Shown here: positions 1 through 64,000 of the stretch, one piece after another
How the letters are laid out: each line of letters opens with the position of its first letter
Numbering within the stretch: the stretch's first letter is position 1
DNA from: Acinetobacter ihumii
GTDB lineage: Bacteria; Pseudomonadota; Gammaproteobacteria; Pseudomonadales; Moraxellaceae
DNA: 64,000 bases
Direction: 5' to 3'
Assembly: GCF_900625095.1 (NCBI RefSeq)
Contig: NZ_LR130760.1
Span: 862,417 to 926,416 of the forward strand
Notes under the pieces: model-generated
Told to the model about the DNA's origin: nothing
Database searches by the model: none
The model's input: only the letters and a program-made list of their open reading frames with translations
Program-made: the position numbers and the translations under genes

Positions 1-454
1 GGTGATCGATCGCGTCCATGGTAATCATTGCTGCGGAACGAATGATTTCATCATCAATTTGGCAAATTTCATAAATTGCAGCAATAAAGAATGCCTGACC
101 ATCTTTGCGGCGTACACACCAGCGTTGTGGTTTACCATCAATATATTTGGCTTCATAAAACTCTGTGACCGGAATAATGCCAAAGTTACATTTAATTGCA
201 GCTTCATAGAAACTGGAACGCTGTAAAAGAGTTTCATTACGTGCATTATAGGTTTTCTTGGCAGTCGATAAATCAGTCGCCCATTTCGGCACTAAACCAA
301 ACATTACTTCACGCCACTGCAACCCTTGTTCTGAGTTAAATAATAAAGGTAACTTATATGCAGGATAAACTTCATCCACATATTCAAATAGTATAGGCGG
401 CAAATTAAGTGCTTGGCATTGCTCTACAGTTAAAGGCTTAAAATTGGCACACAT
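1..454 (-). CDS. yedK: SOS response-associated peptidase YedK/HMCES (partial, C-terminus outside window)
   Basis: The minus-strand frame opens with ATG at 454 and runs off the left edge after about 151 codons. It begins Met-Cys-Ala-Asn; after removal of Met, the Cys2 of this family forms a thiazolidine DNA-protein crosslink with abasic sites in single-stranded DNA. Further SRAP-type features are the YNARNET segment near residue 70, whose Asn contributes to the active site, and the IPVTEFYE segment near residue 95 with a conserved Glu. The family is normally about 220 residues, so roughly the last third is missing. The active-site His lies in the unseen part. Identification rests on these motifs. 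Confidence 0.85.
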   Translation of the reverse strand, partial: MCANFKPLTVEQCQALNLPPILFEYVDEVYPAYKLPLLFNSEQGLQWREVMFGLVPKWATDLSTAKKTYNARNETLLQRSSFYEAAIKCNFGIIPVTEFYEAKYIDGKPQRWCVRRKDGQAFFIAAIYEICQIDDEIIRSAAMITMDAIDH

Positions 455-513
455 TGATTGAAAATTTCTTTCTGACCTTATATCTACATAATGCTGATTT
501 TTTATTTTTCAAT

Positions 514-540
514 AAAAAAGTCCCCACAGGGACTTTTTTA
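514..540 (-). terminator. Intrinsic terminator after glcB
   Basis: A stem AAAAAAGTCCC / GGGACTTTTTT with a CACA loop lies just downstream of the glcB stop codon. Read on the minus strand it ends in a run of U. The A/T tracts on both sides would let it work in both directions. Confidence 0.8.
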
Positions 541-556
541 TCATCAAGTGATCAGA

Positions 557-2722
557 TTAATCACCTGTATAACCTTTTAATTTTAAACGTGCAGCATGTA
601 GCAATGGCTCTGTATAACCAGAAGGTTGTTCAGCACCTTTAAAAATCAAGTCAGAAGCTGCTTTAAAAGCAATATCATTGACAAACTTAGGTGCCATCGG
701 CGTGTATTCTGGATCATTGGCATTTTGACCATCGACCACTTTCGCCATACGCTCAAGTACTTCTTCCACTTGTTCTTTAGTCACAATATCATGCCGTAAC
801 CAGTTTGCTACATGTTGTGAAGAAATACGTAATGTTGCACGGTCTTCCATCAAACCTACATCATTGATGTCTGGAACTTTAGAACAACCTACACCCAAAT
901 CAACCCAGCGAACGACATAGCCCAAAATACCTTGACAGTTATTTTCAAGCTCTTTGGTAATTTCTTCAGTAGTCCAGTCTGTGCTTTCAGCCAAAGGTGG
1001 AGTAAGCAAATCATCAAGTAGTAAAGCTTGTGTGTTTAATAACTCTTTTTGACGTTCAGATACATTACACTGATGATAATGAATCGCATGAATCACTGCG
1101 CCAGACGGTGATGGAACCCATGCACAGCTTGCACCCGCTTCTGGATGTTCAATTTTGGTTTTGTACATATCCAGCAACATATCTGGTTTTGGCCACATGC
1201 CTTTACCGATTTGTGCTTTGCCACGTAAACCTGTTTGTAAGCCAATCATAACATTACGGTTTTCATAAGCAGGGAACCATTTTTGGCCTTTGATTTCGCC
1301 TTTACGAACAAATGCACCGGCTTCCATAAAGGTATGGATTTCATCACCAGTACGGTCCATAAAGCCAGTATTAATAAAGATGGTACGATCTTTCGCTTCT
1401 GCAATACAATTTTTCAAATTGACAGAAGTGCGGCGTTCTTCGTCCATAATACCGACTTTGAGAGTTTTCGCAGGTAAACCAAGTGCTTGTTCTACGCGTT
1501 CAAATAGTTCAACTGTAAAGGCAACTTCTTCAGGACCATGCATTTTTGGCTTCACAATATACATAGAACCTTTACGTGAGTTCTTCAATGTATTTTCACC
1601 ACGAATATCTGGAATTGTGAGTAAAGGTGTCACCAAAGCATCCATAATGCCTTCGTAAATTTCTTTCCCATCCACTAAAATGGCAGGATTCGTCATTAAA
1701 TGACCGACATTACGAAGAAGCATAAGTGAACGACCATGTAAAGTTGTCGTACTACCAATCAGGTTTTTGACGACACGGTCTTCGCTTAATTTACGTGTAA
1801 CAGTTTTACCGTTTTTAGCGATTGATTCTTGAAGATCACCCTTCATCAAACCTAACCAGTTACGATAACCTTCGACTTTTTCTTCTGCATCAACAGCAGC
1901 GACAGAATCTTCCAAGTCCTGAATCGTAGTCACCGCAGCTTCAAGCACTAAATCTTTTACGCCAGCTGCATCTGTTTGACCAATCGGGCTGGTTGCGTCA
2001 ATTTCGATAATGACATGCAAGCCATTATTGAGTAACACCACTTCATTTGGTGCTGATTCTTCGCCATTAAATCCAACAAAAGCAGACTCTTGTTTAAGCT
2101 TGGTTTGTGAACCATCTTTTAAAGTCACAACTAAGGCTTTATTCTCAATGGCATATTGAGTTGCATCAGCATGTGAGCCTTGCGCTAATGGGAATGTTTG
2201 ATCGAGGAAGTTTTTAGCAAAAGCAATAACTTTTTCACCACGAACTGGATTATAACCTTTACCTTTCTCTGCACCATCCGTTTCTGGAATGACATCAAAA
2301 CCATATAGCGCGTCATACAAAGAACCCCAACGTGCATTGGCAGCATTTAGGCTATAACGTGCATTACGCACAGGTACAACCAATTGTGCACCAGCAAGCA
2401 ATGCAATTTCTTCGTCTACATTTTCCGTTGTAATCTGGAAATCTTCTACTTCTGGTAATAAGTAGCCAATTTCTGTAAGGAAAGCTTTGTAAGCTTCTAA
2501 TTCAAATTTGTTATTACGGTGCCACTCGTCAATTTTAGCCTGTAACTCATCACGCTTTGCTAAAAGCGCCGTGTTTTTAGGACTAAGATCAACAACGACT
2601 TGTTCAAAGTTCTTCCAGTAAGTGTCACTGTCTAAACCTGAAACGGGTAAAGCTTCATTTTCGATAAAGTCGTAAAGTTCTTTAGCAATCGCTAACTTGC
2701 CTTTTTGAATACGTGCCGTCAT
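557..2722 (-). CDS. glcB: Malate synthase G
   Basis: Condenses glyoxylate with acetyl-CoA to malate in the cytoplasm (glyoxylate shunt and glycolate use). The 721-residue length is that of isoform G, not the shorter isoform A (about 530). Conserved blocks are visible: [16 protein letters not shown] and [10 protein letters not shown] in the barrel, [15 protein letters not shown], and [13 protein letters not shown] with Asp near 627, the position of the catalytic base in this isoform. The gene stands alone, without glcDEF or isocitrate lyase beside it, and has its own terminator at 514-540. The ATG at 2722 gives the expected family N-terminus. Confidence 0.97.
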
Positions 2723-3057
2723 TGTCTTTCCTGATGTTGCTACTTTTTATAACAAGAGTTTCAAGTATACCGATTTATACTTTGCTGAATAGTAATATCA
2801 CGCTGCTAAATAACAAGCATTTCTAAAACAAACAATCTTGTTTTGGTCTTGTAGGCATGCGGGAGTTTCATTTCAGCAATTTGAATACCCAATTACAGTG
2901 TATAAAATTTTAAAAATGTCGAAATTAGACTTAAGTTCAGGTCAGTCTATTCGACTCCTTTTCATAATGAACCATAGTTATAACAAAAAAATATGGCATT
3001 GAAAGCATAGGCTCAAAGAAATTTGTACATTCTTTTATCAATACGTTAATACAAAGA
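2723..3057. other. Intergenic region upstream of glcB
   Basis: About 335 AT-rich bases between the glcB start and the zapE terminator. It must hold the glcB promoter. I see no convincing small gene, RNA or long inverted repeat, and no promoter boxes clear enough to call. Confidence 0.6.
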
Positions 3058-3082
3058 AAAGGCGTTCAATCTGAACGCCTTT
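3058..3082 (-). terminator. Intrinsic terminator after zapE
   Basis: A perfect 8-bp stem GGCGTTCA / TGAACGCC (3061-3068 and 3072-3079) with an ATC loop is flanked by A and T tracts. It sits five bases past the zapE stop codon. Confidence 0.85.
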
Positions 3083-3086
3083 GGGA

Positions 3087-4232
3087 TTAGTTATTTTCTG
3101 CGGTTTGATGAATTTGCCGATGTTCAGAATGTAGATATTCATCTGACTGCATTTCAAGCAAACGTGAACGTGTCCGTTCAATTTCAAAGGCTAACTTTTC
3201 ACCCTGATACAAATCAATGATGGAATCCTGAGAAGTCAGAAGCAATTTGACGCCTCGGTCATAAAATTCATCGACCAGATAAATAAAACGACGTACACCT
3301 TCAGACAGGCTGTCAGTGAGGTGCGGTACATTACTCACCAAAACGGTGTTATAAAGATTTGCAATTTCAATAAAATCCGCAGGACTACGCGGTTTAAAAC
3401 ACAATTCTGAAAATTCACACCAAAGTACGTCTTCGGTATGTCCTAATGTGTCTACAACACGGTTGTTAATCGTAATAGGTTCGTCAGAATAACTTTGTGT
3501 CTGGGTTAATGCTTTAAAGCGTTGCGCCATCCAGATTTTTGCATCATGAGTCAGGGGATATTTAAACAGTTGCGCTTGCTTGAGCACACGTAAACGATAA
3601 TCCACTCCTGCATCGACATTGAGTACCACACAATTCTTTTTCACTTGTTCAATCGCAGGCAAAAAACGATCGCGGTGAATCCCGTTTTTATATAAACCAT
3701 CGGGTGCAATATTCGAAGTTGCTATTAAGGTAATGCCACGTGCAAACAACTTCTGGAATAAATCACTTAAAATCATGGCATCCGTAACGTTGGATACAAA
3801 AAATTCATCAAAACAAATGACGACAGCATCTTTATAAATTTGATCAGCAACTAAATCCAACGGGTTACGTTGACCAGATAAGCGATTTAGCTCACGATGC
3901 ACATGCTGCATAAAATGATGAAAATGCATTCGAGTTTTGCGACGAAATGGAACAGATTCATAAAATTGATCCATTAACCATGTTTTACCACGCCCTACGC
4001 CACCCCACATGTACACACCACGTGGCGCAGTTTGACGACGAAAACGACGAAATGCTTTTTTAGAGGCTTTGTAACGACTGATGAGATCCTGCCAAACTCG
4101 TTCTAGCTCATGTACAGCCTGTGCCTGTGCGTCATCAGGCATAAATTGGCCTGAAGATAATGCTTGTGCATAACGCTCTGCTGGAGATAAGGGAGTAAAC
4201 GCTGTACCATGATGAGAATGAATGTTTGCCAT
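3087..4232 (-). CDS. zapE: Cell division ATPase ZapE (AFG1-like)
   Basis: An AFG1/ZapE family P-loop ATPase that in E. coli acts at the Z-ring late in division and under stress. Walker A GGVGRGKT is at residues 77-84 and Walker B VICFDE at 138-143; an Arg-rich segment RRFRRQTAPRG precedes the P-loop. The 381 residues match the family (about 370-380). The gene is monocistronic with a terminator directly after the stop. It lies 87 bp downstream of the AraC-type gene on the same strand with no shared function evident. Confidence 0.93.
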   Translation of the reverse strand: MANIHSHHGTAFTPLSPAERYAQALSSGQFMPDDAQAQAVHELERVWQDLISRYKASKKAFRRFRRQTAPRGVYMWGGVGRGKTWLMDQFYESVPFRRKTRMHFHHFMQHVHRELNRLSGQRNPLDLVADQIYKDAVVICFDEFFVSNVTDAMILSDLFQKLFARGITLIATSNIAPDGLYKNGIHRDRFLPAIEQVKKNCVVLNVDAGVDYRLRVLKQAQLFKYPLTHDAKIWMAQRFKALTQTQSYSDEPITINNRVVDTLGHTEDVLWCEFSELCFKPRSPADFIEIANLYNTVLVSNVPHLTDSLSEGVRRFIYLVDEFYDRGVKLLLTSQDSIIDLYQGEKLAFEIERTRSRLLEMQSDEYLHSEHRQIHQTAENN

Positions 4233-4319
4233 GTCGTTTATATGCTTTCAGTATTTGTAAGGAAAAGTATATCGAAGATTCGACGAGTGAAAATAAAACT
4301 TTGGACGATAACATTGACG

Positions 4320-5333
4320 CTATTTTCCATACTGTCTTGGACTCTGTCCAAACCAGCGCTTAAATGCATGATTAAATGCAGCAGGCTCGGAATAACCCAG
4401 TAATTCTGCAATCATTTCGATTGAATATTCCTTGTATTCCATAAGCTTTAAGGCCTTATTTTTGATTAACTGCTCACGAATTTGTTTATAACTCGTATTC
4501 AGTTGTTGCAATTGATGTCTTAATGTCCGTTCAGGAATATGTAATGCAATTGCAGTTTCCGCCATTGTAGGGATGACGCCCTGCTGTAGTTCAAGATAAT
4601 TATGCACCCGTTGTACCAGATCAGCTTGCTGCGCTTGTTCATCATTTAAACGTTTGATTTCATCCAGACATTTTGCTTCATATACGCGATGCGTAATAAT
4701 ATCCACAGATGGGATTTTTACATCTAAAACCGTTTCATTCAAACTAAAAACGGCGTGATCTGCATTAAAATGCAAATTATTGCCATAATAATGTCGATAC
4801 TGCGCTAGCATATTTAAATTTTGCGGTTGCGGGAATGGCAAATCCACTCGAATTTCAGGCGCATCCAGTCCCATCATTCTATAAATATCTAAAATAAATT
4901 TATAGGTTCCAGATATTTCACATTGTGCTCTCAATAATCCCATTTCTGTATTTAAATCAACGGGAGAATAGATTAATGATGCACTATGATGCCCTTCAAT
5001 CAGGCTCAACTGACCAAATAAATGAGTAAGACTTTGGTATTGAATCCCTTTATCAATGGCATGACGAATCGTATCCGCAGTGACCAATAACATCAACAAA
5101 GGACCATAACCAGCAAGCGCGTAATGTTGTCCAATATAGAGCCCATGCTCAGAAGGCACATCCTGACTGATAATCTGTTGAATATCCCATTCCAGACTAT
5201 CATGGATGATAGAGTGTGGATTGAGTGCATCTACCTTGATACCAATATTGGCAAGCCGTGTATCGACATCAATGCCAGAATTACGCATTCCTTGTATTAA
5301 GTACATGAGTCCAAGGATAGATCGCTTCATCAT
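4320..5333 (-). CDS. AraC-family transcriptional regulator
   Basis: A 337-residue regulator with an N-terminal arabinose-binding-like domain (about residues 15-200) and a C-terminal double helix-turn-helix of about 100 residues, ending in the signature IAELLGYSEPAAFNHAFKRW. This architecture is typical of regulators of catabolic and monooxygenase genes. It is divergent from the flavin monooxygenase at 5486, with a 152-bp shared intergenic region, which suggests it controls that gene; that is inference. The start is MMK, either of two adjacent ATGs. Confidence 0.9.
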   Translation of the reverse strand: MMKRSILGLMYLIQGMRNSGIDVDTRLANIGIKVDALNPHSIIHDSLEWDIQQIISQDVPSEHGLYIGQHYALAGYGPLLMLLVTADTIRHAIDKGIQYQSLTHLFGQLSLIEGHHSASLIYSPVDLNTEMGLLRAQCEISGTYKFILDIYRMMGLDAPEIRVDLPFPQPQNLNMLAQYRHYYGNNLHFNADHAVFSLNETVLDVKIPSVDIITHRVYEAKCLDEIKRLNDEQAQQADLVQRVHNYLELQQGVIPTMAETAIALHIPERTLRHQLQQLNTSYKQIREQLIKNKALKLMEYKEYSIEMIAELLGYSEPAAFNHAFKRWFGQSPRQYGK

Positions 5334-5485
5334 CCAACCTGTTTTGTAATGACTCAGATGTTGTACTATAAACCCTCTATAAAATTAATTGCCGAATCTA
5401 TCAATTTTTCTGTCGTCGTAATCATGTTGTTTTATTTTCAAATTCATTAAGCTTATGAGCATGATTTAATCGCGGGATAAATGTC

Positions 5486-7006
5486 ATGCAAGTTTCAACC
5501 GTAAATACGATTCAAAAAACAAAAGTTGCAATTATTGGTGCTGGTTTTGGTGGGCTTGCAATGGCGATCCGCCTGTTACAAAAGAATATTCAAGATTTTG
5601 TAATTTTGGAAAAAGCACAGGATGTCGGTGGTACATGGCGTGAGAATCAATATCCGGGAGCGGCTTGCGATGTACAATCGCATATGTATTCTCTTTCATT
5701 TGCGCCAAAAACGGACTGGTCGAAGCGTTATGCAGAAGCAAGCGAAATATATTCATACATTCAGCAAGTCACAGAACAATTTCAACTGAGACAATATTGC
5801 AAGTTTGAACATGAAGTTACACGCGCAGAGTATGATGAACAACGTTTTCTCTGGACACTTTCATTTAAAGATCATGCTCCACTTGAAGCACAATTTGTCA
5901 TTTTTGCGTCTGGACCTTTGCACGTTCCACAAATTCCACATATTCAGGGTATTGAAAATTTTAAGGGTAAAGTCTTTCATTCATCAGAATGGGATCATCA
6001 ATACGATCTAACTGACAAAACCGTCGCTTCAATTGGAACAGGCGGCAGTGCCATTCAATATATTCCTGAAATTGCCAAACACGTAAAGCAGCTCTATGTA
6101 TTTCAACGCACCGCTGCATGGGTCATTCCGCGTGATGAACGTAAATATTCAGATTTGAGTAAATTTCTGTTTAAGCAATCCAATGTTTACCGTCAGTTGC
6201 ATCGTGCCCGTTTATACTGGAGTAATGAGTCGCGCGTGGTGCCGATCGTACAACCTCAAATTATGAAAATTGGACAAAAGCTTGCCGAAGCATTTATCCG
6301 TTTTCAGGTCAAAGATAAAAAAATTGCGCAAAAACTGATCCCAGATTATGTCATGGGCTGTAAACGTATTCTGATTTCGAATAAATATTTTCCAACCTTT
6401 AATCGTAAAAATGTTGAGTTAGTCACGGATCATATTCAGCATTTAACTGAAAATAGTATTGTCACGAAAGATGGCAAAAAAAGAAAAATTGACTGTTTAA
6501 TCTATGGGACCGGATTTATTACTGACCCACGTATTTATATGAAACATTTTGACTGTATTGGTGTAAATAAACAGGAACTCAAGCAAGTCTGGAAGAATGT
6601 GCCTGAAAGTTATTATGGTATTAGCACCAAAGGCTTTCCAAACTTATTTCAATTGGTCGGTCCCAATACAGCACTTGGACACAATTCGATTATTTTTATG
6701 ATCGAATCACAAGTGAATTATATTCTTCAATTGATTGAATTAGTTGATAAAACTAAAACGCTTGCAACCGAGGTCAAGGCAGACATTCAGGATCAATTTA
6801 ATAACAAGATTCAAAAACAACTCAAAGGCACCGTTTGGCAGTCAGGTGGATGTGTCAGTTGGTATCAAACTGCCGATGGTAAAAACTTTTCTTTATGGCC
6901 AACCTATACATGGAAATATTGGTTAGAGACACGTAAAGTCGATGCATCTGATTATGTTTTTCTTGGTGAAAATAGATCAAAAGGTAAAAAATCAGTTGCT
7001 GCATAA
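5486..7006 (+). CDS. Flavin-containing monooxygenase, Baeyer-Villiger type
   Basis: A 506-residue FAD/NADPH monooxygenase. The FAD Rossmann motif GAGFGG is at residues 18-23 and is followed by the BVMO segment GGTWRENQYPGAACDV. The fingerprint FxGxxxHxxxWD is at 159-170 and the NADPH motif GTGGSA at 184-189. Enzymes of this class convert ketones to esters or lactones or oxygenate N and S atoms; the substrate cannot be read from sequence. The divergent AraC regulator suggests inducible expression. It is followed at 48 bp by a lysO-type exporter, with a hairpin between them. Confidence 0.9.
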   Translation: MQVSTVNTIQKTKVAIIGAGFGGLAMAIRLLQKNIQDFVILEKAQDVGGTWRENQYPGAACDVQSHMYSLSFAPKTDWSKRYAEASEIYSYIQQVTEQFQLRQYCKFEHEVTRAEYDEQRFLWTLSFKDHAPLEAQFVIFASGPLHVPQIPHIQGIENFKGKVFHSSEWDHQYDLTDKTVASIGTGGSAIQYIPEIAKHVKQLYVFQRTAAWVIPRDERKYSDLSKFLFKQSNVYRQLHRARLYWSNESRVVPIVQPQIMKIGQKLAEAFIRFQVKDKKIAQKLIPDYVMGCKRILISNKYFPTFNRKNVELVTDHIQHLTENSIVTKDGKKRKIDCLIYGTGFITDPRIYMKHFDCIGVNKQELKQVWKNVPESYYGISTKGFPNLFQLVGPNTALGHNSIIFMIESQVNYILQLIELVDKTKTLATEVKADIQDQFNNKIQKQLKGTVWQSGGCVSWYQTADGKNFSLWPTYTWKYWLETRKVDASDYVFLGENRSKGKKSVAA

Positions 7007-7020
7007 TTTTTTCTAATCAT

Positions 7021-7053
7021 AATAAGTGGGTTGCGCGCAATCTACTTATTTTT
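7021..7053 (+). terminator. Hairpin with T-run abutting the lysO start codon
   Basis: Outer arms AATAAGT and ACTTATT pair perfectly. The inner segment around TTGCGCGCAA extends the stem, partly through G-U pairs. The hairpin ends in a T-run that reaches the base before the lysO ATG at 7054. It looks like the terminator of the monooxygenase gene, yet it occupies the place where the lysO ribosome-binding site should be. Confidence 0.65.
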
Positions 7054-7962
7054 ATGCAATCTTTTATTCTTATATTTCAAATTTTTGTTGCGATCGGCTC
7101 AGGCTATTTTATTGCACCTCGATTAAATCTTAGGTTAAAACAATTCGTATTTAAAACACTGCCCTACTTTTCATACCTTCTATTAATCAGTGTTGCATTT
7201 GAATTTACACAGGCATTAACGCATCTTGAACACCCTGAACGGATTTTGCCTACCGCAGTTTTAATTGCCTTCTCAACATCTGTGTCATCCTTTTTTGTCT
7301 GTCTGATTGCTTATAAATATTTAGATAAAGACAGCATTCAAGGTAAAATCTCACTACATTTATTTATGAATGCACTTAAAAATATTAGTTATGCCTTTCT
7401 TGCACTTGGTTTAGGTAGTGCAATAGGTTTTATAGTTCATGGTTTGGATGTCGCTGTTCGCTTTAACAGTTGGTACTTGCTGTTAATCTTTATTTGTTTT
7501 ATTGGAATCGAACTCGCATTTACTCCTTTTGACCGCTCATGGCTAAGCTGGAAGATTTTAGTCGTACCTGTTGCCGCTATCATTGGTTCACTCTTGGCCG
7601 CCTTGATTTGCTATGTCGTATTACAGGGTTATACCTTAAATGAAGTGATTGCACTTTCTCAAGGTTATGGCTGGTATTCCATGTCAGGAATCTTATTTAC
7701 TAAATTACATTCAACAGAACTCGGTGGAATTGCCTTATTAACTGATCTATTTAGAGAAATTTTTGCGATTCTTTTAATGTACTGTCTCGGCTGGCGTTTT
7801 CCACGCTCCGCTATATCCAGTGCGGGCGCCACGTCCATGGATGTAACTTTAGCAATGGTAAAGCAATCATGTGGCACACATTATGTGCCACATGCCATGA
7901 TGAGCGGTATTATATTAAGCTTGCTTGCACCTTTACTCATCAGTTTTTTCTTAATGATTTAA
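7054..7962 (+). CDS. lysO: LysO family lysine exporter
   Basis: An integral membrane protein of 302 residues with about eight hydrophobic segments. The C-terminal half matches the LysO (YbjE, DUF340) family: [14 protein letters not shown], then a [12 protein letters not shown] segment, then [13 protein letters not shown], in the order and spacing of the E. coli lysine exporter. E. coli LysO exports L-lysine and thialysine; the exact substrate here is inferred. There is no Shine-Dalgarno sequence because a hairpin ends at the ATG. The 3' end overlaps the convergent pyrF by 4 bp. Confidence 0.82.
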
Positions 7963-8642
7963 GTCAATGATGCCAAAATACTTTTTAACATTTCATTTGG
8001 ATTTTCTGCTTTGGTAATGGGACGACCAATCACCAAATGCGTTGCACCATCGAGCATCGCTTGCTTAGGCGTGACAATCCGTTTCTGATCATCCGCGCTT
8101 GAACCTTCAGGACGAATACCCGGCGTCACTAAAGAAAATTCTGAACCAATCAGCTCACGCAACATTTTCGCTTCTTGCGCAGAACACACTACACCATCTA
8201 AACCACTGTCTTTGGTGAGCTGTGCCAAACGTTTCACTTGCTCAAAAGGCTCAATGTCCAATCCAATATCACGTAAATCCTCACGTTCCATCGAAGTTAG
8301 CACGGTTACAGCGATGAGTTGTGTTTGATAGTTTCCAGCTTTTAGACGTTCTACACAGGTTTCCATCATTTTACGTCCACCTGAAGCGTGAACATTGACC
8401 ATCCATACACCTAAATCCGCTGCGGCACAAACTGCTTGCGCAGTAGTATTTGGGATATCGTGAAATTTAAGATCTAAAAACAATTCAAAACCACGATCCT
8501 GCAAGATTCGTACAGTTTGAGGTCCATCGTGAGTAAAAAGCTCTTTGCCCACTTTTACACGACAAAGTGATGGATCAAGTTGATCCACTATTGCGAGCGC
8601 GTCATTTTGGCTTTTAGCATCCAAGGCAACAATGATACTCAA
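7959..8642 (-). CDS. pyrF: Orotidine 5'-phosphate decarboxylase
   Basis: Last step of UMP synthesis (OMP to UMP plus CO2). The catalytic signature [10 protein letters not shown] is at residues 57-66 with the Asp-Lys-Asp triad visible, and the phosphate-binding TPGIRPEG segment lies toward the C-terminus. The length of 227 is normal. The start is a TTG codon (8640-8642), supported by the family N-terminus [10 protein letters not shown]. It follows lapA, but a terminator-like hairpin lies between the two. Confidence 0.97.
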
Positions 8643-8660
8643 GAGACTTTTCTTCCAGTA

Positions 8661-8690
8661 AAAATAAAGCCCATATTATAATGGGCTTTT
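8661..8690 (-). terminator. Intrinsic terminator overlapping the lapA stop codon
   Basis: The stem AAAGCCCAT / ATGGGCTTT (8666-8674 and 8681-8689) is followed on the minus strand by a U-rich tract. The lapA TAA (8676-8678) is inside the loop, so ribosomes finishing lapA would cover the hairpin. Confidence 0.7.
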
Positions 8691-9041
8691 ATTCTCAGTG
8701 TTAGTATTAACATCTAATACTGTCTTTTCATGCTTCGCACTTGCAGCCACTTGAGCCGCTGCCACTTGCGCCATTTGAATTTGTTCCTTACGCAAGTGTT
8801 CAATATCTTTGCGTAAACGCTTAATTTCCCAACCCTTTTGAATGACTTTAAATACCAGCACTCCCAAGAGAAGTCCAATCACGATACCTAAAGCTAATGT
8901 AATTAAAAGCAATAAACCTAAACGCATTGCAGGGATTTGAGTAAATAACAGATCTACCGAAAGTTCTGTACTATTTTGCAAAACCAATGCAAGCGAATAA
9001 CCAAACAAAACAACGAGTAATGCGATAAGAATAATACGCAT
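8676..9041 (-). CDS. lapA: LapA family (DUF1049) inner-membrane protein
   Basis: A 121-residue protein with two transmembrane helices (about residues 1-20 and 40-65). A charged, coiled-coil-like stretch KRLRKDIEHLRKEQIQM and an Ala-rich tail follow. In E. coli LapA works with LapB in lipopolysaccharide assembly and LpxC control and also lies directly before pyrF. Here lapB is not adjacent. The gene lies between ihfB and pyrF, 23 bp after ihfB, suggesting co-transcription with ihfB. Confidence 0.85.
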   Translation of the reverse strand: MRIILIALLVVLFGYSLALVLQNSTELSVDLLFTQIPAMRLGLLLLITLALGIVIGLLLGVLVFKVIQKGWEIKRLRKDIEHLRKEQIQMAQVAAAQVAASAKHEKTVLDVNTNTENKSPL

Positions 9042-9064
9042 GGCAACCTCATTTTTCTTAATTT

Positions 9065-9370
9065 TTATTTTGCAACAACTTCGTTTACCGCATCGCGAAG
9101 TGCTTTACCAGGTTTAAAATGTGGAACTGCCTTCGCTGCAACCTCTACAGATCGTCCAGTCTTAGGATTACGTCCAACTCGCGGATCACGATGATGCAAG
9201 GCAAAACTACCAAATCCACGAATTTCAATTCGATTATCTGTAGATAATGCTTCAATCATTTGATCGATCATAATTCTTACAGCTTCTTCGACCAAGGGTT
9301 CTGCCAAGTGAGGATTTTTTAAAGCAATACGCTCAATTAAGTCAGATTTATTAAGTGCTTCAGTCGTCAT
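9065..9370 (-). CDS. ihfB: Integration host factor subunit beta
   Basis: A 101-residue DNA-bending protein of the HU/IHF family, partner of IhfA. The signature [22 protein letters not shown] with the DNA-intercalating Pro of the beta arm is at about residues 50-72. The order rpsA-ihfB is conserved across gammaproteobacteria. A terminator separates it from rpsA, so it probably has its own promoter in the 157-bp gap. Confidence 0.97.
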
Positions 9371-9429
9371 TGATGACCTCTTTATTTCTTGCTCGTTTTC
9401 AATGACTTTTATAATAACCTGTTTAAATA

Positions 9430-9470
9430 CAAAACGGTAGCGCAGTACACTAATACTACGCTACCGTTTA
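9430..9470 (-). terminator. Terminator after rpsA
   Basis: The stem AAACGGTAGCG / CGCTACCGTTT (9432-9442 and 9459-9469) can be extended inside by AGTA/TACT. On the minus strand it is followed by a T-rich tract. Confidence 0.7.
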
Positions 9471-9527
9471 CAGTAATCGTATAAAAAATACTAATTAGTT
9501 ACACTAAAAGTAGTCTTTTTTCCGATC

Positions 9528-11207
9528 TTACTTCATTTGTGCTTTGATCAAGTCACCAATTGTCTTAGGACCATTGTCTTGAGCACCAGCTGGAGCTGCT
9601 GTACGAAGATTCGCAACTGCTTCTTTCTCTTCAGCTTCGTCTTTCGCTTTGATAGACAAGTTGATAGAGCGAGATTTACGATCAACGTTGATGATTTTCG
9701 CTTCAACTTCTTGACCAACTTCAAGGAACTTAGTTGCATCTTCAACACGATCACGATTGATTTCAGATGCTTTCAAAGTTGCTTCAACTTCGTCAGCCAA
9801 CTTAACTGTCGCGCCTTTAGCGTCAACAGCAGTTACAGTACCTTTAACCAATGCACCACGTTCATTCGCTGCCAAGAAGTCATTGAATGGATCGCTGTTC
9901 AATTGCTTGATACCAAGGCTGATACGGTTGCCTTCAGCGTCTACAGACAGGATAACTGCTTCAACAGTGTCACCTTTCTTGTAACGACGGATTGCATCTT
10001 CACCTTGTTCGTTCCAAGAGATATCAGACAAGTGAACTAGACCGTCGATCCCGCCTGGCAAACCAATGAAGATACCGAAGTCAGTGATTGACTTGATCGT
10101 ACCAGAAACTTTTTCGCCTTTCTCATGTGCTTTAGCAAACTCTTCCCATGGGTTAGCACGAGTTTGTTTGATACCAAGAGAAATACGACGACGTTCTTCG
10201 TCAACTTCAAGAACCATAACATCAACTTCGTCACCAATCTGAACAACTTTAGATGGGTGGATGTTTTTGTTGGTATGATCCATTTCAGAAACGTGAACAA
10301 GACCTTCAACGCCTTCAGCGATTTCTGCGAAACAGCCGTAGTCAGTTAAGTTAGTTACACGTGCTTTAACGATAGAACCTTTAGGGTAACGGTTCATAAT
10401 CGCTAACCATGGATCTTCACCAAGTTGTTTAAGACCTAGAGAAACACGGTTACGCTCACGATCAAATTTAAGGACTTTAACAGTCACTTCTTGACCGACT
10501 TCAACCACTTCAGATGGGTGCTTGATACGTTTCCAAGCCATATCTGTAATATGTAGAAGACCATCGATACCGCCAAGATCAACGAACGCACCATAATCAG
10601 TAAGGTTCTTGATTGTACCAGTAACTGTTTGACCTTCTTCAAGCTGTGCAAGAAGTGCTTCACGGTCAGCAGAAGATTCTGCTTCCATTACCGCACGACG
10701 AGATACAACAACGTTATTACGTTTTGCATCAAGCTTGATGACTTTAAACTCTAACTCTTTACCTTCAAGATGAGTGGTGTCACGAATAGGACGAGTGTCT
10801 ACAAGTGAACCTGGAAGGAAAGCACGAACTGGACCGATGTCAACAGTGAAACCGCCTTTAACTTTACCAGAGATAACACCGGTAACGATTTCGCCATCTT
10901 CAAAGATTTTTTCAAGTTTAGTCCATGTTTCAGCACGTTTTGCTTTTTCACGTGATAAAACAGTTTGACCCATACCGTTGTCAAGTGCTTCTACAACAAC
11001 GTCAACAGTATCGCCAACTTGAACTTCAAGTTCACGTTGTTCATTTAAAAATTCAGCACGGTCAACAACGCCTTCAGATTTAAGGCCAGTGTCAACAGTT
11101 ACCCAGTCACTATCGATGCTAACAACAACACCTTGGATGACTGCACCCTTTTCAACGTTGAGGTTTAATTCACTTTCTTCAAAGAGGGCTGCAAAAGATT
11201 CGGTCAT
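9528..11207 (-). CDS. rpsA: 30S ribosomal protein S1
   Basis: A 559-residue mRNA-binding ribosomal protein, close to E. coli's 557. Six S1/OB repeats can be followed, spaced by about 85 residues from about residue 20 to 515. The central repeats carry recurring [16 protein letters not shown] and [17 protein letters not shown] type segments and the linkers RISLGIKQ. It lies between cmk and ihfB as in E. coli. The 112-bp leader holds a short imperfect hairpin at 11229-11249. In E. coli the rpsA leader mediates autogenous control; whether this one does cannot be judged by eye. Confidence 0.98.
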
Positions 11208-11319
11208 GATATACCTGATAAAGTCAGCGGTCTTGGATCAGACAAGGCCGGTTTAGTTAAGTCTCTACATAGTCCGTATAAACTGATCAAGCTATGCTTT
11301 AACTGGTTTTAAAAATTGA

Positions 11320-12003
11320 TTAAGCTTCAATACGGCTATTTACGTAACGAGTCATAAGCTCAAAGACTTCATCGATTGACAAATCAGAACTGTCAATCTG
11401 ATAAGCATCCTGAGCTGGTCGCAATGGAGCAACTGCTCGCTCCATGTCACGTTTATCTCGCGCCTGTATATTGGCTAAAATGTCGCTCATTTTAACATCT
11501 AGCCCCATTGCCTGCAACTGTTTTACCCGACGCTCTGCACGGGATTCAGCAGATGCGGTCAAATAGATTTTTGCTTGCGCTTCAGGGAAAATAGCCGTTG
11601 CCATATCTCGTCCATCGGCCACCAGTCCCGGCGACTGAATAAAGGCACGTTGCCGATCAAATAAAGCTTTGCGTAGTTCAGGTATAGTCGCGACTTTAGA
11701 TGCAAACTCGCCTACACGTTCGGTCCGAATGGTCTGAGTAACATCTACACCATCTAAAATAATGGCTGTTGTTTCATCTTTTGTTTCAAATTTAATATCT
11801 AAATGAGTGGCAATTTCTACACATTCATCCAAACGTGTATCGAGCGCATCTAATAACTCTTTTTGATGTAATGACAGCCCAAGCAATCGATATAAAGCGC
11901 CAGAATCTAAAAGATGGTAACCATAATGTTTTGCCATCTTTGCTGCAAGAGTCCCCTTGCCTGAACCACTTGGCCCATCGATTGTAATAATATGAACTGT
12001 CAT
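11320..12003 (-). CDS. cmk: Cytidylate kinase
   Basis: Phosphorylates CMP and dCMP with ATP. The P-loop GPSGSGKG is at residues 9-16, and the conserved substrate-side segments [14 protein letters not shown] and [16 protein letters not shown] follow. The length of 227 equals that of E. coli Cmk. It stands directly upstream of rpsA on the same strand, the usual arrangement. The upstream SRPBCC gene ends 10 bp before the start. Confidence 0.97.
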
Positions 12004-12013
12004 TTAAATCCCA

Positions 12014-12448
12014 CTAAGTCATCGATTTTGCTAATTTTGAAAAGCCTAGTGTAATCGCTGCTTTAAGTTGTGCAAGAATTAATTTGCTAATGAAAGGTAT
12101 TCTTGCTGTCAATTCAATCGTATAAGTCACCAAGGTTTTATCTGCGGAAATTTCTTGAAAATCAATTCGACCCAGATGATGTTTGATCAATGGATTATCA
12201 ATCAGCTTATATTCGATTCGTTTATTTTCTTCGAGTAATGTAATTTCTTCTTTTAACGGTTTAACTGGACCATATCCCATTCGACGAACCGAACCCAAAC
12301 CATCAGGGCGGGTAGGATCGGCAGAGTCCTTCACTCTTACAACCTGTAAAGGGGCGAACGCTTTATTGTAAGTGGCATGCTTGGCAAGTAAATTAAATAC
12401 TTCATCAATTGGCACGTTAAATTCTTTTTTTATGGTGATCGAATTCAT
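12014..12448 (-). CDS. SRPBCC (polyketide cyclase-like) superfamily protein
   Basis: A 144-residue START-like lipid- or hydrophobe-binding fold, recognised from the N-terminal EFNVPIDEVFNLLAKHATY, the central GLGSVRRMGYGP strand and the C-terminal amphipathic helix. The function is unknown. I chose the ATG at 12448 because GAGGG lies just upstream at good spacing; an ATG at 12493 would add 15 unlikely residues. The downstream neighbour is cmk, 10 bp away. Confidence 0.8.
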   Translation of the reverse strand: MNSITIKKEFNVPIDEVFNLLAKHATYNKAFAPLQVVRVKDSADPTRPDGLGSVRRMGYGPVKPLKEEITLLEENKRIEYKLIDNPLIKHHLGRIDFQEISADKTLVTYTIELTARIPFISKLILAQLKAAITLGFSKLAKSMT

Positions 12449-12559
12449 ATTATCCCTCTGGCTTATTTGACAATTTATATTGTCAAAGCACATTATCTAA
12501 TCTATCCACTAGAATCAAGAACTGCTTGCATAAAAATTCAGATATCAGATGATCATATT

Positions 12560-13102
12560 TTAACTATTATTTTTTTTAAGGCTCTGTGGCTCAACTGCGT
12601 TTAAACTTTGAAATAATTCACGTTCTGATCTTTTCTGTTCACGACGTTGTTTAAAAAATTGGCTTAGTTGTGCCGAGCATTGCTGCTGCATACAGCCATG
12701 ATCGATAATAAATTTGTGATTGTAATAACCTGAATCCAGTAACTGACGCGCACTAATCAAGGATCCAGCTTTAGGTTCTTGAGTGGCAAAAACCACTCGA
12801 TAGATACGTGAATGTACCAATGCACCTACACACATTGTGCACGGCTCTAAAGTCACATACAGCGTTGCATCGACTGGTAAGCGATAATTTTGAACCGACT
12901 CACACGCCATACGAATTGCACGAATTTCAGCATGTGCCGTAGGATCGTTCAAGCCAATAGGCGCATTATAACCAGAGCCAATAATTTTATTCTGGCTCAC
13001 AATAACAGCACCAACAGGAATTTCCCCTTTCGATGCCGCAAATGCAGCCTGTTCATAAGCAAACTGCATCCAATACTCATCAGGGTAATTCTGTTCAGAC
13101 AT
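12560..13102 (-). CDS. tadA: tRNA-specific adenosine deaminase
   Basis: Converts A34 to inosine in the tRNA-Arg(ACG) wobble position. The zinc deaminase motifs are complete: HAE at residues 57-59 (His ligand and catalytic Glu) and PCTMC at 87-91 (two Cys ligands). The 180 residues include a basic C-terminal tail (KQRREQKRSERE) and match the family. It lies 3 bp after the upstream hydratase-family gene, so translational coupling is likely. Confidence 0.95.
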   Translation of the reverse strand: MSEQNYPDEYWMQFAYEQAAFAASKGEIPVGAVIVSQNKIIGSGYNAPIGLNDPTAHAEIRAIRMACESVQNYRLPVDATLYVTLEPCTMCVGALVHSRIYRVVFATQEPKAGSLISARQLLDSGYYNHKFIIDHGCMQQQCSAQLSQFFKQRREQKRSERELFQSLNAVEPQSLKKNNS

Positions 13103-13105
13103 GGC

Positions 13106-14230
13106 TTAACTGATTACAGCATAATGTTTAAGTAATTGATTCCAGCTTTCGATGTTGGTCACAGGCGGATGATTGCCCAAAATACCTTTCAACGTTAAGT
13201 CTTGCGTGTTGACCCATGCAGGCGATAAGTCTTTGTCGACTAAACGTGCACGAACCCCTTCGACAAAATCAGGATGGCGTATTTTCCAGTCAGAAATCTG
13301 GGCTTCTAGCTTAAAGACTTCATCCCAAGCATGGACCTGTTTGCCCCATTGCCATAACAACCATGTAATGGCTGCGGTACTTGGAGAGCCTTTTTGCAGA
13401 TTTTCACTGGCTTGGCGCAACCAGTCACTACGCGCATCATTAAGACCAATAATCGCTTGATAATCCTGCTCAAAACTTATCCCACGACAAACACTATGAA
13501 TAACATCTAGGGAGTTCTGTAAAGGACCAGCAGCAACAGGTCGATGCAAGCTATTCAGGGTGTCATCAATCGCTCTAAAATCACCTGCTGGATAATGATT
13601 CCAGTCGATATCAATTACTTTCTTTAACACATTATCGCGTTGTGCATCGCAAATATGAGTTGCCCAACCAATGCTATAAGCACCAGCTGCCGTCATAATA
13701 GAGCCAGTTAAACCAGTAAATAAACCGATAGGTCCACGATCAGCCAAGAAGCGACTCGCTCCCACATCAGGATAAAGACCAATATTGATTTCAGGCATGG
13801 CTAAACGCGAATAAGGAGTCACCAAACGAAATGGTGCAGCCATAAATAACCCTAGACCGCCCCCCATGACGTAACCTTCACCCCAGACAATCACAGGTTT
13901 TGCATAGTTATGCAGCAGTAAATCTAGCGCATATTCCTGTTCAAAAAACTCATTGGCCGTTTCAACTTCGTTATTGATAACCAGTTGGCGAAGCTTACGA
14001 ACATCACCCCCTGCACAAAATGCTTTCGGGGTCGTAGAATCTAGCCAAATCGCTTTTACCTGGTCATCTTGGTGAAAATCTTCAAATACACGCAACAATG
14101 CTGTCGCAATCGACTCATCTAAAGCATGTAACGATTTAGGACGGTTTAACCGAACAATGCGCCAGCCATTTTTTGCTTCTTCAACAATAAGATCGGGGTG
14201 ATAACGGTTTACATCGGGAGAATTTGTCAT
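13106..14230 (-). CDS. Enoyl-CoA hydratase/isomerase family, 3-hydroxyisobutyryl-CoA hydrolase-like
   Basis: A crotonase-fold protein of 374 residues. The oxyanion-hole segments are [10 protein letters not shown] (about residue 72) and [18 protein letters not shown]. The segment [15 protein letters not shown] is typical of the HIBCH subfamily (valine degradation) rather than of simple hydratases. The extended C-terminal ECH_2 region agrees with this. Start and stop overlap neighbours: 4 bp with ung upstream, a 3-bp gap to tadA downstream. No other valine-degradation gene is in the window, so the physiological substrate is uncertain. Confidence 0.85.
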
Positions 14231-14940
14231 GCGTCCAACTGCCAGTCTATAGGCTCAATGCCATTTTGTTTCAAATAATTATTTGTTTTGGAAAAAACCT
14301 TACAACCAAAAAAACCACCCCGGTTTGCAGCAAGAGGCGATGGATGTGCTGCGGTCAACACCAGATGTTTTTCTCGGTCTATCCTTTGTCCTTTACGCTG
14401 CGCATAAGCACCCCATAAAATGAAAACGATGTGTTCACGCTGTTCATTAAGCACATCAATAACATGATCAGTAAACTCTTCCCAACCGCGTTTTTGATGC
14501 GATGTTGGCTGCCCTGCCTCTACGGTTAAGACACTGTTTAGAAGCAATACGCCCTGATCTGCCCATTTGGTTAAATCACCATGAGGTGACATCGGCACAC
14601 CCAAATCAGTGTTTAACTCATGAAAAATATTGCGTAAAGATGGTGGTAAAACCATCCCGCGCTGTACAGAAAAACTTAATCCATTGGCCTGATTGGGCCC
14701 ATGATAAGGATCTTGCCCCAAAATAACGACTTTTACCTGATCTAAAGGCGTCGTATTTAGCGCATTAAAAATCTGCTTACTCGGTGGATAGACTACTTTT
14801 TGTGCCTGTTTTTCCTGAACCAGAAAATCACGCAAGGTATCCATCAGTGGGCTGAGCAAAAAATCTGCCAGTGAATATTTCCAGCTTTGTTCTAACTGAA
14901 CCTTCGCCAGTTGATCCTGTTGCTGCTCAGTTAATTGCAT
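14227..14940 (-). CDS. ung: Uracil-DNA glycosylase
   Basis: Removes uracil from DNA at the start of base excision repair. The family-1 motif GQDPYHG (residues 75-81) carries the catalytic Asp77. The second motif [13 protein letters not shown] carries the catalytic His, and the Leu-insertion context follows. The length of 237 is normal. The stop overlaps the start of the downstream hydratase-like gene by 4 bp (ATGA), implying coupled translation of unrelated genes. Confidence 0.98.
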
Positions 14941-14985
14941 TTTTCCATCCTGAAAACAATTGATGACCTAATTCTTTTTTATAAT

Positions 14986-15582
14986 TTAAAGGCTAACCTG
15001 CAATTCCACTTTTGGATTTTGGAATTTACTACCATGCTTTAATTTTTCATACATTGTAGGATCAGTCCATTCTGATTGTACCTGTTCAGAAAACACGATA
15101 CTGTCCAAGTCAAGCTGACCCATTTGTTTATTTTCGATATCTTCCAAGAAACTTTGTGCGTAGCCTGTATCGGTTTCATGCACGATCACAGAATAAACCT
15201 CAACATCGCCCTCACCATTTTGAGTTTCTGTCGACTTTAAAACCTGCTGCGCCAAATAAAAAAAGATACGTGAAAATTGTTCTGCCGAAGGTGAAACGGG
15301 TAAAGCCACCCAGCGCGCACTAAAAGTTTTACAGGCTTGAATATATTCAGGTTGGTCATCTTGCCAAAAACAAATTGCATGATCGAAACTATCAAATAAT
15401 TCTTTGATTACGCCTTTTAGCAAACCGAAGTCATACACCATTTGCCCATGATCAAGTTTGGAGGCTTTAAGGATGAGCTCGACTTTATAACTATGCCCAT
15501 GAATCGAGCGTTTGCAACGATCGGAGGTACAGTTTCTGACGATATGAGCATTTTCAAACTTAAATAACTTTCGGATTAACAT
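14986..15582 (-). CDS. 6-carboxytetrahydropterin synthase / PTPS (QueD) family protein
   Basis: A T-fold protein with the zinc-site histidines H13 (FENAH), H28 and H30 (IHGHSYKV), a candidate catalytic Cys at 23 and the Asp67-His68 pair (SFDHAI). A Glu in the segment VHETDTGYAQSF matches the pterin-binding Glu. QueD makes 6-carboxy-tetrahydropterin for queuosine. At 198 residues it is clearly longer than QueD (about 120) and has an insertion between the DH motif and the last third. It could be the queuosine enzyme or a diverged paralogue; no other que gene is nearby. Confidence 0.72.
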   Translation of the reverse strand: MLIRKLFKFENAHIVRNCTSDRCKRSIHGHSYKVELILKASKLDHGQMVYDFGLLKGVIKELFDSFDHAICFWQDDQPEYIQACKTFSARWVALPVSPSAEQFSRIFFYLAQQVLKSTETQNGEGDVEVYSVIVHETDTGYAQSFLEDIENKQMGQLDLDSIVFSEQVQSEWTDPTMYEKLKHGSKFQNPKVELQVSL

Positions 15583-15736
15583 GCGCCAAATTAAAAATGA
15601 TGATCAACAAGTTTTAATTATAAAGGAAAAAGTTAACTCTTTACATTTATTTTAACGTTAATAGCAATAGGAAAAAGGTATCAAAACTTAAAGAAAATGC
15701 TGAATTTTAGCGCACTTATGATCTGTCCAATCTATT

Positions 15737-16702
15737 TTAAAATGGCGCCAAACTTCTTGAATAAACAAAGACCTGTTGATCTTTACGCATTAACAAACTG
15801 GTAAACTGACGTTTACGCTCACTGAGCATCACTTCAATTCGTGCCTGAAAATAACTGGATTTAACATCCAATAATGAGGTTACACTTTGTTTATTTTGCG
15901 GATCAATATTTTTAAAAGCCTCTAAAGACCAAAGATCATTGACACTTTGAAAATATTCCATCTTGGCGAATTTTGCTTGTATCTCCTGATCTATTGCATT
16001 CGCATCCAGCTTCTCATCCATACTTGCTAAAACCAATGCTGGCGCTGTATTCAGGTTTATTTTAGTCAAATCACTTGATGGCAAAGCACTGATATACGGT
16101 TTAATTAAGTCATAATTTTTGCCTTCAAAACCACGTACCATTTTCAACTCTTCAATACTGTGAAACTTGGTATTTGGAGCCAGATAAGGTCGTTGTAAAC
16201 CTTGATAATACGAGCTTTCCGCGCCCATCGCCCCGGTTGGTTGATCATCTGGATCTTGCCAGTCAATGACTGCCTGACTGAGTTCGGCTGGCAGACCCAC
16301 TCGAACCAGTAATTTTTCAAACCATCTTTGAACGTTTTCATTAGGTTTTCCATCTGCTTGAACCAAATTATTAAGATTGAATTTTCCAGACTCATCTTGC
16401 AAATAACCTGATACATAACCATCCTCAACAGGAAATGCGGGCATCGGTTTTGCCCATGTCTCACCCATATGATCGACTTGTGCACTACCCTGTGCATCTT
16501 GTACCAATAGTTCTGAAAAAAAGGCTTCTGCACTTTTCGCATATAACAATGATTGATTTTGACGAATCAAGTAGGCTGTATTTTCAGCCGTATTACTTTG
16601 ATGTCTGGCGATGCTTGCGGCCAGTATGGTCGCCAATGCCACCATGACCAGAATTGTAATCAGCGCAATTCCTTGCTGAGTTTTTCGCTTATTTCTGATC
16701 AT
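15737..16702 (-). CDS. gspK: Type II secretion minor pseudopilin GspK
   Basis: The large tip pseudopilin of the type II secretion system (321 residues). It has a short leader MIRNKRKTQQ, then G/IALITILVMVALATILAAS. As usual for GspK the hydrophobic segment lacks the Glu5 of other pseudopilins. The T2SSK domain is clear from GYLQDESGKFNLNNL, VIDWQDPDDQPTG and INLNTAPALVLASMD. It is last in gspH-I-J-K, 4 bp after gspJ. Its leader has normal length, unlike the three genes before it. Confidence 0.95.
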   Translation of the reverse strand: MIRNKRKTQQGIALITILVMVALATILAASIARHQSNTAENTAYLIRQNQSLLYAKSAEAFFSELLVQDAQGSAQVDHMGETWAKPMPAFPVEDGYVSGYLQDESGKFNLNNLVQADGKPNENVQRWFEKLLVRVGLPAELSQAVIDWQDPDDQPTGAMGAESSYYQGLQRPYLAPNTKFHSIEELKMVRGFEGKNYDLIKPYISALPSSDLTKINLNTAPALVLASMDEKLDANAIDQEIQAKFAKMEYFQSVNDLWSLEAFKNIDPQNKQSVTSLLDVKSSYFQARIEVMLSERKRQFTSLLMRKDQQVFVYSRSLAPF

Positions 16703-16706
16703 GCGA

Positions 16707-17564
16707 TTAATTTTCCCCTACACCACTATTGCTGGAATTTTGCCCTGAATCTGTATTTGAGGAATTATTGTTATCTTCACCTGTTTGAGCTGTATGTTGC
16801 TGTAAATTCGAAACGACCGCTTTGGTATCGAGCAAACTATAAATCCATTCATATTCAGTACCATCAATCGTGACATTGATTTTTAAACCTTGAGGCAATT
16901 GCTTTAGATTTGCCGACTGACTTAAATCAACACTGGCATCTGGCCATTGTGTTAGAGGCTGCGGATTAAGTAGACTGATTTGAAACTGCTCAACATTTTT
17001 TAATAAAATACTGGATTGTGGTTGAACATGATTGGGTAGATTTAAATCTGGATATTTCAAACGATACACTAATTTCTGTACCGCATCATAGCGATATTCT
17101 ACTCGCTCGTAGGGCGATAAACCCTGTTGAAGTGGATCAGTGACTCCGGCTTTACTAAACTGGAGCACATTATTATTGAGAGAAAGTGCAGGTCTTATTT
17201 GTCCATTCATATTGGCAGTCAGTGGAATGATCTGCAAACTATCCCTTAAAATCTGCTGGTAAGCGTCCTGTAAAATAAACAACCGTTGTTCATGCTGACT
17301 ATTACGATCTCTCGTTTTAACTAAATAATCGAAAACTTTCCAACCCAATGCAGACAAAACCGCAAAAATTGCAATTGCCACCAAAAGCTCAACCAAGGTA
17401 AATCCTGAGCGAGTGTAAGCAAAGCGAAGCTTTGCACGAGCGCAAGACGAGAAACTATACTTCGAGTGATAAGGTTTAATTCGATTGCAACTCGGTCGCA
17501 CCGCGACACCAAAACTTTGATCTGAGCTACAAGTAGATAACGGCACTTTTTGATTATTTTTCAT
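16707..17564 (-). CDS. gspJ: Type II secretion minor pseudopilin GspJ with repeat-expanded leader
   Basis: The processed part starts at G54/FTLVELLVAIAIFAVLSAL and continues as a typical GspJ (DYLVKTRDRNSQHEQ). The ORF has 285 residues and joins GspI and GspK in the pseudopilus tip. The ATG at 17564 overlaps the gspI stop by 4 bp, which supports this start. Between the first six residues (MKNNQK) and SGFTL lie about 47 residues encoded by repeat units, including GVAVRPSC, KPYHSKYSFSSC and ARAKLRFAYTR. No in-frame ATG, GTG or TTG lies close to the cleavage site. Whether the 53-residue leader is processed normally is unknown. Confidence 0.9.
   Translation of the reverse strand: MKNNQKVPLSTCSSDQSFGVAVRPSCNRIKPYHSKYSFSSCARAKLRFAYTRSGFTLVELLVAIAIFAVLSALGWKVFDYLVKTRDRNSQHEQRLFILQDAYQQILRDSLQIIPLTANMNGQIRPALSLNNNVLQFSKAGVTDPLQQGLSPYERVEYRYDAVQKLVYRLKYPDLNLPNHVQPQSSILLKNVEQFQISLLNPQPLTQWPDASVDLSQSANLKQLPQGLKINVTIDGTEYEWIYSLLDTKAVVSNLQQHTAQTGEDNNNSSNTDSGQNSSNSGVGEN
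17410..17530 (-). repeat. Repeat cluster inside the gspJ leader
   Basis: Contains the palindrome GCAAAGC-GAA-GCTTTGC (17419-17435), then the linker CGCAAGACGAGAAACTATAC (17441-17460) followed by TTCGAGTG, then a degenerate TCGATT-GCA-ACTCGG arm. A 19-bp exact match to the gspH copy starts TGCAACTCGG (17486-17504). It begins immediately beside the SGFTL codons. Confidence 0.85.
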
Positions 17565-18148
17565 TGTGTCTTAACTTGGTTGATATAATTAAAAAATACA
17601 ACGTTACCAACCCCAGATCCCACTTTGCCTTGTTCTGTATTAAATAAACTGACTTGTATTTCAATACGCTGTACTTTAGGGCTAATGGTTGATTCAGAAC
17701 GCTTATCAATTTGCCATGTTTCGCCTTGCGAAGTCACTTGTTTGGATTCTGTTCCAGTAAGCCATTGTTTATTAATTTCCATCTGAGCAGCTTCGTTCAT
17801 CGCGACGAATTGTGCTTTGGTTCTTAGCATGGCATTCGCCGTAGACTGAGTGTATTGCATCGCGACTTTAGTCAGCGCAATAGCCGCTGTTGCAAAAATC
17901 GCCAAAGCCACCATCACTTCAAGCAAGGTAAATCCTGAGGCAGGTTTTAATCGAGCAACGCTCGATCCTGCCGCAAGGCGAGAACTCCTACTTCGAGTAC
18001 AGCGACTAAAAAAACCACTTCGCTTTGCTACGTCTTGCGAAATGTATTTCTCATTTGCCGCTGCGCAAGACGAGAAACTTTTTTTCGTGTCGCAAAGTTT
18101 AAATCGAGCAATGCCTGATTCATCTATGCTGGGCTTATTCGTTTTCAT
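17561..18148 (-). CDS. gspI: Type II secretion minor pseudopilin GspI with repeat-expanded leader
   Basis: The pseudopilin core begins at G72/FTLLEVMVALAIFATAAIALTKVAMQ, a good GspI N-terminal helix. I chose ATG 18148 (MKTNKPS; 195 residues) because it overlaps the 3' end of gspH by 14 bp. A start at 18202 would add an unlikely hydrophobic stretch. About 60 leader residues are repeat-encoded: KSFSSCAAANEKYISQDVAK followed by RSGFFSRCTRS and SRLAAGSSVARLKPA. The stretch SFSSC to KRSGF recurs in GspH with two changes. The C-terminal domain is normal. Confidence 0.88.
   Translation of the reverse strand: MKTNKPSIDESGIARFKLCDTKKSFSSCAAANEKYISQDVAKRSGFFSRCTRSRSSRLAAGSSVARLKPASGFTLLEVMVALAIFATAAIALTKVAMQYTQSTANAMLRTKAQFVAMNEAAQMEINKQWLTGTESKQVTSQGETWQIDKRSESTISPKVQRIEIQVSLFNTEQGKVGSGVGNVVFFNYINQVKTQ
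17940..18110 (-). repeat. Repeat cluster inside the gspI leader
   Basis: Contains the palindrome ATCGAGC-AAC-GCTCGAT (17950-17966) and a diverged linker (CCGCAAGGCGAGAACTCCTA, then CTTCGAGTAC). A 69-bp block at 18011-18079 matches gspH 18789-18857 at 67 of 69 positions. Inside the block CGTCTTGCG (18031-18039) and CGCAAGACG (18064-18072) are perfect inverted arms. Confidence 0.88.
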
Positions 18149-18977
18149 TAATATTACCCAAATGATCAACTTCAATTGGTTCGCCGACAGGCTGTTGTTC
18201 AAAATAAAACTGAATTGTTACTGGCTTTGCCTCTCCATTTCCAAGCCAGATTAGTTTAGGTGCTTGTTGGCTGATTAAATCCTGATTTGTGCCCGTTTGC
18301 TCGTTCCAATCCTTTGCTTCGACATTAAACATCACATGCTCAGGTAAAGTGCGAACCGGAAATTCTGCATAAGGCTGCCACTTTTTATCTTCCTGAATAA
18401 TACGCTGATTGCTTTGCTGCTGATACTGCAAAACTTGGTAAGTAAATGGCGTAACATCTGTTGCACTGCGCGTTGCTAATGCCAAAATACGAGACTGATC
18501 AGTTGCCTCTTTATTTATTTTTTTTAAATCTAATATTAAAAACTCACGCGCTTGCATTGCTTTACGTTGATCAACACCATCAATATTTAACAGAATCAGT
18601 GATGCTAAAATCGCGATGATCACAATGACCACCATCAGCTCAATTAACGTAAATCCTGAGCAGCGATCAGCAAAACAACGTTTTGCCGCTGCGCAAGACG
18701 AAAAGCTATGCTTTGAGTGGCAGAGATTAAACCGAGTGCAACTCGGTCGCACCGCAAGACCGAAAACTTTGTTTGAGGTGCGATAAGCAAAACCACTTCG
18801 CTTTACTACGTCTTGCGAAATGTATTTCTCATTTGCCGCTACGCAAGACGAGAAACTATGTTTTGAATAATGAGGTTTTAATCGAGCATCTCTCGATCTA
18901 ACAAGCACCCTTTCACAACAAGACTGAGAAGCTTGGCTTCCACTACGAACATAAGACCACAAGCAATGCTTAGGCAT
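18135..18977 (-). CDS. gspH: Type II secretion minor pseudopilin GspH with very long repeat-derived leader
   Basis: The core begins at G108/FTLIELMVVIVIIAILASLILLNIDG and continues as a GspH-type pseudopilin. The ATG at 18977 (MPK) overlaps the 3' end of the TetR gene by 8 bp. About 100 leader residues are repeat-encoded. SFSSC occurs twice (residues 41-45 and 91-95), with EKYISQDVVKRSGF and GLAVRPSC between. The only alternative start I see near the core is a GTG at codon 77, still inside the repeats and without an obvious ribosome-binding site. The total of 280 residues far exceeds the usual 150-200. Confidence 0.88.
   Translation of the reverse strand: MPKHCLWSYVRSGSQASQSCCERVLVRSRDARLKPHYSKHSFSSCVAANEKYISQDVVKRSGFAYRTSNKVFGLAVRPSCTRFNLCHSKHSFSSCAAAKRCFADRCSGFTLIELMVVIVIIAILASLILLNIDGVDQRKAMQAREFLILDLKKINKEATDQSRILALATRSATDVTPFTYQVLQYQQQSNQRIIQEDKKWQPYAEFPVRTLPEHVMFNVEAKDWNEQTGTNQDLISQQAPKLIWLGNGEAKPVTIQFYFEQQPVGEPIEVDHLGNINENE
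18660..18965 (-). repeat. Repeat cluster inside the gspH leader
   Basis: The largest cluster. Three mini-palindromes: GCAAAAC-AAC-GTTTTGC (18670-18686), ACCGAGT-GCA-ACTCGGT (18731-18747) and ATCGAGC-ATC-TCTCGAT (18881-18897, one mismatch). Linker copies beginning GCAAGACGA or similar occur at 18692, 18755 and 18843. The 69-bp block shared with gspI is at 18789-18857. A shorter palindrome GAAGC-TTG-GCTTC lies near 18928. Confidence 0.88.
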
Positions 18978-19584
18978 ACTGTTCTTGAAGAAGATGAGGC
19001 ATAGCTAAAGCCTGATCAATATAGGCAATGCGCAAAGTATCACGCGACCCGAGATAACGCTGATAAAAACTTGAGTTTAAAATAGCGGCGCCACCATGAG
19101 TCAAGGACCATATTCCAGCCAAATAATCGCGGGTCGTCATTTGACTATTGATGGATTCAAGATAGGTATCTGTCATACCAATAATAATGCGCAGACGCTT
19201 TTTTCTAATCTGGTACAATTCCTGAAAAAACTGTTGTATCCCCTGTCCTGTAGTGGATAGTCGCTCTTCAATCTGATGAAACATGACCGTGCGTTCAGGA
19301 TGATGTAAATGATGCAACATAAAAAAAGCCAGATGTTCCTGAAAGGTCTTTTGCGTATCCTGAATCATTTCCAGCAGCATTTTTTCATTCTGGATTATCA
19401 GCAGAATATAGAGTTCATCTTTACTTTGAAAATGCTTATACAGTGTACCTTTTGCCAGATCCAGCTCAGCCGCCAACGCATCAAGCGTCATTCCAGCTTC
19501 ACCATTTTCCAGTAGCAGATCTTGAGCAACCTGAAATATTTGTACTTCTCTCGCTCGAAACTGAGCCTGACGATCCATCTTCAC
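18970..19584 (-). CDS. TetR-family transcriptional regulator
   Basis: 204 residues with an N-terminal TetR helix-turn-helix (about residues 10-55: ILQ/QDLLLENGEAGMTLDALAAELDLAKGTLYKHFQSKDELY, seen as LAKGTLYKHFQSK) and an unrecognised ligand-binding C-terminal domain. The track start is a GTG with GAGAG 7 bp upstream; an ATG two codons later is the alternative. It is the gene immediately before gspH and overlaps its start by 8 bp, so the regulator and the pseudopilins are probably co-expressed. Its targets are unknown. Confidence 0.88.
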   Translation of the reverse strand: MKMDRQAQFRAREVQIFQVAQDLLLENGEAGMTLDALAAELDLAKGTLYKHFQSKDELYILLIIQNEKMLLEMIQDTQKTFQEHLAFFMLHHLHHPERTVMFHQIEERLSTTGQGIQQFFQELYQIRKKRLRIIIGMTDTYLESINSQMTTRDYLAGIWSLTHGGAAILNSSFYQRYLGSRDTLRIAYIDQALAMPHLLQEQYA

Positions 19585-19621
19585 GCAATAACTCTCATAC
19601 TTAAGCTTTAGTTTAATGCAA

Positions 19622-20395
19622 CTACTTCATATTGAGAAGATTTTCAAAATTTTGACGAGTAATCGCCGCGATTTCTTCTACAGGCTTATCATATACATCA
19701 CTTAAAGCTTTGGCTACAAATGGCACATATTTTGGTTCATTTGATTTACCACGATACGGTACAGGCGCTAAATAAGGACTATCTGTTTCAATTAACACCC
19801 GATCAAGAGGTACTTGTTTAACCACATCACGCAAGTCCTGCGCATTTTTAAATGAAACGATGCCTGAAAAAGAAATATAGTAACCACAATCAAGCGCTGC
19901 TTTAGCCGTGTCCCAATCTTCAGTAAAGCAATGCAATATACCGTGGCTTGAACCTTCAGCCCGAATAATATCAATGGTGTCCTGCCTAGCCGAACGGGTA
20001 TGAACCACAACAGGTTTTTTGACAATTTTAGAAGCTGCAATGTGTCGGGCAAAACAGTGTTTTTGCGCCTCTACAAAATCGGTACTATGATAATAATCCA
20101 GTCCGGTTTCACCGAGTGCCCAAACTTTATCTGACTGTGCCAATTCGACCAAAAGCTCCGTGGTTGCACGTGCCATGGTGCTGGCATCCTCACAGGGATG
20201 CACCCCTACCGTATAGCCAACATCATCATGGCACGCAGCAATTTCGGCAAGGGCAATATGGTCATCTAAATCCACTGAGATACTCATAAATTTAGAAACG
20301 CCTGCCAGACGTGCCTGAGCCAAAGCCTGATCTAAATTACCCTCATAAGGGCTTAAATCCAATAAGGTTAAATGGCAATGAGTATCTACAAACAC
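19622..20395 (-). CDS. TatD family metal-dependent hydrolase (YcfH-like)
   Basis: A 257-residue TIM-barrel deoxyribonuclease-like hydrolase. Metal ligands are visible in DTHCHL (His6, His8), GETGLDYY (Glu near 98), the VVHTRSA and GILHCFTE histidines, and DSPYLAP. The start is a GTG with AGGAA upstream. It follows pilZ in the conserved holB-pilZ-tatD order. Members act as 3'-5' DNases or quality-control enzymes; the role here is undefined. Confidence 0.93.
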   Translation of the reverse strand: MFVDTHCHLTLLDLSPYEGNLDQALAQARLAGVSKFMSISVDLDDHIALAEIAACHDDVGYTVGVHPCEDASTMARATTELLVELAQSDKVWALGETGLDYYHSTDFVEAQKHCFARHIAASKIVKKPVVVHTRSARQDTIDIIRAEGSSHGILHCFTEDWDTAKAALDCGYYISFSGIVSFKNAQDLRDVVKQVPLDRVLIETDSPYLAPVPYRGKSNEPKYVPFVAKALSDVYDKPVEEIAAITRQNFENLLNMK

Positions 20396-20413
20396 AAAAT
20401 TTTCCTATTAAGT

Positions 20414-20755
20414 TTACATGGTGAAATTTGGACGATCCGATGCACTTCCAGCCAGTAGTTTCTCAGCCTCATTTTTATAATAGATGCCTTTTTCACCACT
20501 GAGTTGAATCGCAAAACCATGAGGTTTAACCCCCGTTTGTTTACGTGAAATCCAGATCACTTTTCCTGTTAAAGGGATTTTCTGCGCTTGTTCTGGTAAA
20601 GTTGCCAATACAAACACTTCATCACCCAGTTTGACCGCTTGTTTTGAAGGAATAAATAAACCACCACCTTGTACGAAACTCATATAACTGGCTTGTAAAG
20701 TTGCACGATCAGGTATATTTAACTGAATAATACCGCCCATCATACGTGGTTCCAT
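20414..20755 (-). CDS. pilZ: Type IV pilus biogenesis protein PilZ
   Basis: 113 residues matching the founding PilZ of Pseudomonas type IV pilus assembly along most of its length: GGLFIPSKQAVKLGDEVFVL, PLTGKVIWISRK and the C-terminal SDRPNFTM. The RxxxR and D/NxSxxG c-di-GMP-binding residues of canonical PilZ domains are absent, as in the Pseudomonas prototype. It probably acts through protein contacts with the pilus machinery. It lies between holB and tatD. Confidence 0.93.
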   Translation of the reverse strand: MEPRMMGGIIQLNIPDRATLQASYMSFVQGGGLFIPSKQAVKLGDEVFVLATLPEQAQKIPLTGKVIWISRKQTGVKPHGFAIQLSGEKGIYYKNEAEKLLAGSASDRPNFTM

Positions 20756-20767
20756 GTTATTTCCCCT

Positions 20768-21736
20768 TTAAGTCACATTCATTAATTTTATAAATAATTG
20801 ATCCATCACTAAATTACTTTGTACATTTTGCTCAACTAATCGTTTGGCATGTTGTATTTCAACGTAAATTCCAAACAAATATTCAAGCGTATACGCAGGT
20901 AGCAATGGATCAAAACTTAAATCGATATTTTTAATGCTCTGATTTAGCTTGACACAAATTAAGTCACCCAACAAGTATTCAAACATGCTGATAAAGTCTG
21001 TAAATGCAAGCTCTTTATTCCACTTGGTCGCAAACAACATCGGTTTATTCTTTTGCGTGACAAGATTGATCCAATCCAAAAGAAAATCCTGCCGTTTTGC
21101 AAGCCAGTCACTTTGAGCCAATTGCAATGCTTTTAGTGGCATGGCACCCGAGAGGTTGAGTAATAAATTGATCTGTTCAACCGAAAGCTCAGATTGCTTA
21201 GTCTGAATATATTGTAACGCCTGCTCAGGCGAAATCCGATCCAAGGCAAAATGTTGCAAACGGCTGCGAATCGTTGCTGGCAGTTTAAGATAATGATCTG
21301 CCAATAAAATTAAAATGACTCTTTCACCGGGTTCTTCCAGTGTTTTTAACAATGCGTTAGATGAGGCAATATTCAAAGCTTCGGCAGGTTCAATCACAAT
21401 GACTCGCCAACCATCTACAGTCTGCTGTACGAAGGGTAACAGCTCACGTATTTTTTCAATTTTAATTTTGGCATTTTGTTTTTTGTTGTCTTCATCTGTG
21501 CTGATGTGGACATAATTCGGATGTGTATCTGATTTAAGCCACTGACAACTTACACACTCACCACAAGCTGCTTGAGACTGCTTGTTTGAACATAATACCC
21601 AAGCCAGAAATTGCTGGGCAAATTCGTGTTTGCCACAACCTGCCTTACCATAAAACAATAAACCATGACCCATTTCAGGAAAACGCCCGGTTAAGGTCTC
21701 CCAAACGTTTTGTTGCCATGGATAAACTTTTTGCAT
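20768..21736 (-). CDS. holB: DNA polymerase III delta prime subunit
   Basis: A clamp-loader subunit of about 322 residues. The P-loop-like GKAGCGKH and the four zinc Cys (CSNKQSQAACGECVSC) are near the N-terminus, followed by the SNALLKTLEEPGE segment of the RFC-box region. I prefer the ATG at 21736, preceded by GGAT, over a TTG four codons upstream. It lies 15 bp after kdsB and 12 bp before pilZ in one operon-like run. Confidence 0.95.
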   Translation of the reverse strand: MQKVYPWQQNVWETLTGRFPEMGHGLLFYGKAGCGKHEFAQQFLAWVLCSNKQSQAACGECVSCQWLKSDTHPNYVHISTDEDNKKQNAKIKIEKIRELLPFVQQTVDGWRVIVIEPAEALNIASSNALLKTLEEPGERVILILLADHYLKLPATIRSRLQHFALDRISPEQALQYIQTKQSELSVEQINLLLNLSGAMPLKALQLAQSDWLAKRQDFLLDWINLVTQKNKPMLFATKWNKELAFTDFISMFEYLLGDLICVKLNQSIKNIDLSFDPLLPAYTLEYLFGIYVEIQHAKRLVEQNVQSNLVMDQLFIKLMNVT

Positions 21737-21751
21737 GGTTTTATCCAAATA

Positions 21752-22513
21752 TCATTCAAAGCTAGACAAAGGCATAGCATTTAATCTTGCCAGATCTGCG
21801 GGGGTATCTACTCCAGGTGGTAAATTGGATTCAGCAACAGCAATTGCAATGCGGTGTCCATTTTCAAGCACGCGTAATTGTTCAAGACTTTCCAGTTTCT
21901 CTAACACTCCCATTTCCCAGCTCACATAAGCTTGTAACAGCCCAACACGGTAAGCATAGAGACCTAAATGACGGTAGGCATGTGAATGCAGTGCGGCTTG
22001 AGCCTGTTGAGCCGCATCACGATCATAGGGAATAGTGGCACGGCTAAAATATAATGCCTCATGTTGGCGAGACATCACCACTTTGACAATACTGTCGCGC
22101 TGGAATTCTTCTAATACATGAATCGGTTCACATAAGGTAGACATTGAACAATCTGGCTTATCGACCAATAATTGACTCACCTGTTGTACAAGCTTGGCAG
22201 GTAACAAGGGTTCATCCCCTTGTACATTGACAATGATATCCTCACTGGCCCAGCCCTTTATTCGTGCGACTTCACTCAAGCGATCAGTACCAGATGGATG
22301 ATCAGGACTGGTTAATACCACATCCACCCCATCAGCACGACAGACTTGTGCAATCCGCTCATCATCGGTTGCCACACATAGATCATCAAAACCCTGCACT
22401 TTTTTCGCCTGATCGACAACGCGTAAAATCATCGGGCGACCATGAATCTCTAAAAGTGGTTTTCCCGGTAGGCGTGAACTGGCAAAACGTGCGGGAATGA
22501 CGATATGTTTCAT
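21752..22513 (-). CDS. kdsB: 3-deoxy-manno-octulosonate cytidylyltransferase
   Basis: Activates a Kdo-type sugar as the CMP derivative for lipid A core assembly. The nucleotide-binding N-terminus [18 protein letters not shown] and the NVQGDEPLL segment are diagnostic. The length of 253 is standard. It lies in msbA-lpxK-kdsB, a conserved lipopolysaccharide operon. Some Acinetobacter convert Kdo to Ko after transfer, but nothing here bears on that. Confidence 0.97.
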
Positions 22514-22529
22514 TTAACTTTCCTAAGAC

Positions 22530-23540
22530 CTAAGACAAGTGAATGCCAAATTGATTCAACTGCTGTGCAAGTAATTGATAACATTGCTCTGATAAAACTG
22601 CCTCTACAGGCACGACCCAAATTTCGGTAGAGAAATCAGGGTATTGTTTAAGCAAAGCTAAAATTTTTACCGCATCTTTTTCAGTGGTAATAATTGGATT
22701 TTGATCCTCAAACTGCAAATCCTGAATGTCATAATCATAATGATCGGGAAATTCGTGACATTGAAATTCTGTCACGCCAATAGATTCAAGCGTTTGATAA
22801 AAACGTTGAGGGTAACCAATCCCCACGACTGCGTAAAAAGCGTCATTCGCCTGAAATGTTAAGGCATGATCCTGTTTTGGATTAAGCAGATAAGGTTCGC
22901 CTGCGCGTAAATGCATATGCAGTGCAGATGTGCTGTTAACACCATGTTCGATCACAGTTCCAGAGGCTAATCGCTGCTTTGGTTCACGTAAATACCCTTC
23001 TGGCAATAATTTTTCATTACCTAAACCACGATTCAAATCCAGTACAATCCATTCAATTTGCCGATCTAGTGCCCAATGTTGCAAGCCATCATCACTGATA
23101 ATCAAATCAAGCTGGTGCTCATTTAAGAGCAATTCAATAGCAGCTTTACGGTCGGGTCCAACCGCCATGGGTACTTGCGTCGATTGCACAATCAAGCAAG
23201 GTTCATCACCAACAAGATTGGGTAGTGCATCAGAATTAACCAAAGCAGGAAAAGGACCTTCGCCGCCATAGCCTCGACTAATCACGCCAACTCTAATCTG
23301 ATGTTGTTGTAAGTAATTGACCAATTGAATCAGCAGAGGTGTTTTACCACTTCCCCCTACCGTAATGTTACCAATAACTAAAACAGGAACTGGAGCAGTA
23401 TAAACAGACTTAATCCCATGTTTATAAAGCTGATGATTAAAGTCAGATGCCGCTCGGTATAACCATGACAATGGACGTAGCACAATCAGCCATTTTGCCT
23501 GTTTCGACCACGCCTCTTGAATCAACTGAGCAAAAGACAT
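22530..23540 (-). CDS. lpxK: Tetraacyldisaccharide 4'-kinase
   Basis: Phosphorylates the lipid A precursor to form lipid IVA at the inner membrane. The P-loop GNITVGGSGKTP is at about residues 57-68, and the hydrophobic N-terminal helix that associates with the membrane precedes it. DDGLQHWALDR carries the conserved Asp-Asp-His catalytic region. The length of 336 is typical. It lies 5 bp after msbA, whose product flips the finished lipid. Confidence 0.97.
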   Translation of the reverse strand: MSFAQLIQEAWSKQAKWLIVLRPLSWLYRAASDFNHQLYKHGIKSVYTAPVPVLVIGNITVGGSGKTPLLIQLVNYLQQHQIRVGVISRGYGGEGPFPALVNSDALPNLVGDEPCLIVQSTQVPMAVGPDRKAAIELLLNEHQLDLIISDDGLQHWALDRQIEWIVLDLNRGLGNEKLLPEGYLREPKQRLASGTVIEHGVNSTSALHMHLRAGEPYLLNPKQDHALTFQANDAFYAVVGIGYPQRFYQTLESIGVTEFQCHEFPDHYDYDIQDLQFEDQNPIITTEKDAVKILALLKQYPDFSTEIWVVPVEAVLSEQCYQLLAQQLNQFGIHLS

Positions 23541-23545
23541 TTGTC

Positions 23546-25273
23546 TTATTCCTCAAAATTACGTTGATGTAACTGATAGTATGCACCACGTAAATTGAGC
23601 AATTCAGTATGTGTGCCTTGCTCAACGATTTCACCTTTATCCATGACCACAATTCGATCTGCATTTTCAATCGTAGATAAACGATGTGCAATCACAATGG
23701 TGGTACGGTCTTGTTGCATCGCCTGATCAAATGCCTGTTGAATAAAGTGCTCAGATTCATTATCCAGCGCACTGGTGGCTTCATCCAAAATTAAAATTGG
23801 AGCGTCTTTTAAAATGGCACGGGCAATCGCAATACGCTGACGCTGGCCACCTGAGAGATTCAGGCCTTGTGCGCCCAATACCGTGTCATAACCTTGTGGC
23901 AAGTTCATGATAAAGTCATGTGCATAGGCGGCTTTTGCAGCAGCCACAATATCTTCTTCTTTTGCGCCTTCAAGTTGCCCATATGCGATATTGTCACGCA
24001 CAGTTCGGTTAAATAATACAACTTGCTGATTCACCATTGCCACCTGTTGACGCAGACAAGGTAAGTCGATGTCTTTAATTGGAATATTATCCATATAAAG
24101 TTCGCCACTCGATACTTCCTGAAAACGTACCAGCAAATTGACCAGCGATGTTTTTCCAGCACCAGAACGACCCACCAAGGCAACCGTTTCGCCAGCTTTG
24201 ATGTTTAAATTAAAGTCCTTAATAGCATGTACTTTATCTGCATAATCCAGACTGACATGATCAAAACGGATATGACCATGTAACTTAGGCTTTTGCACAC
24301 CCGTATTTTGCTCTTCAGGCAAATCAAGTAGCTCAAATACTGAATAAGCCGCCGCAATACCGCGCTGTAATTTTTCATTGACATCGGTCAAGTTCTTAAC
24401 GGGTTTAGCCAGTAGACCGGCAGCGGTAATATAAGCGACAAATTCACCTGCGGTGGTATTGCCTAAAATCTGTGGTCGCAATGCCAGCCAGACAATTAGA
24501 CTCATGGCAATCGCCATGACCAATTGAACCAGCGGACTATTCAGGTTTTGTACCACCACCATTTTAAGACCGCGTTTTAAGTTTTCTTCAGAAGACTCAT
24601 AAAAACGCTTTTGTTCCGACGCTTCACCAGAGAAGCTTTTGACTACCGCCTGACCATTAATACTTTCCTGCACCACATGGTTCACATCACCCATGGTATT
24701 TTGTACTTGTATCGAAAGCTTACGCATCCGCTTAGACGCTTTACGCACTAAAAAGCCGATTAATGGAACAAAAACAATAATGCAGAGTGTCAAACGCCAA
24801 TTGGTATACAGTAGATAACCGAGCAAACCTAAAGTCACTAGACCATCTTTGACCATAATCTTGAATGATTCAGAAGATGCTGCGGTCAGTTGCTCAACGT
24901 TATACATAATTTTAGCGGTAATATGACCCGCGGAATTATCCAGATAATACTGAGAAGGCAGACACAAAAGTTTGGCATACACTTCCTGACGAATGCTAAA
25001 GACCAATCGTCGTGAAATCACGGCGGTATAGTATCCGCCCATGAACAAACCCAGACCACGGAAAAATATCAGTAAAACGATTAATGCAGGGAACCAATCA
25101 AGGTTAGCCCGACTCCCTTCCTGAATGGCATCGATAATATATTTAAGCAACTTGGCAACAGACACCTCAGTTGCAGCATTGATCCCAAAACCGGTCAATA
25201 CTAATAGTGCAATACCCCAATATGGTTTTAAATAGGACAGGAGACGAAGATAAACCTTAAAATCTTGCTTCAC
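23546..25273 (-). CDS. msbA: Lipid A export ABC transporter MsbA
   Basis: A 575-residue half-transporter that flips lipid A-core across the inner membrane. Six transmembrane helices fill the first 310 residues. The ATPase domain shows GRSGAGKTS (Walker A), LSGGQRQRIAIARA (signature) and ILILDEATSALD (Walker B). The start is a GTG that overlaps the exbD stop by 4 bp (GTGA), so translation is probably coupled to exbD. Confidence 0.96.
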   Translation of the reverse strand: MKQDFKVYLRLLSYLKPYWGIALLVLTGFGINAATEVSVAKLLKYIIDAIQEGSRANLDWFPALIVLLIFFRGLGLFMGGYYTAVISRRLVFSIRQEVYAKLLCLPSQYYLDNSAGHITAKIMYNVEQLTAASSESFKIMVKDGLVTLGLLGYLLYTNWRLTLCIIVFVPLIGFLVRKASKRMRKLSIQVQNTMGDVNHVVQESINGQAVVKSFSGEASEQKRFYESSEENLKRGLKMVVVQNLNSPLVQLVMAIAMSLIVWLALRPQILGNTTAGEFVAYITAAGLLAKPVKNLTDVNEKLQRGIAAAYSVFELLDLPEEQNTGVQKPKLHGHIRFDHVSLDYADKVHAIKDFNLNIKAGETVALVGRSGAGKTSLVNLLVRFQEVSSGELYMDNIPIKDIDLPCLRQQVAMVNQQVVLFNRTVRDNIAYGQLEGAKEEDIVAAAKAAYAHDFIMNLPQGYDTVLGAQGLNLSGGQRQRIAIARAILKDAPILILDEATSALDNESEHFIQQAFDQAMQQDRTTIVIAHRLSTIENADRIVVMDKGEIVEQGTHTELLNLRGAYYQLHQRNFEE

Positions 25274-25698
25274 TCAGTAAAACCTCTGGAAGGAACTTTG
25301 GTACTAATATTGATGTTCACAAAGCCAAGCTGACCTGCAACATCCATCACACGAATCACATCCTGATGCGTCGCTTTCGCATCAGCAGCAATGACAAACA
25401 TTAAATCCCGACGATCATGCGACGCCTGTTTAATCGCAGTACTCAAATCAGAAGCACTCTGACTTGAAATTGCCTGACCGTTGACCATGTAATGTCCGCT
25501 AGAGTCTACCATGACCTCAATTTTCTGATCGTATTGTTTTGGTGGAACACCTTGCGCATCTGGCAAGGTCAAATTAATACGACTATTTTGTGCAAAAGTC
25601 GTTGAAAGTAGTAAAAACACCAGTATGAACAACAAACAGTCAATCATGGGCGTTAAATTAATATGAATATCTTCAACTTGTGGACGTTTAAATTTCAT
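25270..25698 (-). CDS. exbD: ExbD/TolR family biopolymer transport protein
   Basis: 142 residues with one N-terminal transmembrane helix (INLTPMIDCLLFILVFLLL) carrying the Asp that conducts protons in this family, and a periplasmic domain. It pairs with the ExbB-like protein encoded 9 bp upstream. Placement directly before msbA-lpxK-kdsB is common in this bacterial group. No TonB gene is adjacent, so whether this pair energises TonB or another envelope process is open. Confidence 0.9.
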   Translation of the reverse strand: MKFKRPQVEDIHINLTPMIDCLLFILVFLLLSTTFAQNSRINLTLPDAQGVPPKQYDQKIEVMVDSSGHYMVNGQAISSQSASDLSTAIKQASHDRRDLMFVIAADAKATHQDVIRVMDVAGQLGFVNINISTKVPSRGFTE

Positions 25699-25707
25699 AC
25701 CACCACC

Positions 25708-26346
25708 TTAGCCTATTCGGCGTTGCTCAATCGCATTGGATGAAGGCACTTGATAAAACAGTGCAGCATGAAACAAAGTCGCTTGCTGCTCAAATTCAGC
25801 AATATATTCATGGACTAAACGTTGAAAATAGCGATAAGCCATCAACGCTGGAATCGCGATGAGCATGCCGACTGCTGTGGTGATTAAAGCTTTAGAGATC
25901 CCAGGTATCATCAGCGTTGGACTACTGCTTGACCCTAGATCAATCACTAGAAAGGATTCAATAATTCCAATCACTGTTCCCAACAATCCCAACAAGGGTG
26001 CTACTGCGCTCATGGTGCCCAAGAAATTGATATGACGTTCTAAATACCCAATTTCCTGCGAAGCTGTCACTTCCATCTGCGCTTTGGCAAATTGTTCGCC
26101 TAAATTTTGATTATCCACTCCAGCTTTTAAAATTCTTCCAAGTGGACTATTTTGAAGTTGTGGGCTTTGCTCAAGCTGAGTTGCCACTTGATTAACTGAA
26201 TGTGAGCTGGTGGAAATTAAGGCATTGGGAAGGACAGCCGACCTTTTCAGTCGTACAAAACGTTCAATGCTAATTGCCACTGTAAAAATAGAACACAAAA
26301 TAAGGGGCAGCATTAACCAGCCCCCTGCTTTTACTAATTCCCACAT
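25708..26346 (-). CDS. exbB: ExbB/TolQ/MotA proton channel family protein
   Basis: 212 residues with three transmembrane helices and the family core GTMSAVAPLLGLLGTVIGIIE. The track's longer frame starts at 26409 inside parB. I chose ATG 26346 (MWELVKAGGWLML), which has GGGGAA about nine bases upstream and the normal family N-terminus. It forms a stator-like complex with the downstream ExbD. Confidence 0.9.
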   Translation of the reverse strand: MWELVKAGGWLMLPLILCSIFTVAISIERFVRLKRSAVLPNALISTSSHSVNQVATQLEQSPQLQNSPLGRILKAGVDNQNLGEQFAKAQMEVTASQEIGYLERHINFLGTMSAVAPLLGLLGTVIGIIESFLVIDLGSSSSPTLMIPGISKALITTAVGMLIAIPALMAYRYFQRLVHEYIAEFEQQATLFHAALFYQVPSSNAIEQRRIG

Positions 26347-26393
26347 GCTGATATTCCCCAATAACCACAAAAAAATTAAAAAGTCAGCATAGA

Positions 26394-27281
26394 CTAATCT
26401 GTTAAGCAAATATTTAAAATACCATCCAGCTCATCCAGTGAATGATAGTGAATGACGAGTTTGCCTTTTCCTTGTTTATTGTGATCAATTTTCACATTTG
26501 CACCGAAACGCTCTGATAATTTTTGTGTTAACTGTTCAATATCAGGCGAAATAGCAGCTTTGGTTTTGTCCTGTTTAGGCTCATTCCATTCGCGAACCAA
26601 CTGCTCGGTTTGACGCACAGATAGACTTTTTTCAATGACAATTTGGGCAACCGCAATTTGATCTTTTGCTTTAAGTGCCAAAATTGCGCGAGCATGTCCC
26701 ATATCCAGTTGACCATTTTGCATGTGGTCTTTAATCGCATCATCCAGACTGAGTAAACGTAACAAGTTACTCACTGTAGTCCGTGCTTTCCCCACTGTCT
26801 CTGCAATTTCCTGATGGCTTAAACCAAATTCATCATGAAAACGCTGCAATGCCAATGCCTGATCAATTGGATTTAAATCCTGACGCTGGATATTTTCAAT
26901 CAACGCCAAGGCAATCGCAACCTGATCATTCAGCTCACGAACAATGGCTGGGATTTCTTTTAAACCTGCCAACTGTGCCGCACGCCAGCGACGTTCACCT
27001 GCAATAATTTCATAGGAATAGAATTCATCATCAATCGGACGAATCACGATCGGCTGCATCACACCATGTTTTTCAATAGATGCTGCCAACTCTTTTAAAT
27101 CTTGTTCCTGTATAAAACGACGAGGTTGATATTCACCACGTTTCAACACATTGACATCAATCTGTTTTAATTGACCGTGATCAATTGCCTGCGCTTCAAT
27201 TTGTAACTTTTCTTTTTGAATAGAGCCTAGAAGTGCATCTAAACCACGACCTTTTGCTAATCCGCGTTTTTTTGTGGTCAT
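26394..27281 (-). CDS. parB: Chromosome partitioning protein ParB
   Basis: A CTPase and DNA clamp that binds parS. 295 residues: the nucleotide-binding GERRWRAAQLAGL motif is at residues 95-107, ENIQRQDLNPID follows, a helix-turn-helix (SHQEIAETVGKARTTVSNLLRLL) lies near 150-172, and a dimerisation domain ends the protein. The start overlaps the parA stop by 4 bp. I found no convincing parS site in the window. Confidence 0.97.
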   Translation of the reverse strand: MTTKKRGLAKGRGLDALLGSIQKEKLQIEAQAIDHGQLKQIDVNVLKRGEYQPRRFIQEQDLKELAASIEKHGVMQPIVIRPIDDEFYSYEIIAGERRWRAAQLAGLKEIPAIVRELNDQVAIALALIENIQRQDLNPIDQALALQRFHDEFGLSHQEIAETVGKARTTVSNLLRLLSLDDAIKDHMQNGQLDMGHARAILALKAKDQIAVAQIVIEKSLSVRQTEQLVREWNEPKQDKTKAAISPDIEQLTQKLSERFGANVKIDHNKQGKGKLVIHYHSLDELDGILNICLTD

Positions 27282-28060
27282 GCATGACTCCCTTTTTTCA
27301 CTTTACTTTTTTTCAACATTTCGGCAGCCAGATTTAAATATGCCACTGCACCTTTTGAACTTTTCTCAAAATAAATAATCGGCAAACCATGGGCAGGTGC
27401 TTCGGCAAGACGTACATTACGGGGAATAACCGTATCGTAAAGTTTTTTGCCAAAGAATTGCTCAAGCTCCGCTGAAACATCACGGGTTAAAGCATTACGC
27501 GCATCGTACATCGTACGCAAAACCCCAATAATTTGCAGATCAGGATTCAATGCTTGCTGAATACGATCAATGGTCTGGGTTAAATCAGCCAAACCTTCAA
27601 GTGCATAATATTCGCATTGCATCGGAATCATCACACCATCTACCGCAGCCAGTGCGTTGACGGTAATCAGGCTCAAACTCGGCGCGCAATCAATAATAAT
27701 ATAGTCAAAAGAATCTCGCACACTATCCAGTGCTTTTTTGAGAATAAATTCGCGCCCTTGCTGATCCGCAATCGCGAGTTCCACACCTGAAAGCTCACGG
27801 TTTGAACCAATTACCTTATAACCTACTTCTGATTTTGTAATGGCAGTTTCAACCGGAACTTCACCAAGCAGTACATCAGTAATAGAGTACAACAAATCAT
27901 TTTTTTGTACGCCTGAACCCATGGTGGCGTTGCCTTGCGAGTCCATATCCACCAAAAGTACACGTTTTTTTAACACAGCCAATGAGGCAGCCAGATTCAC
28001 GGCTGTCGTGGTTTTACCTACGCCACCTTTCTGGTTGGCTATTGCAATAATCTGAGCCAT
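27278..28060 (-). CDS. parA: Chromosome partitioning ATPase ParA (Soj)
   Basis: 260 residues with the deviant Walker A KGGVGKTTTAVNLA (residues 11-24) and Walker A' and B segments VLLVDMDSQGNAT and DYIIIDCAPSL. It lies in the chromosomal order rsmG-parA-parB, 12 bp after rsmG, and is translationally coupled to parB. mnmG is not in the window, unlike the classic gidA-gidB-parAB origin cluster. Confidence 0.97.
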   Translation of the reverse strand: MAQIIAIANQKGGVGKTTTAVNLAASLAVLKKRVLLVDMDSQGNATMGSGVQKNDLLYSITDVLLGEVPVETAITKSEVGYKVIGSNRELSGVELAIADQQGREFILKKALDSVRDSFDYIIIDCAPSLSLITVNALAAVDGVMIPMQCEYYALEGLADLTQTIDRIQQALNPDLQIIGVLRTMYDARNALTRDVSAELEQFFGKKLYDTVIPRNVRLAEAPAHGLPIIYFEKSSKGAVAYLNLAAEMLKKSKVKKGSHA

Positions 28061-28072
28061 CTTTACCCCAAC

Positions 28073-28711
28073 TTAAGATTGTTTTTGTTCAAGTAAAAGC
28101 AAATGACGCTGTTCATCCAGACGCGGGACTTGCAACTCGATTACCTGACACGAAAATTCATGCTGCATATGCTGTATTTCTTCTGAAGGAATTAACCCTT
28201 TCATCGCAGCAATAATACTGCTTTGGTGCATATAGGGTCGAGCCGCATCGACAAAATCTGTCAGCGAAGCAAAGGCGCGACTGGTAATGACGTCGAACTG
28301 CCCGAGTTCACCAATCGAATCTTCATTTTCTACACGCGTTTGCACCGCAATCACATTTTTTAATTTTAAATCTGCAATAAACTGTTTTAAAAAACGAATC
28401 TTTTTACCATTGGAATCCAACAATACACAAGAACGTTCAGGCTGACATAAAGCAATGATCATGCCCGGCATGCCGCCACCTGTTCCGACATCTAGCAATC
28501 GACCTTGTGGCAAATCTTTTAAGATACTCAGACTATCGAGCAAATGCTTCACCAGCATTTCTTTCGGGTCGCGTATTGCCGTCAGATTATAAGCTTTGTT
28601 CCAGAGCACCAATGCATCTTGATATTTCAACAATAGACTCAGGGTTTCATCACTCAAGTTTAAACCCAAAGCTTGGCTACCCTGTTTTAATTCGTGGAAA
28701 AATGGATGCAT
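28073..28711 (-). CDS. rsmG: 16S rRNA (guanine527-N7)-methyltransferase
   Basis: A SAM-dependent methyltransferase (GidB). The SAM motif LLDVGTGGGMPGMIIAL is at about residues 69-85 and the VTSRAFASL segment follows, both diagnostic. The length of 212 is normal. It heads the run rsmG-parA-parB-exbB-exbD-msbA and has an 85-bp upstream gap. Confidence 0.97.
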   Translation of the reverse strand: MHPFFHELKQGSQALGLNLSDETLSLLLKYQDALVLWNKAYNLTAIRDPKEMLVKHLLDSLSILKDLPQGRLLDVGTGGGMPGMIIALCQPERSCVLLDSNGKKIRFLKQFIADLKLKNVIAVQTRVENEDSIGELGQFDVITSRAFASLTDFVDAARPYMHQSSIIAAMKGLIPSEEIQHMQHEFSCQVIELQVPRLDEQRHLLLLEQKQS

Positions 28712-28796
28712 ATCCGTGGAACATCTCTAAAAAGTTAGTTGCAGTATACCTATTTCTCTACTCAAAAATAGTGGTCAACGATTAGCGTTTACACAG

Positions 28797-29486
28797 TTAA
28801 ATGTACAAACCTGCTTTAATTTGTTGATCTAGCTCATTTAATCGCTCAGGCGTACCTACATCGACCCAAATACCCTGCATTTTTTCAGCCGAGACTTGTT
28901 GATTGAGCATCGCCTGTTTCAGCAATGGAGCAAGTGGCCGTTTACCTTGTTCTAAATTTTCAAACAATTTCGGCGATAATACCGCTACACCGCTATAAGT
29001 TAAGGCTTCGCCGTTTTGTTGCTGTTCAAAAGTATAAGCTTTGTGATTTGACAAAATAAAATCACCATTTGGATGCTGTACTGGATTAGGAACAAAAACC
29101 AAATGCGCCAAATCATCCGCTAAATTAATATTTAACAATGATGAAAAATCCATCGTCGTCCAGACATCACCATTCACTAGAATAAAAGGGTCATTCCCCA
29201 GCAATGCTAAGGCATTGATAATACCTCCTGCTGTTTCTAACCCTTCACCTTCGTGTGACCATAAAATTTTAACACCCAAGGTCGAACCATCACCTAAAGC
29301 ATCGACCAGCTTATCAGCCAACCATGCCGTATTGATGACAATCTCAGTAACACCAATCTGTTTTAGCTTTTCAATGTGCCAGACAATCAATGGTTTCCCA
29401 CCTACTGGCAACAATGGTTTTGGGGTATGCAAGGTCAATGGACGCATACGATTACCCAAACCCGCCGCAAGAATCATGGCTTTCAT
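28797..29486 (-). CDS. murU: N-acetylmuramate alpha-1-phosphate uridylyltransferase
   Basis: A 229-residue nucleotidyltransferase with the signature GLGNRMRPLTLHTPKPLLPV at residues 10-29. In Pseudomonas the gene pair amgK-murU, adjacent to lptD, forms a peptidoglycan recycling route that bypasses early MurNAc synthesis. This pair has the same partner, order and divergent lptD-surA neighbour. Its start overlaps the amgK stop by 1 bp. Confidence 0.9.
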   Translation of the reverse strand: MKAMILAAGLGNRMRPLTLHTPKPLLPVGGKPLIVWHIEKLKQIGVTEIVINTAWLADKLVDALGDGSTLGVKILWSHEGEGLETAGGIINALALLGNDPFILVNGDVWTTMDFSSLLNINLADDLAHLVFVPNPVQHPNGDFILSNHKAYTFEQQQNGEALTYSGVAVLSPKLFENLEQGKRPLAPLLKQAMLNQQVSAEKMQGIWVDVGTPERLNELDQQIKAGLYI

Positions 29487-30499
29487 TAGGCTGCGACCTC
29501 ATACTTACCATATTTTTCAACAAATTTCGGCATCACCGTTTGGTGTATAAAGTGCATGAATGCATCTAACTCTGGATAGGATTTACTTTCTTCGAGTAAA
29601 TACCACATGACACGTGGCAAATCTTTGAGATAACCCGATTTTCCATCACGCTCAAACAAACGTACAAAAATACCTAAAATCTTGAGATGTCGCTGAATTG
29701 CCATAAAATCAGCTTGTTTTTTAAATTGTTCAAAGCTGCGGTTGAGTTTGGCTTCATCTTGTAGTAAATCATAGAAAAGCTGGAACCAGCGATAAACTCG
29801 ATCTGCATTCCACTGTACATAGGCATCTCGCGTAATTGAGATCAAATCATAAGTGTCTGCGCCAATCACCGCATCCTGAAAATCAATCACACCGAGTTGT
29901 TCTTCACCTGCAATTTTCATCAAGTTACGGCTATGAAAATCACGATGTACGATCACTTGAGGTTGTGCAAGCGCAGTATTTGCTAGTAAATCAAAAGCTT
30001 GATCAATAACTGCTTGTTGTTCTGGGCTTGGATTAATCTTTAAAGATGGCAACATCCAATCGGTTAGCAATTTCATTTCAGTCATCAGCTTTTCATACGA
30101 ATACGCTGGAAACTGATGTTGCCCTTGAATAGATTGCAATTGAATCAACTGTTTAAAACTTTGTAGATAATAATGATCGACCGAGACATCATTCAATAAA
30201 GTCGATAACAGTACATCACCAAAATCTTCAAGCAATAAAAAGCCCTGCTCTAAATTTTTGGCAATAATATGCGGCACCCGTACTTCATGTTGGTCAAAAA
30301 ACTCGTCAATCATCACAAATGGAGCACAATCTTCTTTTTCAGGTGGCGCATCCATCAACATATAGGTATGATTTTGGTTAGTGACGCGTGCATAGCGTCT
30401 AAAACTCGCATCTCCAGCTAAAAAGTGAACCTGAAAATCTTCAGTATTCAAAGCAGAGGCAATCCATGATTGTATCAATTGTTCACGTTGTGTATTCAT
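29486..30499 (-). CDS. amgK: N-acetylmuramate/N-acetylglucosamine kinase AmgK
   Basis: An aminoglycoside-phosphotransferase-fold kinase (337 residues) that phosphorylates the anomeric carbon of recycled MurNAc. The catalytic loop VIHRDFHSRNLM and the metal-binding GVIDFQDAV are clear. I chose ATG 30499 over a TTG two codons earlier. It is divergent from lptD across a 119-bp gap, so both promoters must lie there. Confidence 0.9.
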   Translation of the reverse strand: MNTQREQLIQSWIASALNTEDFQVHFLAGDASFRRYARVTNQNHTYMLMDAPPEKEDCAPFVMIDEFFDQHEVRVPHIIAKNLEQGFLLLEDFGDVLLSTLLNDVSVDHYYLQSFKQLIQLQSIQGQHQFPAYSYEKLMTEMKLLTDWMLPSLKINPSPEQQAVIDQAFDLLANTALAQPQVIVHRDFHSRNLMKIAGEEQLGVIDFQDAVIGADTYDLISITRDAYVQWNADRVYRWFQLFYDLLQDEAKLNRSFEQFKKQADFMAIQRHLKILGIFVRLFERDGKSGYLKDLPRVMWYLLEESKSYPELDAFMHFIHQTVMPKFVEKYGKYEVAA

Positions 30500-30618
30500 T
30501 TGCAATAAAATCTAAAACTAGCTGAGATTTTGAAGTCATAAGTGTAGCCACTTATAAACTTTTTCTCTATGATGCGACAATAATTAATTGCGAATTAGCA
30601 TACTTGGTTAATGAAACA

Positions 30619-33078
30619 ATGAAGCATCAGTTTAAATTTAATCCTTTAGCGACCGCTATTTTGACACTTTTATGTGGTGGCTCCATACAATCAAGTTATG
30701 CTGAGTCGGATCAGGCGATTTCTAAAGTCGATAACAAACAGCTCAAGGAAAGCATTCAAAAAGCTTATCCCGGTCAAGAGTTTTTTGAACAATATTATGT
30801 CGATAAATCTGCCCCTGAAGCACAAATTAGAGACACAAAGTCATTAAGTTCAGCATTTTGTACAGGCACTTGGATTACTCCAATTAGCCCGACAGCGCAG
30901 GCGGTTGATCCAGAAAAAGCGACTTCGGTCGTGACAGCTGACTATGGACATTACAACCCCAAAGGCGACTCTGAACTGAGTGGTAATGTGGTGATTGATC
31001 AGGAAGGTCGTACTATTCGTGCTGATAAAGTCACCATTGATCAAACCCAAACTTATGCCAATGCGCAAGGCCGGGTGCAATTGGCTCAGGGTGGACTGCT
31101 ATCACAAAGTGATCAGATCAATTACAACCTAAAAACCCAAACAGGTGATCTGAACAACAGTTTTTACATTTCCGAGCAGCAACATGCGCACGGACATGCC
31201 CAGCAAATTAATCGCACCTCACCTACCACAATGGTGCTGAAAGATGCGACATATAGCACCTGTCCACCTGAAGAAAAACCAACATGGCAGCTTAGAGCCA
31301 AAGAAATCAAGCTGGATCAGGACACGGGACGTGGTGTTACTAAGGACACCAAGCTGTATGTTAAGGATGTTCCTGTATTTGCAGTGCCTTATTTCAATTT
31401 TCCAATCGATGACCGTAGAACCACAGGGATTTTAAATCCGACCTTTGGTTTCTCTAATGATGGTGGTGTCGAACTTTCTGTTCCTGTTTATCTCAACTTG
31501 GCACCTAATTACGACGCAACCCTTACCCCGCGTTATTATGCTGATCGTGGTGCAATGCTTGAAGGTGAATTCCGCTACATCACTGAAAATTTTGGTGAAG
31601 GAAGAATCGCGGGCGGCTATCTGCCAAACGATAAAAAATATAATGATGAAGATCGTAAGGATTTAACGTTCTTACATAACTGGGATATCAATGATTATTG
31701 GTCAACCAATCTGGAATACAATTACGCATCAGATAAAGATTTTATTGCGGATTTAAACTCAAATCCTGACTCTAAAACTTATTTGAACTTACGCCGTGCG
31801 TGGGTTTTAAACTACAAAGATCAGATTCCCGGTTTAAAAGCACAACTCAAAGTTGAAGACTTTCAAACGCTGGACAAAACAGTCCCAGATGTTGATAAGC
31901 CTTATGCGCGTTTACCGCAGTTCCTTCTTAACTATGTCACTGGCAATCCACTCGGCTTACAATACGAATTTAATAACGATACAGCTTATTTTAAAAAAGA
32001 TATTAATGATACTACTCAACCATTAACGCAACCTAGCGGTACACGGATCTATAACCAGTTAGCTGCACGTTATAACTTTAGAAATACCTATGCCTTTGCA
32101 ATTCCTGAAGTATCCGTGCGTAGCATCAATACCTTTTATGATCAAAATACAATCGATGCTTTGAATTCTCAAGGCGGTGCCAGTTCCGATGACAAAAATA
32201 AATCTGTTGTAGTTCCGCAGTTTACACTGGATACAGGTTTAACTTTTGAAAAAGATGGTAAGTATCTGCAAACCATTACGCCACGTGCATTTTATGCTTA
32301 TGCGCCGTATGAAAATCAGACAGATTATCCAAACTTTGATACCACTACTGCATCCATTAATTACGATCAGTTGTTTAACCCTTATCGTTTTTATGGACAT
32401 GACCGTTTAGAAGATAATAACTTTTTATCTTTAGGCGTAAGTTATAGTTTATTTGATCCAGAAGGTCTGGAACGTTTACGTGCTAGTGTCGGTCAGAGTT
32501 ATTATTTTGAAGACCGCCGTGTTACCTTGATCAGTAATGACGAAATTGACAACGAAAAAAATACCGGGCCAATTGTTAGTTTGTCCAGCCAGTTATCGCA
32601 GCATTTTACCATTAGTGGTAACTCTGCTTGGATGTCTAACGGTACAAATTCACACCGTGATTTTCAAATGTACTACACAGGCGACAAAGGAAATCTGTAT
32701 AACTTAGGCTATTTTTATCGCAAGGATATTCCTGACCGTCAAAATACCTATGATCAAGTGGTTGCATCCTTTATACAACCCATCAAAAACAATTGGCGTA
32801 TTATGGGGCATGTACAATACGATCTCGACAACAGTGTCGCGCGCGAGTATTTACTTGGTGTAAATTACGAGTCTTGCTGTTGGGGTGTTTCTGTGTATGG
32901 TCGCTCTTATTACAATGATTTAGATGATCCAAATGATCCAAATGTCAATGTAAAAAAAGCAGTGATGGTCGAGCTGACACTGAAAGGTTTAGGCAGCGTA
33001 AACAATAAACTTGCATCTATTTTGGAAAATAGAGTTTTAGGTTTCAACCAAATTAATCAATCCTGGACACAACGTTAA
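30619..33078 (+). CDS. lptD: LPS-assembly protein LptD
   Basis: The outer-membrane translocon that inserts lipopolysaccharide with LptE. 819 residues: a signal sequence (LATAILTLLCGGSIQSSYA), an OstA-like N-terminal domain around residues 95-200, and a long beta-barrel. Cysteines of the disulfide network are visible at CTGTW (near 81), STCPPEE (near 213) and the tandem CC in ESCCWG near the C-terminus. I prefer ATG 30619 to an upstream TTG. The stop overlaps the surA start by 1 bp. Confidence 0.96.
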   Translation: MKHQFKFNPLATAILTLLCGGSIQSSYAESDQAISKVDNKQLKESIQKAYPGQEFFEQYYVDKSAPEAQIRDTKSLSSAFCTGTWITPISPTAQAVDPEKATSVVTADYGHYNPKGDSELSGNVVIDQEGRTIRADKVTIDQTQTYANAQGRVQLAQGGLLSQSDQINYNLKTQTGDLNNSFYISEQQHAHGHAQQINRTSPTTMVLKDATYSTCPPEEKPTWQLRAKEIKLDQDTGRGVTKDTKLYVKDVPVFAVPYFNFPIDDRRTTGILNPTFGFSNDGGVELSVPVYLNLAPNYDATLTPRYYADRGAMLEGEFRYITENFGEGRIAGGYLPNDKKYNDEDRKDLTFLHNWDINDYWSTNLEYNYASDKDFIADLNSNPDSKTYLNLRRAWVLNYKDQIPGLKAQLKVEDFQTLDKTVPDVDKPYARLPQFLLNYVTGNPLGLQYEFNNDTAYFKKDINDTTQPLTQPSGTRIYNQLAARYNFRNTYAFAIPEVSVRSINTFYDQNTIDALNSQGGASSDDKNKSVVVPQFTLDTGLTFEKDGKYLQTITPRAFYAYAPYENQTDYPNFDTTTASINYDQLFNPYRFYGHDRLEDNNFLSLGVSYSLFDPEGLERLRASVGQSYYFEDRRVTLISNDEIDNEKNTGPIVSLSSQLSQHFTISGNSAWMSNGTNSHRDFQMYYTGDKGNLYNLGYFYRKDIPDRQNTYDQVVASFIQPIKNNWRIMGHVQYDLDNSVAREYLLGVNYESCCWGVSVYGRSYYNDLDDPNDPNVNVKKAVMVELTLKGLGSVNNKLASILENRVLGFNQINQSWTQR

Positions 33079-34418
33079 TGAAGACAAAGTATTTGAAACA
33101 GTTTTTTAAAACGACTGCTCTTGCAGTAGTTGTTTCTTCATCAATGCAAGGTTTTGCGGCAACTCCTTCAGACGAAGTCATTGCAGTTGTGGACAACAGT
33201 GTTATTTTAAAAAGTGATTTAGAACAAGGTTTAGCGGAAGCAACCCACCAATTGCAAGCTCAGAAAAAAGAAATTCCGCCTCAGCAATACTTACAATTAC
33301 AGGTTTTGGACAATCTAATCCTGCGTGAAGCTCAGCTTGAACAAGTGAAACGTTATGGCATTAAACCCGATGAAAAGGCGTTGAATGAAGCGGTTCTTAA
33401 AGTTGCCAACCAATCTGGAAGTAAATCACTAGAAGCCTTTCAGCAAAAATTAGATGCGATGGCTCCGGGTACTTATGCAGCCCTGCGTGACCGAATTGGT
33501 GAAGACTTAGCAATTAGTCGTTTGCGTCAGCAACAGGTTATGTCACGTATTAAAATTAGTGATCAAGATGTCAGCAACTTTTTAAATTCCCCGCAAGGGC
33601 AAGCCATGTTGGGTAGTCAGGTACGCGTATTACATGCACGTATCTCAGGTGCGAACGCAGACCCTGCTCAGCTTAATCAAGTTGCTCAGGATGTCAAAGT
33701 TGCCCTTAACGGTAGCGATGATGCCACCAGTATTGGCAAACAATATTCTAATAAAGACATTAAAGTAGAAGTGGCAGACATGGGCTACCGTGATTTAGCA
33801 GACATCCCTGCTGAACTTGCGGCACGTGTCAGTGGCTTACAAGCAGGTCAAACGACTGAACTTATCAATGTAAGAGATGGTATTCATGTATTAAAACTGC
33901 TTGACCGCAAAACCAGCGAGAAAAAAGCGATGGTTGAGCAATATAAGACACGCCATATTCTGATTCAACCCTCAGAAGTCGTGAGCCCAGAAAACGCCAA
34001 GCAAATGATCACCAGTTTATATAACCGCTTAAAAGCGGGCGAAGATTTTGCAACTCTAGCAGCAACTTTCTCTAATGATCCGGGTTCGGCTCGCGACGGT
34101 GGCAGTCTTGGCTGGGTTACTCCGGGTATGATGGTGCCTGAGTTTGACGATAAGATGAAGAATACGCCAGTAGGACAAATCAGTGAGCCATTCCAGACAC
34201 AGTTTGGCTGGCATATTCTACAGGTGCAGGATACCCGTAATCAGGATATGACGCATGAGTATCAGGAACGTATGGCGCGTCAAATTTTAGGCGAACGCCA
34301 ATTTGATACTGAAGTCGATAGCTGGTTACGTGAAGTGCGCTCAAATGCCTATGTCGAAATTAAAGACCCTAATCTTGATAAAAAAGCACTTCAGCAACAA
34401 AATAAGCCTCAGGTTTAA
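33078..34418 (+). CDS. surA: Periplasmic chaperone and peptidyl-prolyl isomerase SurA
   Basis: Escorts outer-membrane proteins such as LptD. 446 residues with a signal peptide ending near GFA/ATP, a SurA N-domain (NSVILKSDLEQGL onward) and two parvulin domains. The second parvulin has the full motif set: TRHILIQ, FATLAATFSNDPGSARDGG, SLGWVTPGMMVPEF and FGWHILQV. It is co-transcribed with lptD and followed by a terminator. Confidence 0.96.
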   Translation: MKTKYLKQFFKTTALAVVVSSSMQGFAATPSDEVIAVVDNSVILKSDLEQGLAEATHQLQAQKKEIPPQQYLQLQVLDNLILREAQLEQVKRYGIKPDEKALNEAVLKVANQSGSKSLEAFQQKLDAMAPGTYAALRDRIGEDLAISRLRQQQVMSRIKISDQDVSNFLNSPQGQAMLGSQVRVLHARISGANADPAQLNQVAQDVKVALNGSDDATSIGKQYSNKDIKVEVADMGYRDLADIPAELAARVSGLQAGQTTELINVRDGIHVLKLLDRKTSEKKAMVEQYKTRHILIQPSEVVSPENAKQMITSLYNRLKAGEDFATLAATFSNDPGSARDGGSLGWVTPGMMVPEFDDKMKNTPVGQISEPFQTQFGWHILQVQDTRNQDMTHEYQERMARQILGERQFDTEVDSWLREVRSNAYVEIKDPNLDKKALQQQNKPQV

Positions 34419-34430
34419 ATGACCACTGAA

Positions 34431-34460
34431 AAATAACCAGCACTGAGCTGGTTATTTTTT
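34431..34460 (+). terminator. Terminator of lptD-surA
   Basis: The stem AATAACCAG / CTGGTTATT (34432-34440 and 34448-34456) is followed by T residues, 13 bp after the surA stop. Confidence 0.9.
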
Positions 34461-34487
34461 TATGGTGCAATTATAAAATTTAGATTA

Positions 34488-34516
34488 AAAAAAACCCTCA
34501 ATATTTGAGGGTTTTT
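34488..34516 (-). terminator. Terminator of hfq
   Basis: The perfect 10-bp stem AAACCCTCAA / TTGAGGGTTT (34492-34501 and 34505-34514) with a TAT loop is flanked by A and T tracts. It serves the minus-strand hfq and could also stop plus-strand read-through. Confidence 0.9.
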
Positions 34517-34528
34517 ATTGAAAATCAA

Positions 34529-35050
34529 TTAACGATTATTTTCGTCTTCTTGATTGTCTTCAAATTTGCTATCACCGTCAAAGCCACCTTGACCACCAAA
34601 GCCACCGCCTTGACCACCAAAGCCACCGCCTTGACCACCACCAAAGCCGCCTTGACCACCAAAGCCACCTTGACCACCAAAACCGCCCTGACCGCCACCA
34701 AAGCCACCTTGACCGCCAACACCACCCTGACCGCCACTAAAGCCACCTTGACCACCAAAGCCACCGCCTTGACCACCACCAAAGCCGCCGCCCTGACCAC
34801 CACCAAAACCACCTGTTTGAGCACCAGCAGGCGCGCCAGCAGGACGTGGATTACGAGCAGGAACAACTGTAGAAATGGCGTGTTTATAAACCATTTGACT
34901 TACGGTATTTTTTAATAAAACAACATATTGGTCAAAAGATTCGATATGGCCCTGTAATTTAATACCGTTCACAAGAAAAATAGAAACAGGGATACGCTCT
35001 TTACGGAGAGAATTTAAGAACGGATCTTGTAAAGTTTGACCTTTAGACAT
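34529..35050 (-). CDS. hfq: RNA chaperone Hfq with long Gly-rich tail
   Basis: The Sm-fold core occupies residues 1-70 ([20 protein letters not shown], then [19 protein letters not shown] and the Sm2 YKHAIS motif). A tail of about 100 residues follows, built from [12 protein letters not shown] repeats and ending in acidic [13 protein letters not shown]. Total 173 against 102 in E. coli; such extensions are known in Acinetobacter and Moraxella. The acidic tip is a feature shared with enteric Hfq, where it helps release RNA. miaA is upstream as in E. coli, but 93 bp separate them. Confidence 0.97.
34577..34806 (-). repeat. Tandem codon repeats encoding the Hfq glycine-rich tail
   Basis: Imperfect direct repeats of units such as CCACCTTGACCACCAAAG (plus strand), in multiples of three bases, encode GGF/GGQ blocks. 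Such tracts are prone to length change by slippage without frameshift. Confidence 0.85.
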
Positions 35051-35143
35051 GTTATAACTCCAAAAAAATTAAAAATCAGCGCAAAAAACTATCTTTAGTT
35101 TTCAAAATTAAAAATTATAAAAAGATAGTATGTAAATTTTGCT

Positions 35144-36088
35144 TTATCCATAAAAGTTTCGCAAGTCTTCTTGAGCCTGCTTAATCGTTAAATAAGTTCT
35201 AAAACAGTGTATTTCTTGCAAAGAACGTAACCAAGTGTATTGACGTTTTGCAAGTTGTCGTGTCGAAAATAATGCTTTATCTTCCATCTCCAGTCTATTT
35301 TTGTGACTTCTATCACTTTTTAAAAGAAAATCTAAAGCTTGACGATACCCTACACAACGCATTGAGGGTAAATCATCGTTAATATCGTATTTTTCAATCA
35401 AGCCTTCAACTTCATTTAAAAAACCAATATCCCACATTTTACGCAATCTTTGTTCGATGCGCTGATGTAATTCTACCCGATCAGGCAACAAGGCATAGTT
35501 ATGAAAATTGTAGCGATATGGTAAATTTTTAGGCTGTTCTGCTTGTAATTTGGTGATCGGTTGACCCGTAATTTTAAAAACTTCCAATGCTCTTATAATT
35601 CTTTGCTTATCCGAAACCTTAAACTTTTCGCCTGCCAATACGTCAACCTGCACTAACTCATCATAAACAGCCTGCCATCCCTGTTCTGCTGCTTTTTGTT
35701 CAATTTCAGCCCGAATTTGCGGGTTCGCATTGGGTAAATTACTCGATAATCCCTCAAGTAATGCTTTGTAATAGAGCATGGTTCCACCCACCAAAATTGG
35801 AGTTTTACCACGCGCATGTATTTGATCAATTAATTGAACGGCATCTTCGACAAACTGTGCGGCAGAGTAAACTTCAAGTGGTGAAATAATATCGATCAAA
35901 TGATGTGGATACTGTACCTGCTCTTGTTGAGTGGGTTTTGCTGTCCCTATATCCATATCTCGATAAATTAACGCTGAATCGACTGAAATAATTTCAAAAT
36001 GACCACGCTCATATAATTCACATGCCAGTGCGGTTTTACCACTTGCTGTCGGTCCCATAAGATTAATAACGGGCAAAGTAGATGACAT
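35144..36088 (-). CDS. miaA: tRNA dimethylallyltransferase
   Basis: Adds the isopentenyl group to A37 of tRNAs reading U-starting codons. 314 residues from ATG 36088, chosen because [22 protein letters not shown] is the family N-terminus; the longer ATG at 36112 lies inside mutL. The P-loop GPTASGKT and the [18 protein letters not shown] substrate segment are clear. An AGGAG sequence lies within the end of mutL. The order mutL-miaA-hfq is conserved. Confidence 0.96.
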
Positions 36089-36095
36089 TTTAAAA

Positions 36096-38057
36096 TTATT
36101 CTCCTCGTGCAAAAAGTTTATCGAGTTGATTTAAGGGAAATGCACGCCATGTTGGACGACCATGATTACATTGGCTGGCAAATTCAGTTTGTTCCATTTG
36201 TCGAAGCAAGGCATTCATTTCTGAAAGGCTGAGCATTCGATGTGCACGAACAGCTCCATGGCACGCCATGCCTGCTAATATTGCATCGCGCTTTTGCAAT
36301 AATGCTTGTGCTTCATCGAGAGGATCCAGATCATGTAACAATTCTGGTATCAGTTTTTCAAAATCAGCTTTTTGCAAAATAGCAGGGACACCGCGTACAA
36401 TGACTTGATCATCACCATATTGGTCAATTTCAAGTCCTAAACGCGCAAGTTGCGATTTTAAATCTTCAATGCGCGTTGCCTGCATACGGCTAATCGAAAT
36501 AATTTTCGGAATAAGTAGTTGTTGAGATGTCCAAAATTCAGGTTTATCCCACGCACTTTTCATTTGTTGTAACAGAATCCGCTCGTGCGCAGCATGCATA
36601 TCAACAATAATCAAACCTTCAGTATTTTGTGCCAGAATATAAATTCCATGCAATTGTGCTATGGCAATGCCTAATGGAAATTCATCTACAGAATGTGCAA
36701 TATCAGCTGGCTGATCCTGTTTGGGAACACTGTCTTCGCGTAAAGGCGATAGATAATTTTTTAGTGCATTATTGAGTTGGCTTGAACCGTTATACTGGCT
36801 TTGCGGCGCATATTGTACGCTTTGTGGTCGGCTTGAATTGAAGTCGGTTAATAAATCAACTGAAAGACTTTCATTGACGACATCAGGTTTTTCATTCGAC
36901 CCAGACAAAGACATTTCTTGCACTGTCTTGTGTAGTGCAAATTGCTCCTGATAACGCGGCTGTACCACAGAACTGAACGAAGTTGACACTTGTTCGTCAC
37001 TTTTCATGGCTTGTGCCAACTCAGTATGCGCTGTTTGAAACTGCGCTAGAGTTTCTTTGGCATAATGACGTACAAATTCATGCACTTCCCGTTGATTCAA
37101 AAAGCGAATTTCATGTTTGGTTGGATGCACATTGACATCAATTTGTTCTGGGTCAACTTCTAAAAATAACAAATAACCGGCATGTTGATGCCCATGCAGA
37201 ATACCATCATAGGCCATACGTAAAGCATGAGAAATGGTTTTGTCTTTGACGATACGCCCATTGACATAGACATATTGTAAATCTGCCTGTGGTCGGGCGT
37301 CTGAAGGATGGCCAAGCCAGCCTGACAAGCGCATATTGATACTTTCAGCGTCGATCCAATACGCATTTTCAGTAAACTGTTGTCCCAATAATTGTTGAAC
37401 ACGCTGAAAACGTAAAGCACCACTGTCTGCAACAGGTAAATTTAAACGGATCTGGTCGTTATGCTCAAGGACAAAGCGAATATCAAAATGAGTTAAAGCC
37501 AAGCGACGAACAATTTCTTCAATGTGCCCAAACTCAGTACCTGGTTTTTTTAAAAATTTACGTCGCGCTGGCACATTAAAGAATAAATCCTGTACACGAA
37601 TATGTGTCCCCTTTTGTGCCGCTACTGCCTGTACTTGTTGATGATCAAAAGCAGTTCCATTGACTTCGACCTGATAACCAATGCCATCTTCACTTTGGCT
37701 ACTCAATAATGTTAAACGTGATACGGCAGCAATTGATGCCAGTGCTTCTCCACGAAAACCTAAACTGATAATGGCCTGTAAATCTTCAGCAGTCTGAATT
37801 TTACTGGTGGCATGACGCATCACTGCAAGGGCTAAATCATCTGGGTGAATACCATGACCATTATCAATGATTTCAATTAAGGTTGCACCGCCTTGTGCAA
37901 CACGAATCATCAGCTCAGTTGCTCCTGCATCAATTGAGTTTTCCAAAAGCTCCTTGACCACAGAAGACGGTCGCTCAATCACTTCACCTGCGGCAATCTG
38001 GTTCGCCAAGGCAGGATTTAATGTATGAATACGGCGTAAACTGATGGAATCATTCAT
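36096..38057 (-). CDS. mutL: DNA mismatch repair protein MutL
   Basis: 653 residues. The GHKL ATPase motifs are [19 protein letters not shown] and [10 protein letters not shown] in the first 110 residues, followed by a variable linker (about 340-450) and a C-terminal dimerisation domain. That domain has the endonuclease-type motif [12 protein letters not shown] starting at Asp486, with Gln where the family motif DQHA(X)2E(X)4E has its last Glu. ACHGAVRAH and CNHGRP resemble the accompanying motifs. The stop overlaps the preferred MiaA region closely; the start overlaps tsaE by 4 bp. Confidence 0.96.
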
Positions 38058-38527
38058 GATGAAAATTGTTCCTGTAAAATCTCATAAGTATTTTTATCAT
38101 TGAAAGACAGTGTCAACACTCTTTGCAAATCATCCTGAGATTTTTCAATTTGAATCACATAATCTGCCGCTGGAATTTCATCGCCACCTTTAGACGGCCA
38201 CTCGAACAAAAATAAAGCATTTGGCACATCCAGATAGTCACGAATTCCCATTAACTCAAGTTCATATGGATCATTTAAACGATACAAATCAAAATGAAAA
38301 ATTTCCATCTGATTAATTTTATATGGTTCAACCAAAGTATAAGTCGGACTTTTGACAGCACCTTGATGCCCAAATTGCTGCAATAAATAACGCGTAAAGG
38401 TGGTTTTACCCGCTCCCAAATCACCGATTAAATAAATCACACCAGACTGCACACATTTCGCCAGATTTTGTGCAACACGTTGAGTATCATCTTCACTATT
38501 TAACTGTATGGATAAGGAATATTGCAT
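38054..38527 (-). CDS. tsaE: tRNA threonylcarbamoyladenosine biosynthesis ATPase TsaE
   Basis: An ATPase of the TsaBDE complex for t6A37. The P-loop YLIGDLGAGKTTFTRYLL and the SPTYTLVEPY and FHFDLYRL segments are characteristic. I chose ATG 38527 (157 residues, the family size) over an upstream start at 38593 that adds 22 residues without homology-like features. It is coupled to mutL by a 4-bp overlap. Confidence 0.94.
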   Translation of the reverse strand: MQYSLSIQLNSEDDTQRVAQNLAKCVQSGVIYLIGDLGAGKTTFTRYLLQQFGHQGAVKSPTYTLVEPYKINQMEIFHFDLYRLNDPYELELMGIRDYLDVPNALFLFEWPSKGGDEIPAADYVIQIEKSQDDLQRVLTLSFNDKNTYEILQEQFSS

Positions 38528-38663
38528 AGCACACACGACATGAATCGAAGAACGGAATATGATAACATTTTCGGGCTTTAAAACCCATGCCATTGCTTAA
38601 AGCTGTTGAGTTTCCACGTCATGCTTCTTTATCTTTCACTGTTAATGCCAATAATTAGCGCCA

Positions 38664-39575
38664 ATGATCAAAACTGATTTTATTCCCCCGATGATAAAAG
38701 GAGTAAGTGCCAGTAAGGCCTTTTTGCCTGCTCACAGAGATCCAGTGGTGACAACGATATTTAAATATGTTTGCCAACAGTTTGCCCATATTTCAGTGCA
38801 TGAATGGCAACAACGCTTTGCAGATGGTTTAGTTTATGATGCAAGCGGACAAATACTGAATGTTCATAGCCCCTATCAGGCAAATACTCATATTTTTTAT
38901 TATCGTTTTTTAGCACACGAACAGCCTGTCCCTTTTCAACATCATATTTTATTTGAAAATGATGCATTGCTGGTTGTGGATAAACCACATTTTTTGACTA
39001 TAAGCCCTACAGGACAATATGTTCAGGAAACATTGCTGGTGCGCTTAAAGAATCAAACGGGAATTGAGGAACTCAGTCCAATTCATCGTTTGGATCGGGA
39101 AACCGCAGGAATTATATTATTGAGTAAAAAAACTCAAGTACGACATGCGTATCAACAGCTTTTTGCCAACCGCCAAGTACAAAAAACTTATCATGCAATT
39201 GCAGCTTATCGTTCTGAATTAAGTTTTCCCCGAACATTAAATTTATGCATGCAAAAAGGGCAGCCCTTTTACACTATGCAAATTGATGCGCACGGTGAAC
39301 CGAATAGCGAGACTTATATTGAATGTCTGGAACATAACCAGTTCTGGGCAAAATATCGGCTTAAACCCGTTACAGGTAAGCAACATCAATTACGGGTTCA
39401 TCTGAATTATTTAGGTGTTCCAATCAAAAATGATCCGTTTTACCCGACGGTTTTACATAAAAAGCACGACGATTTTTCTGCCCCCTTACAACTGTTAGCC
39501 AAACACATTGAATTTATAGATCCCATCAGCCATGAAAAAATTTGTATAGAATCTCAATATAATCTTGATTTGTAA
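38664..39575 (+). CDS. RluA-family pseudouridine synthase
   Basis: 303 residues. The catalytic motif HRLDRETAGIILLSKK holds the active-site Asp near residue 141, and the C-terminal KPVTGKQHQLRVHLNYLG block is typical of RluA enzymes. There is no N-terminal S4 domain. The RNA target (rRNA or tRNA position) cannot be assigned. It is divergent from tsaE. Confidence 0.9.
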   Translation: MIKTDFIPPMIKGVSASKAFLPAHRDPVVTTIFKYVCQQFAHISVHEWQQRFADGLVYDASGQILNVHSPYQANTHIFYYRFLAHEQPVPFQHHILFENDALLVVDKPHFLTISPTGQYVQETLLVRLKNQTGIEELSPIHRLDRETAGIILLSKKTQVRHAYQQLFANRQVQKTYHAIAAYRSELSFPRTLNLCMQKGQPFYTMQIDAHGEPNSETYIECLEHNQFWAKYRLKPVTGKQHQLRVHLNYLGVPIKNDPFYPTVLHKKHDDFSAPLQLLAKHIEFIDPISHEKICIESQYNLDL

Positions 39576-39684
39576 CCTCAATGTAATGACAAATGCGCTA
39601 TTTTTTATATGCAAAATATTGAAATTACAATTTCTTGGTTTAAAATGAATTTTTAAAAATTAAAATATTAATTGGTTAATATTC

Positions 39685-39993
39685 ATGCGAAAAACTGAAG
39701 TCTATCAAGTTCGTCTTGACTCGCAAGAAAAAAAACAGGCTTTTGCTGTTTTTAAACAATTGGGGATTACGCCTGCGCAAGCGGTTCGTCTTTTCTTTAA
39801 ACAAGTGGTGTTGACCAAGTCCATTCCATTTGCCATTGAGAACCAGAGCATCAATATGGAACAATTGCTTAAACTCAGAAAAATGAAATCATCGACGACT
39901 CAGCCCAACCATAACGGCACCGAAAATGAACTTGATGATGATGCATTTTTTGAAGAGTTGAATGCACTGCTAGGGGAAAGTGATCATCTATAA
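39685..39993 (+). CDS. RelB/DinJ-family antitoxin-like protein
   Basis: 102 residues. The N-terminus RKTEVYQVRLDSQEKKQAFAVFKQLGITPAQAVRLFFKQV is a ribbon-helix-helix DinJ/RelB DNA-binding domain, visible as the block LGITPAQAVRLFFKQV. The C-terminal half is acidic and disordered-looking. Such proteins normally pair with a RelE/YafQ toxin encoded just downstream; none is present. The next gene, 116 bp away, is a GNAT acetyltransferase with its own ribosome-binding site. It may be an orphan antitoxin or solitary regulator. Confidence 0.72.
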   Translation: MRKTEVYQVRLDSQEKKQAFAVFKQLGITPAQAVRLFFKQVVLTKSIPFAIENQSINMEQLLKLRKMKSSTTQPNHNGTENELDDDAFFEELNALLGESDHL

Positions 39994-40109
39994 TTTAAAT
40001 TGATCTATAAGTGCTTATAAATATAAACAAGTTTTAACGTTATTGTTTTCATTTTTTCGTTATGCTCTCCATGTTTAGGATAATCAATATAAATATATGG
40101 AGAAGTTAA

Positions 40110-40553
40110 ATGATTGTACGTCGGGCAACATTAGAAGATTTAAATCAGCTTGCCGTGTTATTTGATGAATACCGTCAATTTTATGGAGCTTCCTCCAATC
40201 TTAAACAATCTTATGATTTTCTTAAACAACGTTTTGAAAACAAACAAAGTGTCATTTTTATCCATGTCAAAGATGATGTATTTACAGGTTTCGTGCTGCT
40301 GTATTTAGGCTTTTCATCTGTAGCTTGTGCCAACTATTATATTTTAGACGATGTTTATGTAACTCCAATCTATCGACGTCAAGGTTCAGCTCGACAACTG
40401 ATTGATACCGCTATTCTCTTTGCTCGTCATGAAAATGCGCTCAGAATTAGCTTAGAAACCCAAAGAACCAACATTGAATCACATCGCTTATATGAATCTA
40501 TGGGCTTTATCAGAGATGATGAATTTAGTACATATCACTGTTTTTTGAAATAG
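40110..40553 (+). CDS. GNAT family N-acetyltransferase
   Basis: A 147-residue single-domain acetyltransferase. The acetyl-CoA-binding motif A is YYILDDVYVTPIYRRQGSARQLI (key residues R-R-Q-G-S-A), with LYESMGF as motif B. GGAG lies 7 bp before the ATG. The substrate is unknown. Although it follows an antitoxin-like gene, the sequence has no obvious TacT-type features and the antitoxin is not of the RHH class usually paired with such toxins. Confidence 0.85.
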   Translation: MIVRRATLEDLNQLAVLFDEYRQFYGASSNLKQSYDFLKQRFENKQSVIFIHVKDDVFTGFVLLYLGFSSVACANYYILDDVYVTPIYRRQGSARQLIDTAILFARHENALRISLETQRTNIESHRLYESMGFIRDDEFSTYHCFLK

Positions 40554-40638
40554 ATTTTTTAACTGAGTTTTTAAGCCAATATTCCAAACAAGTTGGCTAA
40601 AATTATGTTGAAATCAATGATGTTCAACACTTTTTGAC

Positions 40639-41349
40639 TTATGAATTGCCACCTTGTTGCGCCGCCATCACTTGTTGCGGATCAAGATAAATCCACTCTC
40701 CTTGTTCAAGCTCTGGTAAATCCAGCAAACCGATACGCTGACGATGCAAACTTTCCACTTTGTTGCCGACCGCAGCCAGCATACGCTTAACCTGATGATA
40801 AACCCCTTGATGAATGGTCATACTGAGTTGATGTTCATTTAAAAGTTGAACTTCGGTAGCAACGAATATGCCTTTTTCGTGATGTAACTCGACACCTTTT
40901 TCTAAAGCAATTAATTGTTGTTCCGAAATGGGATCAACTGTTGTGACATGATAAACCTTGGGCACATGACGTTTAGGATGCGTGAGTCCATGTAAAAACT
41001 GGCCATCGTCTGTCAGTAATAATAATCCTGTCGTGTCCTGATCAAGCCGACCTACCGCAGCCAAGCCACGTTCACGCAGTGTATCTGGAAATAAATGAAA
41101 TACGCTTTGGTGATGTTGAGGTTGATGTGAACATTCAAAGCCTTGCGGCTTATTCAATGCGATATACACTTTTTCACGATAAATATAGTCCTCACCAAAT
41201 ACGGAAAAATGTAAATTTTCGAGATTTACCCGCAATTTCAGATCGGTTTGTAATTCACCTTGAATGCAAATTGCTCCATTTTTAATCAGTTGCTGGCAAT
41301 GTTTACGTGAACCAAAACCTTGTGACTGCAACATTTTTTCCAAGAGCAT
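40639..41349 (-). CDS. rsuA: RsuA-family pseudouridine synthase (16S rRNA Psi516 type)
   Basis: 236 residues. An N-terminal S4 RNA-binding domain (EKMLQSQGFGSRKHCQQLIKNG) precedes a catalytic domain with VGRLDQDTTGLLLLTDDG holding the active-site Asp. The C-terminal KRMLAAVGNKVESLHR is also family-specific. RsuA is the closest E. coli relative by size; RluE/F/B-type targets cannot be excluded. I chose the ATG at 41349, two codons into the longest frame, because AGG lies at proper spacing. Confidence 0.85.
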   Translation of the reverse strand: MLLEKMLQSQGFGSRKHCQQLIKNGAICIQGELQTDLKLRVNLENLHFSVFGEDYIYREKVYIALNKPQGFECSHQPQHHQSVFHLFPDTLRERGLAAVGRLDQDTTGLLLLTDDGQFLHGLTHPKRHVPKVYHVTTVDPISEQQLIALEKGVELHHEKGIFVATEVQLLNEHQLSMTIHQGVYHQVKRMLAAVGNKVESLHRQRIGLLDLPELEQGEWIYLDPQQVMAAQQGGNS

Positions 41350-41655
41350 AACCACATCCTAAATCAGCGATGAGATAGTTTAACTGATTTTCATAAAGCT
41401 TGAGTAGCGACATCACAACTGGAACTACCAAGATTCGCTGTCCCATCCATCATTGGAGCAACTTATTATCCAAAAAACTTAAAGAATACTCTAATCCATT
41501 GAATCAGTTAAATGATTAAGACTATGATCTTTTTAGATGAGTACATAAGAAAATCTATCTCGAATAGTTTGTACTCAAAGAGAAATGATCTTTTTCAACC
41601 ATTGCTAAAATCATTATACAATACACCCTCTCCCTCTTAGATATTTGCCATCATT
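41350..41655. other. Intergenic region before the DUF441 gene
   Basis: About 306 bases between two divergent genes. It holds an 8-bp inverted repeat TGAGTACA / TGTACTCA (41538-41545 and 41570-41577) and two copies of ATGATCTTTTT (about 41524 and 41583) around it. No gene is visible. The repeat could be an operator or nothing. Confidence 0.5.
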
Positions 41656-42105
41656 ATGTCCCAGCTTGATATCAATCTGTTGGTTTTACTCATCCTCTTA
41701 GCCTGCGGGATCTTTAGCCAAAATTCAGCAGTCACGATTGCGGCTGGTGTACTGATTTTGTTTAAACTTACACCACTCAGTCAATATTTCCCTTATTTAC
41801 AAGAACATGGCTTAAATATAGGCGTGATAATCCTCACCATTGGTGTACTTACGCCTATTGCGAGCGGCAAATTAAGTGGCGAAAGTATTCTTAAATCCTT
41901 TCTAAGCTATAAATCAATTTTAGCAATTGCAGTGGGTTTACTGGTTGCATGGCTGGGTGGACGTGGTGTCAAACTCATGAGCAATCAACCTGATGTAGTC
42001 GCAGGCTTATTAATTGGAACAGTTGCTGGTGTCGCTGTGCTAAGAGGCGTTCCCGTAGGACCACTCATTGCTGCTGGAATTTTATCTTTACTGGTTCGCT
42101 ATTAA
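41656..42105 (+). CDS. DUF441 (YeaL-like) membrane protein
   Basis: 149 residues with four hydrophobic segments and the family ending [26 protein letters not shown]. Members are widespread inner-membrane proteins without an established function. The stop is one base from the convergent diguanylate cyclase stop, so there is no room for a terminator between them. Confidence 0.88.
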
Positions 42106-42106
42106 T

Positions 42107-43135
42107 TTAGAGAAAATTTAACTTGTTTGAAATCTTATCTTGCTTCTTTAGTCTTTTAGATAAGTACATTTGTTGATCCGCAAATTCTAAAAGTTCTTCA
42201 ACAGAACGTGCATCGGTAGGATAAATTGCAATGCCTGTACTACAGCGAATATTGAGATTTTTATCCTCAAAGATAAATTTTGGTTTACAAATCTGCTCAA
42301 TCCGCTTTAAAACCTGTGTACTTAAATCGGGATTTTTTAACTGAGTTAAAATAATCGCAAATTCATCTCCCCCGATACGGGCAATATGATCCTGCGAACG
42401 AATGACTAATTTCAATCGTTTTGCAAACTCTTTTAGCACAGCATCCCCGACACGATGCCCATATTGATCATTAATTGGTTTCAATTCATCCATATCAATA
42501 ATAAATAAAGCAAAAGAATGTTGATCAGACTGTGCTTTTGCTAAGCATTGCCTAAAACGATCTAGAAATTGACTACGGTTGGACAGTTCAGTCAGAACAT
42601 CCTGTGTTGCCATCCGATACAGTTCTTGTGTGCCAAAACGTGTGGCATGATACATGGCAGCAGCAATCAATTCAGACATGAGTTCAAGTAGTTGTAAGTC
42701 ACCCGATTGATATGCTTCTACGCGTTTTGAATAAATTTTTAAAACGCCCATGGGTTCATCACAATGAATAAGTGGCACGACTGCCATTGATCGCAGCCCT
42801 ACATAACGACAAGCTTCACGGTCAACTCGCGCATCATCTTCAGTATCGGAACTATATAAAATTTCTTTTTTTTCAATACATAAACCAGATAGGCTATTTT
42901 TAATTTTGATACGATGCCCCAGTAAATTTGAGGCACTGCCAGCCACTGAGTGCACCACCATTTCATCTGCTTCTAGCAGTTCAATAATTGCTCCATCTGC
43001 CCCAATGATGGTCTGTGCCTGCTGAGTGACCATCATCATCACTGCATTTAAGTCCAAACCTAATTTTGCAATGGCGGTCTGTGTCTTGATGACTAAAAGT
43101 AGCTGTTCAACTGTGGGTTGACCTTGACCTGACAT
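42107..43135 (-). CDS. GAF-domain diguanylate cyclase
   Basis: 342 residues. The N-terminal GAF sensor domain spans about residues 20-160 (ADGAIIELLEADEMVVHSVAG onward) and a GGDEF domain about 175-335. The active-site RIGGDEFAIIL is intact and DMDELKPINDQYGHRVGD supplies the metal and nucleotide site, so it should make c-di-GMP. An inhibitory RxxD site is not obvious. The signal sensed by the GAF domain is unknown. No membrane segment: a cytoplasmic enzyme. Confidence 0.93.
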   Translation of the reverse strand: MSGQGQPTVEQLLLVIKTQTAIAKLGLDLNAVMMMVTQQAQTIIGADGAIIELLEADEMVVHSVAGSASNLLGHRIKIKNSLSGLCIEKKEILYSSDTEDDARVDREACRYVGLRSMAVVPLIHCDEPMGVLKIYSKRVEAYQSGDLQLLELMSELIAAAMYHATRFGTQELYRMATQDVLTELSNRSQFLDRFRQCLAKAQSDQHSFALFIIDMDELKPINDQYGHRVGDAVLKEFAKRLKLVIRSQDHIARIGGDEFAIILTQLKNPDLSTQVLKRIEQICKPKFIFEDKNLNIRCSTGIAIYPTDARSVEELLEFADQQMYLSKRLKKQDKISNKLNFL

Positions 43136-43273
43136 GTTGACCCCTGAGCTTTGTTTTAATTGATTGTAAAAATTTTAGCTTTTGAATTTAGTCGTGAAAG
43201 TATGTTTCTAATTTTACGTCTTCTAAAAATAAATGCATAGCAAAGAATGAAATACATAGTCACGCAAATATTT

Positions 43274-43324
43274 GCTGAACTGATTCAGCTCAAACTCAGC
43301 TGATCGGGAAAGATCAGCTTGAGT
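43274..43324. other. Two adjacent hairpins downstream of metR
   Basis: GCTGAA-CTGA-TTCAGC (43274-43289) is followed by ACTCAGCTGATC-GGGAAA-GATCAGCTTGAGT (43294-43324, one bulge). They lie after the metR stop, but no U-run follows on the minus strand, so termination there would have to be non-canonical. Confidence 0.5.
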
Positions 43325-43339
43325 AATCATCCGATCCAG

Positions 43340-44260
43340 TTAAGCGGTATAAAAATTGGTTCGTTTTTGAGAAAATTTTTCGAGCTGTTTTAAAAAGCCT
43401 TCAAAATAGCTTTTTTCCTTTTCCTCTGTTCGATAGCCTGCATATAAAGTACGACGTAATCCATGGGCTGACACACAATCCAGACGGCGGCTGGTCACCC
43501 AACCCTTTTGCTCATATTCGTTAACCACCCAATCAGGTAAAGCCGAGATCCCTCGACCGCTTGCCACCAGTTGTATCAACATTTGAGTTAAATCAGTAGT
43601 TCGTATTTCTTTGGGCTGTATATTTGCAGGAATAAATAAATGCGCCATGATATCCAGACGATGCTTATCGACTGGATAGGTAATCAAGGTCTGTTCTGAC
43701 AAATCCTGAACGGTAATTGTTTCAGCGCGAACCAACGGATGTGTATTTGAAAGCACCAAACGCGACTCATATTCAAAAATTGGAAAATATTCAATCCCTT
43801 TTAATGCAATCGGATCTGCGGTAATGAGCAGATCAAATTCACCTGTTTGTAAGAGCTCATGTGGATTAGCTTCAAAAGCCGAAGCAAAGTCTAAATCAAC
43901 ATCCGGATATTGTTGGCGATATTGATTCAATAAAGGCATTAACCAGTCAAAACAGCTATGACATTCCGATGAAAAAATAATGCGCCCCGTTTGTCCATGT
44001 ACAATACGAGTGATATCACTTTGTGCAATCTGGATTTGTGGCAAAACATCATCTGCAAGTTTTAATAAGCGTTGTCCTACACTGGAAAAAGTCACTGGAC
44101 GACTGCGTCGATTGACCACTTCTACCCCATACCAATGATCCAGCTCTTTAAGTTGATGCGAAATGGCTGAGGGTGTTAAACACAGATCATTTGCCGCAGC
44201 AACCAGCGAACCATGCTCACGTAAAGCCAATAAAGTTTTAAGATGACGAATTTCAAGCAT
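43340..44260 (-). CDS. metR: LysR-type regulator MetR
   Basis: 306 residues from ATG 44260 (MLEIRHLKTLLALREHGSL). The longer frame to 44359 has no family-like N-terminus. The helix-turn-helix SLVAAANDLCLTPSAISHQLKEL is followed by RPVTFSSVGQRLLKLADDVLPQI, a run characteristic of MetR, which activates methionine genes using homocysteine. A MetR-type palindrome lies 86 bp upstream (44346-44358), supporting the name and suggesting autoregulation. No metE or metF is adjacent. Confidence 0.85.
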   Translation of the reverse strand: MLEIRHLKTLLALREHGSLVAAANDLCLTPSAISHQLKELDHWYGVEVVNRRSRPVTFSSVGQRLLKLADDVLPQIQIAQSDITRIVHGQTGRIIFSSECHSCFDWLMPLLNQYRQQYPDVDLDFASAFEANPHELLQTGEFDLLITADPIALKGIEYFPIFEYESRLVLSNTHPLVRAETITVQDLSEQTLITYPVDKHRLDIMAHLFIPANIQPKEIRTTDLTQMLIQLVASGRGISALPDWVVNEYEQKGWVTSRRLDCVSAHGLRRTLYAGYRTEEKEKSYFEGFLKQLEKFSQKRTNFYTA

Positions 44261-44670
44261 GATCAATATCCAGTAAGATGACTTTAAGGTCTCGTCATTG
44301 CAGATACTGCATACAATGTAAAAAACTAAAGTTACGAGATAAAAGTGAATACTTTTCATCTTAACATAAAATTAATGAGTTTCTTTAATACGTTATTTAT
44401 TTCATTCTTCGATGGATGAAGTAAATCAGGCTAAACTAAAAGCAGATGAAGATAAAATTTGCTGATGATCAACGTCATAGCGAGCAATAAACTTGCATGA
44501 AAACTCATATCTTGTGCTTGGTGTCTACTTGGCGATTTCATCCTAAAGTCATAGACAGGCTTCATGTTAGCCATCAATCTGAATAAAAAAGCAAATAAGC
44601 TTCAGTGTTCACTACTCTAAATCAAATTTGATCTAGAGCATTGATAAAAGAATCATCTTAAAGCATTCGT
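44261..44670. other. Intergenic region between metR and the lipoprotein gene
   Basis: About 410 bases. It contains the MetR-box-like site near metR and a perfect 12-bp palindrome ATCAAATTTGAT at 44621-44632. Otherwise I see no gene or clear terminator. Confidence 0.5.
44346..44358. promoter_or_regulatory. MetR-box-like operator
   Basis: TGAATACTTTTCA fits the MetR consensus TGAA-N5-TTCA exactly. Its position about 86 bp upstream of the metR start codon fits an autoregulatory site. Confidence 0.55.
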
Positions 44671-45108
44671 TTATTGTGCAGTTGTCGTGGTTTGAGTTTG
44701 AGATGGAGTCTGTACCGACAGTAATTGATGACTTGCCACATGGTCTTGCTGATCAAATACGATCTGATATGACAGTTTTTTTCCATCAAAATAAGATTCG
44801 GCAGGTGTGCCAATCACTTCCCACAATCCTGCCGATGCTACATCTGCCAAACCGTGCCAGATCACACGACTGGTTTTATTTAATTTAGAGTAACCCTGTT
44901 GAAAGGTATAAATTTCTACACGCTGACCATCTTTATATTCTGACATCACGGGTGCGCCAAACTCCGCAATGACATGATTTCGTGGGATACCCGTATTAAG
45001 TACAGTCAAATTTTTCTTACTTGGCTGATTACTCGCCATTACCACGGCACAACCAGAACTTGCCAACACACAAACTGCTAACCCCACCACCAGCATATTT
45101 TTTAACAT
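44671..45108 (-). CDS. Putative outer-membrane lipoprotein
   Basis: 145 residues. The signal peptide LVVGLAVCVLASSGC/AVV has a lipobox-like ASSGC with Cys20 as lipid site. The mature part includes IPRNHVIAEFGAPVMSEYKDGQRVEIYTF, reminiscent of the small BamE/SmpA-like fold. I do not recognise a named family. A Thr/Gln-rich tail ends the protein. No functional context: divergent from an MFS pump. Confidence 0.75.
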   Translation of the reverse strand: MLKNMLVVGLAVCVLASSGCAVVMASNQPSKKNLTVLNTGIPRNHVIAEFGAPVMSEYKDGQRVEIYTFQQGYSKLNKTSRVIWHGLADVASAGLWEVIGTPAESYFDGKKLSYQIVFDQQDHVASHQLLSVQTPSQTQTTTTAQ

Positions 45109-45317
45109 CTTAAATACTCATTATTTTGATCAATTCCCCAACCGCATTATTTCCAGCAAATGCAGCAGCTAAATATATTATAAGTAAAGTTTTTTTCAAT
45201 GATTATTTAAAATAAACTTCAACAAAAACTTAACCAATTCCAAGTAAATTGCTAAACTTTTAGGCGCAATTTCCACTATAATAATTAAGGATATTTCTCT
45301 CCCTATTTAAAATTTTT

Positions 45318-46529
45318 ATGCTTTCTTCATCGAACAACTCGATTTCTCCTTCGCCACACCGTTCATTATTTTGGATCATTCTCGCCCTTGCCATGGGTGG
45401 TTTTTGTATAGGAACCACTGAATTTGTAGCGATGGGACTTATTCAGGAAATTGCGCTTGATTTGCACATCAGTCTTCCGGATGCAGGTCATTTTATTAGT
45501 GCTTATGCTCTAGGCGTGGTCATTGGCGCGCCTGTCATTGCAATTCTGGGTGCGCGTATTCCGCGTAAGTCACTATTGCTTGGGCTCATGCTGTTTTATG
45601 GCATTGCCAATGCATTCACAGCCTTAGCAAATACTCCTGAAACAGTTTTACTTTCCCGGTTTATCGCTGGCTTTCCTCATGGTGCATATTTTGGTGTTGG
45701 TGCTTTGGTCGCTGCAGAATTGGCAGGGCCTAAAAAACGAGCTTCGGCAGTTGCACAAATGATGATGGGTCTAACAGTCGCGACTGTACTTGGAGTTCCA
45801 CTGGCAACATGGCTTGGCCAGCAATTTGGCTGGCGTTCGGGTTTTGAGTTTTCTTCCATTATTGCTTTTTTGACTTTATTCGCGATCGCATTTTTTGTGC
45901 CTGCAATTCCTGTACGTGCTACAGCCAGTATCAAAACCGAATTGGCTGGACTGAAAAATATCAACATGTGGTTAACCCTTGCTGTAGGTGCAATTGGGTT
46001 TGGTGGCATGTTTTCTGTTTATAGTTATGTCTCACCGATTTTGACTGAATACACTCAAGTGAATATTGATATCGTTCCGATTGCACTGGCCATTTGGGGC
46101 GTTGGTATGGTGATTGGGGGGCTGGCTGCTGGATGGCTCGCAGATCGTAATTTAAATAAAACAATGGTCGGAGTGCTCATCTGTTCTGCTCTGGCGTTTG
46201 TTTTTGCAAGTTTTATGATGAGTCAAATATATACTGCCATCTTGGCGTTATTTCTGATCGGTCTAACTGTCATGGGCTTAGGAGGTACACTACAAATGCG
46301 TTTAATGGATGTGGCCGGTGAAGCACAAGGTTTGGCAGCGTCGCTCAATCATTCAGCATTTAATCTGGCAAATGCATTGGGTGCATTTCTTGGCGGATGG
46401 GTTTTGAGTCATAAAATGGGTTGGATTGCGCCAATTTGGGTTGGTTTTGTTCTCAGCCTTGCAGGATTAATCGTATTATTATTGGCTTTTGCAGTAGAGA
46501 AGAAAAAGCAATTTCAGGCAAAAGTTTAA
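45318..46529 (+). CDS. MFS transporter, DHA1 family (YdhP/AraJ-like)
   Basis: 403 residues with about twelve transmembrane helices. The N-terminal FCIGTTEFVAMGLIQEIA and the loop GARIPRKSLLLG are typical of the sugar-efflux/purine-efflux type DHA1 pumps such as YdhP and AraJ. The substrate is unknown. It is a single gene convergent with the nucleoside hydrolase at 46694; a base-modified nucleoside or drug is conceivable but not shown. Confidence 0.88.
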   Translation: MLSSSNNSISPSPHRSLFWIILALAMGGFCIGTTEFVAMGLIQEIALDLHISLPDAGHFISAYALGVVIGAPVIAILGARIPRKSLLLGLMLFYGIANAFTALANTPETVLLSRFIAGFPHGAYFGVGALVAAELAGPKKRASAVAQMMMGLTVATVLGVPLATWLGQQFGWRSGFEFSSIIAFLTLFAIAFFVPAIPVRATASIKTELAGLKNINMWLTLAVGAIGFGGMFSVYSYVSPILTEYTQVNIDIVPIALAIWGVGMVIGGLAAGWLADRNLNKTMVGVLICSALAFVFASFMMSQIYTAILALFLIGLTVMGLGGTLQMRLMDVAGEAQGLAASLNHSAFNLANALGAFLGGWVLSHKMGWIAPIWVGFVLSLAGLIVLLLAFAVEKKKQFQAKV

Positions 46530-46584
46530 GGTGAATCTATTAAACTAGTGCGGTGAAGTATAAATTAATACGCATTTAAACTCA

Positions 46585-46635
46585 GCAGCAAAGCCTATGT
46601 TTATATTCACGTATATCTACATTGGGCTTTGTTGC
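46585..46635. repeat. Imperfect inverted repeat between convergent genes
   Basis: Arms GCAGCAAAGCC (46585-46595) and GGGCTTTGTTGC (46624-46635) can pair with an inner ATGT/ACAT stem. No U-run follows. The arm sequence resembles ends of IS5-group elements, but no transposase gene is present. Confidence 0.45.
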
Positions 46636-46693
46636 ATGAGGGACTCGCGCTTATTTAATCTCCATAAATATTAGGTTGCATTCATCTAATTGT

Positions 46694-47641
46694 TTATTCA
46701 TAACTTGCAAGACGGTGTGAAAGTAACTGAAAAAAACCATCCCGATTAATATGACGTAGAAATTCTGCATTGGCTTTACGATCAGTCACACGCCACCAAT
46801 CTACTACTGTCGCTCCTAGTGTAAGTGCACTGTTGGTTTCAATTTCAACATTCACCCAGCGTCCAGAAAATAATTCTGGCTGTATCAAATAAGCGATCAC
46901 GCAAGGATCATGCAGTGGCGCACCTTCTGAACCATATTTTTCTCGGTCATAACGTTCAAAAAAATCTGTCCACGCAGCGACAGCGGTTCCGACCTGATTA
47001 TTCATAGCGCGCAAATCATCGAGCCATTGTTTAGAAGTTAACGCCTGATGCGTCACATCTAAAGGAATAACTGTCAAAGGAATACCTGATGCGAACACAA
47101 TTTGTGCCGCTTCAGGGTCAACATACATATTAAATTCTGCGGAAGGTGTAATGTTGCCACCTTCAAAAAAACCACCACCCATCAGCACAATTCGTTCAAT
47201 GCGGGATGCAATGTCTGGGGCTTGCATAAGTGCTTGGGCTGTGTTGGTCATTGGCCCCAAAGAACACAAGGTAATGGTTTTTTCGGGTGCTTGTCGTAAG
47301 GTTTCAATCATAAAATCCACGGCATGCATGGACTGTAGCGGCATAATGGGTTCAGGTAACTCAATACCATCCAGTCCTGTTTTGCCATGCACATTTTCAG
47401 CCGTTACCAATGCACGTTTAAGTGGTTGATGACACCCAGCAAATACTGCAACATCAGATCGTTTCGCCAATTCACACACTCTACGCGCATTCAAACTGGT
47501 CAGTGCCAAAGGCACATTGCCTGCAACGGTGGTAATTCCTAACACTTCTAATTCAGGGCTTGCCAAAGCCAGCAAGATTGCAACGGCATCGTCTTGTCCA
47601 GGATCTGTATCAATAATAATTTGACGAGGAAAATGTGTCAT
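46694..47641 (-). CDS. Inosine-uridine preferring nucleoside hydrolase family protein
   Basis: 315 residues. The N-terminal calcium-binding signature DTDPGQDDA (Asp11, Asp13, Asp17, Asp18) is followed by GITTVAGN and, later, the active-site region AEFNMYVDPEAA. The enzyme splits ribonucleosides into ribose and base. The preferred base cannot be read. There is no adjacent transporter or kinase on the same strand. Confidence 0.92.
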   Translation of the reverse strand: MTHFPRQIIIDTDPGQDDAVAILLALASPELEVLGITTVAGNVPLALTSLNARRVCELAKRSDVAVFAGCHQPLKRALVTAENVHGKTGLDGIELPEPIMPLQSMHAVDFMIETLRQAPEKTITLCSLGPMTNTAQALMQAPDIASRIERIVLMGGGFFEGGNITPSAEFNMYVDPEAAQIVFASGIPLTVIPLDVTHQALTSKQWLDDLRAMNNQVGTAVAAWTDFFERYDREKYGSEGAPLHDPCVIAYLIQPELFSGRWVNVEIETNSALTLGATVVDWWRVTDRKANAEFLRHINRDGFFQLLSHRLASYE

Positions 47642-47720
47642 AGAGCCGCCTTGATGCCATGCATCCAGATATTAAAAGTTAAAATATTAAGCATTATCTT
47701 TCTATGTTTTATATCGACTA

Positions 47721-48572
47721 TTACAGTAAAATTTTTCCATCCTGAATGACCTTTAGCTCTTGCATACGCTGTGTATGATAAGCTCCCGCAGTATAACGTT
47801 CTGATAACACTACATCTTTACGCGGTTGTAAAAAAAATGGCATCGCAATCCGTTCTTGCTCTAAATCCTGATTTTTATATTTCACCACGCGATGGGTAGT
47901 GGAAGGATAATAAAACTGTGAGGCTTCTTGCAGCATATCTCCAATATTAATAATGATCGAGTTAGGTTCTACAGGGACATCGTACCATTGCCCAGAAATA
48001 TCTTTTACCTGCAAACCCGGAGCAGTTGCAGCAGGCAAAATGGTGATTAAATTAATATCTTCATGCGCTGCTGCACGCACATAATCATCCTGAGTATCTA
48101 TGGGTGTATAACGAAGTATGCGTAATAAACTCTCTGAACCCTCAATCATTTGAGGTAAGGGCTCACTATAGTTTTTTTGAACGTCGGCAGGAGAAAAGTC
48201 CTGAATCCATTGCAATAACTGTTTCGCCAATAATAGTGCTTGTTGATAATATTGGTGAGTCTGATTGGACAAATGTTCAGGAAAAACGCCTGAGGGGAAA
48301 ATATGAAAGAACTCTTTTAAATCTTTGACAGTTTGCCCTTTCGCAGTTTCAGATAAATCTGCTGGAAAAAATCCTCCTTTCATATCAGGACGCACCCGAT
48401 ACTGATGTTTTCCCTCTGATTGGAAAAAATTCAGCCATTCTACATAAATAGACTGAATTAAATCCCAATCTAAAGGATGATGCACAATCACCGCAAAGCC
48501 TGTCTGACGAAGTGACTGTGTAAAAAGCTGAGCTGCATGAGGAGCTTGATAATCAATAGTCGCAATCTGCAT
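47721..48572 (-). CDS. 2-oxoglutarate/Fe(II) oxygenase, isopenicillin N synthase-like
   Basis: 283 residues. Iron ligands are visible as AAHEDINLITIL (His-x-Asp, near residue 168-170) and STTHRVVKY (distal His, near 226), with an Arg a little further on (QERIAMPFFLQP) for the co-substrate. Members include IPNS-type and GA-oxidase-type enzymes; the substrate is unknown. It stands alone. Confidence 0.88.
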   Translation of the reverse strand: MQIATIDYQAPHAAQLFTQSLRQTGFAVIVHHPLDWDLIQSIYVEWLNFFQSEGKHQYRVRPDMKGGFFPADLSETAKGQTVKDLKEFFHIFPSGVFPEHLSNQTHQYYQQALLLAKQLLQWIQDFSPADVQKNYSEPLPQMIEGSESLLRILRYTPIDTQDDYVRAAAHEDINLITILPAATAPGLQVKDISGQWYDVPVEPNSIIINIGDMLQEASQFYYPSTTHRVVKYKNQDLEQERIAMPFFLQPRKDVVLSERYTAGAYHTQRMQELKVIQDGKILL

Positions 48573-48737
48573 AGAAACTCCTTATCTTTCACTTCTTCTA
48601 GCAAGAAACAAGCCGTAATCAGAATTTAGCATAAAAGCTCATCATTCAAGTCAACTCTGAGTCAAATCATGATGTTGATATATCTCTTTATATTCAGCGT
48701 GATATATGATCATCATCAAACTGGGCTGATACAAAAC

Positions 48738-49736
48738 TTAACCTTCTGGCAGTTTCTCCCCGCAATGCGGGCAATATCGAAAACTGGCTTGGCTCTGTTC
48801 TTTTTCTTCCAGATCCTTTTCACGAATAAGTTGCATAATGACATCATGGGTTTGTTCTTTACCTAAACCGATTTTTTTCCTTATTTTTTCAATTTGTTCA
48901 TTTTCATGTAAATAATCAATTTGATTGGACAGTAGCATATTTCTAAACTCCTGAACCAGCCGTTGATTACGTAAACTCAACTCATTGGCAAGACCTGTTG
49001 CCAAAATACCAGCGGGTAAAGCTGCCAAGCCTACCCCTAATATTGTAATCACTGCGCCTAATAACTTACCAATATTGGTAATAGGTGTGACATCGCCATA
49101 ACCTACTGTCGTGAGAGTAACCACTGCCCACCACATGGCTTGTGGAATTGAACTGAATACACCCGGCTGGGCTTTATTTTCAACAACATAGATTCCACCT
49201 GCTGCCATCACAATCATAATCAACAAGATAAAAACAACTGCCTGAAATGAACCTTTTTCACGTTCAATCACGGCTAGCAAAATTTGAAGCGATACAAAAT
49301 AACGTGTGAGTTTGAGTAAACGAAGTAAGCGTAAAATTCGAAGGAAACGCAAATCTATCGGGACAATAAAGTTTAAATACGCAGGCAAAATTGCCAGTAA
49401 ATCAATAATTGCGCCGCCACTCATCATCCATTGCAATCGTGTTTTCCATGCCTTTTGCTCAGGATGTTCTTCAGGCACACACCATAACCGCAAAAGATAT
49501 TCGATACTAAATAATCCAATTGAAATAAATTCAAAACCATCAAAAAAAGGTTTATATGCCCAATAAATTGAATCGACCGATTCCAGCATGACTGCGAGCA
49601 CATTGGTAACAATTAAAATAATTAAAAAAAAGTTAATCAAACGACTCAGTGGACTTTCATAATCACTATTATGTAAATGATTAAAAATGAAACGGCGTAA
49701 ATAACGGATTGAAAATGTAGCCATAACCATCGACAC
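48738..49736 (-). CDS. Voltage-gated-like potassium channel with C-terminal CxxC tail
   Basis: 332 residues with six transmembrane segments. The S4-like DLRFLRILRLLRLLKLTR has Arg or Lys every third residue, and the selectivity filter is TTVGYGD. The cytoplasmic tail ends FRYCPHCGEKLPEG, a half zinc-ribbon. The start is uncertain between a GTG at 49736 and ATGs at 49730 and 49724. No ribosome-binding site is decisive. Confidence 0.88.
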   Translation of the reverse strand: MSMVMATFSIRYLRRFIFNHLHNSDYESPLSRLINFFLIILIVTNVLAVMLESVDSIYWAYKPFFDGFEFISIGLFSIEYLLRLWCVPEEHPEQKAWKTRLQWMMSGGAIIDLLAILPAYLNFIVPIDLRFLRILRLLRLLKLTRYFVSLQILLAVIEREKGSFQAVVFILLIMIVMAAGGIYVVENKAQPGVFSSIPQAMWWAVVTLTTVGYGDVTPITNIGKLLGAVITILGVGLAALPAGILATGLANELSLRNQRLVQEFRNMLLSNQIDYLHENEQIEKIRKKIGLGKEQTHDVIMQLIREKDLEEKEQSQASFRYCPHCGEKLPEG

Positions 49737-49969
49737 TTATCGTGATACTTCGTATTTCCTTCAATTTATCACGTCTTTTAAAAATTTATATCACCTTAAA
49801 TGTGAGCATTGAAAAATGCCAGATTAACAGATGACGAACAATTCTGTGTTTGTCGCCTGATTCATCATCTTTCATAATCAATCTATAAAACATAAAACAA
49901 TCGTTCTCCATACAAGATTGTTCAACACATAAATTAAAACTTAATCATATTCATAATAAGGCGGTCATT

Positions 49970-51427
49970 ATGGGTTTTAAACCAATTCCAGCAGCCATTG
50001 CCTGTGCTTTAGCACTCATTATCTGGTTTCTTGTGCCAGTTTCTCAAGGCGTTCAACCTGATGCTTGGCATTTATTTGCAATGTTTGTGGGGGTGATTGC
50101 AGCAATTATTGGTAAAGCCTTACCAATTGGTGCAATTGCTATGCTTGCTATTACGTTGGTGGCAGTCACAGGAGTCACCAATGATCAGCCTAGTGAAGCA
50201 ATTAAAGATGCGCTAAGTAGTTTTTCCAACCCGCTCATCTGGTTGATTGGTGTATCAATCATGATTTCGCGCGGTCTACAAAAAACTGGATTGGGTGCTC
50301 GCTTAGGCTATTTATTTATTGCAGTCTGGGGCAAACGTACCATGGGCATTGGTTATAGTATGGTGCTGTCTGAGCTGATTCTAGCTCCCGTAACCCCAAG
50401 TAATACTGCACGTGGCGGTGGGATTATTCATCCGATAGTCCGTGCAATTGCGACTAGTTACGACTCTGACCCAGCCAAAGGTACGGAAGGTCGTATGGGT
50501 AAATATCTGGCATTAGTCAATTACCACGCCAACCCAATTACTTCTGCCATGTTTATTACCGCAACAGCACCAAATCCCTTAGTGGTTGATCTAGTTGCCA
50601 AAGCCACCAACTCTGAAATTTCTCTTAGTTGGAGCACATGGGCAATCGCCATGCTGGTGCCGGGCATTATTGCTTTGGTGATTATGCCGATTGTAATCTA
50701 TTTTATGTATCCGCCCGAAATTAAGAGAACACCCAATGCAGCGCAGTTTGCTAAAGAACGCTTAAAAGAAATGGGTTCTGTCACAGTACATGAAGTCATT
50801 ATGCTGGGTGTTTTTGGCATTATGTTATTACTCTGGGCGGGTATTCCTGCCATGATCTTGGGGCCTGCATGGGCTGTCGATGCAACCACCACAGCCTTTA
50901 TTGGTTTAAGTTTGTTATTGCTGACGGGAGTATTGACTTGGGATGACATTCTTAATCAAAAAAGTGCTTGGGATACTGTGACTTGGTTTGCAGCACTGGT
51001 CATGATGGCAACTTATCTTAATAAACTCGGACTGATTACTTGGTTTTCTGGTGTATTAGAAAACAACATTGCACACTTGGGTTTAAGTTGGGTATTTGCC
51101 AGTTTATTACTGATGCTGACATATATATATGCTCATTATATGTTTGCCAGTACCACAGCACATATTACTGCCATGTTTGCTGCTTTTTATACCGCGGGTA
51201 TTGCGCTGGGTGCGCCACCAATGTTATTTGCCCTGATCATGGCTGCTGCTTCCAGCATCATGATGACGCTTACCCATTATGCAACAGGAACTTCACCAAT
51301 TATTTATGGTTCAGGATATACCACGCTAGGCGAATGGTGGAAAACTGGATTTGTCATGAGTGTCATTAATATTGTGATTTTTATTTTAATTGGTGGAATC
51401 TGGTGGAAATTCCTCGGTTATTGGTAA
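49970..51427 (+). CDS. DASS-family dicarboxylate/anion:Na+ symporter
   Basis: 485 residues, about 12-14 hydrophobic segments. The substrate and sodium motif PSNTARGGG and the matching C-terminal TGTSPIIYGSGY mark the DASS (CitT/SodiT1/YbhI) family. Candidate substrates are citrate, tartrate, succinate or 2-oxoglutarate. It has a 233-bp upstream region and is convergent with a succinate-semialdehyde dehydrogenase-like gene. Confidence 0.9.
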   Translation: MGFKPIPAAIACALALIIWFLVPVSQGVQPDAWHLFAMFVGVIAAIIGKALPIGAIAMLAITLVAVTGVTNDQPSEAIKDALSSFSNPLIWLIGVSIMISRGLQKTGLGARLGYLFIAVWGKRTMGIGYSMVLSELILAPVTPSNTARGGGIIHPIVRAIATSYDSDPAKGTEGRMGKYLALVNYHANPITSAMFITATAPNPLVVDLVAKATNSEISLSWSTWAIAMLVPGIIALVIMPIVIYFMYPPEIKRTPNAAQFAKERLKEMGSVTVHEVIMLGVFGIMLLLWAGIPAMILGPAWAVDATTTAFIGLSLLLLTGVLTWDDILNQKSAWDTVTWFAALVMMATYLNKLGLITWFSGVLENNIAHLGLSWVFASLLLMLTYIYAHYMFASTTAHITAMFAAFYTAGIALGAPPMLFALIMAAASSIMMTLTHYATGTSPIIYGSGYTTLGEWWKTGFVMSVINIVIFILIGGIWWKFLGYW

Positions 51428-51460
51428 TAACTTAACATAGTCGATTAATCATCGATCTGA

Positions 51461-51503
51461 TTTAAACAGTCTGTTGTGAATATGCCACAACAGACTGTTT
51501 AAA
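51461..51503. terminator. Long perfect hairpin between convergent genes
   Basis: An 18-bp perfect stem TTTAAACAGTCTGTTGTG (51461-51478) pairs with its complement at 51486-51503 over a 7-base loop. It lies 33 bp after the transporter stop and 20 bp before the aldehyde dehydrogenase stop. Its position suggests a bidirectional terminator, though the U-tract is short. Confidence 0.7.
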
Positions 51504-51523
51504 ATGTCTGAATCATGAATGCT

Positions 51524-52894
51524 TTAAGCACCAATCACGACAAGTTTCTTTTGTACAAACTCATTGAAGCCCAGCTCAGATAATTCATGGCCATAACCTG
51601 AACGCTTGACCCCACCAAACGGTAACTCTGGTGCAGTTTGGGTTAAGCTATTAATCCAGATCATGCCTGTTTCAACGCTTGATGCCAATTTTTTAGCTCG
51701 ATCAATATCTTGAGAATGAATTGCCCCACCTAAACCATAGTGCGATTGGTTTGCGATTTTGACGATTTCCTCGTCATCTTTGGCGACATAAAGTTGTGCT
51801 ACTGGTCCAAAAAACTCTTCATACCATGCTGGATTACTTTCCTGAATATTTTCCAAAATAGTGGCTTCAAAGAAATTTCCAGCACCTTCCACAGGTTTTC
51901 CGCCTAAAACCAGTGTTGCCCCTGCACTCACAGCTTGATCAACCTGCTTATGTAAGTTTTCAACTGCGGATGAAGACGATAATGGGCCTAAACTGGTGGA
52001 CTCATCCAATGGATCGCCCATTTTCAGCTTTTGAAATGCCTCAATCATGCCCTGCTTAAATTGCTCTGCAATTTTTTCATGTAAAATAAAACGTTTTGCA
52101 GCAGTACAGACTTGACCTGCATTATTTAAACGCGCTTGACAGCCCACTTTAATCGCACGTTCAAGATCTGCGTCATCCAGTACAATAAAAACGTCGTTAC
52201 CACCTAATTCAAGCGTCGATTTTTTCACATACTTACCCGCTTGCTCTGCCACACTACTACCGGCGCCTTCCGAGCCAGTTAATGCAACCCCTTGCACACG
52301 TGGGTCTTTAATAATGTCAGCCACCTGATCGGTTGAAATAAATAAATTTGTCCAGACACCTTCGGGTGCACCTGAATCGTGAATAATCTTCTCAAAGGCT
52401 TCCGCACACTGTGGAACAATACTGGCATGTTTGAGTAATACAGGATTACCAATTGCGCAGTTCGGTGCGAATACACGCATAAGTTGGTAGAATGGAAAAT
52501 TCCACGGCTCTACCGCCATAATGACTCCCAAAGGATGATGTTCAACCCATGCTTCACCTAATTCTGAAGGGTATTTTTGAGGGCTCAGGAACTCAGGAGC
52601 ACGTTCAGCGTAGTATTCTGCAATGTTGGCACAAAGTTCAATCTCGCCACGACTTTGTTTAATCAGTTTGCCCATTTCTTGAGACATCAATTGCGCTAGC
52701 GGTTCTTTTTGCTCACGTAAATGTGTAGCTACTTTTTTTAATAACGCAAGACGGTCTTCAAGATTTTTTCTTGACCAATCAGAGTTGAGTAGCTTTTCCG
52801 CAGCGTCAAGGCTTTGATCAATTTTAGCTTGATCATGAGAAGAATAGCGTTTTAAAATTTCACCGTTATAAGGGTTAACCGATTGGTAACTCAT
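51524..52894 (-). CDS. NAD(P)-dependent succinate-semialdehyde dehydrogenase family protein
   Basis: 456 residues from ATG 52894, which has GGAG at ideal spacing; an ATG four codons upstream is less likely. The catalytic Glu229 (TLELGGND) and Cys263 (GQVCTA) are present, as is the NAD-binding EPWNFPFYQ and the C-terminal PFGGVKRSGYG. The length fits the short SSADH subgroup (Sad-like). The aldehyde substrate is inferred only from family resemblance. Confidence 0.9.
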   Translation of the reverse strand: MSYQSVNPYNGEILKRYSSHDQAKIDQSLDAAEKLLNSDWSRKNLEDRLALLKKVATHLREQKEPLAQLMSQEMGKLIKQSRGEIELCANIAEYYAERAPEFLSPQKYPSELGEAWVEHHPLGVIMAVEPWNFPFYQLMRVFAPNCAIGNPVLLKHASIVPQCAEAFEKIIHDSGAPEGVWTNLFISTDQVADIIKDPRVQGVALTGSEGAGSSVAEQAGKYVKKSTLELGGNDVFIVLDDADLERAIKVGCQARLNNAGQVCTAAKRFILHEKIAEQFKQGMIEAFQKLKMGDPLDESTSLGPLSSSSAVENLHKQVDQAVSAGATLVLGGKPVEGAGNFFEATILENIQESNPAWYEEFFGPVAQLYVAKDDEEIVKIANQSHYGLGGAIHSQDIDRAKKLASSVETGMIWINSLTQTAPELPFGGVKRSGYGHELSELGFNEFVQKKLVVIGA

Positions 52895-53228
52895 GGAAAT
52901 CTCCAATAATTGTGTTTATATACATGCTTTATCTAAATCTACACTTTCATTTTGAATGACTTGAGCGATGTCTAGCTATACGACTGACTCTAAAGAACCG
53001 GTTCTAAACAAACTACTCACATGCATGAGTAAATTTTCTAAAAATATCTGCTTTAAATATCGACCACTAGACACCTACAACATACTGTTCCACCTTAAAT
53101 GCAGTTGAATGGGTTGAACAGGCTTTGCAGCAAAATGTCGCTAAAGCCTCACTCATTGATACAAAAGCGCTTTCTACATAGTATTTGAGTAAATAAAACC
53201 GCGGTTTTTGTATGTGATAAGACAAAAA
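52895..53228. other. Intergenic region with a palindrome and possible gene remnant
   Basis: It holds a perfect 12-bp palindrome AGAACCGGTTCT (52994-53005) that could be an operator for the aldehyde dehydrogenase gene. On the plus strand, 53071-53181 is an open stretch with coding-like composition ending in TAG (EWVEQALQQNVAKASLIDTK near its end), but no start codon or upstream gene. Confidence 0.45.
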
Positions 53229-53264
53229 AAAAGCCTTATTTTAGTTCCCTAAAATAAGGCTTTT
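53229..53264 (-). terminator. Terminator after the GST gene
   Basis: The perfect 16-bp stem AAAAGCCTTATTTTAG / CTAAAATAAGGCTTTT with a TTCC loop is followed on the minus strand by a run of U. Confidence 0.92.
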
Positions 53265-53284
53265 CGCAACAATTAGTGTGATAC

Positions 53285-54049
53285 CTAGATACCACGCCAA
53301 TCGACACGTGCATTTCGTTCGGTAGCATAAATACGCTGTACATACTGACCTAGCGGCAGACTCAGTAAATATTCTTTATATTGACGTAATTCTGGAGAGC
53401 TCACTTCGTTATTTTCACGCTCCCAAGGCGTCCCTGACAGTTCTAAAATGGGGGCCAACATGGAACAAACTGCAATATCGGCCAAACCTAAACGGTCACT
53501 GACCAAATAACGCCCAAAGTTGTCAATTAAGCGTTCGTTTAAAACCAGCACCAATTCATCTATCCGTAATTTGGACTGTGCAATCTTCTGCTCTTCTAAC
53601 TCATAACTTTTGGTCACGAGTGTTTTTAAGAACGGTTTTGAAAATTTTTGAAATTGGCGTAAATAACCTTGCTCACCCATCATAATTTCAAGGGGTTCAT
53701 CGCCATGGGTTAAAGCATGTCCGAGACTCCAGCGCCGAACATGTACGCCAAGCTCATCCGCAATTTTATCGATATCAAGTGCCAGATCTCTTAGATGGAC
53801 ATCACGTCTTAACAATGAATGTTCAGGATAATGATCATCCAGATACAAGGCAATTTGCGTTGATTCTGCAATCCATTGTTTATCATCTTTTAAAATCGGG
53901 AGTTTGTTTTGACCCGTTTTGAGTTGGGCAAAGGCACGATGGAATCCTGGAATCAGATTATGCGCAACATAATCCAGTTCCTTATGATCTAGTAACCAGC
54001 GAGCTTTTTCACAATAATGAGATAAAGGAAACTGGTATAAAACCCGCAT
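53285..54049 (-). CDS. Glutathione S-transferase family protein
   Basis: 254 residues. The thioredoxin-like N-terminal domain (LYQFPLSHYCEKARWLLD) with SHYCEK and the conserved ESTQIALYLD glutathione-binding segment is followed by an all-helical C-terminal domain. It is divergent from the sulfur-acquisition operon across about 400 bp, so a link to sulfur or xenobiotic metabolism is possible but unproven. It has its own terminator. Confidence 0.88.
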   Translation of the reverse strand: MRVLYQFPLSHYCEKARWLLDHKELDYVAHNLIPGFHRAFAQLKTGQNKLPILKDDKQWIAESTQIALYLDDHYPEHSLLRRDVHLRDLALDIDKIADELGVHVRRWSLGHALTHGDEPLEIMMGEQGYLRQFQKFSKPFLKTLVTKSYELEEQKIAQSKLRIDELVLVLNERLIDNFGRYLVSDRLGLADIAVCSMLAPILELSGTPWERENNEVSSPELRQYKEYLLSLPLGQYVQRIYATERNARVDWRGI

Positions 54050-54451
54050 AAAAGCTCCAAATTATTTTTTTATTAAACCAAATGTAAAAAACAACCTCTT
54101 GTTTTTGTTACTTTAGAAGTAACCGAACATGAAAACAATGTACTTTTTGTGCCAAAGATTTGTCTAAATCGCCTATTGATTTCTTTTTTTGAGTAAAAAA
54201 TACATATCACAATTTATATGTTTTCATGCGGTTATTATGCATAAATTGAATAATGCACTTATTTGAGACAGCAGCATCACTGATTAAAAAATAACAAACC
54301 CCTGATTCTTATCATTTTAAATATATATTGAAAAGTGAACCATTTAGCTTAAAAATTTTTAAGATTTTTTATTGATAAACTTTGAACAATACTTCGTTTA
54401 ACCTGTTTTACCAAGTTCTCTAAGGTAGTGATATCTCAAGTAGGTATCATT
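54050..54451. other. Divergent promoter region of GST and the sulfur operon
   Basis: About 400 very AT-rich bases. A perfect 16-bp palindrome CTTAAAAATTTTTAAG lies at 54348-54363, about 90 bp before the sfnB-like start, a plausible operator position. No gene is seen. I could not pick promoter boxes with confidence. Confidence 0.5.
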
Positions 54452-55663
54452 ATGTCAGTGTTAAATTCTTCCTCCCCACGATTAGCTCAGATCATTCAAA
54501 ACGATCAACAAGCCATTAATGCGGCTTATCAGGTCGCCGATTTTGCTTTGGAAGGTCGTGACCAACGTGATCAAAAGCGGATTTTACCTTTCGAAGAAAT
54601 TGATCAGTTTAGCCTCAAAGGTTTGGGGGGAATTCGTATCCCGAAGCGATATGGCGGTGCTTTTGTTTCCAATAAAACATTGGCACAGGTTTTCCGTATT
54701 TTAAATAAAGCCGACTCAAGTGTCGGACAAATTCCACAGAATCAAATCAGTTTATTGAATTTAATTGATTTAATGGGTACAGAATCACAAAAACAATTTA
54801 TTTTTAATGAAATTTTATCAGGCAAACGTTTGGCAAATGGTGGACCTGAACGCAATACCAAAGACTCCAAAACACTGCATACCCGTTTAACTTTGCAGAA
54901 TGGTCAATATATTTTAGACGGCGAAAAGTTTTATTCCACAGGCAGTATTTTTGCGCATTGGCTTGCCATTAAAGCCATTCATCCTGAAGGTCATGTGGTA
55001 TTGGCAATTGTCAATCGACATAGTGATGGGATTGAAGTCATTAATAACTGGAACGGTTTTGGACAAAGAACGACGGCCAGTGGCACTGTAAAATTGCATC
55101 AAGTCAAAGTTGACGCAAACTTAATTTTTGACGAACGATTGCTCACTCAAGCACCGACTTATCGGGGTGCTTATTCACAATTATTACAGGTTGCTATTGA
55201 TGTGGGTATTGCTGAAGCTGCCTTCGCTGATTTAGTTTCAGCCATAAAAAAAGCACGACCTATCCTTGATGCACATGTCGAAAAATCCAGTCAGGAACAC
55301 TACACCTTACAGGAAACAGGCAAGCTCGATATTTTACTGAACGCTGCCATTTTACTGCTAGACGAAGCAGCGGAATATCTGGATGAACTGGATCAGTTAG
55401 ATCACATTACAGAAGAGCAAGCAGCCAAAGCTTCTATTTTAGTCGCAGAAGCCAAGGTCTATGCCAATGATGCTGCTTTACAGATTTCTGAAAAGTTACT
55501 CGAACTTGGCGGCAGCCGTGCCAGTTTAAGTCAGTTCAATCTCGATCAGCACTGGCGCAATGCACGCGTACATACCTTGCACGATCCTGTGCGCTGGAAA
55601 ATCCATGCGATTGGAAATTACTACCTGAATGGTGTTTTTCCTGCGCGTCATGCGTGGATTTAA
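54452..55663 (+). CDS. SfnB-family sulfur acquisition oxidoreductase (DszC-like), copy 1
   Basis: 403 residues with an acyl-CoA-dehydrogenase fold, of the flavin-dependent monooxygenase branch (DszC, SfnB). Visible: IRIPKRYGGA, SSVGQIPQNQISLL, GEKFYSTGSIFAHWL, FGQRTTASGTVKL and the C-terminal LGGSRASLSQFNLDQHWRNARVHTLHDP (seen as HWRNARVHTLHDP). I chose ATG 54452, preceded by AGG, over a GTG at 54428. These enzymes use reduced FMN from a separate reductase to attack sulfones or sulfonates. First gene of the operon. Confidence 0.85.
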   Translation: MSVLNSSSPRLAQIIQNDQQAINAAYQVADFALEGRDQRDQKRILPFEEIDQFSLKGLGGIRIPKRYGGAFVSNKTLAQVFRILNKADSSVGQIPQNQISLLNLIDLMGTESQKQFIFNEILSGKRLANGGPERNTKDSKTLHTRLTLQNGQYILDGEKFYSTGSIFAHWLAIKAIHPEGHVVLAIVNRHSDGIEVINNWNGFGQRTTASGTVKLHQVKVDANLIFDERLLTQAPTYRGAYSQLLQVAIDVGIAEAAFADLVSAIKKARPILDAHVEKSSQEHYTLQETGKLDILLNAAILLLDEAAEYLDELDQLDHITEEQAAKASILVAEAKVYANDAALQISEKLLELGGSRASLSQFNLDQHWRNARVHTLHDPVRWKIHAIGNYYLNGVFPARHAWI

Positions 55664-55687
55664 GCTCTAAATTTGAGGATCACAATC

Positions 55688-56935
55688 ATGACATCTTATC
55701 AAGCAGCACACCAAGCAATTCATAAAACATTGAGACATCCAAGTACTCAAAATTATTCAGCGTTACGTGTCATTCAAAATGATGCGGAAGCTTTAGCAAT
55801 TGCAAAAGAACTTAGCCAGCAATTTAAAGAGAAAAGTATCGCGCGTGATGCCGAACGTCTTTTACCTTTTGATGAGATTGAAGCCTTTAGTCAGTCTGGA
55901 CTGTGGGCAATTACTGTACCGAAACGTTATGGCGGTGCAGAAGTCTCTAGTTTCACTGTTGCCAAAATTATTGCGCTCTTTAGCGGAGTCGATGGCTCGA
56001 TTGGGCAAATTCCACAAAACCATTTTTATGCGTTAGAAGTGCTACGCAATACGGGTACAGAACAACAAAAACAACGCTTATATCAAGAGGTTTTAAAAGG
56101 TGCTCGTTTGGGTAATGCCTTGGCAGAATTTAAACCCAAGAATGCCAGTTTAAAACAGACTGCACTCACAACGTTTGAAGATGGCTACCGGATCAATGGT
56201 GAAAAATTTTATTGCACAGGCAGTTTGTTTGCGCACCGCATTCCTACATTGGTCGTCGATGCTGAAGGTCGTGAATATCTAGCTTTTGTCAAACGCGATA
56301 GTGAAGGTTTAACCCTGATTGATAACTGGACTGGTTTTGGGCAACGTGTCACAGGCAGTGGCAGTGTCAAGTTTCATCAGGTATTTGTCGCTGCTGAAGA
56401 TGTAATCCCCTTTGATAGCGCATTTCATCAACCCACATTGGTTGGGCCATTTGCACAAATCATGCATGCAGCGATTGAAGTCGGCATTGCTCGTGCAGCA
56501 TTTGAGGAAACCTTAAAACGGGTGCATCAGGCACGTCCGTGGATTGACTCAGATGTCGAAACAGCCGCACAAGATCCGCTCAGTATTTATGAAATTGGTC
56601 GGATTGCCGCCGATGTACGTGCCAGTGAAGCCTTACTGAAACAAGCCGCTCAATCGATAGATGCTGCAAAACTCAATACAACTTCAGAAAGCATTGCCCA
56701 AGCATCCATTGATGTTGCTAAAGTCCGTGCACATAGCACCGATACAGCGCTTAAAGCCTCTTCAAAGCTGATTGAACTGGCAGGCAGTCGTGGCAGTCAG
56801 ACAGAAGATGGCTTGGATCGCTTTTGGCGTAATGCACGTGTTCATACTTTACATGATGCTGCTCGCTGGAAATATTACTTTATTGGCAACTACATTTTAA
56901 ATGGTGTACTCCCACCACGCAGAGGGACATTGTAA
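55688..56935 (+). CDS. SfnB-family sulfur acquisition oxidoreductase, copy 2
   Basis: 415 residues, clearly a paralogue of the preceding gene: WAITVPKRYGGAEVSS, GSIGQIPQNHFYALE, GEKFYCTGSLFAHRIP, FGQRVTGSGSVKF and FWRNARVHTLHD line up one to one. ATG 55688 has GAGG upstream. The stop overlaps the next start by 1 bp. The tandem pair may form a heteromer or have separate substrates. Confidence 0.86.
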   Translation: MTSYQAAHQAIHKTLRHPSTQNYSALRVIQNDAEALAIAKELSQQFKEKSIARDAERLLPFDEIEAFSQSGLWAITVPKRYGGAEVSSFTVAKIIALFSGVDGSIGQIPQNHFYALEVLRNTGTEQQKQRLYQEVLKGARLGNALAEFKPKNASLKQTALTTFEDGYRINGEKFYCTGSLFAHRIPTLVVDAEGREYLAFVKRDSEGLTLIDNWTGFGQRVTGSGSVKFHQVFVAAEDVIPFDSAFHQPTLVGPFAQIMHAAIEVGIARAAFEETLKRVHQARPWIDSDVETAAQDPLSIYEIGRIAADVRASEALLKQAAQSIDAAKLNTTSESIAQASIDVAKVRAHSTDTALKASSKLIELAGSRGSQTEDGLDRFWRNARVHTLHDAARWKYYFIGNYILNGVLPPRRGTL

Positions 56936-58347
56936 TGACAAATGCAATACCAAAAAAAATTCTGCTAAATGCCTTTGATATGAACAGTGTCGGTCATATT
57001 AATCATGGTTTATGGACCCATCCTCGTGATCAATCGCATCGTTTTAATGAACTCAGTTATTGGACAGAACTGGCAAAAACGCTCGAAAAAGGTCTTTTCG
57101 ATGGCTTGTTCATCGCAGACATTACAGGGGTTTATGATGTCTATCAAAACAATATCGATCTGACCTTGCGTGAATCGATTCAACTGCCGAGTCATGATCC
57201 GAGCACACTGGTTTCTGCCATGGCTGCCGTCACACAGCATTTAGGTTTTGGGATTACCGTCAATTTAAGTTATGAAACACCTTATCAATTTGCACGACGC
57301 TTTGCCTCACTGGATCATCTCACAGAAGGACGAATCGGCTGGAATATCGTCACAGGTTATCTGGACAGTGCTGAACGCTTGATCGGTCATTCCGGCTTAA
57401 AAGATCATGACTTGCGTTATGAACAAGCCAAAGAATTTTTGCAGCTTTGCTATAAATATTGGGAAGGCTCATGGGAAGATGATGCAATTCAAAAAGACAA
57501 AATTCAGCGCATTTTTACTGACCCAAAAAAAGTGCATGAAATTCACCATCAAGGGCAGTTTTACCAAAGTCAGGGCGTGTTTCAGGTCGCGCCATCTATT
57601 CAGCGTACGCCTGTTTTATTTCAGGCAGGCGCTTCCCCTCGTGGATTAACGTTTGCAACTGAGCATGCTGAATGTATTTTTATTGGCGGTGATCAACCTG
57701 AAAAAATTCGCCAACAAGTGCGTAAAATTCGCGAGCAGGTCGTACAACAAGGTCGCCAAGCCAGTGATATTAAAATTTTTCTCGGTATTACGGTTGTCAC
57801 TGGGGAAACTGAGCAAATCGCTCAAGACAAATTGGCCGAATATCGTCAATACGCCAGCCCCGAAGCAGGACTTGCGCATTATGCCAGTTCAGTCGGAATT
57901 GATTTATCCAAATTTGCCGATGATGAGATCATCCCCTATCAGAAAAGTAATAGCATTGCTTCGGTCAATGAGAAATTCAAAACCCAACAAATCAGCAAAA
58001 ATGATTTAAAAAATCAGCATGTTTTGGGTGGACGTTATCCATTGATTGTAGGAAGTGGCAGCAGTGTCGCAGAGCAACTGATTCATTTGCTGGATGAAAC
58101 AGACATTGATGGTTTTAATCTAACCCGAACTGTCGCGCCTGAATCTCATCAAGATTTTATTCGTCTGGTAATTCCTGAATTACAACACCGTGGACGCTAT
58201 AAAACCGAATATCAGGCGGGTTCTTTACGACACAAACTGCATCATCAGGGTGATCGTCTTGCTACATCGCACCCTGCGAATGCCTTCCGATGTCGACCTT
58301 CACAACAAGAAAAAAATTCAACTCTTTCACAACAGATTAGCGCATAA
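56935..58347 (+). CDS. NtaA/DmoA-type FMN-dependent monooxygenase
   Basis: A 470-residue luciferase-like TIM-barrel enzyme of the NtaA/SnaA/DszA/DmoA group. Family segments: LLNAFDMNSVGHINHGLW, GLFDGLFIADITGVYD, LDHLTEGRIGWNIVTGY, VLFQAGASPRGLTFA and GFNLTRTVAPESHQDF. Such enzymes cleave sulfones, dimethyl sulfide or nitrilotriacetate with FMNH2. Placed with SfnB-like enzymes and a MetNIQ-type importer, an organosulfur substrate is the most likely. Confidence 0.88.
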   Translation: MTNAIPKKILLNAFDMNSVGHINHGLWTHPRDQSHRFNELSYWTELAKTLEKGLFDGLFIADITGVYDVYQNNIDLTLRESIQLPSHDPSTLVSAMAAVTQHLGFGITVNLSYETPYQFARRFASLDHLTEGRIGWNIVTGYLDSAERLIGHSGLKDHDLRYEQAKEFLQLCYKYWEGSWEDDAIQKDKIQRIFTDPKKVHEIHHQGQFYQSQGVFQVAPSIQRTPVLFQAGASPRGLTFATEHAECIFIGGDQPEKIRQQVRKIREQVVQQGRQASDIKIFLGITVVTGETEQIAQDKLAEYRQYASPEAGLAHYASSVGIDLSKFADDEIIPYQKSNSIASVNEKFKTQQISKNDLKNQHVLGGRYPLIVGSGSSVAEQLIHLLDETDIDGFNLTRTVAPESHQDFIRLVIPELQHRGRYKTEYQAGSLRHKLHHQGDRLATSHPANAFRCRPSQQEKNSTLSQQISA

Positions 58348-58362
58348 TTTTTGGAGTATCCA

Positions 58363-59211
58363 ATGACGCAAACTACTTCTACAACACCTTCAAGCAAGAA
58401 AAAACTGATTATTTTCGGGGCAATTTTTGTCATTGTGATTATTGGTTTACTGATCTGGAATCAGCAACGCCAAAGCCAGAATGAAGCATTGGTCATCGGC
58501 ATTAGTCCTCCTTTTGCTCATCCACTTCAAGCCGCCGCTAAAGAAGCAGAAAAACAAGGTATTCATGTCAAACTTGTGGAATTTTCTGACTGGAATACCC
58601 CGAATATCACTTTGAATAATGGCGATATTGATGCCAACTTTTTCCAGCACCAACCTTTTTTGGATAACGCTATTAAAGAAGGTGGCTATACATTAAAAGC
58701 ATTTGGTGTGGGTGCTGCATCACATGTTGGACTGTATTCTAAAAAATATAAAAGTCTGGATGAGCTACCTCAAAATGCTCGCGTTGTTGTTCCGAACGAT
58801 CCGGTCAATCAAGGGCGCGCTTTATTATTGTTACAACAAGCCAATTTAATTCAATTGAAAGATCCGAAGAACTATTTATCTAAACTGAGTGATATCTCAT
58901 CAAATCCTAAGCAATTACAATTTATTGAAGTCGAAGGTCCACAAACTGCACGTGCAATTGATGATGTCGATTTGGCTTTTGGCTATCCACATTATTTACG
59001 TTTGGCCAAAACCGCAGATCCTGAAAGTGCCTTAGTGTTAGACGATACCACCAATAAACGCTATGCGATTTTATTTGTGGTGCGTGATGATTATCAGGAT
59101 AAAAACGATAAATTGAAAAAATTTGTCGAAATTTATCAAACTTCTCCTGCTGTAAAAGCAGCGCTTAATGAAGATTTAGGACCCAAACTTTGGTTCCCAG
59201 GTTGGGTATAG
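58363..59211 (+). CDS. MetQ/NlpA-family substrate-binding protein with membrane anchor
   Basis: 282 residues. The binding-protein domain begins near EALVIGISPPFAHPL and includes ITLNNGDIDANFFQHQPFLD and VVVPNDPVNQGRALLLLQ, diagnostic of MetQ. ATG 58363 has GGAG at good spacing. Before the domain there is a hydrophobic helix KLIIFGAIFVIVIIGLLIW with no Cys lipobox, so it seems anchored by an uncleaved N-terminal helix. The operon context suggests an organosulfur ligand. Confidence 0.88.
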   Translation: MTQTTSTTPSSKKKLIIFGAIFVIVIIGLLIWNQQRQSQNEALVIGISPPFAHPLQAAAKEAEKQGIHVKLVEFSDWNTPNITLNNGDIDANFFQHQPFLDNAIKEGGYTLKAFGVGAASHVGLYSKKYKSLDELPQNARVVVPNDPVNQGRALLLLQQANLIQLKDPKNYLSKLSDISSNPKQLQFIEVEGPQTARAIDDVDLAFGYPHYLRLAKTADPESALVLDDTTNKRYAILFVVRDDYQDKNDKLKKFVEIYQTSPAVKAALNEDLGPKLWFPGWV

Positions 59212-59233
59212 GTTAAGTCTAAGGAGTTAGGTC

Positions 59234-60304
59234 ATGGTCAGTTTCGGTGCTCAGGTGAATTTTGCAGTTCCACATATTCAAATTCGCTCACTTCATAAAA
59301 CCTATGAGAGTCAAGGTCAACAAGTTCAGGCCTTAAAAGAGATCAATCTGGATATTCCAGAAGGTAAAATCGTAGGCATTATTGGTAAAAGTGGTGCAGG
59401 CAAATCCTCTTTATTACGGACATTGAATGGACTGGAACAACCCAGTTCTGGTTCAATTAAAATTCATCAGGATGAACTCACCACACTGGATCATCATCAC
59501 CTGATTCAGTTGCGTCAGCGTATTGGCATGATTTTTCAGCACTTTAACTTAATGTCGGCTAAGACGGTATGGGAAAATGTGGCATTGCCGCTCAAAATTT
59601 CGGGTTATGCCAAATCTGACATTAAAAGTCGTGTGGATGAAGTTTTATCGTTAGTCGGTTTAAGCCATAAAGCAGAGCAATACCCTTCTCAGCTTTCAGG
59701 GGGGCAAAAGCAGCGCGTGGGGATTGCCCGTGCGCTGGTACATCATCCTGAAATTTTACTGTGTGATGAAGCCACTTCGGCTTTAGACCCTGAAAGCACT
59801 TCTGTGATTCTTTCTTTATTGAAAAAGATCAATCGTGAACTTGGTATTACAATTGTCTTGATCACCCATGAAATGCAGGTCATTCGTGAAATTTGTGATC
59901 AAGTTGTCGTGATTGATCATGGTCAAATCGTGGAGTCAGGGCAAGTTTGGTCAGTATTTTCCAACCCCAAACAACCCATTACACAAGAACTTTTAAATCT
60001 GGAACAACTAGAGTTACCTTTTCAGATTCACCCATCTGTTCAGACAGATTCAACCCAGACGATTGTCAAACTTAAATATGAGAGTGAAGCGCAGCATGCG
60101 CCTGATCTGACTCAAATTCTAGCCAGTTTTGCTGCCCCTGTATATTTATATCAAAGTCATGTGGACAGCATTCAACAGCATTTCATTGGATCATTGATTG
60201 TGGGTGTACCACAACTTGATCTTAATCTAAACCAATTAAAACAACAGCTTAAATCATTGATTCAACATATCGAGGTGATCGGTTATGCACGACCAACTCA
60301 TTGA
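59234..60304 (+). CDS. MetN-family ABC transporter ATP-binding protein
   Basis: 356 residues. The ATPase domain has GKSGAGKSS (Walker A), LSGGQKQRVGIARAL (signature) and ILLCDEATSALD (Walker B). A C-terminal regulatory NIL-type domain (about 265-356) follows, as in methionine importers, where it binds substrate and inhibits transport. The 3' end overlaps the permease gene by 20 bp. Confidence 0.92.
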   Translation: MVSFGAQVNFAVPHIQIRSLHKTYESQGQQVQALKEINLDIPEGKIVGIIGKSGAGKSSLLRTLNGLEQPSSGSIKIHQDELTTLDHHHLIQLRQRIGMIFQHFNLMSAKTVWENVALPLKISGYAKSDIKSRVDEVLSLVGLSHKAEQYPSQLSGGQKQRVGIARALVHHPEILLCDEATSALDPESTSVILSLLKKINRELGITIVLITHEMQVIREICDQVVVIDHGQIVESGQVWSVFSNPKQPITQELLNLEQLELPFQIHPSVQTDSTQTIVKLKYESEAQHAPDLTQILASFAAPVYLYQSHVDSIQQHFIGSLIVGVPQLDLNLNQLKQQLKSLIQHIEVIGYARPTH

Positions 60305-60944
60305 CTTATTACTGACAGGAACGCTCGACACCCTCATTATGGTCGGTGTTTCTGCCTTACTGGCTTTTCTGATTGGACTACCATTGGCAGTGATCTTGGT
60401 CAGCACGTCTGCTCAGGGTATTTATCCTTCTCAGAAAATTAATCAACCGATTGGCTGGCTGATTAACGTCACGCGTTCTATTCCTTTTTTGATTTTAATG
60501 GTGGCATTGATTCCCATCACGCGCTGGATTGTGGGAACAAGTTATGGGGTTTGGGCTGCGGTCGTGCCACTGACCCTTGCCGCGATTCCCTTTTTTGCCC
60601 GAATTGCCGAAGTCAGTTTACGCGAGGTTGATCAAGGTCTCATTGAAGCGGCACAAGCCATGGGCTGTAATCGCCATCAGATTATCTGGCATGTGTTATT
60701 ACCTGAAGCACTGCCCGGCATTGTGGCAGGCTTTACTGTGACCATTGTGACCATGATTAATTCCTCGGCGATTGCAGGCGCAATCGGCGCAGGAGGATTA
60801 GGCGATATCGCCTATCGCTATGGCTATCAACGTTTTGACCTCACCATTATGTTTGCCGTAATTTTAGTTCTTATCGTGTTAGTCATGTTGATTCAAGCCA
60901 CAGGAGATGCACTTTCTCAACAGTTAGATAAACGTAAAATTTAA
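60285..60944 (+). CDS. MetI-family ABC transporter permease
   Basis: 219 residues with five hydrophobic segments. The EAA-loop region is EAAQAMGCNRHQIIWHVLLPEALPG, and the family ending GAIGAGGLGDIAYRYGYQRFD is intact. It pairs with the MetN- and MetQ-like proteins encoded immediately upstream. It is the last gene of the sulfur operon and is followed by a hairpin. Confidence 0.93.
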   Translation: MHDQLIDLLLTGTLDTLIMVGVSALLAFLIGLPLAVILVSTSAQGIYPSQKINQPIGWLINVTRSIPFLILMVALIPITRWIVGTSYGVWAAVVPLTLAAIPFFARIAEVSLREVDQGLIEAAQAMGCNRHQIIWHVLLPEALPGIVAGFTVTIVTMINSSAIAGAIGAGGLGDIAYRYGYQRFDLTIMFAVILVLIVLVMLIQATGDALSQQLDKRKI

Positions 60945-60965
60945 ACTTGTGATCAATCACACTTC

Positions 60966-60992
60966 GCCATGACCTGACTTTGTCATGGCTTT
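60966..60992 (+). terminator. Hairpin after the sulfur operon
   Basis: The perfect 8-bp stem GCCATGAC / GTCATGGC (60966-60973 and 60982-60989) is followed by only three T residues, so a modest terminator. Confidence 0.6.
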
Positions 60993-61042
60993 CATGTAAA
61001 ATCAGCCTCAGTTTTTAATTTACATATTTTGTGAGTCATCTC

Positions 61043-62134
61043 ATGGGTTTTAATTGCGGTATTGTCGGCCTTCCAAACGTTGGTAAATCAACACTTTTTA
61101 ATGCACTCACCAAGGCTGCAATTGCCGCAGAAAACTTCCCGTTCTGTACCATTGAGCCGAATACAGGTATCGTTCCTGTACCAGATGCACGCTTGGATAA
61201 ACTAGCAGCGATTGTAAAACCACAGCGCATACTACCAACCACGATGGAATTTGTAGATATTGCAGGTTTGGTCGCAGGCGCATCGAAAGGTGAAGGTCTA
61301 GGTAACCAGTTTTTAGCCAATATCCGTGAAACTGATGCAATCGCACATGTAGTGCGTTGTTTTGAAGATGAAAACGTGATTCATGTGAATGGAAAAATTG
61401 ATCCATTAGATGATATTGCTACAATTAATACCGAGCTTGCATTGGCCGATCTTGAGACTGTAGCTAAAACACTATTACGTTTGACTAAATCTGCCAAAGG
61501 TGGTGATAAAGAAGCGATTGCGACTAAAGCGGTATTAGAAAAAATCCAGCCTTTACTGGATGAAGGTAAACCTGCTCGTGCGGCTGATTTAAGTGATGAT
61601 GAACGTAAACTGATTCGTGGTTTTGGTTTAATGACTTTAAAACCAACCATGTATATTGCCAATGTCGCAGAAGATGGCTTTGAAAATAATCCACATCTGG
61701 ATGCAGTCAAGAAACTAGCAGCAGAAGAAAATGCGATTGTCGTACCTTTATGCAACCAGATTGAAGCCGAAATTTCATTGCTTGAAGATGAAGACCGTGC
61801 TGAATTTTTAGAAGCGATGGGCATGGAAGAACCTGGCTTAAACGTAGTGATTCGCGCGGGTTATGCCCTACTCGGTTTACAAACTTACTTTACTGCGGGT
61901 GTTCAGGAAGTCCGTGCATGGACAGTCAAAGTAGGCGCAACTGCACCGCAAGCTGCGGGCGTGATTCATACTGACTTCGAAAAAGGTTTCATTCGCGCAG
62001 AATGTATTGCTTATGATGACTTTGTCCAATACAACGGCGAAGCAGGTGCCAAAGAAGCAGGCAAATGGCGTTTAGAGGGTAAAACCTATATCGTTCAAGA
62101 TGGCGATGTACTGCACTTCCGTTTCAACGTGTAA
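61043..62134 (+). CDS. ychF: Redox-regulated ATPase YchF
   Basis: An Obg-related P-loop protein (363 residues from ATG 61043) that prefers ATP and binds ribosomes. The G1 motif GLPNVGKST is at residues 9-17, G3-like [16 protein letters not shown] follows, and a TGS domain ends the protein ([16 protein letters not shown]). The longer track frame begins with a GTG four codons upstream; the ATG gives the conserved [10 protein letters not shown]-terminus. A terminator follows. Confidence 0.97.
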
Positions 62135-62155
62135 CCGCCTGACCTCATCCTATAT

Positions 62156-62182
62156 AAAAAACCAGCATCTGCTGGTTTTTTT
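62156..62182 (+). terminator. Terminator of ychF
   Basis: The stem AACCAGC / GCTGGTT with an ATCT loop (62160-62177) is followed by a T-run. It lies 27 bp after the stop. Confidence 0.9.
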
Positions 62183-62217
62183 GTGCTTAATTAAATACTA
62201 TGAATAATAAATATAAC

Positions 62218-62236
62218 GATAATAATTATCATTATA
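62218..62236. promoter_or_regulatory. Fur-box-like site upstream of sodA
   Basis: GATAATAATTATCATTATA reads as three consecutive hexamers GATAAT-AATTAT-CATTAT close to the Fur repeat GATAAT. It lies about 86 bp before the superoxide dismutase start, suitable for repression by Fe-Fur. Confidence 0.6.
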
Positions 62237-62321
62237 TTTACATAAATCTTTGCATCCCCTACACTAAAGCAGATTAAGACACTTTAATTCTAAGATTTGA
62301 TTTTAAAAAAGGATGATTCTC

Positions 62322-62933
62322 ATGGCGTACACCCTACCTGCTTTGCCTTATGCCTATAATGCTCTTGAACCCAATATTGATGCTAAAACCATGGAGATCC
62401 ACCATACCAAGCATCATCAAACCTATATCAACAACATCAATGCTGCCATTGAAGGGACTGAGTGGGAAAAATTGCCTGTAGAAGAATTGGTATCAAAGGT
62501 TAATGAAGTACCTGCCGATATCAAAAATGTGGTCATTAATAATGGTGGTGGACATGCCAACCATTCATTGTTCTGGACAGTCATGAGTCCTCAAGGCGGC
62601 GGAAATCCGACAGGCGCAGTTGCAGCAGCCATTGAACAAGAGCTTGGCGGTTTTGATGCTTTTAAAGAAGCCTTTACCAAAGCAGCAATTAGTCGTTTTG
62701 GCAGTGGTTGGGCTTGGCTCAGTGTCACCCCTGAGAAAAAACTGGTCGTAGAAAGTAGTGGCAATCAAGATTCTCCACTCATGAATGGCAATACGCCAAT
62801 TTTAGGTCTGGATGTCTGGGAACATGCTTATTATTTGAAATATCAAAACCGTCGTCCTGAATATATTGCTGCATTTTATAATGTCGTGGACTGGAATGAA
62901 GTGAATCGTCGTTATCAAACGGCTACTCAATAA
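62322..62933 (+). CDS. sodA: Superoxide dismutase, Mn type
   Basis: 203 residues from ATG 62322, which has AAGGAT upstream. Metal ligands are His27 ([11 protein letters not shown]), the His of [10 protein letters not shown], and Asp and His of [10 protein letters not shown]. The residues [13 protein letters not shown] and the WLSV context are those of Mn rather than Fe enzymes, although prediction from sequence is not absolute. A Fur-box-like site upstream fits induction under iron limitation, when an Mn enzyme is needed. Confidence 0.9.
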
Positions 62934-62947
62934 GAGGTTGAGCTATT

Positions 62948-63061
62948 TTGCACACAGGTTCTTATGACATGTCCTTTCCTGCACTGTTGCGTTACACAAT
63001 TGGTATTTTAATATTGTGTGGAGGTTTAATGGTTGTTTTACACCATTTTTTACAGGTCTAA
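62948..63061 (+). CDS. Possible small membrane protein after sodA
   Basis: An open frame of 37 codons from TTG 62948 (GAGG about ten bases upstream, just after the sodA stop), or 30 codons from ATG 62969. The product has one hydrophobic helix, YTIGILILCGGLMVVLHHF, flanked by a basic residue and histidines. The start codon and expression are uncertain; chance cannot be excluded. Confidence 0.35.
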   Translation: MHTGSYDMSFPALLRYTIGILILCGGLMVVLHHFLQV

Positions 63062-63413
63062 ATTTTATATGATTAGATTTCTTTCATAACGGTTAAAGAT
63101 TTCTTTTATTTCTCTTATCAAGGCAGAAATAAAAAGGACGCATGAAAGAAATCTATCTCTATAGTCGTCAAAATAAATAGTTGTCAAAATACAAGGCCGT
63201 GCCCTGCTGTCATGCACTGACTGTGGGGTAAACGAAATCAAAGGACTAATCTGCCAATTAAAGCCTTAAAACTTAAACCTCAATTAAAAATAAAATTATG
63301 ACTATAAATCTTAATATTTTTAAGTAAATACAACACATAACCTGTCTTTCGAGTTATGCAACAGTCCACTATTTTTTAATCAGGCACTAATGCCTGATAT
63401 TCTCCAGAACACT
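63062..63413. other. Intergenic region with nested inverted repeat
   Basis: It contains the nested inverted repeat at 63074-63155 described separately. The remaining 250 bases are AT-rich with no recognisable gene. The promoter of the small secreted protein at 63414 must lie here. Confidence 0.5.
63074..63155. repeat. Nested inverted repeat (long hairpin)
   Basis: Outer arms of 14 bp, TAGATTTCTTTCAT (63074-63087) and ATGAAAGAAATCTA (63142-63155), are perfectly complementary. Inside them a second perfect 10-bp pair, TTTTATTTCT (63104-63113) and AGAAATAAAA (63125-63134), closes an 11-base loop. The RNA would form one long interrupted stem. Confidence 0.7.
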
Positions 63414-63716
63414 ATGAAAAAAATTTCGGTCATCATCCTCAGTAGTAGCTTGGCATTACTCAGTGCAACCGCGTTTGCCTGCCCAAAAGGAACGTCTCTG
63501 CAAGGTGGAACAGGTCCAAATCATAAAGGTGGTAAATGTGTTGCCGTAACTGGTACACAGGCAAAAGCTGCAAAAAAAGCTGACACAAAGAAAACCACTC
63601 AAACCGTAAAAGCGACAGAAGTGAAAGCTGCAAATGTGAAAAGCCCCCAACCCACTGAAAAAGTGAAAACAGCAACCACGACAACTTCAACAACAACCAA
63701 TCATCAACAACACTAA
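63414..63716 (+). CDS. Small secreted Lys/Thr-rich protein
   Basis: 100 residues from ATG 63414 (MKKISVIILSSSLALLSATAFA, a clear Sec signal peptide cleaved before CPKG). The mature part has two Cys (CPKG and GKCV, possibly a disulfide), a short GGTGPNHKGG turn and then a low-complexity Ala-Lys-Thr tail ending in HQQH. The longer frame upstream (ATG 63390) lacks a signal-like start. I do not recognise the family. Confidence 0.75.
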   Translation: MKKISVIILSSSLALLSATAFACPKGTSLQGGTGPNHKGGKCVAVTGTQAKAAKKADTKKTTQTVKATEVKAANVKSPQPTEKVKTATTTTSTTTNHQQH

Positions 63717-63730
63717 ATCTATTTCAATGA

Positions 63731-63760
63731 AAAAGCGAAATTCAAATCAATTTCGCTTTT
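63731..63760. terminator. Bidirectional terminator
   Basis: The perfect 12-bp stem AAAAGCGAAATT / AATTTCGCTTTT with a CAAATC loop lies between two convergent genes. The A and T tracts on both sides suit termination in both directions. Confidence 0.9.
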
Positions 63761-63782
63761 TGTTCTTTCCTGCTGTGTTTGC

Positions 63783-64000
63783 TTAACGTTTCGGATCGGT
63801 ATTGCCTAAGACTGGATTATCAATCGCATCTTTACATTGAGCTTTATCACGTTCATATTCTGCCTGTTTTTGGCTCACTGTCGGACTATGGTCTCTGGTT
63901 TCTCGTGCCCAAGTGTCTAGTGAGGTTAAGGCTTTGCGGCACAGCGCATATTTACCTTCTGTGACTGAATCTGTCATTTTGACATTAATTCGCCAGTCTG
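63783..64000 (-). CDS. Uncharacterised protein, partial (N-terminus outside window)
   Basis: The minus-strand frame ending at 63783 stays open to the right edge, so the ATG at 63977 is probably internal. The visible C-terminal part is highly charged and helical (YERDKAQCKDAIDN) with two Cys. It looks like the end of a small periplasmic protein or lipoprotein, but I do not recognise it. Confidence 0.55.
   Translation of the reverse strand, partial: DWRINVKMTDSVTEGKYALCRKALTSLDTWARETRDHSPTVSQKQAEYERDKAQCKDAIDNPVLGNTDPKR

Follow-up and report, generated by a model that had tools for sequence, protein, structure and literature searches.

REP-like repeats with two predicted hairpins lie in frame in the leaders of Acinetobacter pseudopilin genes and are likely translated within a part predicted to be removed

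Genes of Rickettsia can contain one or several short palindromic repeats in frame (Rickettsia palindromic elements, RPEs), and the tolerance of such in-frame elements has been a puzzle since then. Other small palindromes are grouped by their tags. GTAG REPs, which belong with a RAYT gene and its flanking repeats, are dispersed and able to supply stop codons, and CGTC-tagged REPs carry a CGTC-like tetranucleotide on one side, are mostly intergenic, lie near gene ends and have no dedicated transposase. The CGTC-tagged REPs have stems of 8-9 bp whose first pairs are almost always A-T, loops of 4-5 nt and mostly CCA tails (Di Nocera 2013, PMC3733652). In Acinetobacter, MITEAba12 is 111-114 bp long, with 16-bp imperfect terminal inverted repeats and 9-bp duplications (PMC6382973).

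The window analysed here is a 64,000-nt stretch of Acinetobacter ihumii (GCF_900625095.1, NZ_LR130760.1:862,417-926,416, forward strand). In this window, three type II secretion (T2SS) minor pseudopilin genes in a row, gspH, gspI and gspJ, have N-terminal leaders occupied by repeats, and each array ends exactly before the prepilin-peptidase motif SG|FTLxE (Table 1). The assignment of these genes is based on the gene order H-I-J-K and on the N_methyl domain (PF07963), which scores above cutoff in all three products. In addition, GspI is above cutoff for TIGR01707 (55.6 bits) and PF02501; GspJ is above cutoff for PF11612 (T2SSJ) and just below it for TIGR01711 (63.7 bits, cutoff 64.85); and GspH is below cutoff for TIGR01708 (70.5 bits, cutoff 80). 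No unit was found in the adjoining gspK, where the unit model R1 has no match, and all four FTLxE prepilins of this genome's secretion system (GspG, H, I and J) carry units. REP-like elements of about 60 nt thus separate the start codon from the peptidase motif in gspH, gspI and gspJ while keeping the frame, and from these data and those below, we consider it likely that they are translated within a leader that is predicted to be removed.

Table 1. Pseudopilin genes and repeat units in the window
Feature	Position	Strand	Details
gspK, minor pseudopilin adjoining gspH/I/J	15737..16702	(-)	NF037980 301 bits
gspJ, minor pseudopilin	16707..17564	(-)	leader 53 residues before glycine of SG|FTLVEL; G codon 17405-17403
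Type A unit, CTCA|GG end at gspJ cleavage motif	17404..17468	(-)	R1 75.6 bits; alignment A1
Older degenerate type B-like unit, upstream in gspJ leader, limits approximate	17469..17530	(-)	D1 with 18607-18777, 73%
gspI, minor pseudopilin	17561..18202	(-)	conserved ATG 18148; 71-residue leader counted from there; G codon 17935-17933
Type B unit, CTCA|GG end at gspI cleavage motif	17934..17999	(-)	R2 76.9 bits; alignment A2
Composite unit, gspI leader, inverted core CGCAAGACG ... CGTCTTGCG inside	17994..18091	(-)	R1 34.8 bits; repeat D3
gspH, minor pseudopilin	18135..18977	(-)	leader 107 residues; G codon 18656-18654
Type A unit, CTCA|GG end at gspH cleavage motif	18655..18719	(-)	R1 89.2 bits
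Type B unit, second from gspH motif	18720..18780	(-)	R2 52.4 bits, R1 33.2 bits
Composite unit, third from gspH motif	18772..18869	(-)	R1 47.6 bits
Oldest, degenerate unit with imperfect palindrome 18881-18897, limits approximate	18870..18933	(-)	family D5

The unit has two predicted hairpins and ends in CTCA, usually followed by GG (after CTCA or TTCA in 95 of 132 copies); in pilin-like genes, this GG is that of the conserved glycine codon ahead of the cleavage site. The parts of the unit are a palindrome of 5 bp, the CTTGCG core and another palindrome, which is bulged and has an outer and an inner stem. A preliminary description had recognized five 17-bp palindromes (7-3-7), of which those at 17419, 17950, 18670 and 18731 are perfect, whereas that at 18881 has one unpaired stem position. 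This 17-bp palindrome is only the inner stem of the larger unit: an outer 5-bp stem surrounds it, and a second 5-bp hairpin sits in the linker. The recurring linker reported at the same time was recovered as six 27-nt copies of CGCAAGACGAGAAACTATACTTCGAGT, 67-100% identical to the reference (family D2), and repeat families D1-D5 connect the three leaders (D3 pairs 18002-18110 with 18780-18888 at 84%). The two unit types, A and B, were modelled separately because the bulge gap was misplaced when both were placed in one alignment. For the models, 63 of the 78 listed units were used, 15 ill-fitting ones were left out, and L027, L028 and L036 were added by coordinate, giving 66. R1 matches 26 places in the genome at E<=0.1, which, with the repeat families and the covariation of the stems, puts the repeat beyond chance; both models, R1 and R2, derive from units in leaders and thus favour the detection of leaders. 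The degenerate units at 17469 and 18870 have no model match of their own, and Rfam 15 gave nothing above threshold between 16500 and 20000 (one 15.5-bit match, gathering score 53.5, E 0.44).

The stems covary strongly, with 77 and 43 double-change cells compared to 29.9 and 17.4 in shuffled data, which supports the earlier suggestion of selection on structure. Folding alone is weaker evidence: as single-stranded DNA, two of the five window stretches fold clearly better than their shuffles (z -2.93 and -3.03), and the remaining three give z of -0.73, -1.58 and -1.03. Such covariation is also what would be expected of RNA, so the arrays might be 5' untranslated or translation-tuning RNA, with translation initiating further in, close to SG|F, or with hairpins in the leader setting the amount of each pseudopilin. 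An ATG, GTG or TTG lies within 20 codons of the glycine in 12 of 54 long leaders (an ATG in 4 of 54), so some of them could initiate inside the leader. However, the last possible start in the window precedes the glycine by 32 (gspH), 71 (gspI) and 32 (gspJ) codons. Among 75 named loci of relatives, the gspH, gspI and gspJ genes are all open from an ATG to the motif (225/225), with no stop or frameshift, and the ancestral gspI start is kept in place: taking the in-frame ATG nearest the preceding stop, its position relative to the end of gspH is -8 or -11 with 32/32 short and 43/44 long leaders (window included). Array size also varies widely between close species. We therefore regard an RNA function as unlikely, and translation of the repeats, as first suggested, as probable.

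The reading of the repeats is restricted in frame. On the minus strand, SFSSC occurs four times (GspH 2, GspI 1, GspJ 1) and RPSC and KRSGF twice each, stop-free, in line with the preliminary description. It had further stated one frame for all copies, and this was not confirmed: the CTTGC[GA] core sites in leaders of the window and 75 relatives fall into two frames (69 and 40 of 109), and the third frame is not used. In the window, one and the same linker yields SFSSC in one frame and SRLAAGSS, FGLAVRPSC or FGVAVRPSC in the other. The two alternative sense frames of 59 long leaders contain 129 and 194 stops; that the coding frame has none is partly a matter of construction. Of the noncoding copies, only 59 of 89 are open in the equivalent frame, which counts in favour of translation of the leaders, while copies so often open by themselves would suit an RNA as well. 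The remaining two sense frames of these copies are open in 33 and 54 of 89, so the element is fairly open by itself.

Class III (prepilin) leaders are short, usually under about 30 aa, and are basic and non-hydrophobic before the cleavage site. The leaders described here share the second property, with a charge of +2.59 per 20 aa and a 19-aa stretch above KD 1.6 in 0 of 54 leaders, compared to 30 of 53 in the next sense frame. They depart from the first, since the window leaders have 107, 71 and 53 aa (gspH, gspI, gspJ) from the first or conserved start and 32, 71 and 32 aa from the last possible one.

In the census of relatives, for which gspJ was the query and which may omit records close to the window, 40 of 75 loci have the unit core in a leader of at least 25 aa in any of the three genes (gspI 34, gspJ 13, gspH 4). 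Leaders without the core have medians of 4.5-10 aa, and the longest leader with units reaches 135 aa. Among the unit-bearing leaders, 50 of 51 end in CTCAGG or TTCAGG; 18 leaders of at least 25 aa lack the core, and CTCAGG is also present in at least 13 leaders without it. Mature GspI does not follow these differences, with 119-126 codons beside short leaders and 121-124 beside long ones; mature GspJ is variable in length in both groups. The preserved length of GspI, together with the frame kept in 225/225 genes, argues against the repeats being degenerate insertion sequences or MITEs that turn the pseudopilin genes into pseudogenes. Units do lie within IS-type transposase genes in other Moraxellaceae genera (in L325, of a related genus, in frame inside an IS3-type transposase), but no terminal inverted repeats or target duplications were seen by eye in units and chosen pairs, and we consider this explanation very improbable.

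Close relatives may differ by whole units. Exactly 60 nt (20 codons, one unit) separate 5 of 12 pairs, which were hand-picked as relatives, mostly with unequal leader length, and the reading that arrays grow at the motif comes from five pairs. In one species pair (L031 and L035), two neighbouring genes are each one unit longer in one record. For 81 of 132 copies, the closest counterpart lies at the same site in another genome, and for 4 of 132 at another site of the same genome; because the nearest copy is mostly the same site elsewhere, most copies are old. This distribution, the lack of a transposase and the even 58-nt spacing of noncoding copies at site L181 would also fit local tandem duplication and gene conversion of one ancestral insertion, instead of repeated insertion of a mobile element. 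On the other hand, the two unit types alternate within arrays, units sit flush at CTCA|GG in unrelated genes and at tRNA sites, and the extra units of L031 and L035 concern two genes at once. Duplication from a single insertion is therefore a serious possibility, although a rather unlikely one.

Candidate routes of spread were also considered. A recent burst within single genomes was rejected (mean likeness 0.570 within a genome, 0.576 for different genomes and sites), as was plasmid spread: of 72,556 plasmid records, 6 gave matches, each of them from Moraxella, and one match covers at least 80% of the query. The idea that a RAYT or another Y1 transposase moves the element was rejected as well: PF01797 was not found in this genome, and in the genus it is uncorrelated with the element, being present in 6 of 41 genomes, including all three without the element (G001, G020, G037), and the six Y1 loci of the genus sample contain no R1 match.

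The units are not limited to gspH, gspI and gspJ. They also occur in GspG leaders and in GspH/FimU-, ComP- and PilW-like ones; leaders were read in ten of 11 prepilin loci, and L267 gave no motif by script and has no R1 match. In two GspG leaders, a start codon lies 8 (L144) and 5 (L219) residues before the glycine. The element is common outside genes too, where units lie flush with tRNA 5' ends, and it is found at gene ends, where the stop codon comes from the unit (the gene end was located in 28 of 30 loci). Context classes were assigned mechanically among the matches listed, with the window's own genome left out and 20 of 194 matches dropped as duplicates, including five of six identical copies in G021. 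The class of in-frame N-terminal or internal copies (32 among the matches listed) mixes inner leader units, chance ORFs and four GluQ-RS N-termini (L224, L225, L238, L248, named by likeness to L122); 68 copies among the matches listed have no context class. The proposal of a protein-coding element with a single conserved frame is thus not upheld, since copies are common outside genes, two frames are used, and the coding copies of the window lie in pseudopilin leaders predicted to be discarded. As grounds against its view, the preliminary description had named a match to an element already described, or further copies spread over every frame and lacking covariation; copies do occur elsewhere, but the covariation is strong, so these grounds are only half present.

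Based on the results presented above, the best reading is that the repeats form an old REP-like family tolerated where the product is discarded. The element would join its target 5' of GG, rarely, and for most copies long ago. Its own last four bases would restore CTCA|GG, so that the next unit could enter at the same place, each array being extended at the end close to the peptidase motif. In pilin leaders, in-frame insertions would survive because the leader is cut off; read in the frames used, they would yield basic peptides without hydrophobic character, suited to the cytoplasmic portion of a class III signal peptide. Survival right beside, yet outside, the functional product would likewise account for the copies flush with tRNA 5' ends and those at gene ends.

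A broader proposal may equally well hold or fail: pilin leaders in general could serve as a place of disposal for a coding repeat that renews itself. Such an element would carry its own target (CTCA|GG) at its end, could be read in two frames as a basic, hydrophilic peptide, and would have entered the leaders of many different prepilins in one genus time and again, producing peptidase substrates with leaders of up to about 135 residues and allowing repeats to evolve within coding DNA while the mature proteins stay untouched. If the repeats do sit in a peptide that is discarded, the finding would extend the range of substrates known for prepilin peptidase, provide a natural leader-length series for studying pilin processing, serve as a warning that Acinetobacter pilin leader lengths are easy to mis-annotate, and describe a Moraxellaceae repeat family.

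The repeat was earlier suggested to be possibly undescribed, and no description of it was found in a library of open-licence papers. With MITEAba12, it has in common a short, non-autonomous form and the bacterial family, but nothing like the terminal inverted repeats and duplications of that element was seen by eye. With GTAG REPs, it shares small dispersed palindromes and the supply of stop codons, but GTAG is absent from both unit-type consensuses, and there is neither a Y1 link nor a RAYT gene with flanking repeats. It is similar to CGTC-tagged REPs in its one-sided, CGTC-like tag, its mostly intergenic placement near gene ends and the lack of a dedicated transposase; however, alignments A1 and A2 do not have their combination of tag, stem, loop and CCA tail, as the tag varies (CGTC, CATC, CGCC, CGGT), the loops have 3 nt, and a CTTGCG core, an outer stem and a second palindrome are present. 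In the main text of Di Nocera 2013 (PMC3733652), neither Acinetobacter nor Moraxella nor Psychrobacter is mentioned. The likeness to RPEs noted at the outset is supported, since this element is likewise inserted in frame in protein genes with a conserved peptide. No RPE model appears among the NCBIfam matches of GspH, GspI and GspJ at 1e-3, a comparison at the protein-model level. The two appear to differ in sequence, and the unit differs as well, the present one having two palindromes, about 60 nt and the CTCA|GG end. In contrast to RPEs, many coding copies of this element lie in pilin leaders, and the apparent answer to the puzzle of tolerance here is that the peptide holding the repeats would be thrown away.

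In the window, the minor pseudopilin cluster of the type II secretion system comprises gspH, gspI, gspJ and gspK, and every palindrome of the preliminary description lies upstream of the prepilin motif in gspH (...DRCSG/FTLIEL), gspI (...KPASG/FTLLEV) or gspJ (...YTRSG/FTLVEL). Up to the glycine of the cleavage motif, these leaders measure 107, 71 and 53 residues, respectively; if the last candidate start codon is taken instead, the lengths are still 32, 71 and 32. Of the 27 CTCAGG sites on either strand of the window, just the three at the pseudopilin motifs are preceded within 45 nt by a CTTGC[GA] core. Composite units at 18002-18110 (gspI) and 18780-18888 (gspH) are 84% alike across 109 nt and share the inverted core CGCAAGACG/CGTCTTGCG; perhaps one unit lies inside another, or the two genes have undergone conversion.

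Pseudopilin genes of the window, element copies adjoining tRNA genes, and locus pairs differing by exactly 60 nt (L numbers are fetched loci)
Feature	Position or loci	Strand	Remark
gspH	18977-18135	minus	minor pseudopilin
gspI	18202-17561	minus	minor pseudopilin; conserved ATG at 18148
gspJ	17564-16707	minus	minor pseudopilin
gspK	16702-15737	minus	minor pseudopilin
tRNA-Val copy	L105, match 1501-1565		A. ihumii genome
tRNA-Ile copy	L111, match 1501-1563		A. ihumii genome
Genus copies ending at tRNA 5' end	L178, L187, L189, L207, L226		
60-nt difference, gspI and gspJ	L031 vs L035		two A. haemolyticus records
60-nt difference, gspI	L028 vs L036		
60-nt difference, gspJ	L083 vs L087		
60-nt difference, gspI	L078 vs L092		

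The units were aligned as two types from many species, type A with 32 copies (65 columns including flanks) and type B with 34 copies (66 columns). In both types, read on the gene's strand, the first palindrome has 5 bp and a loop resembling ATA. A spacer ending in CTTGCG leads to the second, in which a 5-bp outer and a 7-bp inner stem are combined with a bulge of 4 or 5 nt and a loop of 3 nt; the 3' end is CTCA, as a rule followed by GG. Selection on the palindrome structure, proposed in the preliminary description, is supported by pairing-preserving double changes, which fill 77 cells in type A (shuffled mean 29.9) and 43 in type B (17.4), with 0 of 500 shuffles as high in either case, the tested structure being built from the very sequences scored and hence favoured. 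Slid control structures reached at most 19 and 15 such cells. Further pair types were not above shuffles (295/500 and 486/500 shuffles as high for types A and B), and DNA folding of five window stretches was clearly better than shuffles in two.

A search with mature GspJ as the query returned 75 loci in named genomes, of which 74 carry the label Acinetobacter and one the label Moraxellaceae bacterium; A. ursingii matched best (84%). At all 75 loci, gspH, gspI and gspJ are open from the ATG to the motif. When unit-bearing leaders were scored by a CTTGC[GA] core and a length of at least 25 aa, 40 loci had units in at least one of the three leaders (gspI 34, gspJ 13, gspH 4), and the longest leader of all has 135 residues. 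CTCAGG or TTCAGG stands directly before the phenylalanine codon in 50 of the 51 unit-bearing leaders, and CTCAGG is also present in at least 13 core-less leaders. Across all core-less leaders, the median lengths are 4.5 (gspI), 7 (gspJ) and 10 residues (gspH), for example MKSKGFTLLEV. Besides the unit-bearing leaders, 18 leaders that reach at least 25 aa (9 gspI, 7 gspJ, 2 gspH) lack a core, and some of these look like decayed or other repeats.

An in-frame gspI ATG lies at -8 or -11 from the gspH stop in 32/32 short and 43/44 long leaders, including that of the window. Because this overlap is kept, the arrays lie within the old reading frame and not ahead of a new start. The single conserved frame of the preliminary description is not supported, since the 109 core sites in leaders divide 69 to 40 between two frames, with none in the third. 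The other two sense frames of 59 long leaders contain 129 and 194 stops, against zero in the coding frame, partly by definition. Outside genes, just 59/89 copies have the equivalent frame open (33/89 and 54/89 for the two remaining sense frames). An uninterrupted series of a hundred open leader units would therefore be unlikely without selection, with the reservation that unit copies are not independent of one another. In addition, the coding frame carries +2.59 charges per 20 residues, and a hydrophobic 19-mer occurs in 0/54 leaders in this frame, 30/53 in the next sense frame and 3/52 in the third. On the other hand, a possible start codon lies no more than 20 codons before the glycine in 12/54 leaders, which speaks against translation. 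The units are likely translated and then discarded with the leader. The repeat family is real, structured and in frame.

Among 12 pairs picked by the author, 5 differ by exactly 60 nt (one unit, 20 codons), and in these five the additional unit adjoins the cleavage motif; the remaining pairs differ by 54, 75, 90, 114, 120, 3 and 0 nt. At inner junctions, 1-2 bases fewer are present than intact CTCA would leave, and we infer that these are frame-saving trims.

The type A model found 26 places in the window's genome at E<=0.1, and seven of these lie in leaders of prepilins: gspH/I/J hold six, and a separate gspG the seventh. Each of the secretion system's four FTLxE prepilins (GspG, GspH, GspI, GspJ) bears units; no model match was found in the seven other prepilin loci identified in this genome. 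Two copies lie directly 5' of tRNA-Val and of tRNA-Ile (then tRNA-Ala), the tRNA starting at GG. By names read from sequence, ruvB, yggX, a peroxiredoxin gene and cysG take their final residues and their stop codon from the element, and another copy lies upstream of prs. The N-terminus of GluQ-RS also matches the type A model (24.8 bits, E 0.003). At G000:C1:475224-475511, in the same genome, four adjacent matches (L112, L116, L117, L120) of ~71-79 nt, spaced 72-73 nt, adjoin a gene read as a small membrane protein.

Matches at E<=0.001 occur in 38/41 genus genomes. Of the 174 distinct copies classified among the matches listed there, 24 adjoin a prepilin motif, 32 occupy other forward frames, 29 contain the gene's stop, 12 follow closely on a gene end, 5 directly abut the 5' end of a tRNA, 4 are antisense and 68 are other. 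Units ending exactly where RNase P would cut the tRNA precursor may be an RNA counterpart of the pilin leaders. Host prepilins include GspG, GspH, GspI and GspJ by reading (a family search confirmed L102, L137 and L308) and, elsewhere, a GspH/FimU-type, a ComP-like and a PilW protein. Of 132 copies among the matches listed that end in CTCA or TTCA, 95 continue with GG, 16 with TA and 16 with TG. In L168:1501-1566, L147 and L206, CTCA followed by TG places an ATG at the extreme end of the element, and in L168 a gene read as LysR-like may start at this ATG. Across species, the peroxiredoxin gene end is either unit-free (CAGCCGAATAAA and similar) or unit-bearing (CAGCCTGAGTGAGG), consistent with an element joining beside CC/GG. 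In different species (L274-L303), several different hairpin elements occupy this 3' end; they share CCTGAG and GCAAGACAAGC motifs, a hint of a larger superfamily.

Among the matches listed, 81 of 132 copies have their closest counterpart at the same site of another genome, 47 at a different site of another genome and 4 at a different site of their own genome; these counts suggest that the family is old, mostly inherited in place and occasionally gained. No Y1 transposase was found in the window's genome; one occurs in 6/41 genus genomes, including all three lacking elements. Across the family Moraxellaceae, matches at E<=1e-4 occur in 69/119 genomes and 6/15 genera. Among 21 loci outside Acinetobacter, L312, L320, L322 and L325 lie in or at IS-type transposase genes (Pfam), as L328 and L329 appear to do, judged by eye; insertion sequences may carry the repeat around. 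L325 (844-1785), from another Moraxellaceae genus, encodes an IS3-type transposase with an in-frame type A peptide between KGN and WDNAPTERF, a unit inside an untrimmed protein.

No description of the element or of pilin-leader repeats was recognised in the open-licence literature, the scope of this comparison. The probably discarded leader would offer a clear, testable reason for toleration of the repeat family. Intragenic REPs and stop codons supplied by REPs are already described (PMC3733652), and REP-like and RPE-like elements as such are known; what is new here is this repeat family, its CTCA/GG end and its clustering at prepilin cleavage sites.
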